The notes beneath the pieces were generated by a model. It made no database searches. It was given only the letters and a program-made list of their open reading frames with translations, and was not told where the DNA came from. A stretch of 34,994 bases of DNA from Betaproteobacteria bacterium (GTDB taxonomy: Bacteria > Pseudomonadota > Gammaproteobacteria > Burkholderiales > SG8-39). The stretch covers positions 1-34,994 of the forward strand of contig SCTX01000051.1 in assembly GCA_004298385.1 (NCBI GenBank), written 5' to 3'. A program made the translations under genes and the position numbers. This document shows, one piece after another, positions 1 to 34,994 of the stretch (positions are counted from its first letter, which is position 1; every line of letters begins with the position of its first letter).

Positions 1-1
1 G

Positions 2-199
2 AAGTACCACTGGTCCAAGAACGACGTGGTGCAGCTCCCGTTGCGCGTGAAGGGCAACACGGCGCAACACTTCAACACCGACCCGGACAACCGCGTCATG
101 CTCATTTGCTGCGAGCCCAATGGTTTCCAGTCGGCCTGGGTGGACCGGGGCACCGGCTTAGAGCAGTTGGAAGTTTCGCCCGATTACAAGGCGGCGTAG
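2..199 (+). CDS. C-terminal end of a cupin-like protein (partial)
   Basis: The frame is open from the left edge of the window and stops at a TAG at 197-199, giving the last 65 residues of a protein whose start lies outside the window. Visible features are KYHWSKND, then QHFNTDPDNRV and MLICCEPN, a hydrophobic strand and an acidic C-terminus. The phrase QHFN preceded by a hydrophilic strand, and the overall beta-strand pattern, resemble small cupin proteins that burkholderial annotations sometimes label ethanolamine ammonia-lyase-activating. That is memory-based and weak. The AAA+ gene begins 74 bp downstream on the same strand, so the two could be co-transcribed. Substrate and role cannot be told from this fragment. 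Confidence 0.55.
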   Translation, partial: KYHWSKNDVVQLPLRVKGNTAQHFNTDPDNRVMLICCEPNGFQSAWVDRGTGLEQLEVSPDYKAA

Positions 200-273
200 C
201 ACCGCCAAGGACTCCATGGGTACACTGGAGCCGGGATTTCGGCCCTCTGCCCTCTGCAATAGGAGATTTTGAC

Positions 274-2433
274 ATGCGTATCAAGCTCAGCGTGGACCGC
301 GTGAAGTCCGAGCTTACCAACGTGGCGAGCCAGAGTCTGGTCCACCTGGACCCCGCGGCCATGGAAACCCATAGCCTCAAAACGGGCGATGTCATCCAGA
401 TCAGCACCGAGTCCACCAAATACCCCATTCCCGCCCGCATCGGGGAGTGCTACGCTGAAGACCGGGGCACCGGCCTCATCCGTCTCGACCGCTTTCTGCG
501 CACCGCCACCAAGGCCAAGATCAACCAGCAGGTGGAGATCCAGGCCGTCCCCGTCGCCGCGGCGCTGGAAAGCGTGACGCTGATGCCACCCATCGACGTC
601 TCCACCGCCCACCACCTGATCGAACACTTGCAGGAAGGCTTCATCGCCAACCGCACCCCGCTCGGGCGAGGCTCCGTGGTCTATGCCACGTTCCATGATT
701 CGGTAGCCGGTACCACCTACAAGGTGATGAAGTGCCAGCCGGAGCTCGGGATCGTTTCGGAGAAGACCAAGATCCACCTGGACGTCCCGTCGATCGGCGG
801 CATCACAGTCGACCAGGAGTTGACCTTCGAGGACGTGGGGGGCATGCAGAAGGAAATCAAGCTGGTGCGCGAGCTGGTGCAGCTCCCCCTGCAGTTTCCC
901 CAGGTCTATCGCCAGCTCGGCATCGTGCCCCCGCGCGGCATCCTCTTCTACGGACCCCCGGGCAGCGGCAAGACTTATCTCGCCCGCGCCGTCGCCAACG
1001 AGGTGAACGCCGGGTTCTATTACATCAACGGACCCGAGGTGGTGGGCACCATGTTCGGGGAAACCGAAGCCAACCTGCGCAAGATATTTGCCGAGGCGGC
1101 GCATCATGCCCCCTCCCTGGTGCTCATCGACGAGTTGGACGCCATCGCGCCTCACCGCGAAAAGTCGGGATCGCAATCCGACGTGCGCATGGTGACGCAG
1201 TTGCTGTCGTTGCTCGACGGCCTGATGAAAGTGGATGGGCTGGTCGTCATCGGCACCACCAACCGGGCGGGCGCCATCGACGTGGCCATGCGGCGTCCCG
1301 GGCGCTTCGACCACGAAATCTTCATCGGCCCGCCGGGCGCCGACGGACGGCTCGACATCCTCAATATTCACACGCGCGAGATGCCCCTTGCGGATAGTGC
1401 GCTCCAGCACCTCCCCCACGTGGCCTCGGTCACCCACGGCTTCGTCGGCGCCGACCTCATGCAACTGTGCCGCGAGGCGGGATTGAACGCCTTGCGCCGC
1501 AGCTCCTCCGGGTTGCTCGATCACCTGGCGGCGTTCCGCTTCCGCGAGGATATGCTGGAAGTGGAAGCGCGCGACTTCGATGACGCCCTCACCAAGATCC
1601 GGCCCTCGGCCATCCGCGAGGCATTCGTCACCATTCCCAACGTTTCCTGGGCGGATGTGGGCGGACTGACCGAGGTAAAGGAGCAGTTGCGCAATTCCGT
1701 GGAGCGGCCGCTGAAGCAACCCGAGGCGTTCCGCGCCGCCGGGGTGACGCCGCCCACCGGCCTCCTGCTCTACGGCCCCCCGGGCACCGGCAAGACGCTG
1801 CTGGCCAAGGCCCTGGCGAAGGAGTGCGGCGTCAACTTTCTCGCCATGGATGGGCCCGAGGTGTTCACCAAGTGGCTGGGGGAGTCGGAGGAAGCGATCC
1901 GTCACATCTTCCGCGTGGCGCGGCAGCTCGCGCCGAGCATCGTGTTTTTCGATCAGTTGGATGCCCTGGCCCCGCTGCGTGGCGCGGACTCCGGCTCGCG
2001 CACCACCGAGCGGGTGGTGAATCAGCTTTTGGCCGAGCTGGACGGCATGGAATCGATGCAAGGCGGCGTCACCGTGATTGCCGCCACTAACCGCATTGAC
2101 CTGGTGGACCCCTCGGTGGTGCGCCTGGGCCGGCTGGGGATGCATCTCTACATTCCCTTGCCGGATTACGACGACCGGGTGAAAATCTTCGCCATCGAGG
2201 CGCGCGGGCTGAAATTCAAAGTGAACGCGGAACAGCTTTTCGCGAGCCTGGCCCAGCAGACGGAGGGCTGGTCCGGGGCCGATATCCACGGGGTGTGCGT
2301 GCAGGCACGTATGAACGCGCTGAAACGCACCGATTACAAGGAGATGCCGCCGCTTACCGAGGCCGACTTCGCCTCCGCCATCCACCAGTTGGGCGCGCCG
2401 AAGCCCGAGGGGAAACGATTGGCGGCGGTGTGA
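274..2433 (+). CDS. CDC48/p97-family AAA+ ATPase with two ATPase rings
   Basis: This 719-residue protein has the architecture of CDC48/p97 unfoldases: an N-terminal double-psi-barrel substrate domain (about 1-185), ring D1 (about 190-430) and ring D2 (about 465-700). D1 has Walker A GPPGSGKT at 227-234, Walker B LVLIDE at 282-287, sensor GTTNR and arginine fingers in RRPGR. D2 has Walker A GPPGTGKT at 501-508, sensor AATNR and an RLGR finger pair. Its Walker B reads VFFDQLDA, with Gln561 where the catalytic Glu is expected. Aromatic pore-loop residues are present (MFGE in D1, KWLGE in D2). No hydrophobic-Tyr-X proteasome-docking tail is seen. The start was set at ATG 274, behind AGGAG at 261-265; an in-frame upstream extension to 106 overlaps the preceding gene and carries no family similarity. 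The family uses ATP to unfold or disassemble protein complexes; the bacterial clients are not evident here. Confidence 0.93.
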
Positions 2434-2552
2434 GGCGCTCGCATACACGGTCGCCCGGCGCCCGGCCGCCGGCCCGGTTCGCCGCTCCGCGTCGGACGCT
2501 TGAGTAGTATTCCCTGTTTCCAAACTCAAGAGATCTCTGACGCGCCCTGCAT

Positions 2553-3362
2553 ATGGACCCGCTGCCCCACGACTGGTTCGCCCTGCTTGCCCTCGTGTTC
2601 ACGCTGGGGCTCAAGCACGGCTTCGACGCCGATCACCTCGCCACCATTGACGGACTCACCCGCTTCAATGCCGGAAGGCGCGTGGCGCGCTGGTGCGGCT
2701 TTCTGTTCTCCCTGGGTCACGGCATGGTGGTCATGGTCATCGCGGTGGCTGTGGGCGCGCTCGCCCGAACCTGGCATGCGCCGCGATGGGTGGATGATCT
2801 GGGCGCCTGGATCGCCATCGGCTTTCTTACCGTGCTTGGGGTCCTGAATCTCGCCGCCGTGCTCTCCGCGCAGCCTCACGAAGTGGTGCGCCCCGTCGGC
2901 CTCAAGGGCCGGCTGCTGGGACGGTTCGCCCGCACCGCCAACCCGTTGCTCGTCGCGTTGGTGGGCGCGCTGTTTGCCCTGTCCTTCGACACCCTGAGCC
3001 AGGCCGCGCTGTTCGCCTTGACCGGAACCCAATTCGGCGGCGTCGCGCACTCGGCACTGCTGGGCCTGCTGTTCACGGCGGGCATGATGGTGACCGACGG
3101 GGTGAACGGCCTGTGGATAGCGCGCCTGCTGCGCCGGGCCGATCTACTCGCCTGCGTGGCGTCCCGGGTGATGGGTCTGGCGGTGGCGGGACTGAGCCTG
3201 CTGGTCGCCGCCCATGGCGCCCTCAAGTATTTCTCCCCGGCGGTGGACAGCTTCAGCGAAGGCAGGCAATTCGCCTTCGGTTTGGTCGCGGTGGCGATTC
3301 TCGCGATTTCCTTCCTCGCCGCCGTCCGTTTGGCGCGCGCCCCGGCCTCGGCGCGAAGCTAG
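2553..3362 (+). CDS. HoxN/HupN/NixA-family nickel/cobalt permease
   Basis: This is a 269-residue polytopic membrane protein. The NiCoT signature HX4DH is present as HGFDADH at residues 22-28 in the second membrane segment. It is followed by the other family motifs in order: FSLGHG (about 52-57), LSFDT in the middle of the chain and LLFTAGMMVTDGVNG towards the C-terminal part. These motifs form the metal path in high-affinity Ni2+/Co2+ importers of the inner membrane. The length is shorter than the usual 330-350 residues of HoxN but fits compact members. ATG 2553 was chosen because the signature then sits about 20 residues from the N-terminus, as in the family. No strong ribosome-binding site is visible. 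No hydrogenase, urease or cobalamin gene is nearby, so nickel versus cobalt specificity is undecided. Confidence 0.85.
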   Translation: MDPLPHDWFALLALVFTLGLKHGFDADHLATIDGLTRFNAGRRVARWCGFLFSLGHGMVVMVIAVAVGALARTWHAPRWVDDLGAWIAIGFLTVLGVLNLAAVLSAQPHEVVRPVGLKGRLLGRFARTANPLLVALVGALFALSFDTLSQAALFALTGTQFGGVAHSALLGLLFTAGMMVTDGVNGLWIARLLRRADLLACVASRVMGLAVAGLSLLVAAHGALKYFSPAVDSFSEGRQFAFGLVAVAILAISFLAAVRLARAPASARS

Positions 3363-3409
3363 CATCATGAAGATGAAGATGTTTTCCGGGAGCTCGGGCT
3401 ACGCAGACC

Positions 3410-3467
3410 GGATCGTCCCGATGCTGGACCACTCATCATCATGGCACGCCGTGTATTGCCGCTTATG
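3410..3467 (+). repeat. Imperfect direct repeat, copy A
   Basis: This copy matches 5334-5389. The first 13 bases (GGATCGTCCCGAT) are identical, and then ACTCATCNTCATG, CACGCCGTG, ATTGCCG and TTATG recur in the same order with only a few substitutions and a 2-bp gap. A weaker match continues to about 3482 (GGTCGGCA against GGTCGCCA). It lies in the gap between the nickel permease gene and the CoA ligase gene. Confidence 0.8.
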
Positions 3468-3616
3468 AGTGTTTGGTCGGCACAGTTGATAAAAAGCGGT
3501 GATGAGTGCTTAATACCGCGGTAAATTAATCGATTCGGACATCGTCCGTGTGCCGCGATCGATCGTCGTATCGGGGTCGATGGCGGAGTAAGAGCAACGA
3601 ACAGGAGAAAACGCAA

Positions 3617-5005
3617 GTGACATCCGCACAGTTATCCACGCTCGGCAAGGCTTCGCGTGAGAGCAAGTTCTGGAATCAATACACCGAGACCATGCCGCGC
3701 GACAAGATTGACGCGCTTCATCTGCACCGGCTGCAGGGTTTGGTCCACTACGTGTATGAGCGCAGCCCGTTCTATCGGAAGAAATTCGACAGTATCGGGC
3801 TGAAGCCGGAGGATATCCGAACGCTGGAAGACTACAAGCGCAAGGTTCCGCTCTCTGACAAGAGCGAATTCATCGATCTGCAACTGGCCGATCCGCCCTA
3901 CGGCCCGACGCTCGCATTGCCGCTTGAATTCGTCGCCCACCACGCCGAGACTTCGGGCACGAGCGGCAAGCCGCTCTCCCTCCCGTTTTCGATGTACGAC
4001 ACGGTTCGTTACGGCGAATCCTGGGTCTATGGGTTCTGGGGGCTCGGAATTCGGCCCTCGGATTCGTTTTATTTTGCGTTTGGGTGGGGAAATTTCGCCG
4101 GCTTCTGGAGCGCCTACTGGGGCGCGCGACGGCTGGGCTGCCGGGTAATCTCCGGCGGAGGACTGGATACCAAGGGCCACATCAACGCGATCATGCGCTT
4201 GCGGCCGACCGTCCTGATCTCTACGCCGACCTTCGCCCTGCGCATGGCGACGGTCGCGGCGGAAATGGGGGTCGATCTGGCCAGTTCGTCGGTCAAATAT
4301 ACCTATCACGCCGGCGAACCGGGACCGACCGCGCTGCCGGCGATGCGCGAGGCGATCGAGAAAGCATGGGGGGCCAAGGCGGGCGAGCTGCTGGGCGTCG
4401 CCGAAGTCGATGCCATGGCGCCGGGGTGCCCCAACGGTGACGGCGTGCATCTGAACGAAATGAACTGCTTTGCCTGGTCGATGGATCCCGACACCGGAGC
4501 GGAGGTCGCCGACGGCCAAATCGGCGAGAACATCGTCACCGGTTTTGCCAGTACCACGCAGCCGCTTCTCAACTATCGAACCCACGACCTGGTTCGCCGC
4601 AGGTCCGGTTGTTCCTGCGGCCGCACCTGGACGAAGTTCGAGGGCACCGTGCTCGGCCGCACGGATTTCATGGTGACGGTCCGTGGTACTAACGTCTACC
4701 AGACTGCGGTCGAGAATCTGATCGGCCAACTGCCGGAGATCAGCAATTCCTACGAGCTGGTGCTCACGCGCGAGGAGGACAACGACGTCATGACCGTCCG
4801 GTTCGAGCCGGTGAAAGCCCTTGCCGACAGGCGCGACGCATGGGACGACATCGCCAAGCGGCTGAGCGACCGTATCCATGCCGCCCTGCACGTGCGCCTG
4901 CGCACCGTTTCCGTTCCACCGGAAAGCCTGCCGCGCTACGAGCTCAAGACCAAACGCATCATCGACGAGCGCCCGAAGGGATTCCGCCGCGCGCTTGATC
5001 GCTAG
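3617..5005 (+). CDS. PaaK-like phenylacetate-CoA ligase family protein
   Basis: This is a 462-residue member of the ANL adenylate-forming superfamily, closest by pattern to phenylacetate-CoA ligase. Visible motifs are the phosphate loop TSGTSGKP (112-119), LLGVAEVDAM in the A5 region, YRTHDLVRR followed by CSCGRTW and LGRTDFMVTVRGTNVY (the hinge and A8 region), and a C-terminal PRYELKTKRI that supplies the adenylation lysine. Such enzymes adenylate a carboxylic acid with ATP and transfer it to CoA. The acid here is unknown, since no paa ring-oxidation genes are present. The start is GTG 3617 with AGGAG at 3603-3607; the longer in-frame start at 3548 adds 23 non-conserved residues. A 62-residue ORF follows after 11 bp. 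The pair is flanked by an imperfect direct repeat. Confidence 0.88.
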   Translation: MTSAQLSTLGKASRESKFWNQYTETMPRDKIDALHLHRLQGLVHYVYERSPFYRKKFDSIGLKPEDIRTLEDYKRKVPLSDKSEFIDLQLADPPYGPTLALPLEFVAHHAETSGTSGKPLSLPFSMYDTVRYGESWVYGFWGLGIRPSDSFYFAFGWGNFAGFWSAYWGARRLGCRVISGGGLDTKGHINAIMRLRPTVLISTPTFALRMATVAAEMGVDLASSSVKYTYHAGEPGPTALPAMREAIEKAWGAKAGELLGVAEVDAMAPGCPNGDGVHLNEMNCFAWSMDPDTGAEVADGQIGENIVTGFASTTQPLLNYRTHDLVRRRSGCSCGRTWTKFEGTVLGRTDFMVTVRGTNVYQTAVENLIGQLPEISNSYELVLTREEDNDVMTVRFEPVKALADRRDAWDDIAKRLSDRIHAALHVRLRTVSVPPESLPRYELKTKRIIDERPKGFRRALDR

Positions 5006-5016
5006 AGAGGACATTC

Positions 5017-5205
5017 ATGGACATGAACGAACAAATCGCCCGCATCAACGAGGCACGCGCGCTGATTGCCGCGGCCATGAAAAACTGCGACCTTCCGCAG
5101 ATCGAAATGATGCTGCGCAACGCCGACATGGAGCTCCACTGGGCGCTCTGGAACCTCGGCGTTGTAGTGTCGCATCGCCCGGAACTGGAGCGCGCGATTT
5201 CTTAG
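5017..5205 (+). CDS. Small hypothetical protein coupled to the CoA ligase
   Basis: This 62-residue ORF starts 11 bp after the CoA ligase stop, behind a good AGAGAGGA ribosome-binding site, and is almost certainly on the same transcript. The predicted protein is soluble and mostly helical. A first amphipathic helix carries NEQIARINEARALIAAA, and the second half contains MLRNADMELHWALWNLG. It has a single Cys (MKNCDL) and no signal peptide or recognisable enzyme motif. I do not recognise the family. The strong ribosome-binding site and tight spacing argue for a real gene, perhaps a partner or stabiliser of the ligase, which is an inference from position only. Confidence 0.6.
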   Translation: MDMNEQIARINEARALIAAAMKNCDLPQIEMMLRNADMELHWALWNLGVVVSHRPELERAIS

Positions 5206-5333
5206 GATTGAACGCCTCCGGGCACGTCGCGGGACGGACGACGATAGACTGGAACTAGACTACATGTACTGGCCGCTATCGACCCGAACCCGGGTGAACA
5301 GCGGCCCCAGCTTCCCTTGTCGCGCCAAGCAGT

Positions 5334-5389
5334 GGATCGTCCCGATCCGGGCACTCATCGTCATGACACGCCGTGGATTGCCGTTTATG
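5334..5389 (+). repeat. Imperfect direct repeat, copy B
   Basis: This is the second copy of the element at 3410-3467, in the same orientation and 1,924 bp downstream of copy A. The interval between the copies holds exactly the CoA ligase gene and its small companion. Similarity resumes after a short insertion and reaches about 5412. Confidence 0.8.
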
Positions 5390-5410
5390 CTTATGCGTCT
5401 CCGGTCGCCA

Positions 5411-5470
5411 AGCGCATTAGATAGCGCATTGGAATAAACCTTGGAATAGACTTTTGAATAGACTTTTGAT
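5411..5470 (+). repeat. Five-unit 12-bp tandem array abutting the rplM -35 box
   Basis: Reading in 12-bp registers gives agcgcattagat, agcgcattggaa, taaaccttggaa, tagacttttgaa and tagacttttgat. Neighbouring units share 6 to 11 of 12 positions, so the array looks like serial duplication with drift. The last base is also the first base of the -35 hexamer. The A/T-rich units repeat TTGGAA or TTGAAT, which themselves resemble -35 hexamers. Confidence 0.7.
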
Positions 5471-5498
5471 TGACATGGGCGCGTCGCTGACCTACAAT
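5470..5498 (+). promoter_or_regulatory. Near-consensus sigma-70 promoter of rplM-rpsI
   Basis: A perfect -35 TTGACA (5470-5475), a 17-bp spacer and a -10 TACAAT (5493-5498) lie directly upstream of rplM. The predicted transcription start near 5505 leaves a leader of about 24 nt. Confidence 0.85.
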
Positions 5499-5528
5499 TA
5501 CGCCCTTTTGCGCGAAGCCGTTTACCCC

Positions 5529-5957
5529 ATGAAAACATTTTCCGCGAAGCCGCATGAAGTCAAGCGCGACTGGTTCGTGATCGATGCCGCCGACAAGGTG
5601 CTCGGACGTGTCGCCACCGAGGTAGCCCGGCGCCTGCGCGGCAAGCACAAGGTCATCTACACCCCGCACGTGGATACCGGCGATTTCATCGTCGTGGTCA
5701 ACGCCGCCAAGTTGCGGGTCACCGGCGACAAGTCCGACGACAAGACCTATTATCGCCACAGCGGCTATCCGGGCGGCATTTCCCAGACCAGTTTCGGCAA
5801 GATGCAGGCGCGCTTTCCCGGACGCGCGCTGGAAAAGGCGGTCAAGGGCATGTTGCCCAAGGGGCCGCTGGGCTATGCCATGTTCAAGAAACTCAAGGTG
5901 TACGCCGATGGCGAGCATCCGCACGTTGCACAGCAACCCAAAGCGCTGGAGATCTAA
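5529..5957 (+). CDS. rplM: 50S ribosomal protein L13
   Basis: The 142-residue protein has exactly the usual length of bacterial L13. It shows family signatures including [21 protein letters not shown] near the N-terminus, [23 protein letters not shown] and the C-terminal [15 protein letters not shown]13 is an early-assembly protein of the large subunit that binds 23S rRNA. ATG 5529 (MKTFSAKP) was chosen over an upstream in-frame codon at 5454 because the earlier one lies before the promoter at 5470-5498 and adds residues not found in L13. The Shine-Dalgarno sequence is weak. rpsI follows 3 bp after the stop, the standard two-gene operon. Confidence 0.98.
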
Positions 5958-5960
5958 GCA

Positions 5961-6356
5961 ATGGCTGAAACCAACCACAATTACGGCACAGGCCGCCGCA
6001 AGACCTCGGTGGCGCGCGTGTTCATCAAGCCCGGCAAGGGCAAGTTCAGCGTGAACGACAAGACGCTCGACGACTATTTTGCCCGCGAAACCGGCCGCAT
6101 GGTGGTGCGCCAGCCGCTGGTGCTGACCGATCATCTGCAGACTTTCGATATCAAGGTGAACGTGAATGGCGGCGGCGAATCCGGCCAGGCCGGTGCGGTG
6201 CGTCACGGCCTCACCCGCGCGCTGATCGAATATGACCCCGCGCTCAAGCCTGCGCTGTCCAAGGCCGGGCTGGTGACGCGTGATGCGCGCGAGGTCGAAC
6301 GCAAGAAAGTGGGCCTGCACAAGGCGCGGCGTGCAAAGCAGTTCTCCAAGCGGTAA
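5961..6356 (+). CDS. rpsI: 30S ribosomal protein S9
   Basis: The 131-residue protein begins with the typical [15 protein letters not shown] motif and carries [20 protein letters not shown]. It ends in the conserved basic tail [17 protein letters not shown], whose terminal Lys-Arg reaches the P-site tRNA in the small subunit. Translation is probably coupled to rplM: the gap is 3 bp and the ribosome-binding GGAG sits inside the last codons of rplM. A strong intrinsic terminator follows at 6379-6410, closing the operon. Confidence 0.98.
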
Positions 6357-6378
6357 CCCTCGCCCAAGGAAGCAAGAC

Positions 6379-6410
6379 AAAGCCGCCCTTCGAGGCGGCT
6401 TTTGTTTTTT
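6379..6410 (+). terminator. Rho-independent terminator of rplM-rpsI
   Basis: The stem AGCCGCC (6381-6387) pairs with GGCGGCT (6394-6400) around a 6-nt loop and is followed by TTTGTTTTTT. It begins 22 bp after the rpsI stop. Confidence 0.93.
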
Positions 6411-6522
6411 TGCGGGCGTATTGATCGACTGTTAGACTAGAAACGCTCTGATCAAGTCGGTGACGCAATCAGAGCTTCCTTTTAATCGGGGAATTTACGC
6501 CCAGAAGGTTTCGATCCCCTTT

Positions 6523-6550
6523 CCTCGGTCCCGCTTCCTCGGTCCCGCTT
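6523..6550 (+). repeat. Perfect tandem 14-bp duplication
   Basis: The unit CCTCGGTCCCGCTT occurs twice without a gap (6523-6536 and 6537-6550) in the gap upstream of argC. It lies next to the palindromic repeats. Confidence 0.9.
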
Positions 6551-6578
6551 GACGGGAGACGGGAGAGGGAAGACGGGA

Positions 6579-6622
6579 AAGTCCCCTTGGGGGACGCCCC
6601 GAAGGAAGTCCCCTTGGGGGAC
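6579..6622. repeat. Two GC-rich palindromes, 27-bp period
   Basis: The palindrome GTCCCCTTGGGGGAC occurs at 6581-6595 and 6608-6622. Each copy is preceded by AA, and the spacer is GCCCCGAAGGAA. Each can form a 6-bp GC stem with a 3-nt loop. Related sequence recurs upstream of the bactofilin gene at about 8544-8600. Confidence 0.85.
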
Positions 6623-6710
6623 AAGGGGGCCGGGTGGGAAGGGAACGGTCTCACCCTTTCCTTAGGCCCCTTGTTCAAACCAGTACTAGGCATCACCTAC
6701 GGAGCCGCAA

Positions 6711-7739
6711 ATGATCAAAATCGGCGTGGTCGGAGGCACTGGATACACCGGCGTAGAGCTGTTGCGCATACTGGCGCAGCATCCGCAGGCTGAACTGCGC
6801 GCAATCACCTCGCGCAAGGAAGCGGGCTTGGCGGTGAGCGAGCTTTTTCCCAGCCTGCGCGGTCACGTCGATCTCGCCTTTTCCGACCCCGCCGTGGCCG
6901 CGCTGGATCAATGCGACGTGGTGTTCTTCGCCACGCCCCACGGCGTCGCCATGAACGATGCGCGGCGCTTACTCGACGCCGGGGCGCGCCTTATCGATAT
7001 TTCGGCCGACTTCCGCATCCAGAACGTGGCCGAATGGGAGAAATGGTACAAGGTGAAGCACGCCTGCCCAGAACTGATCCCGCAGGCAGTCTACGGCCTG
7101 CCCGAAGTCAACCGTGAGGCGATCCGCAAAGCGCGCATCGTCGCCAACCCGGGCTGCTATCCGACTGCGGTGCAGCTCGGTTTGCTGCCCCTGCTCGAAG
7201 CGCGCTCGGTCGATGCCGGGCATCTGATCGCCGACGCCAAGTCGGGGGTGAGCGGGGCGGGGCGCAAGGCGGAGACGCACATCCTGTTCTCTGAGGCCTC
7301 CGATAATTTCAAGGCTTACGCCGTGCCGGGGCATCGCCACGGGGTGGAAATCGTGCAGTGCCTCGCGCACATCATCGGCAGCGACATCGGCCTGACGTTC
7401 GTGCCGCATCTGACCCCAATGATCCGCGGCATCCATGCCACGCTGTACGCGCGCGTCACCCGCGAGCTCGATTTTCAGAAACTGTACGAGGAGCGCTACG
7501 CGCGCGAGCCCTTCGTCGACGTGCTGCCGGGAGGCAGCCATCCCGACACGCGCTCGGTGCGCGCCGCGAACACCTGCCGCATTGCCGTGCATCGGCCCCA
7601 GGGCGGGGACACCCTGGTGGTGCTCTCGGTCATCGACAACCTGGTCAAGGGAGCTTCGGGCCAGGCGGTGCAGAACATGAACCTCATGTTCGGCCTGGAC
7701 GAGTCGCTGGGCCTCGGCCAGGTGCCGGTTCTTCCGTAG
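6711..7739 (+). CDS. argC: N-acetyl-gamma-glutamyl-phosphate reductase
   Basis: The 342-residue enzyme of arginine biosynthesis reduces N-acetyl-glutamyl 5-phosphate to the semialdehyde with NADPH. The N-terminal Rossmann motif [15 protein letters not shown] is at residues 5-19, and the catalytic cysteine is Cys149 in NPGCYPT. VSGAGRK and the histidine-rich PGHRHGVEI follow, as expected for the dimerisation and catalytic domain. The length is that of the common type-1 ArgC. ATG 6711 has an ACGGAG ribosome-binding site nine bases upstream. A coiled-coil membrane protein gene starts 8 bp after the stop and is likely co-transcribed. No other arg gene is in the window. Confidence 0.97.
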
Positions 7740-7747
7740 TCGCCGCG

Positions 7748-8494
7748 ATGCCGCCGAACCTGCTGAAAAAATTCCGCCAACGTTTCGGCATCTCGGCGCC
7801 GCGCATGACGGTAACGACCCATGTCGCCTGGTACTGGCGCATGCTCGGCCTTGTCGCTGTGCTGTCCTGTTCGCTCGCCCTGGCCGCGTGGATGTACGAT
7901 GCTGGGCGGCGTTTCGCCGGATTCGACCGCAGCGAGGCCGAACAGGAGTTGTCGCAGTTGCGCGAAAGCGTCGGCAAGCTGACGCAGGAAACCGCGAGCC
8001 TTCACGCCAACGTCAACGCGAGCGAAAGCAAGCTGCAGATCGAGCGTGCCGCGCAGACCCAGTTGGGGCGCCAGGTGAAGGCGCTGGAGGACGAAAACGC
8101 GCGGCTGAAGGAGGATCTGGCGTTTTTCGAGAACCTGATCCCGGGCGAGCACCGCGACAACACACTGTTGATCAACCGCTTCCGCGTCGATCCGGGGGCG
8201 CTGCCGGGCGAGTTTCGCTACCGCTTGCTGCTGTTGCAGGGCGGCCGGCGAGACAAGCCGTTCCAAGGCAATCTGCAGTTACTGGTGACTCTGCAGCAGG
8301 ACGGCAAAGCTGCTATTATTGCACTTCCCGAAGAAGGGGCGGCCCCGGCTTATAAGATCAGTTTCAAGTACTTCCAGCGGGTCGAAGGCACGTTCCGGGT
8401 GGCGCCGGGCGCCCGCGTCAAGATGGTGCAGGTGCGAATTTTCGAAGGCGGCTCCACCCAGGTGCGGGCGACGCAGAGCTTCAATCTATCTTAG
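7748..8494 (+). CDS. Single-pass membrane protein with coiled coil (DUF6776-like)
   Basis: The 248-residue protein has a basic cytoplasmic N-terminus, one membrane helix at about 31-51 (MLGLVAVLSCSLALAAW), a long coiled coil at about 60-130 rich in Glu, Gln and Leu, and a C-terminal beta-rich domain of about 110 residues. In overall layout it resembles the betaproteobacterial family I know as DUF6776, which I recall next to bactofilin and erpA genes; the family number is from memory. ATG 7748 lies 8 bp after argC. Position beside a bactofilin suggests a cell-envelope or morphogenesis role, possibly as a membrane anchor. No biochemical function is known to me. Confidence 0.8.
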   Translation: MPPNLLKKFRQRFGISAPRMTVTTHVAWYWRMLGLVAVLSCSLALAAWMYDAGRRFAGFDRSEAEQELSQLRESVGKLTQETASLHANVNASESKLQIERAAQTQLGRQVKALEDENARLKEDLAFFENLIPGEHRDNTLLINRFRVDPGALPGEFRYRLLLLQGGRRDKPFQGNLQLLVTLQQDGKAAIIALPEEGAAPAYKISFKYFQRVEGTFRVAPGARVKMVQVRIFEGGSTQVRATQSFNLS

Positions 8495-8543
8495 ATAGCC
8501 GTCACAAGCGTCTCGTGACAGCTTCTGGTTTAGGAGAGCGCGA

Positions 8544-8600
8544 GGGGGATGCGCCCCGAAGGTCTCGATCCCCCTTGAGGGGAAAGTCTCCTCGGGGGAT
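8544..8600. repeat. GC-rich palindromic repeat ahead of the bactofilin gene
   Basis: GGGGGAT (8544-8550) can pair with ATCCCCC (8568-8574) around CGCCCCGAAGGTCTCG. AAAGTCTCCTCGGGGGAT follows (8583-8600). The motifs GCCCCGAAGG, GAAGGTYTCGATCCCC and AAGTCYCCTYGGGGGAY are shared with the argC upstream gap at about 6503-6622, so these are two members of one repeat family. Confidence 0.7.
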
Positions 8601-8642
8601 ATTCCCTCGCTTTGTCAGAACCGTGATTGGGGGGGGCAGTTC

Positions 8643-9053
8643 ATGTTCCGCAAAAAGGCGAACAAGCCGCAAAACCGCATCGACAGCCTGATCGGCGCCG
8701 GCACCAGGATCGAAGGCAATATCACCTTTTCCGGCGGCCTGCGCGTCGATGGCGAGATCAAGGGCAATGTCATTGCCGCTGGGGACCAGCCGAGCACGCT
8801 GGTGGTGAGCGAGCAGGCCAGCATCGACGGCGAGATCCACGTCTCCCATCTGGTGGTGAACGGGTCCATAAACGGGCCCGTCTATTCCGCGGAATTTCTC
8901 GAACTTCAGGCCCATTCCCGCGTCAAAGGCGATGTGCAGTACAATACGCTGGAAATGCACCTCGGTGCCGTCGTGGAAGGCCGCCTGGTGCACAGTTCCA
9001 GCGTCACCGAGGGCGGCAAGACGGTGGAACTGAAGATTGCTTCGCGCAATTGA
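8643..9053 (+). CDS. Bactofilin (polymer-forming cytoskeletal protein)
   Basis: This 136-residue protein has a short basic N-terminal tail (MFRKKANKPQNR) followed by a beta-helical bactofilin core with regularly spaced repeats: IDSLIGAGTRIEGNITFSGG, LRVDGEIKGNV, ASIDGEIHVSHLVVNGSINGPV and KGDVQYNTLEM. Bactofilins polymerise without nucleotide into filaments that act on cell shape and peptidoglycan synthesis, at the inner face of the membrane. The ribosome-binding site is the G-run just before ATG 8643. The coiled-coil membrane protein lies upstream and erpA 39 bp downstream. I infer that the membrane protein and bactofilin work together from position alone. Confidence 0.93.
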   Translation: MFRKKANKPQNRIDSLIGAGTRIEGNITFSGGLRVDGEIKGNVIAAGDQPSTLVVSEQASIDGEIHVSHLVVNGSINGPVYSAEFLELQAHSRVKGDVQYNTLEMHLGAVVEGRLVHSSSVTEGGKTVELKIASRN

Positions 9054-9092
9054 GCGGGAACGTGGTGGTTAGACTATTTTAGGAGTAAAAAC

Positions 9093-9443
9093 ATGAACGC
9101 AGTAGCAGAGATGCCGGCCCCGTTGCTGTTCACCGACAATGCGGCGAACAAGGTGAAGGAGTTGATCGAGGAAGAGGGCAACAACGACCTCAAGCTGCGC
9201 GTATTCGTCAGCGGCGGCGGCTGTTCCGGCTTCCAATACGGGTTCACCTTCGACGAAGTAAAGAACGACGATGACACCGCAATGGAGAAAAACGGAGTCA
9301 CCCTGCTGATCGATGCGATGAGCTACCAGTATCTGGTCGGTGCGGAGATCGATTACCAGGAAGGACTCGAGGGCGCGCAATTCGTGATCAAGAATCCGAA
9401 CGCGACCAGCACCTGCGGCTGCGGATCGTCTTTTTCCAGCTAA
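9093..9443 (+). CDS. erpA: A-type iron-sulfur cluster insertion protein ErpA
   Basis: The 116-residue A-type carrier has the three cluster-binding cysteines in the family positions: Cys44 in [10 protein letters not shown] and Cys108/Cys110 in the C-terminal CGCGSSF. It delivers Fe-S clusters to apoproteins in the cytosol, and ErpA is needed for isoprenoid enzymes in E. coli. ATG 9093 has a very good AGGAG ribosome-binding site. The location away from an isc operon and next to bactofilin and anmK matches betaproteobacterial ErpA rather than IscA. A terminator follows at 9465-9490. Confidence 0.95.
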
Positions 9444-9464
9444 GGCGCGAGCCTGGCTGGTCGA

Positions 9465-9490
9465 ACGGGAGCTGCGGCTCCTGTTTTTTT
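9465..9490 (+). terminator. Rho-independent terminator of erpA
   Basis: An 8-bp stem (9465-9472 with 9477-9484, including one G-T pair) closes a TGCG tetraloop and is followed by seven T. It stands between erpA and the convergent anmK gene. Confidence 0.88.
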
Positions 9491-9515
9491 GGGGGGTGGT
9501 ACCTCAGAGGGTTGG

Positions 9516-10622
9516 CTACGCGGGGTAAATTGCCCCCAGCACGCGCCCGGCGCCGGCGCCGGTGACTGCCGGCAGGTTGCCCGGTTTGCCAGCTAGCGTT
9601 TGCTTGGCCAGCCAGGCAAAGGCGATGGCCTCAACCCAATCCGGATCTATCTCCAACGCCGCCGTGGTGGCGATGTGGCATCGGGACAGGTTCTGACGCA
9701 GGCGCTCTAGTACGCAGAGGTTGTGCGCGCCGCCGCCGCAGACATAAATTTCATCCGCTTGCGGGCAGTACTGGTCAACTGCGTCAGCGATCGAACGGGC
9801 GCTGAGCTCGGCGAGCGTGGCTTGAACGTCCCGCGGTGCCGCTTGCCCTAGCGAAAATTTTTCCAGCCAAGCGGCATTGAATAGATCCCTGCCGCAGCTT
9901 TTGGGCGGGCGCGCCGCGAAGTACGGCTCAGCCAGCATCGCCGCCAGCGGCCCGGCCAGCACCGAACCTCCGCGTGCCCAGGCACCAGCGTCGTCCTGGT
10001 CTTTGCCTAGATGCTGATGGATCCACAGATCGAGCAGCACGTTGCCCGGGCCGGTGTCGAAACCTGTGACTGCACCGCGCGCCGGCAGATCGGTCAGGTT
10101 GGCGATGCCGCCGATATTGACGATGACGCGATGTTTGGCTGCGGATCCGAACGCGGCGACGTGAAAGGCCGGAGCGAGCGGCGCGCCCTGCCCCCCGGCG
10201 GCGATGTCGCGACTGCGGAAATCCGCAACCACGCTGATGCCGGTAAGCTCGGCGAGCAGTGCCGGGTTGCAGATCTGCAAGGTGTAGCCGGCGTCCGGGC
10301 GGTGGCGGATGGTCTGACCATGGCAGCCGATGGCTTGTGCAGCGGTAGGCGCGATGCCGGCCCGATCGAACAGCGCCAATACTGCCTCGGCGTACAGCCG
10401 TGTTAGCTCATTGCCGGCCCTTGCGGCGCGATCCAGTTCGTTCGGCCCCGGCGCCTGTAGCGCGTGCAGTTCGGCCTTGAGCGGGCCGGGGAGGGGCAGA
10501 TAGGCGGTGTCGAGCACGACTGCGCGGTCGGACGCGAAATCGACCAGCGCCGCGTCCACGCCGTCCAGGCTGGTGCCCGACATCAATCCGACGAACAGGT
10601 CGCGCGCAGTCACGCGAAGCAT
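9516..10622 (-). CDS. anmK: Anhydro-N-acetylmuramic acid kinase
   Basis: The 368-residue sugar kinase phosphorylates 1,6-anhydro-MurNAc while opening the anhydro ring, giving MurNAc-6-phosphate in peptidoglycan recycling. The family signature LMSGTSLDGVDAALVDF is near the N-terminus, followed by CHGQTIRH, VADFRSRDIAAGGQGAPL, VNIGGIANLT, GFDTGPGN and YVCGGGAHN, the expected ATPase-fold motifs in order. The length matches the family. The start at 10622 sits 2 nt from an inverted repeat that contains its Shine-Dalgarno GGAG. A murein endopeptidase gene lies upstream on the same strand, so wall cleavage and wall recycling genes are adjacent. Confidence 0.95.
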   Translation of the reverse strand: MLRVTARDLFVGLMSGTSLDGVDAALVDFASDRAVVLDTAYLPLPGPLKAELHALQAPGPNELDRAARAGNELTRLYAEAVLALFDRAGIAPTAAQAIGCHGQTIRHRPDAGYTLQICNPALLAELTGISVVADFRSRDIAAGGQGAPLAPAFHVAAFGSAAKHRVIVNIGGIANLTDLPARGAVTGFDTGPGNVLLDLWIHQHLGKDQDDAGAWARGGSVLAGPLAAMLAEPYFAARPPKSCGRDLFNAAWLEKFSLGQAAPRDVQATLAELSARSIADAVDQYCPQADEIYVCGGGAHNLCVLERLRQNLSRCHIATTAALEIDPDWVEAIAFAWLAKQTLAGKPGNLPAVTGAGAGRVLGAIYPA

Positions 10623-10624
10623 GT

Positions 10625-10665
10625 GCTCCGAGGCGATTTCGGAATTATCGCAATGGCCTCGGAGC
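10625..10665 (-). promoter_or_regulatory. Inverted repeat covering the anmK ribosome-binding site
   Basis: Perfect 10-bp arms (10625-10634 and 10656-10665; GCTCCGAGGC in + orientation) enclose a 21-nt loop. In the anmK transcript the downstream arm contains GGAG, ending 3 nt before the ATG, and the upstream arm supplies its complement. It may control translation or simply be a 3' end hairpin of the upstream gene; no T-run follows. Confidence 0.6.
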
Positions 10666-10742
10666 TAGGGGAGCATGAGGGAGCGAGGAACGGGTGGGGC
10701 ACTTTCGCTACTACCTGGATCCCTTCATCTTGAAATCACTAC

Positions 10743-12059
10743 TTACTCGAGCAGTGCCAAGTTGGTATGCCTGAGCAGGTTCAGCTCTGCCGCGAGCGGC
10801 GCGGACGCCCTGCTAAATGCCGCCAACTGCGGGGCGGGGATCGGCAGCGCCGCAGGCAGCGCGACCGTGAGCGGATTGCGCACCTGGTTGTTGACGCGGA
10901 ACTCGTAATGCAGATGCGGCCCGGTTGCCCACCCGGTCTGGCCCACACGTCCGATCACGTCGCCTTGTAGCACCTTCGCGCCCTTGCGCAGGCCGCGGGC
11001 GAAACCGCTGAGGTGGGCATAGGAGGTGCTGAAGCCGCCCTGGTGCTTGAGCATGATGAAATTGCCGTAGCCGCTCTGTCTACCGATGGACTCGACCGTT
11101 CCGTCCGCGGTGGCCTTGACGTGGGTGCCGATTGGCGCCGCGTAATCGATGCCTTTGTGCGCGCGCCACTGGTGCAGGATCGGGTGAAAGCGCATGGCGA
11201 AGCCGGAAGTGATGCGGGAAAACTCGAGCGGCGAGCGTAGGAAACTCTTGCGTAGATTCTTGCCCTCGGGCGTGTAATAGCCGCCCTTGCCTTCGGCGTC
11301 CTGGAACCAGACCGCGCGGTAGCTCCTGCCCTGGTTGATGAACTCGGCGGCGAGCAAGCGTCCGGTCTTTATGGCGCGACCCTCGTGATAGAACATCTCG
11401 TAGATCACGGTGAATTTGTCGCCGCGGCGCAGGTCGCGGTGAAAATCGATATCGCCGGCAAATACGTCGGCGAGTTGGGTGGCAACATTGTCCGAGAGGC
11501 CGGCCGCGTCGGTGGCCGCAAATAGCGAACTGCGAATCTCGCCGGATTTCATCTGCTGCTGTGGCGAAAGTGAGAGCTGTTGCTCGACCGCCTTGAATTC
11601 CGCGCCCTGTTTTTCGAAGCCGATCCGCCGGCCCTTTTCGGTGATATAGCTTAGCGCGAGCAGGGTGCCGTCTTCGGTAGTACGCGCCTGCACTATGGCG
11701 CCCGGGCGCAGCAACTGCAGCGAGCGACCGGCCTTCACCCGAAGCAGGAAAGCGCGCGCTTCCTCGTCGTTCACGCCCATGCGGGCGAGCAAATCGGAAA
11801 CGGTGTCTCCGCGCCCGAAACGTTCTTCGCGCCAGAACACCTGGTTGGCGTCGGCAGGCTGCTCGGTGCGGGCGACATCGAGGTTTTCAACTACCGTTAG
11901 CGTGGGGACGAACGAGAACACGGTGTCGGGCGCGGTGCCGAAGGCGGCGACCATGCCAAAAAAAGGCAGGCTGCACAGGGTGACGATCCAGCGCAGGCGG
12001 AGTTTTGAGTCTCGCCGGCTGCCGAACTGCGCTAAAATCCGATTTTCGTATTTATTCAT
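10743..12059 (-). CDS. M23-family murein endopeptidase (MepM-like)
   Basis: The 438-residue protein has a short cytoplasmic N-terminus, a membrane anchor at about 24-44 (WIVTLCSLPFFGMVAAFG) and a periplasmic region. That region includes an OapA/LysM-like domain (FGRGDTVSDLLARMGVN), a middle domain and a C-terminal LytM/M23 domain. Zinc ligands of M23 are visible: His301 and Asp305 in AHKGID, and His382/His384 in HLHYEF. It is expected to cut peptide cross-links in peptidoglycan to allow growth. ATG 12059 (MNKYENR) was chosen; the longer in-frame extension to 12305 runs into tyrS on the other strand. It is divergent from tyrS, with a 70-bp shared promoter region. Confidence 0.92.
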   Translation of the reverse strand: MNKYENRILAQFGSRRDSKLRLRWIVTLCSLPFFGMVAAFGTAPDTVFSFVPTLTVVENLDVARTEQPADANQVFWREERFGRGDTVSDLLARMGVNDEEARAFLLRVKAGRSLQLLRPGAIVQARTTEDGTLLALSYITEKGRRIGFEKQGAEFKAVEQQLSLSPQQQMKSGEIRSSLFAATDAAGLSDNVATQLADVFAGDIDFHRDLRRGDKFTVIYEMFYHEGRAIKTGRLLAAEFINQGRSYRAVWFQDAEGKGGYYTPEGKNLRKSFLRSPLEFSRITSGFAMRFHPILHQWRAHKGIDYAAPIGTHVKATADGTVESIGRQSGYGNFIMLKHQGGFSTSYAHLSGFARGLRKGAKVLQGDVIGRVGQTGWATGPHLHYEFRVNNQVRNPLTVALPAALPIPAPQLAAFSRASAPLAAELNLLRHTNLALLE

Positions 12060-12129
12060 CCAGTTGGGCTTTTTTGGTCCGGCGCAAGTGTAGCACAGCC
12101 CCTTTCCGGCGTGCCAGATGCGGAGTGCA

Positions 12130-13335
12130 ATGACAAGCAATGCAATTGAAACCGCCCTGCGGATCATCAAACGCGGCTGCGGCGAGCTCTTGATCGAGGA
12201 AGAACTGGCTGGCAAACTTGCCGACGGCCGGCCTCTGCGCGTCAAGACCGGCTTCGACCCGACCGCGCCGGACCTGCACCTGGGGCACACCGTGCTTATC
12301 AACAAGATGCGCCAGTTCCAGGAACTGGGGCATCACGTCATGTTCCTCATTGGCGATTTCACCGGGTTGATCGGCGATCCCAGCGGCAAGAACCTGACGC
12401 GGCCGCCGCTGACGCGCGCGGAGATCGAGGCTAACGCCGCAACCTACAAGGCGCAGGTATTCAAGATTCTCGACGCGGACAAGACCGAAATCTGCTTCAA
12501 CTCGAAATGGGGCGAAGCGCTCGGCGCCGCCGGCATGATCAAACTTGCCGCGACCTCCACTGTCGCGCGCATGCTGGAGCGCGACGATTTCGGCAAGCGC
12601 TATAAGGCGAACCAGCCGATCGCGATTCACGAATTTCTCTATCCGCTGATGCAGGGTTACGACTCGGTGGCGATGCGCGCCGACATTGAACTCGGCGGCA
12701 CCGACCAGAAGTTCAACTTGCTGGTGGGACGCGAGATGCAGAAGCACTACGGCCAGCCGCCGCAATGCATTCTCACCATGCCGTTGCTCGAAGGGTTGGA
12801 CGGGGTCAACAAGATGTCGAAATCCGTAGGCAACTATGTTGGTATCAACGAGAAGCCCGAGGAGATTTTCGGCAAGCTGATGTCGATTTCCGACGAGCTG
12901 ATGTGGCGCTACATCGAACTGCTGTCGTTCGAGCCGATCGAGACGGTGGCCAAGTGGAAGAGCGAAGTGGCCGCCGGGCGCAATCCGCGCGACATCAAGG
13001 TCGCGTTCGCGCAGGAAATTGTGGCGCGTTTCCATGACCAAGCGGCGGCGGCGCGCGCGCTCTCCGATTTCGAAGCGCGCTTTCGCCAGGGAGCGTTGCC
13101 GGAGGACATGCCCGAAGTGCAGATCATGGCCGACGGCGGCGGTCTGCCGCTCGTGCAGGCGCTGAAGCAGGCGCGTTTGGCCGCGAGCACATCCGAGGCG
13201 ATACGCATGATCGAGCAAGGTGGCGTCAGACTCGATGGGGAGCGTGTCAGCGACCGCGGCCTCAAGCTCGCCAAGGGCGCAGTCGCGGTGGCGCAGGTGG
13301 GCAAGCGCAAATTCGCGCGCATCACCGTCGTTTGA
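12130..13335 (+). CDS. tyrS: Tyrosyl-tRNA synthetase
   Basis: The 401-residue class I synthetase charges tRNA-Tyr. The HIGH-type motif is HLGH at residues 50-53 inside [16 protein letters not shown], which marks the second (TyrZ-like) bacterial subtype. KMSKS is at 228-232. The C-terminal 60 residues form an S4 RNA-binding domain ([20 protein letters not shown]). ATG 12130 has GGAG four bases upstream and removes four non-conserved residues of the longer reading from 12118. The gene is divergent from the endopeptidase gene, an arrangement I associate with betaproteobacteria. A strong terminator follows. Confidence 0.97.
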
Positions 13336-13415
13336 GTGCGGTCGTTTTATTGGCAGCGGAGTGGACGTATCCCTGGTGTACCGGTTGTGACGCCAGTCGC
13401 ATCGCCGGGTAGCTA

Positions 13416-13458
13416 AAAAGCAAAAAGCCCCGGCCATCAGCCGGGGCTTTTTGCTTTT
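13416..13458. terminator. Bidirectional intrinsic terminator
   Basis: A perfect 19-bp stem (13416-13434 with 13440-13458) has a 5-nt CATCA loop, with A-runs on one side and T-runs on the other. It can end both tyrS (+) and the convergent minus-strand gene at 13475. Confidence 0.95.
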
Positions 13459-13474
13459 GGCGCCTTGGTGAGGA

Positions 13475-14032
13475 CTAGTGCAAACGCCGACGCTGCGCCG
13501 GCGTCAGGCCGCGCGGGGCGCTGGTGGCGCCGGACTGGGCGCTGCCGGTTTTCTCGGTCCAATTGCGTTCGAACAACTGGTTCACCAGCGCCGAGACTTC
13601 GCCGATCTCGGCTTCGGTGAAGTGGCGTGCCAGCATGCCGGATACATCGTCGATCATGCGGCTCTTCTGGCGCTCGTGGATGGACTCGGGCGTGGGGCCG
13701 ACGAAGACCATGCCGAATTCGTCCTGGCCGTCGTCGTGGTAATAGCTGACCTCGATTTCCACGGCCGACTCGGAATAGGGGCAAAGCGCTTGCAGCGCCT
13801 CCTCGATCAATTCGCGGAAGCCGCGGCCGACATCGCCCGTCCAGCAGATCTCCAGGGTCTTGCCCTTCGCGTCGAAGGCGATGCCGGGTTCGTCTTCGTA
13901 GACGCTCCTTGCGTCGACGAGGTTTTCCTCGTCGATATAACGCAGCCAGGGGCGTAGCGCGGCTTCAACCTGGGAAAGGGTGGCCTCGGCCCGCAGGGGG
14001 ATCGTGCCGTGTACGTGTACTTCGATGCGCAT
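13475..14032 (-). CDS. Conserved hypothetical protein (DUF6806-like)
   Basis: The protein is 185 residues and soluble, with no signal peptide or membrane helix. It begins MRIEVHVHGTIPL and contains a conserved-looking core GKTLEICWTGDVGRGFRELIEEAL followed by VEIEVSYYHDD and FGMVFVGPTPESIHERQ. The tail is rich in Ser, Arg and Gln. It resembles a betaproteobacterial family of unknown function that I recall as DUF6806; the number is not certain. ATG 14032 was chosen because GGAG sits six bases upstream; an alternative TTG at 14044 is less likely. The gene begins 20 bp after the AidB-like gene on the same strand, so it is likely its operon partner. Confidence 0.75.
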   Translation of the reverse strand: MRIEVHVHGTIPLRAEATLSQVEAALRPWLRYIDEENLVDARSVYEDEPGIAFDAKGKTLEICWTGDVGRGFRELIEEALQALCPYSESAVEIEVSYYHDDGQDEFGMVFVGPTPESIHERQKSRMIDDVSGMLARHFTEAEIGEVSALVNQLFERNWTEKTGSAQSGATSAPRGLTPAQRRRLH

Positions 14033-14051
14033 AGTGGACTCCAAGTCGCAA

Positions 14052-15800
14052 TTATACGCCGCCGCAACCGACGTCTGTCCCTAATTCCGCCGAACCGGCG
14101 CCATGGCCGCTCAGGCGGAGGGAACCCGGGGCGCCGGTTCTGCTGGGATGGCCGCCTCCGCCGAGTCTGCTGCGCGCGATGATCTCATCGCAGCGAGTGC
14201 CCCCGGGCAGTGTGCCGAAAGCGTGTCCCCAGTCTCCCTGCACGCGCGAACTGAAGAAGGCGTCGGCAGCGGCGGGCGCGGCATGCTGCGCCATTAGGCT
14301 CGCTTGCAGCGCCAGCGCTGCCATCTCGACGATGCGGCGCGCTCGCTGCTCGATACCGTCCTTCTCGGCGAGTTGCTTCTCGATCGATTTGACGAAGATC
14401 GCCAGGTGCCGGTCGCCGGCGGCGCCGGCATGGATCTCGGCAAGCAGCGCCGCGACGCTGTCGGGCTGCTTCTGCATCGAGCGCAGCACGTCGAGGCAGG
14501 CGACGTTGCCGCTGCCTTCCCAAATGCTGTTCACCGGGGCCTCGCGGTAGAACCGCGCCATTGGCGCTTCCTCGACGTAACCGTTGCCGCCCAAACATTC
14601 CATCGCCTCGAACATGAACGCGGGGTTGCGTTTGGCGAGCCAGTACTTGGCTACCGGAGTGAGGATGCGCGCGAGCAGCCGTTCCTGCGGGTCGTGCGCG
14701 GAGCGGTCCAGTGCTCGCGCCAGACGCAAGGCGAGCAGGGTCGCCGCTTCGGTCTCCAGGGCGAGATCGGCGAGCACGTTCTGCATCAGCGGCTGCTCCA
14801 CCAGTCGGCGACCGAACGCGCGGCGATGCTCACAATGGTGCAGGGCCTGATTGAGCGCGCCGCGCATCATGCCGGCAGAGGCGACAACGATATCGAAACG
14901 CGTCAGGTGCGCCATCTCGATCAAGGTGGCGATGCCGCGTCCCTCCGCGCCTATCCTGCGCGCCCAGGCGCCGTGGTATTCGATTTCGCTCGAGGCGTTG
15001 GAGCGGTTGCCGCACTTGTCCTTCAGGCGCTGGATGCGGATGCCGTTGCGGCTGCCGTCGGCAAGCGAGCGCGGCACGAAAAAGCAGGTCACGCCGGCGC
15101 CGGTGCGCGCCAGCGTGAGAAAACCATCGCTCATCGGCGCCGAGCAGAACCACTTGTGGCCTTCCAGCGCATAGGCGCCGTCATTGAGTTCGGTGGCGAC
15201 GGTCTGGTTGGCGCGCAGGTCCGAGCCACCCTGTTTCTCGGTCATGGCCATGCCGACGGTTACGGCGCTTTTTTGCGACAGATGCAGGGGGCTGGGATCA
15301 TAGGCGTCGGCGAGCAGCTTCGGCTCCCACTCGGCGGCGAGTTGCGCATCGTTGCGCATCACCTGCACTGCGGCAAAGGCCATGGTGACCGGACAGGAGG
15401 TGCCGTTCTCGGCCTGATTCCATAAATAGTTGAGCGCCGCGCGCGCGACAAAGGCGCCGTCGCGCCTCGCTTTCCAGGCGACGGAATGCAGCCCGGCGCC
15501 GAAGGCGAGCGCCATCAATTCGTAATAGGCCGGGTGGTAGTCGACGGCGTCGATGCGCTCGCCAAAGCGATCATGCGTACGCAGTTGCGGCAGATGGCGG
15601 TTGGCCTGGTCGGCGAGCAATTGCATGCGCTCGCTGCCCACCATTTCGCCCAGTCGCTGCGCCCGCTCATCAATCCAAGCCCCGCCTTCGCGCTCCACCG
15701 CCGCGCGCAGGATCGCGTCTTGCTCCCAGGCGTTGTAGCCGGCGAGCAGGGGCGGCTGGTTGCTTGATTGGTCCAATGGCACCGTGGCACGATCGTTCAT
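14052..15800 (-). CDS. AidB-type acyl-CoA dehydrogenase family flavoprotein
   Basis: The 582-residue protein matches the AidB branch of the acyl-CoA dehydrogenase superfamily. Visible signatures are NQPPLLAGYN at the N-terminus, GMAMTEKQGGSDLRAN (FAD contact), GHKWFCSAPMSDGFLTLAR, RLKDKCGNRSNASSEIEY, ECLGGNGYVEEAP with downstream SIWEGSGNV, and an arginine-rich C-terminal region. E. coli AidB is induced in the Ada alkylation response, binds DNA and carries FAD. The start is ATG 15800 (MNDRATV) with AGGGA upstream; the extension to 15893 looks non-conserved. After the usual end (LPGG, DEIIARS) a glycine/serine-rich tail of about 35 residues is unusual. It is divergent from the SET gene. Confidence 0.85.
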   Translation of the reverse strand: MNDRATVPLDQSSNQPPLLAGYNAWEQDAILRAAVEREGGAWIDERAQRLGEMVGSERMQLLADQANRHLPQLRTHDRFGERIDAVDYHPAYYELMALAFGAGLHSVAWKARRDGAFVARAALNYLWNQAENGTSCPVTMAFAAVQVMRNDAQLAAEWEPKLLADAYDPSPLHLSQKSAVTVGMAMTEKQGGSDLRANQTVATELNDGAYALEGHKWFCSAPMSDGFLTLARTGAGVTCFFVPRSLADGSRNGIRIQRLKDKCGNRSNASSEIEYHGAWARRIGAEGRGIATLIEMAHLTRFDIVVASAGMMRGALNQALHHCEHRRAFGRRLVEQPLMQNVLADLALETEAATLLALRLARALDRSAHDPQERLLARILTPVAKYWLAKRNPAFMFEAMECLGGNGYVEEAPMARFYREAPVNSIWEGSGNVACLDVLRSMQKQPDSVAALLAEIHAGAAGDRHLAIFVKSIEKQLAEKDGIEQRARRIVEMAALALQASLMAQHAAPAAADAFFSSRVQGDWGHAFGTLPGGTRCDEIIARSRLGGGGHPSRTGAPGSLRLSGHGAGSAELGTDVGCGGV

Positions 15801-15940
15801 GACAGATTCCCTGGAATTTTCAAATATGATCTTCCGTACTTCCGACTCAAAGTCTACAGTGAAGAGGAGGGAAAAGCAGCCACCCCGCTGCAAAATGATC
15901 TAAAATCGCAGCCCTGCTTACAACACACTTCGCGAGATCA

Positions 15941-16417
15941 ATGGCTACCAGAAAGAGCAAGCCGCGCCGCCGTTTCGTCGTGCGCAATTCTGGCATACAT
16001 GGCAAAGGCGTATTCGCCACCACCCGTATCCCGTCCGGCACCCGTCTGATCGAGTACAAGGGCGAGCGCCTGACAGAGGCGCAGACGGACAAGCGCTACG
16101 CGAAAGACGACAACCCGCATACGTTCCTGTTTGCGCTCGACGACGGCATGGTGATCGATGCCACCAGCGGGGGCAACAGCGCCCGCTGGATCAACCACAG
16201 CTGCGCGCCCAATTGCGAAGCGGTGGATGATGAGGACCGCATCTACATCGAGACGCTGCGCGCGATCCGCCCGGGCGAGGAGCTCTGCTACGACTACCGC
16301 ATCGAACTCGAGGAAAGGCATACGCCGGAACTGAAGCGGCTATATCAGTGCCGCTGCGGCGCGCGTCGTTGCAAGGGCACCATACTTAACGTCAAGAAGA
16401 AGAAAAAGAAAAGCTGA
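15941..16417 (+). CDS. SET-domain protein-lysine methyltransferase
   Basis: The 158-residue protein consists almost entirely of a SET domain. Motifs seen are GIHGKGVFA (18-26, SAM site), NHSCAPN (85-91, the knotted active-site segment), GEELCYDY with catalytic Tyr117/Tyr119 (112-119), and a post-SET zinc cluster CxCG (137-140) plus Cys144. Such enzymes transfer methyl from SAM to lysine side chains. In bacteria the substrates are mostly unknown. The chain ends in six consecutive lysines and a serine, which could bind nucleic acid or be a self-methylation site (inference). The gene is divergent from the AidB-like gene across 140 bp and stands alone on this strand. Confidence 0.92.
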   Translation: MATRKSKPRRRFVVRNSGIHGKGVFATTRIPSGTRLIEYKGERLTEAQTDKRYAKDDNPHTFLFALDDGMVIDATSGGNSARWINHSCAPNCEAVDDEDRIYIETLRAIRPGEELCYDYRIELEERHTPELKRLYQCRCGARRCKGTILNVKKKKKKS

Positions 16418-16558
16418 GGTCAGGGGGCGGCATGGAGCGACTGAACCGACTGAGCGCGAGTGAAACCGCCCGGCGCTTAGCCACGCGCGTGCCCTGAGCG
16501 TCGCCGATTGGATGCAGCAAGGTATCGCCCGGGGCTGACATGCGCATGCCGCAGAGGA

Positions 16559-16597
16559 CGCGGAGGACATTGTTTTTCTTTTTCCGCATCCTCCGCG
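16559..16597. repeat. Inverted repeat with T-rich loop
   Basis: CGCGGAGGA (16559-16567) and TCCTCCGCG (16589-16597) form a perfect 9-bp stem around a 21-nt loop containing TTTTTCTTTTT. The repeat sits between the convergent SET and PA2778-like genes. The sequence GCAGAGGACGCGGAGGAC looks like a dispersed hairpin family rather than a standard terminator, because the T-run lies in the loop. The rest of the 16418-16638 gap holds nothing recognisable. Confidence 0.7.
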
Positions 16598-16638
16598 GTG
16601 ACAACCAAGGGTAGCTGTGACCTCCACCGAGCTAAGGC

Positions 16639-17610
16639 CTACCGCCGCTGCTTGAGAATTTGTTCCAACGTCGCCCTCGCCGCCGGCAGGCTGGCCCCTC
16701 CCAGACTCACCGCCTCGCGCGCGGTTTTCAGCGCCGCGTCCAGCTTGCCCTGGTCGGCGAGCGTTTGTGCCAGGTTGTTGAATGCCGCTGCCGCGAGCGG
16801 ATGCGCGGCGGTGGCCCTGCGGAATGCCGTTTCGGCTTCTGCCAAACGGCCCTGCGCGTAGGCCGTGTTACCCAAGCCCATCAAGCCGACGAGATTACCC
16901 GGCCAGCGTTCCAGCATGGCCGCATAGGCCCGCTGCGCTTCCGCGATGCGGCCGGTTTTCTCCAGTGCGGCGGCGGCGGTCGCGAAGCGGGCCTCGCGCA
17001 CGCTCGCCGGCAGGCGTCCGGGGGCGAGGGCGACCATGGCCCAGCGCCGGCCGTCGATCCACAAGAACTCGAACAGCCCGAGGGCCATGGCGCGCCGCGC
17101 CCGGGTCCCCGAATGCAGCAGGACTTGTTTCTTTTCCAGGTCGTAACCGATGACCACGGCGTAGTGCCAGTAGGGATGGAATGCCCACAACCCTTGGTTC
17201 TGCAGCACGATCACCGCGTTGCCTGCGGCCACTTCGGCGAGCACATCCTTCAGCTCGGGCGCGAGTTCGTAGGCCAGGAGGCCGTGGCGCCGCGCGCCGG
17301 CAAGCATCTCCACCTGCAGGCTGCCCTTGCGCGCCGGGAGATACACCTCGTCGGTGAGCTCATCGGGAGTCACGGCTACGCCGGCCGCGTTCAGGGCCAT
17401 GGCAAGCGCGGCCGGGCCGCACTGGTGCTCTTCTTGCGCGAAGAACGGCACCGAATCCAGCTCCACGCGCGGCGGCAGGCCCGCGGCGTTTTCCCGTTTC
17501 AGGGCCTCGGATTGCGGCAGGCTGACGCAGCCGGCCAAAAGGAAGAGCACAAAAACAAAGCCCGCGATTGCGCGGGCTTTGGCTAAAGACCAACTGGACT
17601 TCGCGGTCAC
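16639..17610 (-). CDS. PA2778-family cysteine peptidase lipoprotein with TPRs
   Basis: The 323-residue protein starts with a lipoprotein signal peptide, lipobox LAGC with Cys28. A papain-like C39-type peptidase domain follows, with Cys64 in EEHQCGPAALAMALN and His149 in WHYAVVIGYD, and then about three TPR repeats (residues 215-315). It is predicted to be membrane-anchored in the periplasm. Start GTG 17610 overlaps the stop of the upstream PA2779-like gene by four bases (GTGA), showing translational coupling. An in-frame reading to 18042 runs antisense-like through the neighbour and was discarded. PA2778/PA2779 pairs are widely conserved, but I know of no established substrate. C39-like domains usually cleave after double glycine. 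Confidence 0.87.
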   Translation of the reverse strand: MTAKSSWSLAKARAIAGFVFVLFLLAGCVSLPQSEALKRENAAGLPPRVELDSVPFFAQEEHQCGPAALAMALNAAGVAVTPDELTDEVYLPARKGSLQVEMLAGARRHGLLAYELAPELKDVLAEVAAGNAVIVLQNQGLWAFHPYWHYAVVIGYDLEKKQVLLHSGTRARRAMALGLFEFLWIDGRRWAMVALAPGRLPASVREARFATAAAALEKTGRIAEAQRAYAAMLERWPGNLVGLMGLGNTAYAQGRLAEAETAFRRATAAHPLAAAAFNNLAQTLADQGKLDAALKTAREAVSLGGASLPAARATLEQILKQRR

Positions 17611-17963
17611 TTGACCCAGTAGTACCAAATCAGGCCGATGACGAGCAGGCCTGCGGCTATGGCCCAGCCGCTCGCGCCGCCCGCCGGCAGGCTGTCGATC
17701 TGTCCGGCGAGGCTTACCACTTCGGCGTCGGTCATGGCGCCGACGCGCGCCTGCGCCGCGGTGGGGCTGATGCCATAGCTCCGAAGCTGATCGCGCACTT
17801 CGCTGCGGCCGATAAGATCTCGCAACTGTTCGCGCGCGCCCTGAGACTGCGCCGCGGTGACCACCTGATCGGTGCCGACCATGCCGGCGTAAGTGCTGAA
17901 CGGGAATGCGGCCATGCAGACGATCAACATGCGGCAGATATAGCGGATAAAAATATTTTTCAT
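17607..17963 (-). CDS. PA2779-family membrane/exported protein
   Basis: The 118-residue protein has an N-terminal signal sequence (MKNIFIRYICRMLIVCMAAFPFS, about 1-25). A central helical region contains QGAREQLRDLIGRSEVRDQLRSYGI and TDAEVVSLAGQIDSLPAGG. It ends in a hydrophobic segment WAIAAGLLVIGLIWYYW with a terminal Lys. The central Gly-Gly (SLPAGGASG) directly before the C-terminal helix looks like a cleavage point that the downstream C39-type peptidase could recognise (inference). ATG 17963 has AGGGGA upstream. The stop overlaps the start of the PA2778-like peptidase gene, so the two proteins are produced together. Confidence 0.85.
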   Translation of the reverse strand: MKNIFIRYICRMLIVCMAAFPFSTYAGMVGTDQVVTAAQSQGAREQLRDLIGRSEVRDQLRSYGISPTAAQARVGAMTDAEVVSLAGQIDSLPAGGASGWAIAAGLLVIGLIWYYWVK

Positions 17964-18083
17964 CGAAATCCCCTTTACGTCGGATTGAACGAGTTTGCGG
18001 CGGGCAGGATCTTGACGCAATGTTTGCCCGTGCAAGGGGCAATTTAGTCCTTGTCCGCGAGCCGAGTCAAGTCCCTGCGCGGA

Positions 18084-18479
18084 TCAGGTCTTTTCCTTGG
18101 TCTTCCTGGTTCTCGGCGCGGCGCCAATGCGCGCATCCATTTTTCGCAGCCGGCGCGCCAGGGTTTTCATCATCTGCACGGCGAAAAAGGGCGTTTCCTT
18201 TACCAGCAACTGGAAGCGTGTTTCGTCGATAGGAAACACGCGGCAGTCGTTTCTGGCGCGCGCCGACGCACTGCGCGGCTCCTCGTCTATCAGCGCCATC
18301 TCGCCGATGAAAGTACCTTCCTTGGCGGTTTCAATCACCGTATTGTCGAGCATCAGGTCGACCTCGCCTTCGATTATCAGGTACATCACCTTGGCCACGT
18401 CGCCCTTGCGGAAAATGTATTCGCCGGCGGCCACAGGAAGGACTTCCGGTGCGTTACGAAACAGATGCAGAGTTCCCAT
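18084..18479 (-). CDS. Cyclic nucleotide-binding domain protein
   Basis: The 131-residue protein is a single cNMP-binding domain. The phosphate-binding cassette is GEMALIDEEPRSASA (about 59-73), preceded by the beta-roll segments GEYIFRKGDVAKVMYLIIEGEVDL. There is no C-terminal helix-turn-helix as in CRP/FNR; the tail is only KTLARRLRKMDARIGA and a basic end. It may therefore act as a ligand-responsive partner rather than a DNA-binding regulator. It lies between the exported MsrA gene and the PA2779-like gene on the same strand. The MsrA gene is 32 bp upstream and may share a transcript. Confidence 0.87.
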   Translation of the reverse strand: MGTLHLFRNAPEVLPVAAGEYIFRKGDVAKVMYLIIEGEVDLMLDNTVIETAKEGTFIGEMALIDEEPRSASARARNDCRVFPIDETRFQLLVKETPFFAVQMMKTLARRLRKMDARIGAAPRTRKTKEKT

Positions 18480-18511
18480 TCAGCTTCCCTTCTTTTTCTG
18501 GGTGTTCATAC

Positions 18512-19123
18512 TTATTGGGCTACGCTTCCCCACAATTGCTTCAGCCTGGCGTCGCGGCCGCAGCCGGTGCGGTAGTACGCGTAGCGCAGCGGGTTCTTGA
18601 GGTAATAGTCCTGATGATATTCTTCGGCCGGCCAGAATTCGGTGGCGAGGGTAATTTCGGTGACAACTGGATCCTTGAACGGTTTGGATTTTTCCAGTGC
18701 CGCCCGCGATTCTTCGGCCAGCCGCTTTTGCTCCTGATCCAGGTAGAAAATGCCGCTGCGGTACTGCGTGCCGGCGTCGCAGAACTGGCGGTTCTTCACC
18801 GTGGGATCGATATTGCGCCAGAATACTTCCAGTAGCTTTTGGTAGTTGATTTTCTTCGGATCGTAGACCACCTGCACCGCCTCGGTATGTCCGGTCGTCC
18901 CGGCCGAGACCTCTTCGTAGGTCGGATTTTTCTTTTGCCCGCCGACATAGCCAGACGTGGTGGAAATGACGCCGGGGAGTTTGTCGAACGGCGGCTCCAT
19001 GCACCAGAAGCAGCCGCCGGCGAAAATCGCCCTTGCCTGAGCGGCGGGCTGGGCCTGGGCCGCCGAGAGCAAGGAAAGCCAAAGCGCGCAGCTCAGCAGC
19101 AGGAATTTGGGAAAGGGTCTCAT
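18512..19123 (-). CDS. msrA: Peptide methionine sulfoxide reductase MsrA, exported
   Basis: The 203-residue MsrA has a signal peptide (MRPFPKFLLLSCALWLSLL, cleavage predicted after AQA near residue 24). The catalytic Cys38 is in the motif GGCFWCME. Further family signatures are GYVGGQKKNPTYEEV, TGHTEAVQVVYDP, DPTVKNRQFCDAGTQYRS and a C-terminal EYHQDYY. It reduces methionine-S-sulfoxide in periplasmic proteins; the electron donor is not encoded nearby. ATG 19123 was chosen because it begins the signal peptide; the longer in-frame reading to 19183 puts polar residues before it. A second MsrA gene lies head-to-head 121 bp away. Confidence 0.93.
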   Translation of the reverse strand: MRPFPKFLLLSCALWLSLLSAAQAQPAAQARAIFAGGCFWCMEPPFDKLPGVISTTSGYVGGQKKNPTYEEVSAGTTGHTEAVQVVYDPKKINYQKLLEVFWRNIDPTVKNRQFCDAGTQYRSGIFYLDQEQKRLAEESRAALEKSKPFKDPVVTEITLATEFWPAEEYHQDYYLKNPLRYAYYRTGCGRDARLKQLWGSVAQ

Positions 19124-19244
19124 TTTCTCGAACCTGGTGATCAGTTCCGGCGACGTCAGGCGAAGATTCGATATCATATGCAAGTTTTCTGCGTCCCGCC
19201 AGACTAAACTGGATGTCGGGCATCCCGCAAGAAAGGTGAACTAC

Positions 19245-19796
19245 ATGGCGCAAGCACAAAACGGAAAGGAAATCGCCACCCTGGGCGGCGGTTGCTTCTG
19301 GTGCCTGGAAGCGGTATTCGACGAGCTAAAGGGCGTGGAGGCGGTCGAATCCGGCTATATGGGCGGACACTTGCAGGACCCCACCTACGCGGACGTGTGC
19401 GGCGGCGACAGCGGACACGCCGAAGTGGTGCAGATCAGCTTCGATCCGGCCGTGGTCGGCTTTCGCGAAATTCTCGAAGTGTTTTTCCTCATCCACGACC
19501 CGACCACGCAGAACCGACAGGGCAACGATACCGGGCCGCAGTATCGCTCGGCGATCTTCTATCACTCGCCGGAGCAGAACGCGACGGCCGAGCAGGTGAT
19601 AGCCAAGCTCGAGGCCGCCGGCCTATGGGACCGACCCATCGTCACCGAGGTCACGGCCGCGAGCCGGTTCTATGCCGCCGAGGGCGAGCACCAGGAGTAC
19701 TACCAGCGCAATCCCCACCAAGCTTATTGCATGATGGTAGTGCAGCCCAAGGTGGCAAAATTCCGCAAGCATTTCATCGGCAAGCTGAAGAAATAA
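19245..19796 (+). CDS. msrA: Peptide methionine sulfoxide reductase MsrA, cytosolic
   Basis: The 183-residue MsrA lacks a signal peptide. The catalytic Cys17 is in LGGGCFWCLE, and the family motifs GYMGGHLQDPTYADVC, SGHAEVVQISFDP, DPTTQNRQGNDTGPQYRS and EYYQRNPHQAYC follow. It repairs methionine-S-sulfoxide in cytosolic proteins. ATG 19245 has an AAGGTGA ribosome-binding site. The upstream in-frame extension to 19107 overlaps the divergent MsrA gene and is not conserved. The chain differs substantially from its head-to-head neighbour, so this is not a recent duplication. Opposite localisation suggests division of labour between compartments. Confidence 0.94.
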   Translation: MAQAQNGKEIATLGGGCFWCLEAVFDELKGVEAVESGYMGGHLQDPTYADVCGGDSGHAEVVQISFDPAVVGFREILEVFFLIHDPTTQNRQGNDTGPQYRSAIFYHSPEQNATAEQVIAKLEAAGLWDRPIVTEVTAASRFYAAEGEHQEYYQRNPHQAYCMMVVQPKVAKFRKHFIGKLKK

Positions 19797-19860
19797 GAGC
19801 TAGCTACGGCACCTTAACTGCTGTCGCATGCCAGCAGCGGAATTGCGCGCCGTGCGCGCC

Positions 19861-19986
19861 AACCGTGTTTTCCGCGCGGATGAAAAACGTATCCGCACGG
19901 AAAACACGGTTATTGTTAAAACCAAGGATAGCGTGGGGGTTTTATCCAAGATCGTCGATTGCACGCGGATGCGCTTTTCATCCGCG
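19861..19986. repeat. Cluster of inverted-repeat hairpins between convergent genes
   Basis: The largest hairpin has 21-bp arms with one G-T position (19861-19881 and 19891-19911) and a 9-nt loop. A second is TAAAACC/GGTTTTA (19917-19923, 19938-19944). The third is CGCGGATG/CATCCGCG (19964-19971, 19979-19986). The first and third share the core GGATGAAAARCGYATCCG in opposite orientation, so the segment looks like a pair of inverted copies of one element. No T-run follows any stem. The rest of the 19797-20023 gap is featureless. Confidence 0.8.
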
Positions 19987-20023
19987 CAACATCGCAACGC
20001 TGCGACGGCGGGTGGAGTCGGAT

Positions 20024-20836
20024 TCAGTCGCGGAATTTCGCCGCGCGCTTTTCCCTGCTCGCGGCAAGCGCTTCGTCGAGGTCGGTGGACAAGAGCATCG
20101 CGGCGTTCCAGGTAGCGACGTAGTTCAGGCCGTCTGCCACGGTGTGGTCGCGCGCATAGGTGATCATCTCCTTGCATCCACGCAAGGCGAGCGGCGGCTT
20201 CGACGCGAGCGTCGCGGTGAGTTCGCGCATTGCCGCCATCAGTGCTGCCCGGTCAGCATAGCAATCATTGACCAGGCGCAGCTCCTTCGCTTCCGCGCCG
20301 CCGACTTTGCGCCCGGTGTAGGCGAGCTCGCGCGCCGCGCCTTCGCCTATGAGGCCGGGCAAGCGTTGCAGCGTGCCGACATCGGCGGTCAGGCCGACAT
20401 CGATCTCCTTGACCGAGAAGAAAGCATCGGCCGAGCAATAGCGCAGATCGCAGGCGCAGATGAGGTCGATGCCGCCGCCGACGCAGGCGCCATGGATCGC
20501 CGCGATCACCGGCTTGCGGCAGCGCTCGATGGAGCTGAGCGTATCCTGCAGATCAAGGAGCAAGCGCCGCAGCTTCTCGCGCGCGCGGCCGTCGCAGTCG
20601 TCGCGGATCTGCGCCCGCATCCCGGTGAGCATATCCAGGTCGACGCCGGAGGTGAAATGCTTGCCGGCGCCGCAAATCACGCCGATGCGCGCCGCAGCGG
20701 TTTCGTCGAGCCAGCGCATCGCCTCGCGCAACTCCAGCCACATGGCGAGCTCCATCGCATTGGCGCGCTCGGGCCGGCTGAGCTCGATGGTCGCGATAGG
20801 CCCGGCGAGCGCGACCTTGAGCGTGCGGAATTCCAT
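20024..20836 (-). CDS. Crotonase-family dienoyl-CoA isomerase (ECH1-like)
   Basis: The 270-residue crotonase-fold enzyme has an oxyanion-hole region GKHFTSGVDLDML (58-70) and HGACVGGGIDL (115-125). Its three acidic residues are Asp124, Glu144 and Asp152. Their spacing (20 and 8) equals that of Asp176, Glu196 and Asp204 in rat ECH1, the delta3,5-delta2,4-dienoyl-CoA isomerase. The segment VKEIDVGLTADVGTLQRLP is characteristic of that branch rather than of ordinary enoyl-CoA hydratases. The role would be beta-oxidation of unsaturated fatty acids with odd-numbered double bonds. The start ATG 20836 gives MEFRTLKVAL. The trpB2 gene ends 31 bp upstream, so it may be the last gene of that transcript. 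Confidence 0.9.
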   Translation of the reverse strand: MEFRTLKVALAGPIATIELSRPERANAMELAMWLELREAMRWLDETAAARIGVICGAGKHFTSGVDLDMLTGMRAQIRDDCDGRAREKLRRLLLDLQDTLSSIERCRKPVIAAIHGACVGGGIDLICACDLRYCSADAFFSVKEIDVGLTADVGTLQRLPGLIGEGAARELAYTGRKVGGAEAKELRLVNDCYADRAALMAAMRELTATLASKPPLALRGCKEMITYARDHTVADGLNYVATWNAAMLLSTDLDEALAASREKRAAKFRD

Positions 20837-20867
20837 GTGCTGATTCTAAGGCGCGGAATGCCGCAAC

Positions 20868-22238
20868 TCAGGCTGCTGCCTTGACCGAGGGCAACCCGGC
20901 GAGCGCCATCGCCAGCTCGGCCTCGTCGTAGTCGAGGTCCTGCAGCTTGCCGCCGAAATAGTCGATGTAGGCCTGCATGTCGAAATGGCCGTGGCCGCAT
21001 AGGTTGAACAGGATGGTGCGCGACTTGCCTTCGGCCTTGCATTTCAGCGCCTCGTCGATCGCGCCCTTTACCGCGTGGTTCGCCTCCGGCGCGGGCAGAA
21101 TGCCCTCGGCGCGCGCGAACAGTACGCCCGCGTCGAAACAGGTGGTCTGGTGATAGGCGACCGCCTCGATCAGACCGAGCTGCTTGATGTGGCTCACCAG
21201 CGGCGCCATGCCGTGGTATCTCAAGCCGCCGGCGTGGAATCCGGGCGGAGTGAAGGTCGACCCCAGAGTGTGCATTTTGGTGAGCGGCGTCAGATGCGCG
21301 GTATCGCCGAAATCGTAGGCGTATTGGCCGCGCGTGAGGCTGGGGCAGGCCGCCGGCTCGACCGCGACGATGCGCACCTTCTTGCCGCCGCGCAATTGCG
21401 CGCCTAGGAAGGGGAACACAATGCCGGCGAAATTCGAGCCGCCGCCGGTGCAGCCGACGATCACGTCAGGGTAGTCATCCGCCATTTCCAGTTGCGCCAT
21501 CGCTTCCTGGCCCACTACCGTCTGGTGCAGCAGCACGTGGTTTAGCACCGAGCCGAGCGCGTACTTGGTGTCGTCGCGCTGCGCCGCGATTTCGACCGCC
21601 TCGGAAATGGCGATGCCCAGGCTCCCCGGATGGTCGGCGCGCTGCGCGAGGATGGCGCGGCCGGCCTGGGTCTCTTTCGACGGGGACGGCGTGCAGCTCG
21701 CGCCGTAGGTTTCCATCAGCGCTCGCCGGTAGGGTTTCTGGTCGTAGGAGACGCGCACCATGAACACCTTGACCTCCAGCCCGAACAGCGCGCCGGCGAA
21801 GGCGAGTGAAGATCCCCACTGGCCGGCGCCGGTCTCGGTGACGAGCCGCTTCACCCCGGCCTGTTTGTTGTAGAAGGCCTGCGGCACCGCGGTATTGGGC
21901 TTGTGGCTGCCGGCCGGGCTCACGCCTTCGTATTTGTAATAGATTTTTGCCGGCGTCTGCAGCGCCTTCTCCAGGCGCCGCGCGCGGAACAGCGGCGACG
22001 GGCGCCACTGGCGATACACCTCGCGCACGGGTTCGGGGATCGGGACTTCGCGCTCGGTTGCGACCTCCTGCATGATCAGGTCCATTGGAAACAGCGGCGC
22101 CAGATCAGCGGGTCCCACCGGCTGCAGCGTGCCCGGATGCAGCACCGGCGGCGCCGCCACCGGCAGATCGGCGGCGAGGTTGTACCAGTACTTTGGTATG
22201 CGCGTCTCGTCGATCAGGTATTTGATGGTATCGGTCAT
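20868..22238 (-). CDS. trpB: TrpB2-type tryptophan synthase beta-like PLP enzyme
   Basis: The 456-residue fold-type II PLP enzyme belongs to the TrpB2 group by length, the long N-terminal extension (about 75 residues ending in [20 protein letters not shown]) and its motifs. The PLP lysine is Lys113 in GSHKPNTA, followed by [12 protein letters not shown] and the phosphate-binding [10 protein letters not shown]. It would join indole and serine to make tryptophan. TrpB2 proteins often occur outside the trp operon and without TrpA, as here. The upstream gene is pdxH (30 bp away), which makes the PLP cofactor. Indole salvage or another beta-replacement reaction is possible. Confidence 0.92.
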
Positions 22239-22268
22239 GACTCCTCCCGGTTGAAATTGTTCAAGGGT

Positions 22269-22901
22269 TTATGGCGCGAGACGTTCAATCTTCCAGCCCT
22301 CGGCCTGCTTTGTATAGAGCAGCCGGTCGTGCAGGCGGTTTCTGCGGCCCTGCCAGAATTCGATCGCCTCGGGCAGCACGCGGTAGCCGCCCCAGTGCAA
22401 AGGCCGCGGCGGATGTTTGCCGTAGCGTAGCACGATTGCCCCCACTTTCGTCGCCAGCGTCAGGCGGTTGGGCAGCACCATGCTCTGCGGCGAAGCCCAG
22501 GCGCCGAGGCGGCTGCCCAGCGGGCGCGTCTCGAAATACGCGTCCGATTCCTCGGCCGACACTTTTTCGATGGCGCCTTCGATGCGCACCTGGCGCTCGA
22601 GCTGGGCCCAGGCGAACACGAGGGCGGCATAGGGGTTCGCGGCGAGCTCGTGTCCCTTGCGGCTGGTGTAGTTGGTATAGAAGACGAAGCCGCGATCGTC
22701 AACGCCCTTCAGCAGCACCACGCGCGCGGACGGCCGACCCGCCGGCGTGGCCGTGGCGAGCGTCATCGCGTTGGGCAGCGGCAGATCGGCGTGGACAGCG
22801 TCGTGAAACCAGCGATCGAACTGCCTGAACGGATCGGCGTCGGCATTCTTTTCGACAAGGCCGGCGCGCATGTATTCCTGGCGTATGTCGGCGATGCGCA
22901 T
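22269..22901 (-). CDS. pdxH: Pyridoxamine 5'-phosphate oxidase
   Basis: The 210-residue FMN enzyme oxidises PNP or PMP to pyridoxal 5'-phosphate. Recognisable segments are [75 protein letters not shown], and the C-terminal [16 protein letters not shown]. The Arg-His pair in the last motif contacts PLP in the E. coli enzyme. Length and order match PdxH. It lies 30 bp upstream of the TrpB2 gene on the same strand, so supply of PLP and a PLP-using enzyme are probably co-expressed. A divergent thioesterase remnant begins 23 bp upstream. Confidence 0.95.
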
Positions 22902-22924
22902 GAAGCGGAACGACTCCGGGGGCG

Positions 22925-23320
22925 TTGCTGGTGCGCTATTTTACCCCCAGGCGCCGCGCGCTGCCGCGCGCGCATGCTCTGGCCCCGGGGCAGCAAAGGC
23001 TGGGCACGCACCTCGACTTGCGCCACTTCGCCGCGACGCCGGTGGGTATGCGCGTGAGCGCGGAAGCCAAGTTGATCAGGATCGAAGGGCGCCTGCTGAC
23101 GTTCCGTGTTTCCGCGGCGGACGCAATCGAACCGATCGGCGACGGCACGCATGAACGCGTGGTGATCACCCTCGAGCGCTTCGATCAGCGCGTGCAGAAG
23201 AAAGCTGCGCAGATACATTGGCAGACTGTTGAAAAATGCTTCCCGTCCGCGAAAAATTCATTACGCGAGGCAATCTCACAGAGGGAAACGTTTTTCAATA
23301 GCCCAGAATTGGGGATATAA
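22925..23320 (+). pseudogene. Truncated FlK-like hot-dog thioesterase remnant
   Basis: The 131-residue frame from TTG 22925 contains the middle and C-terminal part of a fluoroacetyl-CoA-thioesterase-type hot-dog protein: ALAPGQQRLGTHLDLRHFAATPVGM, RIEGRLLTFRVSAAD, GDGTHERVVITLERFDQRVQKKA. The expected N-terminal 40-45 residues (with the active-site helix) are missing. The 17 codons before the conserved part look random, and the only upstream codons run straight into pdxH. After KKA the frame reads through an inverted-repeat element to a TAA at 23318-23320, adding about 35 unrelated residues. I infer a 5'-truncated, probably inactive gene. A short working protein cannot be excluded. Confidence 0.7.
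23226..23301. repeat. Inverted-repeat element (19-bp arms)
   Basis: CTGTTGAAAAATGCTTCCC (23226-23244) and the complement of 23283-23301 match at 16 of 19 positions around a 38-nt spacer. The outer end reads ctattgaaaaacg, a motif I associate with dispersed repeats in proteobacteria (memory only). It supplies the 3' end of the thioesterase remnant. Confidence 0.75.
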
Positions 23321-23339
23321 AAGGGGGTATCGCCCCCTT
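23321..23339 (-). terminator. Probable intrinsic terminator of pepN
   Basis: On the minus strand AAGGGGG and CCCCCTT form a 7-bp stem with a 5-nt loop, followed by TTTATATCC. It lies 14 bp beyond the pepN stop. The T-run is short, so strength is uncertain. Confidence 0.65.
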
Positions 23340-23352
23340 GTGCGTAGCCTTG

Positions 23353-26046
23353 CTAGACGAGCGCCTTGGTGACGATCTCGGCCACGTCCTTCGACAGTCC
23401 CTGCGCCTCGCGTATGCGCAGGAGTGCGGCGCTCGCGTGCCGCTTGCGCCCGGCGTCGAACTTGCGCCACCGGTCGAAGGCGCGCGCCATGCGCGCGGCG
23501 ACCTGCGGATTAAAGGCGTCGATGGCGATTACTTGTTCGGCGAGAAACTGATAGCCGCCGCCGTCTGCGGCGTGAAAGCGCACGTGGTTGCCGCAGAAGC
23601 TGCGGATCAGCGCGTACACCTTGTTCGGGTTGTGAATGTCGAATGCCGGGTGCGCGAGCAGCCTGCGCACCTCGCCCAGCGTGCCGGGCAGGCGCGAGCC
23701 CGCCTGTACCGCCAGCCACTTGTCCACCACCAGCGGCTCGTTTTTCCATTTCGCGTAGAAGGCATCCAGCGCCTGAGCGCGCTCGGCGCAGTCGCAATTG
23801 GCGAGTGCGACCAGCGCGGCCATGGTGTCGGTCATGTTGTCCGCGCGCTCGAACTGCCGCAATGCGAGCGCGCGTGCATCTGCACCATCGAGTTCCATCA
23901 GGTAGCCGAGGCACAGATTCCTGAGCGCACGTTTGCCCGCTGCTTGCGCATCCGGGCTGTAAGGGCCGGGCACGGCGTGCGCGTGGTAGGCGGTGAGCAG
24001 TTCGCTCTTCAAGGCTTGCGCCAAATCGCGGCGCACAGCGTTGCGAACCGCGTGTATGGCGTCCGGATCGACCTCGTCCAACTGCTCGGCGATGTAGGTT
24101 TCGGAGGGCAACGCCAGGGCCTCCGCGCCGAAGGCGGGATCTCGCGGCGCGTCCGCCAGCACCCGTGCAAAGGCCTCGATAAAGGCCTGCGGCGTCTTCG
24201 CGCGGCCGGCCGCATTGTCCTCACGCGAAGGCTGCACGCGGCGCGCTTCGATGCCGCGCAGGATCAGCGCGAGCGCGAGCCGCTGCCCCGCCTCCCAGCG
24301 GTTGAAGGCGTTCGCATCGTGCGCCATCAGATGGGTGAGCTCGGCTTCGCTGTATTCGTATTTGACCGTCACCGGCGCGGAGAAATTGCGCAGCAGCGAG
24401 GGCACCGGCGGCGCCGGCACGCCGACGAACACAAAACTTTCCTGCGGCTGCTTGAGCGAAAGCACGCGCGTAATTTCCCCTGCCCGCTCTCCGGGGGCGG
24501 CTGGTTCAACCGGCGCTTCGCCCGCCAGCATCAGCGGCAAGTCCTTGCCGTCCGGCCCGACCAGCCCCAGCGCGAACGGGATGTGGAAGGGCAGTTTGGT
24601 CTCCTGCCCCGGCGTGGGCGGGCAGGATTGCCTCAGCGTGAGGGCATAGCGCCCGGTGGCCGCATCGTACTTGCCCTCCACCTGCACCACCGGCGTGCCC
24701 GCCTGTTCGTACCAGCGGCGGAACTGGGCGAGGTCGATGCCGCTCGCATCCTGCATCGCCTGCACGAAATCGTCGGTGGTCACCGCCTGGCCGTCGTGGC
24801 GCTCGAAATACAAATCCATGCCGGCGCGGAACGCCTTCGGCCCGAGCAGCGTGTGCTGCATGCGCACCACTTCCGCGCCCTTCTCGTACACCGTCATGGT
24901 GTAGAAATTGCGGATCTCCATGTAGGCGGCCGGGCGCACCGGGTGCGCCATCGGACCCGCGTCCTCGGGGAACTGCGCCGCGCGCAGCCCGCGCACTTCG
25001 CCGATGCGCTGCACCACGCGCGAGTACCTGTCGGCGCCGTACTCCTGGTCGCGGAACACGGTCAGGCCTTCCTTCAGCGACAGTTGAAACCAGTCGCGGC
25101 AGGTGACGCGGTCGCCGGTCCAATTGTGGAAATACTCGTGCGCGACGACGCGGTCGATGTTCTGGTAGTCGATGTCGGTGGCGGTGTCGGGCCGGGCGAG
25201 CACATACTTGGTATTGAAAATGTTGAGGCCCTTGTTCTCCATCGCGCCGGAGTTGAAATCGCCCACGGCCACGATCATGTAGCCGTCCAGGTCCAGCTCC
25301 AGACCGAACACCTCCTCGTCCCATTTCATCGCGCTCTTCAAGCAGCGCATGGCGAAGCCGCACTGGTCGAGCTTGCCCGGTTCGACATACAGCGCGAGTC
25401 TGGCGTCGCGCCCGGAGCGGGTGACGAAGCTGTCGTCGAGCTTTTCCAGCTTCGCCGCCACCATGGCGAATAGATAGGATGGCTTGGGGAACGGGTCTTC
25501 CCATTTCGCCCAGTGCCGCCCGCCCGCCTCCTCGCCCGCGGCGACCAGGTTGCCGTTCGAGAGCAGCAGCGGATAGCGCTCGCGCTCGGCGTGGATGGTG
25601 TTGGTGTAGCGCGCCATCACGTCCGGCCGGTCGATGAACCAGGTGATGCGGCGAAAGCCCTCGGCCTCGCATTGCGTGAAAAAGCCGTTGGTCGATGCGT
25701 ATAGGCCCTCGAGCCTGGTGTTTTTCTGCGGGCGGATGCGCGACACGGTTTCCAGCGTGAACCGCTCCGGTACCTTGTCGATGCAAAGGCTCTCCTCGCC
25801 GAGCCTGTAATCTCCCGGCGCGAGTACCCGGCCGTCCAGCGCCACCGACTCGAGTTCGATTTCATCGCCGTCGAGCACCAACGGCGCGTACGCGTCGGCG
25901 GCTTTCGGGTTTCTCGCCAGCGCCAGCGTCGCGCGCACCAGCGCATGGTCGTCGCGGATATCGACATCGAGCGCTATGGTCGAGATCAGGAACGCCGGCG
26001 GCGTGTAGTCTTTGAGGTAAATGGTCTTGGGTGCGGGTTCACGCAT
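23353..26046 (-). CDS. pepN: Aminopeptidase N (M1 family)
   Basis: The 897-residue zinc metallopeptidase removes N-terminal amino acids from peptides. Motifs are GAMEN at 267-271 (exopeptidase anchor) and HEYFH at 303-307, with the third zinc ligand Glu326 in KEG, exactly the HExxH-x18-E spacing. The N-terminal beta-saddle domain precedes these, and the large helical C-terminal domain fills residues 550-897. There is no signal peptide, so it acts in the cytosol. The length agrees with E. coli PepN (870). ATG 26046 gives MREPAPKTIYLKDY, the usual N-terminal form in proteobacteria. A long open frame on the opposite strand is only a shadow. Confidence 0.97.
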   Translation of the reverse strand: MREPAPKTIYLKDYTPPAFLISTIALDVDIRDDHALVRATLALARNPKAADAYAPLVLDGDEIELESVALDGRVLAPGDYRLGEESLCIDKVPERFTLETVSRIRPQKNTRLEGLYASTNGFFTQCEAEGFRRITWFIDRPDVMARYTNTIHAERERYPLLLSNGNLVAAGEEAGGRHWAKWEDPFPKPSYLFAMVAAKLEKLDDSFVTRSGRDARLALYVEPGKLDQCGFAMRCLKSAMKWDEEVFGLELDLDGYMIVAVGDFNSGAMENKGLNIFNTKYVLARPDTATDIDYQNIDRVVAHEYFHNWTGDRVTCRDWFQLSLKEGLTVFRDQEYGADRYSRVVQRIGEVRGLRAAQFPEDAGPMAHPVRPAAYMEIRNFYTMTVYEKGAEVVRMQHTLLGPKAFRAGMDLYFERHDGQAVTTDDFVQAMQDASGIDLAQFRRWYEQAGTPVVQVEGKYDAATGRYALTLRQSCPPTPGQETKLPFHIPFALGLVGPDGKDLPLMLAGEAPVEPAAPGERAGEITRVLSLKQPQESFVFVGVPAPPVPSLLRNFSAPVTVKYEYSEAELTHLMAHDANAFNRWEAGQRLALALILRGIEARRVQPSREDNAAGRAKTPQAFIEAFARVLADAPRDPAFGAEALALPSETYIAEQLDEVDPDAIHAVRNAVRRDLAQALKSELLTAYHAHAVPGPYSPDAQAAGKRALRNLCLGYLMELDGADARALALRQFERADNMTDTMAALVALANCDCAERAQALDAFYAKWKNEPLVVDKWLAVQAGSRLPGTLGEVRRLLAHPAFDIHNPNKVYALIRSFCGNHVRFHAADGGGYQFLAEQVIAIDAFNPQVAARMARAFDRWRKFDAGRKRHASAALLRIREAQGLSKDVAEIVTKALV

Positions 26047-26439
26047 GGGGCAGGGTACCGGGATCGGACCGGAGGAGCGCTAGTCTACCGGAAGCGCCGC
26101 CGGCTGCGCCAAAAAGAACTATAGTTTGAACAGGGCGGGATGAGCGGGGTTTTGCGTGTGTAGGTTCACTATTTCCTAAGTTACAAGGGTACCTTGGAAC
26201 TTGGCACAGTGCCGAGCAATGCGCGGGGACGGTATGACATAGATCAGAAGAATCGCGGCGGCCAGAGCGAAGCAGAATACTACGAGCGAAATCGCCGGAT
26301 CGAATGCGAGTGGCTGAGTTGACCGCTCGGGCGATGCAAGGCCAACGAAGAGTGCGCATACCAGGTCGCGGCGGTGTTGGAACCATTCCAACGCCGCCGC
26401 TCGAATTTGAAGCGCTACTGCTGTTTGAGGATCGGGCTC
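26047..26439. other. Intergenic region with a 15-bp hairpin
   Basis: This 393-bp gap between pepN and the collagen-like gene has no convincing gene. A 71-codon minus-strand frame at 26176-26391 has one hydrophobic stretch but no ribosome-binding site or family likeness. A hairpin with 15-bp arms (26368-26382 and 26386-26400, one G-T pair, 3-nt loop) follows the collagen-like gene on its transcript. It could end or protect that mRNA, although no T-run is present. Confidence 0.6.
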
Positions 26440-27204
26440 CTACCCTGGTGATCCGGAAGGACCCTGCGGGGCAGGATCCCCCTTCTCACCTCGCGGCCCA
26501 GTCGGGCCTTGAGCCCCAGACTCTCCCTTCACGCCGGGCGGTCCCGAAGGACCTTGCGGACCTGGGTCGCCTTTGGGACCCGGATCTCCCTTCGGCCCAG
26601 TCGAGCCTGAAGCACCGGGATCGCCCTTCACGCCGGGCGGTCCCGAAGGACCTTGCGGACCTGGGTCGCCTTTGGGACCCGGATCTCCCTTCGGCCCAGT
26701 CGAGCCTGAAGCACCTGGATCGCCCTTCGCCCCGGGAGGTCCCGAAGGGCCTTGCGCTCCTGGTTCACCCTTGGGTCCTGCCTGACCTTGCGGCCCGGCG
26801 TCTCCCCTCTCCCCTTTCGGACCAATGGGTCCGGCCGGTCCTTGATCCCCCTGGTCACCCTTGGGTCCGGAAGGCCCTTGTGGACCGGCGTCGCCCTTCT
26901 CGCCCTTGGGGCCCGGGGCGCCTGCGAACCCTTGAGGCCCCGTCGCGCCCGTGGCGCCATCCTCGCCCTTGATACCTCTAGGCCCGGCCGGGCCCTGAGG
27001 TCCAGGTTTTTGTTCGTTCGCCGAGAGTCGACGGGTGACATCATTCAGACGATTTTCAAGATCCTCAAGTCGCTTGGCCAGCGAAGGTTTTCGCGTCGCC
27101 GGTTTCTTCCGGGGTGCCGCCGCCTGATTCTTGCGCGGCGCCGCCTTGGTTCTCCTAGCGGAGGGCTGCCGCTTCACGGACTTCTTGATCGCTTTTTTCG
27201 CCAT
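26440..27204 (-). CDS. Collagen-like protein with basic histone-like N-terminus
   Basis: This 254-residue protein has three parts. Residues 1-44 are Lys/Arg/Ala/Pro-rich ([18 protein letters not shown] and more), resembling histone-H1-like or AlgP-type tails. Residues 43-65 form a short coiled coil ([21 protein letters not shown]), a likely trimerisation segment. From about 67 to the end, almost uninterrupted Gly-X-Y triplets ([19 protein letters not shown] and similar) form a collagen domain rich in GPKGD and GEKGD. No signal peptide, anchor or sorting motif is seen, so secretion is not supported. Internal DNA repeats show recent expansion. Collagen-like proteins normally act in surface attachment or spores, and the basic head here instead suggests a nucleic-acid-facing intracellular role (inference). 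Confidence 0.85.
26530..26727 (-). repeat. 99-bp tandem duplication inside the collagen gene
   Basis: Segment 26530-26628 is repeated almost without change at 26629-26727. The period is 99 bp, or 11 Gly-X-Y triplets, so the reading frame and triplet phase are kept. More diverged copies follow on the 5' side of the gene. Near identity implies recent expansion and likely length variation between strains. Confidence 0.9.
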
Positions 27205-27283
27205 CTGCGCCTCACTGTTTCATTGCTCATGAAAATGACTTCCAGTGTTTATCTTACCCCCTTTGTGGCTCGGTGCGTATTTC

Positions 27284-27299
27284 AAGTGTGGTAACACTT
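27284..27299. promoter_or_regulatory. Palindrome AAGTGTGGTAACACTT (possible operator)
   Basis: Perfect 6-bp arms surround a 4-nt centre, 80 bp upstream of the collagen-like gene start and 240 bp upstream of the Bug receptor. Symmetry suggests a protein-binding site. No cognate regulator gene is adjacent. Confidence 0.4.
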
Positions 27300-27343
27300 C
27301 CCTCTCGTACTATGCGACCGCCCCGCGCCTCTCGGGATTCGCG

Positions 27344-27405
27344 CCATTTGGACGTAAGCGGCGCTGCAATCAGCCCATTTTGACCTAACCGGCATTGCAA
27401 TCGGC
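27344..27405. repeat. 31-bp tandem repeat, two diverged copies
   Basis: Copies at 27344-27374 and 27375-27405 are adjacent and identical at 25 of 31 positions (CCATTTKGACSTAASCGG...). The second copy begins CCATTTTGACC, like the repeated TTTTGACC motifs at the ends of IS21-family elements. It may be a relic of such an end, which is an inference. Confidence 0.65.
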
Positions 27406-27538
27406 CGGGCGCAGGCGCAATATGCTTCCCGGCGCAGTGTTCGGCAGCGCTGAATCAGCGCCAAACCGTCGCCACCGGCCAGAGGCGCGAAAAGAGCAGG
27501 ATTGAATTTTCCATCGTTTTACCGAAGGAGGAGACACG

Positions 27539-28522
27539 ATGAAACCCGTCACACTGATCGGCTCGCTGGTTGTCGCACTCGGACTCGCGCTGGCGCCCTG
27601 CATCGCCAGCGCGCAGCAGGCCGCCTGGCCATCTAAACCTGTCCGTTTCGTGGTTCCCTATCCGCCCGGCTCGAGCGGCGACCTGATAGCACGGAAACTC
27701 GCGCCGTATCTGTCCAAAGCACTGGGCGGCCAGTTCGTGGTCGACAATCGTCCCGGCGCCAACGGCAGCATCGCGATGGAAAACGTCGCCCGCTCGGCAC
27801 CCGACGGCTACAGCTTCGTGTTTGGCACCGACATCCAGTTCGCCATCGCGCCGGTACTGTACAAGCTGCCCTATGACACCGAAAAGGATTTTGAGCCGGT
27901 GGCGCTGGTCACCGTCATCGAAATTTTGCTGCTCGCGCATCCGTCGGTGGCGGCGAACAACCTGCAGGAACTGGTGAAACTCGCGAAAGCTCAGCCGGGC
28001 AAGATCAATTATGCGTCCACCGGTATCGGCAGCACCCACCAGCTAGCCGTCGAGTTGCTCAAGCAGCGCGGCGGCTTCGATATCACCCATGTGCCCTACA
28101 AGGGAACCGGCCAGGCGCTCCCGGATCTGGTCGCCGGGCAGGTGCAGGTAATGTTCGCCGGCATTACGCAGTCTATGCAGTACCTCAATTCCGGTAGGCT
28201 CAAGGCGCTGGCGGTGGCGTCGCAAAAACGGCAGCCCCTGCTGCCGGACCTGCCGACCGTCGCCGAATCCGGTTTTCCCGGTTACGAAGCGAACGCTTAC
28301 TGGGCCATTTGGGCGCCGGCGGGCACGCCTGCCGCAATCACGCAGAAGCTCTATGCCGAATTACGCAAACAACTGGATCTGCCCGAAGTTCGCGACTGGT
28401 TCGAGAAATCGGGACTCGCCCCGAGTGCAGCCGGCCCGGAGGAACTGGCCGCGCGCGTCCGCGCGGATCGGGCACGCTGGACCCGGGTGGTGTCGGAGGC
28501 GAATATCAAGGTGGACCAGTAG
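27539..28522 (+). CDS. Bug-family (TctC-like) periplasmic solute-binding protein
   Basis: The 327-residue protein starts with a signal peptide (MKPVTLIGSLVVALGLALA, cleavage after ASA near 24). The Bug-family opening WPSKPVRFVVPYPPGSSGDLIAR follows, with VVDNRPGANGSIAMENVARSAPDGYSF and THVPYKGTGQALPDLVAGQVQVMFAG. These periplasmic receptors capture carboxylates or other acids for tripartite tricarboxylate transporters. Betaproteobacteria carry many orphan copies without adjacent TctA/TctB genes, as here. ATG 27539 has a strong AAGGAGGAG ribosome-binding site. The ligand cannot be told. Confidence 0.93.
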   Translation: MKPVTLIGSLVVALGLALAPCIASAQQAAWPSKPVRFVVPYPPGSSGDLIARKLAPYLSKALGGQFVVDNRPGANGSIAMENVARSAPDGYSFVFGTDIQFAIAPVLYKLPYDTEKDFEPVALVTVIEILLLAHPSVAANNLQELVKLAKAQPGKINYASTGIGSTHQLAVELLKQRGGFDITHVPYKGTGQALPDLVAGQVQVMFAGITQSMQYLNSGRLKALAVASQKRQPLLPDLPTVAESGFPGYEANAYWAIWAPAGTPAAITQKLYAELRKQLDLPEVRDWFEKSGLAPSAAGPEELAARVRADRARWTRVVSEANIKVDQ

Positions 28523-28591
28523 CGACGCGGGATATCGCTTCACTGCGGATACGCCTGTATTACTACGGGGGCGCTGCGTCGATGCGCCGGA

Positions 28592-28849
28592 CTATTTTTT
28601 CCAGCTCGTCATGTCGTCGACCTTGACATCGTACTTCGCCATTTTCGCGACGGCGTCTTTCTGAGCGTCGACCTCGATGCTGCGAAACGCCTCGGCCAAT
28701 TTGTAGCAGAACTTGGCCAGGTCCACGGGGTTGGGCTTGGTCTGCTCGGTTGTGAGCATGACGCGGCCGACCAATTCGACATAAATCCGTGCCGCGAGTT
28801 CTCTTACCGATGTGGACTCAGGGCCGGGAGGGGTAGCAGGGGCACTCAT
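28592..28849 (-). CDS. Small conserved-looking hypothetical protein
   Basis: The 85-residue soluble protein has a Pro-rich start (SAPATPPGPEST), two predicted helices (VRELAARIYVELVGRVML and PVDLAKFCYKLAEAFRSIE) and an acidic/lysine C-terminal part ending MTSWKK. I do not recognise the family. It is convergent with the Bug receptor gene and has a GAAGGCGA ribosome-binding site before ATG 28849. Coding-like composition and the good site support a real gene. Confidence 0.6.
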   Translation of the reverse strand: MSAPATPPGPESTSVRELAARIYVELVGRVMLTTEQTKPNPVDLAKFCYKLAEAFRSIEVDAQKDAVAKMAKYDVKVDDMTSWKK

Positions 28850-28877
28850 GGGGTTCGCCTTCGGGGCAGCCGAAAAC

Positions 28878-28900
28878 GCGCATTATGCCGCATAAGGCGC
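28878..28900. promoter_or_regulatory. Near-perfect palindrome upstream of the 85-residue ORF
   Basis: GCGCATTATGC (28878-28888) and GCATAAGGCGC (28890-28900) are inverted copies with one mismatch around a single base. The palindrome is 29 bp upstream of the start at 28849, where an operator would fit. It could also be a hairpin at the end of the MaoC-like gene. Confidence 0.45.
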
Positions 28901-28960
28901 CGGACGGGCTCTCCGGTCGCGACGGTCGGGCCGGAATACTCGGCCATGGTCACGGTCGCG

Positions 28961-29479
28961 CTAGTCCGGCCGAACGGCGGCCGGGTAAGCCAGACCGACG
29001 GTATCAGTATATTCCGTTGAACCGCTCGGGCGCCGCCGGCGCAGCAACTGGATCATCACCATGGTGATGACCGGCCGATCGTCCTGGCTGATCACCTCGT
29101 AGCGAATGCGGCAAACGCCGGCTTCGGGACGCGATCCGGAAGGCCGCCATTCCATCATGGTGAAGCGGCAGCGAAGCACGTCGCCTGGTCGCACCGGCTC
29201 AAGCCAGCGCAACTCGTCGATGCCGATGCCGGCTATCGCACAGTCGTCGAACCTGCCCGACTTGAGAGCCAGTGCCCAAGCGAGCGCCGCCGTCTGGAAT
29301 CCGCCGCAGATGAGACCGCCGAAGATAGAGTTCTTGGCGGCCTCCGGATCCAGATGAAAGTACTGAGGATCGTAGCGCTGTGCGAACTCGATAGCTTCCT
29401 TCTCGGTCACCGCGTGCGGCGGGCTTTCGTGGGTCACGCCCGGTTCGAAATCCTCAAGGAATATGCGCCCTCTTGTCAT
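28961..29479 (-). CDS. MaoC-like (R)-hydratase/hot-dog protein
   Basis: The 172-residue single hot-dog protein of the MaoC family starts MTRGRIFLEDFEPG. It has the hydratase motif in the form AQRYDPQYFHLDPEAAK, where Asp and His occupy the catalytic positions, followed by FGGLICGGFQTAAL. Typical members hydrate trans-2-enoyl-CoA to (R)-3-hydroxyacyl-CoA. ATG 29479 was chosen so the chain begins just before the conserved RIFLEDF; an upstream ATG at 29485 is equally possible, and longer starts add a non-conserved Ala-rich stretch. It lies 97 bp downstream of the isomerase-like gene on the same strand. Confidence 0.88.
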   Translation of the reverse strand: MTRGRIFLEDFEPGVTHESPPHAVTEKEAIEFAQRYDPQYFHLDPEAAKNSIFGGLICGGFQTAALAWALALKSGRFDDCAIAGIGIDELRWLEPVRPGDVLRCRFTMMEWRPSGSRPEAGVCRIRYEVISQDDRPVITMVMIQLLRRRRPSGSTEYTDTVGLAYPAAVRPD

Positions 29480-29576
29480 ATACATGAAGATTAGCACGCT
29501 ATTTGTCGCCGCGGCGGCTATTGCTGCATTTGAATTTGTCGGAGTACCGACGAGTAGGTGCTCCCGCAACAATCCG

Positions 29577-30167
29577 CTATCTGGTTAACGCCTCGGCGAC
29601 GAAATCGAGACGGTCCTGTCCCCAGAACATTTCGCCGCCGACAAAAAAAGTCGGTGCGCCGAATACCCCGCGCGCCACCGCCTCTTCGGTGTCCTTCTTG
29701 AGCTGCTCCTTTACCGCCGGATCGTTCACCAACGATTGGAAGGCGTCGGCATCGAACCCGGCCTGCCGCAGCACTGCGGCGAGTTCCTGCTGTTCGCCCA
29801 GATTGCGCGGCTCCACCCACATGGCGTGAAAAATCGCCGCCACATATTTGTGAAAGTTCGGCCCGCGCATCTGCATGCCGAGCGCGCCGCGCATGAGAAC
29901 CAGCGTGTTGATCGGGAAATGAGGATTGCGCTTGAACACCGCACCGTAGCGCGCCGCCCAGCGCTGCATGTCCTCGTGCATCCATTTGCTTTTCGCCCGA
30001 TTCCCGGCCGGTCTGTTATGGCCGGTTGCCTTGAACACGCCGCCGAGCAGCAGCGGCCGCCAGACGATTTGCGCGGCGTGCGCGGCCGCGATCCCGGGCA
30101 ACGCCTTGTACGCCAGGTAGGAGTACGGACTGCCGAAATCGAAGTAGAACTCGACTTGTTTTTCCAT
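29577..30167 (-). CDS. 2-hydroxychromene-2-carboxylate isomerase/DsbA-like protein
   Basis: The 196-residue protein has a thioredoxin-like DsbA fold of the kappa glutathione-transferase/HCCA-isomerase group. The opening EFYFDFGSPYSYLAY has Ser in the active-site position where DsbA has the CxxC cysteine. Later segments are PLLLGGVFKATGHN, FKRNPHFPINT and GVFGAPTFFVGGEMFWGQDRL. Relatives use glutathione in naphthalene and aromatic degradation or act as kappa-class transferases. ATG 30167 has a GAGGAAA ribosome-binding site. No naphthalene genes are nearby, so the substrate is open. The MFS gene is 196 bp upstream. Confidence 0.9.
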   Translation of the reverse strand: MEKQVEFYFDFGSPYSYLAYKALPGIAAAHAAQIVWRPLLLGGVFKATGHNRPAGNRAKSKWMHEDMQRWAARYGAVFKRNPHFPINTLVLMRGALGMQMRGPNFHKYVAAIFHAMWVEPRNLGEQQELAAVLRQAGFDADAFQSLVNDPAVKEQLKKDTEEAVARGVFGAPTFFVGGEMFWGQDRLDFVAEALTR

Positions 30168-30363
30168 TGCGTTTCCTCGTTTAACCTTTCCGCATGCCGC
30201 CGCGTGACGCAGGCGATGCGGCATTCAAGCGCGAAGCGCGGCGCGATCGCGCCGCCGGTCGCGTCGCCCGCGCCGGCCGCCGGGATTGCTTGTTTCCGCT
30301 CATGCGTTCGCCCTCGATCAAAATGGTTCTGCGCGCGTGCTGAAAACGAGGCGGATCCCACGC

Positions 30364-31569
30364 TCACGCCGCCGCGGCAGCGAATTTCGGCTGCTTTTCG
30401 CGTATCGGCAGATTGACCAGTGCGGCAGCGGTCGCGAGCGCAATGTCCGCATACCACATCCAGTCGTAGTTGCCGCTCAAGTCGACCGCCAGCCCTCCCA
30501 GCCAAGCGCCGAAGAAGCCGCCGATCTGGTGCGATAGCAGCGTCAGCCCGAACAGGGTGGCGAGATAGCGCGTGCCGAACAGCTTGCCCACCAGGCCCGC
30601 GGTCGGAGGCACGGTGGCGAGCCAACTGAGCCCGAGCACGGCCGCAAAAACATAGAACGTGAGCGGGGTTCGCGGCGCCATCAGGTAGAACGCGATCGCC
30701 ACGGCGCGGATGCCGTAGACCCAAAACAACAGGAATTTCATGCGGTAGGTTTGCGCCAGCCAGCCTACGCCGAGGCTGCCGGCAATATTGGCCAGGCCTA
30801 TGATCGCAAGCGACGCGGCCGATACCGAGGCGGGGAGCCCGCACAGAGCCACCTCGCCCGGCAGATGGGTCACCAGGAAGGCGATGTGGAAGCCGCAGGT
30901 GAAAAACCCCGCATGCAGGCACAAGTAGCTACGGTCCTTGAAGGCGATCAGCGTCTGCTCCGACAGGCTGATGCCGCCGATATGCACAGTTGGACTGCCG
31001 CTGTGCTTGTCGCGCAGCGGCAGCGCCAGCGGAATGGTGAGTAGAGCGGAGGCGGCCAGACCGAGCAGCGCGGTGATCCAGCCGAAGGCGCTGATCAGCG
31101 CCTGCGCCAGCGGCGCGAACACGAACTGGCCGAAGGATCCGCCGGCGTTGATGAAGCCCGATGCAACGGCGCGGCGTTCCGCCGGCAGGCGTTGCGCCGC
31201 GGCGCCTAGGAGGATCGAAAAGCTGCCGCCGCCCGCCCCCGCCGCGGTCACCACGCCGAGAAACAGAATCAGGCCGAGGCCGGTATGCATGAACGGCGTG
31301 AGCGCCAGTCCCAGCGCCAGCAGCATTGCGCCCAGGACGATGATCCGGACCGAACCGGCGCGATCGGCCAGCGCGCCAAAGATGGGCTGGGCCGCGCCCC
31401 ATACGAATTGGCCTACGGCGAGCGCGAAGCTCACCGTCACGATGCCGAGGCCGGTGGACGTATTGAGCGGAGACACGAACAGGCCCAGCGCATTGCGTAT
31501 GCCCATGGTTATCGCGAGTATCAGAGCCGCGGAAATGACCAGGGTCCAGTATTGGCTCTTGGCGCTCAT
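30364..31569 (-). CDS. MFS transporter
   Basis: The 401-residue protein has about twelve membrane helices and the MFS loop-2/3 signature GALADRAGSVRI after the second helix. A central hydrophilic loop (about 190-210) separates the two halves. Start ATG 31569 overlaps the stop of marR by four bases (ATGA), so translation is coupled to the regulator. A MarR-MFS pair typically exports a toxic compound that also releases MarR, but the substrate cannot be read from sequence. The C-terminus ends in an alanine run. The gap to the isomerase gene contains the palindrome CGGCGCGATCGCGCCG (30239-30254). Confidence 0.92.
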   Translation of the reverse strand: MSAKSQYWTLVISAALILAITMGIRNALGLFVSPLNTSTGLGIVTVSFALAVGQFVWGAAQPIFGALADRAGSVRIIVLGAMLLALGLALTPFMHTGLGLILFLGVVTAAGAGGGSFSILLGAAAQRLPAERRAVASGFINAGGSFGQFVFAPLAQALISAFGWITALLGLAASALLTIPLALPLRDKHSGSPTVHIGGISLSEQTLIAFKDRSYLCLHAGFFTCGFHIAFLVTHLPGEVALCGLPASVSAASLAIIGLANIAGSLGVGWLAQTYRMKFLLFWVYGIRAVAIAFYLMAPRTPLTFYVFAAVLGLSWLATVPPTAGLVGKLFGTRYLATLFGLTLLSHQIGGFFGAWLGGLAVDLSGNYDWMWYADIALATAAALVNLPIREKQPKFAAAAA

Positions 31570-32018
31570 GCGCGTTTTCCAGAGGGCACGGGGAGCGCGG
31601 CGAGCGCGCGCTCGATTTTGCGGTGCAGTTCGCCTACGCCCTCTGTGCCGAGTATGGATTCGACTTCGCACTGCGCTTTGCGCCATGACGGCAGGGCGGC
31701 CTTCAGCTTGCGCCTGCCGGCGGCGGTGAGGCTGATGCTGCGGCTGCGCGCATCGGCGCCGATCGAGATGCTCACCCAGCCCTGCGCGGCAAGCGGCGCC
31801 AGGTTGCGGCTGAGCGTGCTGCGGTCCATTTCCAATTCGGCGGCAAACTCGGACAGGGCGCGCTCGCCGCGGGCGGCATTGGCCAGGAGCGAATACTGGG
31901 TGACTTTGATGGCTTGAGCGGACAGGTGCGCGTCGTAGATGCGCGTCAGCCGGCGCGTCAGCTTGCGCAGCCGGGCACAGGTGCAGCCGAAGGTCGGGAC
32001 AGAGGAGGCAGTCGACAT
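31566..32018 (-). CDS. MarR-family transcriptional regulator
   Basis: The 150-residue winged-helix protein has the MarR layout: N-terminal helices (CARLRKLTRRLTRIYDAHLSA), a DNA-binding helix-turn-helix in RALSEFAAELEMDRSTLSRNLAPLAAQGWV, a wing DARSRSISLTAAGRRKL and C-terminal dimerisation helices. Two N-terminal cysteines (CTC) could sense oxidants or metals, which is inference. It directly precedes and overlaps the MFS gene. A perfect palindrome 20 bp upstream of its start is a likely operator, implying self-regulation. The start ATG 32018 has no strong ribosome-binding site. Confidence 0.9.
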   Translation of the reverse strand: MSTASSVPTFGCTCARLRKLTRRLTRIYDAHLSAQAIKVTQYSLLANAARGERALSEFAAELEMDRSTLSRNLAPLAAQGWVSISIGADARSRSISLTAAGRRKLKAALPSWRKAQCEVESILGTEGVGELHRKIERALAALPVPSGKRA

Positions 32019-32038
32019 GGCGGGATCATAGCATATGC

Positions 32039-32050
32039 GTGTAATTACAC
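32039..32050. promoter_or_regulatory. Candidate MarR operator GTGTAATTACAC
   Basis: A perfect 12-bp palindrome lies 20 bp upstream of the marR start, flanked by ATGC and TATGCG. The position between the hisG stop and marR fits an autoregulatory operator of the marR-MFS unit. Confidence 0.6.
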
Positions 32051-32087
32051 CTATGCGTGGTCCGGGCCCGGCCTGCGCTCGGGCCGC

Positions 32088-32972
32088 CTACTCGACGATC
32101 TTGTTCAGCGGCAGTTCGATGATGCCGCGCGCGCCTGCGGCGTAGAGCCGGGGGATCAGTTCGCGCACCTTCTTTTCCTCGACCACGGTGGAAAGGTCCA
32201 CCCAGTGCGGATCGGCCAGGGTCGAAACCGTCGGCGTCGCCAGCGCCGGCAGAAGCTTCAACACCGCGTCCACTTTCTCCCGCGGCAGGTTCATCGACAG
32301 CAGCACGCGCGTCGCGGCGGCAATCGCTCCTTTCAACAGCATCAGCAGGCATTCGATTTTCGCGCTTTTCCAGCCGTCCTTGAGCGCGTCGTGGCAGGCG
32401 ATGAAGCGCGGCGTGCTCTCCAGCACGACGTGCATGATCTTGAGATTGTTCGCCCGCAGCGAGGCGCCGGTCTCGGACACATCCACGATCGCGTCGGCCA
32501 GGATCGGCGGCTTGACCTCGGTCGCGCCCCAGGAGAACTCGACATTCGCCTGCACGCCGTGTTGCGCGAGGAAGCGCCTGGTCATGCCGACCGCCTCGGT
32601 GGCGATGCGGCGGCCTTCGAGGTCCTTCACGCTGTGGAACGGCGAGTCGTCCTTGGATGCCATCACCCAGCGCACCGGGCCGTAGTTCGGCCATGGCGCG
32701 CGCAGGTCGGCGATATCGGCCACGTCGGCGTCGCTCTCCAGGATCCAGTCGAGCCCGGTGATGGCGCAGTCGAGGATCCCCTGGCCGACGTAACGCGCCA
32801 TCTCCTGCGGCCGGATCAGGATGCACTCGATCTCCGCGTCGTCGATGTCGGGGTAGTAGGAGCGGCCGGAGATGCGCAGATCGTAGCCGGCGCGGACGAA
32901 AAGCTTCTGCGTTGTTTCCTGCAGGCTGCCTTTGGGTATGCCCAGACGCAGCCGCTGCGAATTCGTGCTCAC
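32088..32972 (-). CDS. hisG: ATP phosphoribosyltransferase, long form
   Basis: The 294-residue enzyme catalyses the first step of histidine synthesis, ATP plus PRPP to phosphoribosyl-ATP. The N-terminal part has LRLGIPKGSLQ and ITGLDWI, and the PRPP-binding region reads EVKPPILADAIVDVSETGASLRAN. Residues beyond about 215 form the regulatory ACT-like domain of the long form (TPTVSTLADPHWVDLSTVVEEKKV), so it does not need HisZ. Many betaproteobacteria instead have short HisG plus HisZ, so this form is notable. Start GTG 32972 overlaps the stop of the upstream membrane-protein gene (GTGA). No other his gene is present in the window. Confidence 0.93.
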   Translation of the reverse strand: MSTNSQRLRLGIPKGSLQETTQKLFVRAGYDLRISGRSYYPDIDDAEIECILIRPQEMARYVGQGILDCAITGLDWILESDADVADIADLRAPWPNYGPVRWVMASKDDSPFHSVKDLEGRRIATEAVGMTRRFLAQHGVQANVEFSWGATEVKPPILADAIVDVSETGASLRANNLKIMHVVLESTPRFIACHDALKDGWKSAKIECLLMLLKGAIAAATRVLLSMNLPREKVDAVLKLLPALATPTVSTLADPHWVDLSTVVEEKKVRELIPRLYAAGARGIIELPLNKIVE

Positions 32973-33733
32973 GCTGCTTGGCCGGCGCAGAAAATATCGC
33001 GGTAGGCAGTGTAGACGGACGCGATCAGCACCGGGATGAGAACCAGGTAACCCAGGCCGAGCGGGATCGCGGCGACTATGCCCAACACCAGCAGCACTAC
33101 GCCGTAGATCAGGAACGCCATCCAGTTCCTGAGGCAGGCGAAGAAGCTCGCCTTGAGTGCCGCCGCCGGCGCCAAGTCGTGCAGAACGATCAGCACCGGG
33201 GCAAACCAGACCGCCATGTACAGCGGCACCGATAGACCCGCGACCAGCAGCATGGCGAGCAGCATCGACGCAATGGATATACCCGCGCCCGGCATGCCGC
33301 CGCGCATCATGCCCATGAACACCCCGCCGCCGATCACGGCGGCCACGGCGAAGGCGATGACCACCCAGCCTACCAGGTTGAACACGCCCACCAGCACCAG
33401 GTCGCCGGTCTTCTGCCTGAAGCCGGCGAACAGATGGCCGATCTCGAGCATGCCGCCCTGGTCCGCCGCCTTGCAGCCGAGCATCAGGCCGGCGCCGAAA
33501 ATGGGAAACAGCAGCGCGCTTGCGAGAGAGCCCAGAACCGGGATCATGCTGATAACGATGAACACAACGCCCAGCACGACAACCGTCAGGATCCACGTGC
33601 CGGGCTGCTTGCGGAACAAGGCGAAGGCTTCGACGATCCAGTCCCAGCCGCGGCCGGCCCCGACCGCGCGCCCCTCGGTGCGGAAGGTTCCGGCCTGGGA
33701 CGCGGGCGCTGCGTTAGGATCGATGTTTGTCAT
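32969..33733 (-). CDS. BPSS1780-family membrane protein
   Basis: The 254-residue polytopic membrane protein has a polar N-terminal tail (about 1-35, with RTEGRAVGAGRGWDWI), then five or six hydrophobic helices rich in Val, Ile, Leu and Gly, including GGGVFMGMMRGGMPG. It resembles the family I know as BPSS1780, of unknown function. ATG 33733 (MTNIDPN) was chosen, since upstream codons are not conserved. Its TGA stop overlaps the GTG start of hisG, so the two are translated together. A link to histidine synthesis is not otherwise supported. Confidence 0.8.
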   Translation of the reverse strand: MTNIDPNAAPASQAGTFRTEGRAVGAGRGWDWIVEAFALFRKQPGTWILTVVVLGVVFIVISMIPVLGSLASALLFPIFGAGLMLGCKAADQGGMLEIGHLFAGFRQKTGDLVLVGVFNLVGWVVIAFAVAAVIGGGVFMGMMRGGMPGAGISIASMLLAMLLVAGLSVPLYMAVWFAPVLIVLHDLAPAAALKASFFACLRNWMAFLIYGVVLLVLGIVAAIPLGLGYLVLIPVLIASVYTAYRDIFCAGQAA

Positions 33734-33912
33734 GTCGTTCTCCCTGGGTCGATGCAGCCTGGCGCGGCACAATGCGTTTTTCGGTAAGTTTATGCTGCTT
33801 GCCCGGAGTCCTCAAGGAGTACGTGGCATGCGTGGCATGCGGTTTCTGCGATCATAGGCGGCCGCGCCTGGCGGTCGGAAAACGTCGATTCGGGCGCCGC
33901 GAGGAGGATTGA

Positions 33913-34596
33913 ATGCAACTGGGAGAAATAGAGCGATCATTGCAGGACGCGGGACTTAGCCCGCGCGGCGCGTTTCATCCTGCCGCCGGCTATGGGGTGC
34001 CCTCGCTCGTGCCAGACACCCCTGCGCGCACTGTGGTCCTGGCCGGCAATGCCGGGCCGCTGATGTGGCGGGCTTTCGACGCCACGCGCGCCGGGCGCCT
34101 GATGACCCTGGATGAGTGGTCCGCACAGGTCCTGACCGAGCTTGCCGCGCGGCTGGGAGCGCGTGCGGTATTTCCGTTCGAGAGTCCCTATCTGCCCTTT
34201 CAGCGCTGGGCCATGCGCGCCGAAGCCTGCCATACGTCACCGCTGGGCCTCTTGATCCATCCGGACTACGGCCTGTGGCACGGCTATCGAGGGGCGCTGC
34301 TATTCGCCGCGGCAATTGAGCTGCCGCCGCCCGAGCGCCGCGCCAGCCCCTGCGTGAGCTGCGCCGATCGACCTTGTCTCAGCGCTTGTCCGGCAGGCGC
34401 ATTCGACGGCAAGACTTACGACGTTCCCGCCTGCGTGCGCCATCTTGCAGGCACGCCGGAACTGGCCTGCATGGATGTCGGCTGCCTCGCGCGACATGCC
34501 TGTCCGATTGGCCGCGACTACCGCTATGCGCCGGCGCAGGCGCGTTTTCACATGCAGGCGTTCCTGCGCAATCACCACCCGCGGGGACCGGCCTGA
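33913..34596 (+). CDS. Ferredoxin-like 4Fe-4S protein (QueG-related C-terminus)
   Basis: The 227-residue protein has eight cysteines in the C-terminal third: Cys147, 150, 155 and 159 in CVSCADRPCLSACP, and Cys174, 186, 191 and 197, the last four ending in CLARHACPIG. This is the dicluster pattern related to epoxyqueuosine reductase and reductive-dehalogenase electron domains, but the cobalamin-binding half is missing. The N-terminal 140 residues contain GAFHPAAGYGVPSL and MWRAFDATRAGR and look like a separate domain. ATG 33913 has GAGGAGG ahead. It is divergent from the BPSS1780-like gene. Substrate and partner are unknown. Confidence 0.8.
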   Translation: MQLGEIERSLQDAGLSPRGAFHPAAGYGVPSLVPDTPARTVVLAGNAGPLMWRAFDATRAGRLMTLDEWSAQVLTELAARLGARAVFPFESPYLPFQRWAMRAEACHTSPLGLLIHPDYGLWHGYRGALLFAAAIELPPPERRASPCVSCADRPCLSACPAGAFDGKTYDVPACVRHLAGTPELACMDVGCLARHACPIGRDYRYAPAQARFHMQAFLRNHHPRGPA

Positions 34597-34661
34597 ATAG
34601 CGAGCCAGATCGCAATGGCGCGGGCGCAGGCCGCGTGCAAGCTGGTTCGTAGGAATTTGGC

Positions 34662-34710
34662 GGCCGGATAACGTCTCGGGCACAATTCGTTCCTATCCGG
34701 CCTTTTTTTT
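34662..34710 (+). terminator. Intrinsic terminator after the ferredoxin-like gene
   Basis: GGCCGGATA (34662-34670) pairs with TATCCGGCC (34694-34702) around a 23-nt loop and is followed by eight T. The long loop is atypical, but the perfect stem and T-run support termination. Confidence 0.85.
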
Positions 34711-34754
34711 GGCGCGTGGCTGTAACCAGATGCGCCGATGCGACGAATCGACCT

Positions 34755-34994
34755 ATGGAAGGCAGCTTGAGCGCGACAGAAGAGCGTTTGCGGGATTTGA
34801 TGGTGCGCGGGCTTGCGGGGGACAGCGCAGCGTATCACGCTTTCCTCAAGGACCTGAGCGCCCATTTGCGCGCCTTTCTGAGGAGACGCCTCGCCCGATT
34901 ACCTGACGACGTGGAGGATCTGGTGCAGGAAACGCTGCTGGCGGTGCACAACCAGCGCCACACTTACGCGACCGACCAGCCGCTGACGGCGTGG
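34755..34994 (+). CDS. ECF RNA polymerase sigma factor, N-terminal part
   Basis: The frame runs from ATG 34755 to the window edge, 80 codons with no stop. The sequence has sigma-70 region 2 character: [21 protein letters not shown], then [21 protein letters not shown] and PLTAW, the typical region 2.1-2.4 segment of extracytoplasmic-function sigma factors. A TTG at 34770 with GGAAGG upstream is an alternative start. The C-terminal region 4 and any anti-sigma gene lie beyond the window. Confidence 0.85.

Follow-up and report, generated by a model that had tools for sequence, protein, structure and literature searches.

The collagen-like gene and its product

The window, the whole stretch of 34,994 nucleotides analysed here, carries on its minus strand a complete open reading frame (ORF, 27204–26440) for a collagen-like protein of 254 residues, in which a basic head is followed by a three-heptad coil and a Gly-X-Y region of 187 residues. 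Head, coil, rod and start site can be read directly in the ORF, which contains no export signal (Table 1). Downstream and in the same direction lies pepN (Pfam M1), while upstream, on the other strand, a gene for a TctC-type receptor begins 334 bp from the start of the collagen gene. Rfam found nothing at the gathering score over 26000–30000, and a promoter search gave no match, the single terminator match being on the other strand inside the gene.

Table 1. Coordinates of the collagen-like gene, its parts and its immediate surroundings
Feature	Position	Strand	Basis
Collagen-like protein gene, 254 aa, ATG to TAG	26440..27204	-	ORF and Pfam
Leader: in-frame TGA, no start codons, GAGG 5 nt before the ATG	27205..27222	-	sequence
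Basic head, residues 1–44, K+R 17, acidic 0	27073..27204	-	composition
Predicted coiled coil, about residues 42–66, with R-h-x-x-h-E motif RLEDLE at 45–50	27007..27081	-	heptad spacing and motif
Gly-X-Y collagen-like region, residues 68–254, one break (Ala245)	26443..27003	-	Pfam and sequence
99-bp tandem repeat in the collagen region, 2.8 copies	26494..26775	-	repeat search
87-codon open frame adjoining the TAG in the same reading frame, with a strong hydrophobic stretch	26178..26439	-	ORF and hydropathy
Segment that looks lineage-specific: collagen gene and divergent TctC-type gene	26178..28585		DNA comparison with the genus

By composition the head (residues 1–44) contains 11 lysines, 6 arginines, 10 alanines and 5 prolines and neither aspartate nor glutamate, giving a computed pI of 12.0 and a net charge of about +16.5, whereas the collagen part (residues 68–254, 187 aa) has a pI of 5.45 and a net charge of −1.2. 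An in-frame TGA (27220–27222) stands six codons 5' of the ATG with no start codon between them, and GAGG precedes the ATG by 5 nt. The original prediction had allowed that the true start might lie upstream and supply a signal peptide; this was looked for in frame and is ruled out there. Its description of a histone-like, Lys/Arg/Pro/Ala-rich 44-residue head joined to a short coil and about 180 residues of Gly-X-Y repeats is confirmed (187 residues, PF01391), and its claim of a missing export signal is borne out, in that sequence and hydropathy reveal no signal peptide, lipobox or membrane stretch or anchor within the ORF, the most hydrophobic 17-residue window N-terminal to the collagen reaching only −0.84 on the Kyte-Doolittle scale.

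Between head and rod, hydrophobic residues L42, L46, L49, L53, V56 and L60 follow one another with 4-3-4-3-4 spacing, as read from the sequence, and RLEDLE (45–50) fits the R-h-x-x-h-E pattern in heptad register, with L46 and L49 as its hydrophobic positions; shuffling these residues yields the pattern 2.2% of the time. R-h-x-x-h-E has been described as marking coils that form trimers, and the FapF trimer lost stability when the motif was mutated (PMC6173795). Since the coil carries this known mark, the chains are likely to form a trimer, in which a rod of some 53 nm would bear three basic arms.

The rod itself is matched by Pfam Collagen (PF01391) at E 2.6e-32 in four stretches, and constitutes a long Gly-X-Y run in which glycine is kept at 62 of 63 Gly positions, Ala245 being the sole exception. 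Glycine codons are divided among GGC (18), GGT (16), GGA (14) and GGG (14), besides the one Ala codon. Because bases 1 and 2 are thus fixed while base 3 is nearly flat, the pattern is as expected if it is in the protein that glycine is conserved, and suggests that selection has acted on the protein for some time. Fourteen KGD/KGE pairs occur in the rod; such pairs help a collagen triple helix in the absence of hydroxyproline. Within the tandem repeat, units 1 and 2 differ at 4 of 33 codons, 3 of these synonymously, and units 2 and 3 at 6 of the first 15 codons, 2 synonymously and 4 with an amino-acid change. A synonymous codon score trained on ten window genes gives the collagen frame −0.39 bits per codon, against −0.20 for an overlapping plus-strand ORF (26304–26972). 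Codon usage therefore does not favour the collagen frame; the Gly-X-Y pattern and the Pfam match do.

Relatives and shared architecture

In its own genome the collagen gene is single copy, the sole match being the gene itself, and no paralog was found there. Across 98 family genomes the whole chain matches in 17 (own genome included), but the non-self matches listed start at query residue 65 or later and involve the collagen part only, several of them being small lipoprotein-like proteins with GAT repeats; family orthologs were rejected, since none of the matches listed besides the gene itself covers the head. Wider whole-chain searches matched 12 of 60 relatives, and 18 of 369 class genomes at 1e-10, the own genome counted in each. 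With residues 1–77 (head and a short collagen piece) as query, 20 of 399 order genomes match at E 0.01 or better, the own genome included and the best other at 1.9e-4, and none of the order loci taken from this search (L021–L039) combines a basic head with collagen. Residues 1–92 found no relative in GTDB contigs and no match in plasmids. Viral scans with the head yielded two loci, both aligned from residue 56 or later, and with query A2 three loci, aligned from residue 56 or later only. In plasmids the whole chain matches 51 records, none of which covers 80%; one of those listed, from a Spiroplasma plasmid (H18), matches from residue 3 and was set aside, having a hydrophobic N-terminus and only 6 K+R in its 44-residue head. 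With a two-row profile, matches were obtained in 10 of 398 genomes of the phylum and in 3 of 98 of the family (own genome included in both), and the other two family genomes are without a basic-headed collagen.

Among the genus relatives, one genome (G012) contains a 753-codon collagen-like open frame (L002), the C-terminal region of which by eye resembles that of a locus in another genus of the family (L040), and the two apparently represent another collagen-like family.

Two more distant proteins appear to follow the same plan as the window protein. A search with residues 41–164 matched 49 GTDB loci, the best of which (L084) is a 217-aa protein from a candidate division KSB1 metagenome-assembled genome with a Lys/Ala-rich head, an RVNELE coil and collagen almost to its end. 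The second (L261), from a genome of the same phylum and another class (G972), is a 731-codon open frame with a basic start (MAKK), a long acidic repeat, an RLEVLE coil and collagen to its end. Like the window protein, both combine a basic head with an R-h-x-x-h-E coil and collagen running to, or almost to, the C-terminus, and neither has a hydrophobic stretch that exceeds the cut applied. L261 differs in the long acidic repeat inserted between head and coil. On these sequence features L084 and L261 share a plan with the window protein. Their heads are another matter, since the letters of the L084 and window heads are weakly alike (their alignment scores 62, where shuffles average 30.8 with an sd of 8.6 and 3 of the 2000 made reach 62) and L084 was chosen as the best of 49, for which reason head homology is not established.

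The rarity of this arrangement was gauged in 132 distinct collagen-like ORFs from the fetched loci, of which 118 have a head of at least 30 aa, a sample biased towards viral contigs and relatives of the query, from which duplicate ORFs, those whose locus contains no stop 5' of them, and runs rich in glycine or poor in proline were left out. Starts were placed at the first ATG, which may make certain heads too long, that of L206 for example. A net charge of +10 in a 40-residue window is reached by 6 of the 118 heads (L001, L084, L261, L206 and two Paenibacillus ORFs, L122), and at +8 by one more, from a viral contig (L134). The R-h-x-x-h-E motif occurs within the last 45 residues before the collagen in 7 of the 132, and accompanies 3 of the 6 basic heads; with the query left out the association has P = 0.02 in a small, post hoc test. 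Both Paenibacillus ORFs have basic heads with no hydrophobic stretch and no motif. Judging by genus, we presume that they may be spore proteins, and a basic head therefore does not prove a nucleoid role.

A candidate polyanion-binding trimer and its alternatives

The explanation that best accommodates these features, and one that we put forward tentatively, is a lineage-specific cytoplasmic collagen-like trimer that binds a polyanion through its head. For the trimer, the cytoplasmic location, polyanion binding and the role as a spacer we infer the following scheme. Three chains would assemble via the N-terminal coil, as its heptads and R-h-x-x-h-E motif suggest, and the coil would nucleate a collagen triple helix that KGD/KGE pairs could stabilise without hydroxyproline and whose length comes to about 53 nm by arithmetic (187 residues × 0.286 nm). 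The three basic heads, with a total charge of about +50, would then cluster at one end, the near-neutral rod extending away from them. By analogy with AlgP and L1ORF1p, this cluster may bind DNA, RNA or polyphosphate, and the rod might stand as a spacer or a brush on the polymer or granule to which the heads are bound. Hydroxyproline is reportedly dispensable for stable triple helices in eight expressed bacterial collagens (PMC4066190).

AlgP of Pseudomonas aeruginosa is a KPAA-rich DNA-binding protein found on polyphosphate granules, an intracellular protein whose histone H1-like Lys/Pro/Ala-rich stretch resembles the window head (PMC9239181). Its basic part is, however, a KPAA-rich domain of 154 aa at the C-terminus, and collagen is not named in the abstract (PMC9239181), whereas the basic part here is N-terminal, comprises 44 aa and lacks KPAA, which is not found anywhere in the translation; a C-terminal KPAA tail of the AlgP type is thus absent. 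L1ORF1p has a trimeric coil and requires its basic N-terminus for function, an arrangement that is predicted here too, but it is a RNA-binding protein of a eukaryotic retrotransposon with no collagen in the abstract, so that the likeness is one of analogy only (PMC5940361). In the literature on collagen-like proteins in combination with DNA-binding, nucleoid, histone-like, cytoplasm or polyphosphate, judged by titles and abstract openings, the basic-head architecture was not found described. By its sequence the protein is a bacterial collagen-like orphan with an architecture for which no description was found.

The original prediction of a trimeric intracellular scaffold thus fares unevenly. 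Its trimeric part is strengthened by the R-h-x-x-h-E motif, and the same plan recurs in L084 and L261, while its intracellular part gains little from an absent signal and has to contend with a frame resembling a membrane helix directly after the stop. The polyanion-binding trimer is further weakened by the lack of a head-conserving ortholog among the relatives found, by unfavourable codon use, and by the mostly amino-acid-changing differences in repeat unit 3. Should the head indeed bind nucleic acid or polyphosphate in the cell, collagen would become a tool of bacterial cytoplasm organisation, beyond its place on surfaces, in spores and in phage tails. The protein is short and should need no hydroxylation, as is the case for other bacterial collagens, and the KSB1 and G972 proteins provide further test cases. 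An extension of the proposal, which we consider unlikely, is that cytoplasmic collagens of this design evolved repeatedly in bacteria and form a class of their own. Three histone-like heads, brought together by a trimeric coil, would clamp the chromosome, RNA or polyphosphate/PHB granules, and a 50-nm rod would space or cross-link the bound bodies.

A location at the surface or in the matrix, reached by non-classical export, is an improbable alternative, in which the rod would protrude like those of collagen-like adhesins from a head bound to LPS, capsule or extracellular DNA. Four collagen-like ORFs of the genus (L003, L005, L007, L008) have N-termini that by eye are lipoprotein- or signal-like, and the lineage therefore probably exports such proteins, but the ORF studied here lacks signal peptide, lipobox and membrane stretch, and no secretion gene is seen beside it (window ORFs by eye, few neighbours searched against families). 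NCBIfam scores for known adhesins lie below their curated cut-offs (Scl1/SclA 112.6 of 400, Scl2/SclB 119.8 of 325 and Lcl 121.9 of 500 bits). The Bucl proteins (PMC4565658) and Bcc-CLPs (PMC10224339) of Burkholderia species are collagen-like as well; the latter are described with GTS repeats and a Collagen_mid domain (PMC10224339), neither of which is found in the window protein. Bucl proteins often lack a predicted signal sequence, as does the window protein, with signals predicted in 4 of 13, and differ from it in that 10 of 13 have predicted transmembrane regions (PMC4565658). The earlier generalisation, by which bacterial collagens belong mostly to surfaces or spores, is accordingly too narrow, many being phage tail parts. 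Because 95 of the 118 sampled heads lack a hydrophobic stretch, and signals among the Bucl proteins are few, a missing export signal is common and constitutes weak evidence for a cytoplasmic role.

Equally hard to credit is that the gene is a young or drifting orphan of little function, produced when a foreign segment had been acquired and a collagen repeat became fused to a Lys/Arg/Ala/Pro stretch of low complexity. Besides the single copy and the failure to find a head relative, it is the genomic setting and codon use that speak for it. pepN is present in 13 of 14 genus genomes (own included), and in the relative with the most similar pepN (G011, 93%) DNA similarity spans 26001–26177 (93% over 178 bases) and then stops. 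No match at E 0.01 to 26178–28600 occurs in 11 stretches of 1.5 to 7.1 kb fetched beside the relatives' pepN. The neighbours of pepN in G011 are other genes than in the window, presumably NfeD- and slipin-like, and a comparison of the own genome with the 5.3-kb pepN-side stretch of G011 gives, besides the 54-base flank, just two partial matches, of 67% and 71% and both on other contigs. Similarity to the genus resumes at about 28576–28592, among the matches listed lying on the contig of pepN and 4 to 10 kb away from it in G004, G013 and G012. Since the flanks match relatives while 26178–28585 has no syntenic counterpart, this looks like a 2.4-kb lineage-specific segment within an otherwise syntenic region. 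GC3 is 0.57 in the rod and 0.63 in residues 1–67, compared with 0.77–0.86 in ten window genes; such atypical codons fit acquisition from elsewhere, but are not proof of it because the repeat also biases the collagen codons. Against an idle orphan stand the conservation of 62 of 63 glycines over a nearly flat third base, which suggests selection, and the GAGG preceding the ATG.

The open frame that follows the TAG raises a further, distinctly less probable alternative, a membrane-linked scaffold with its rod on the inner membrane and its head on a polyanion. Here the frame would encode either a separate small membrane protein on the same transcript, from a 71-codon TTG-started ORF that sits inside it, or, should the stop be read through or result from faulty assembly, a C-terminal anchor of the collagen chain. 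The frame is adjacent to the collagen gene and in register with it, and includes a helix-like 19-residue stretch with a mean hydropathy of 2.87; of 3000 dinucleotide shuffles 404 stay open, and none of these is as hydrophobic. Its codon use (−0.33 per codon, GC3 0.56) resembles that of the collagen frame (−0.39, 0.57). It is because of this likeness, together with a hydrophobicity beyond all 404 open shuffles, that a membrane partner or tail stays under consideration. On the other side, the TAG stands in the assembly, the frame has no relative in the other 97 family genomes, and neither Pfam nor PHROGs gives a match. The last 20 or so codons, its 3' end, do resemble a place in G011 (82% over 72 bases), but the likeness is confined to them and shows no silent-site bias, the 11 in-frame differences falling 2, 4 and 5 at codon positions 1, 2 and 3; the G011 neighbourhood holds a toxin-like PIN ORF (by eye) and no collagen. 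The frame may thus encode a small membrane protein or a tail that the collagen chain has lost or still carries, or it may be due to chance.

Collagen rods are common phage material, and descent from a fibre of a phage or other mobile element was weighed accordingly. The chain is matched by 806 phage records, and coil and collagen by 121 viral-contig stretches. Of 41 matching PHROGs families the best are tail fibres, nearly all of them (among the best 25 of 41) over the collagen part, and the segment appears lineage-specific. A Staphylococcus phage tail fibre (H1), which among the matches listed reaches residue 1, was rejected as a counterpart, as it has no basic head before the collagen (22 K+R, 31 D+E). 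Collagen-like proteins of the EPclA type from E. coli prophages have a trimeric coiled coil and a collagen triple helix, as predicted here from sequence alone, but are described with phage fibre domains at both the N- and C-termini (PMC3368898), where the window ORF has a basic head and no C-terminal domain. With none of the phage records covering 80% of the chain, no phage fibre domain in the protein, for which Pfam reports Collagen alone, and no phage gene seen by eye among the window ORFs near it, some of which were also searched against Pfam, the window chain is without other phage parts and a fibre remnant is very doubtful.

Other features of the window

Several observations concern the surroundings of the collagen gene. 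Immediately 5' of the TctC-type gene, a sequence of about 145 bp (27375–27524) has copies of 72–89% identity at many places in the own genome and the genus. TctC-like sequences and the element preceding them occur elsewhere in the genus, and on one G011 contig (C176) a copy again precedes a TctC-like sequence at similar spacing; the genes of this receptor family could have the element in common as a leader or regulatory sequence. Beyond the TctC-type gene, at 28592–28849 on the minus strand, lies an 85-aa ORF where the DNA matches 11 of 13 other genus genomes at 73–83%.

Farther away, positions 106–2433 encode an AAA ATPase of two domains (PF00004 in two stretches) that begins with a CDC48 N-terminal domain (PF02359, 44.4 bits against a cut-off of 35.1); the type is better known from archaea and eukaryotes. 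Two divergent ORFs for peptide methionine sulfoxide reductases occupy 18512–19796, with PF01625 in both and their listed starts overlapping. A small SET-domain protein (15941–16417, PF00856 at 1.8e-26) ends in a C-terminal lysine run, and lysine-rich heads, among them that of the collagen protein, are conceivable substrates for a lysine methyltransferase.
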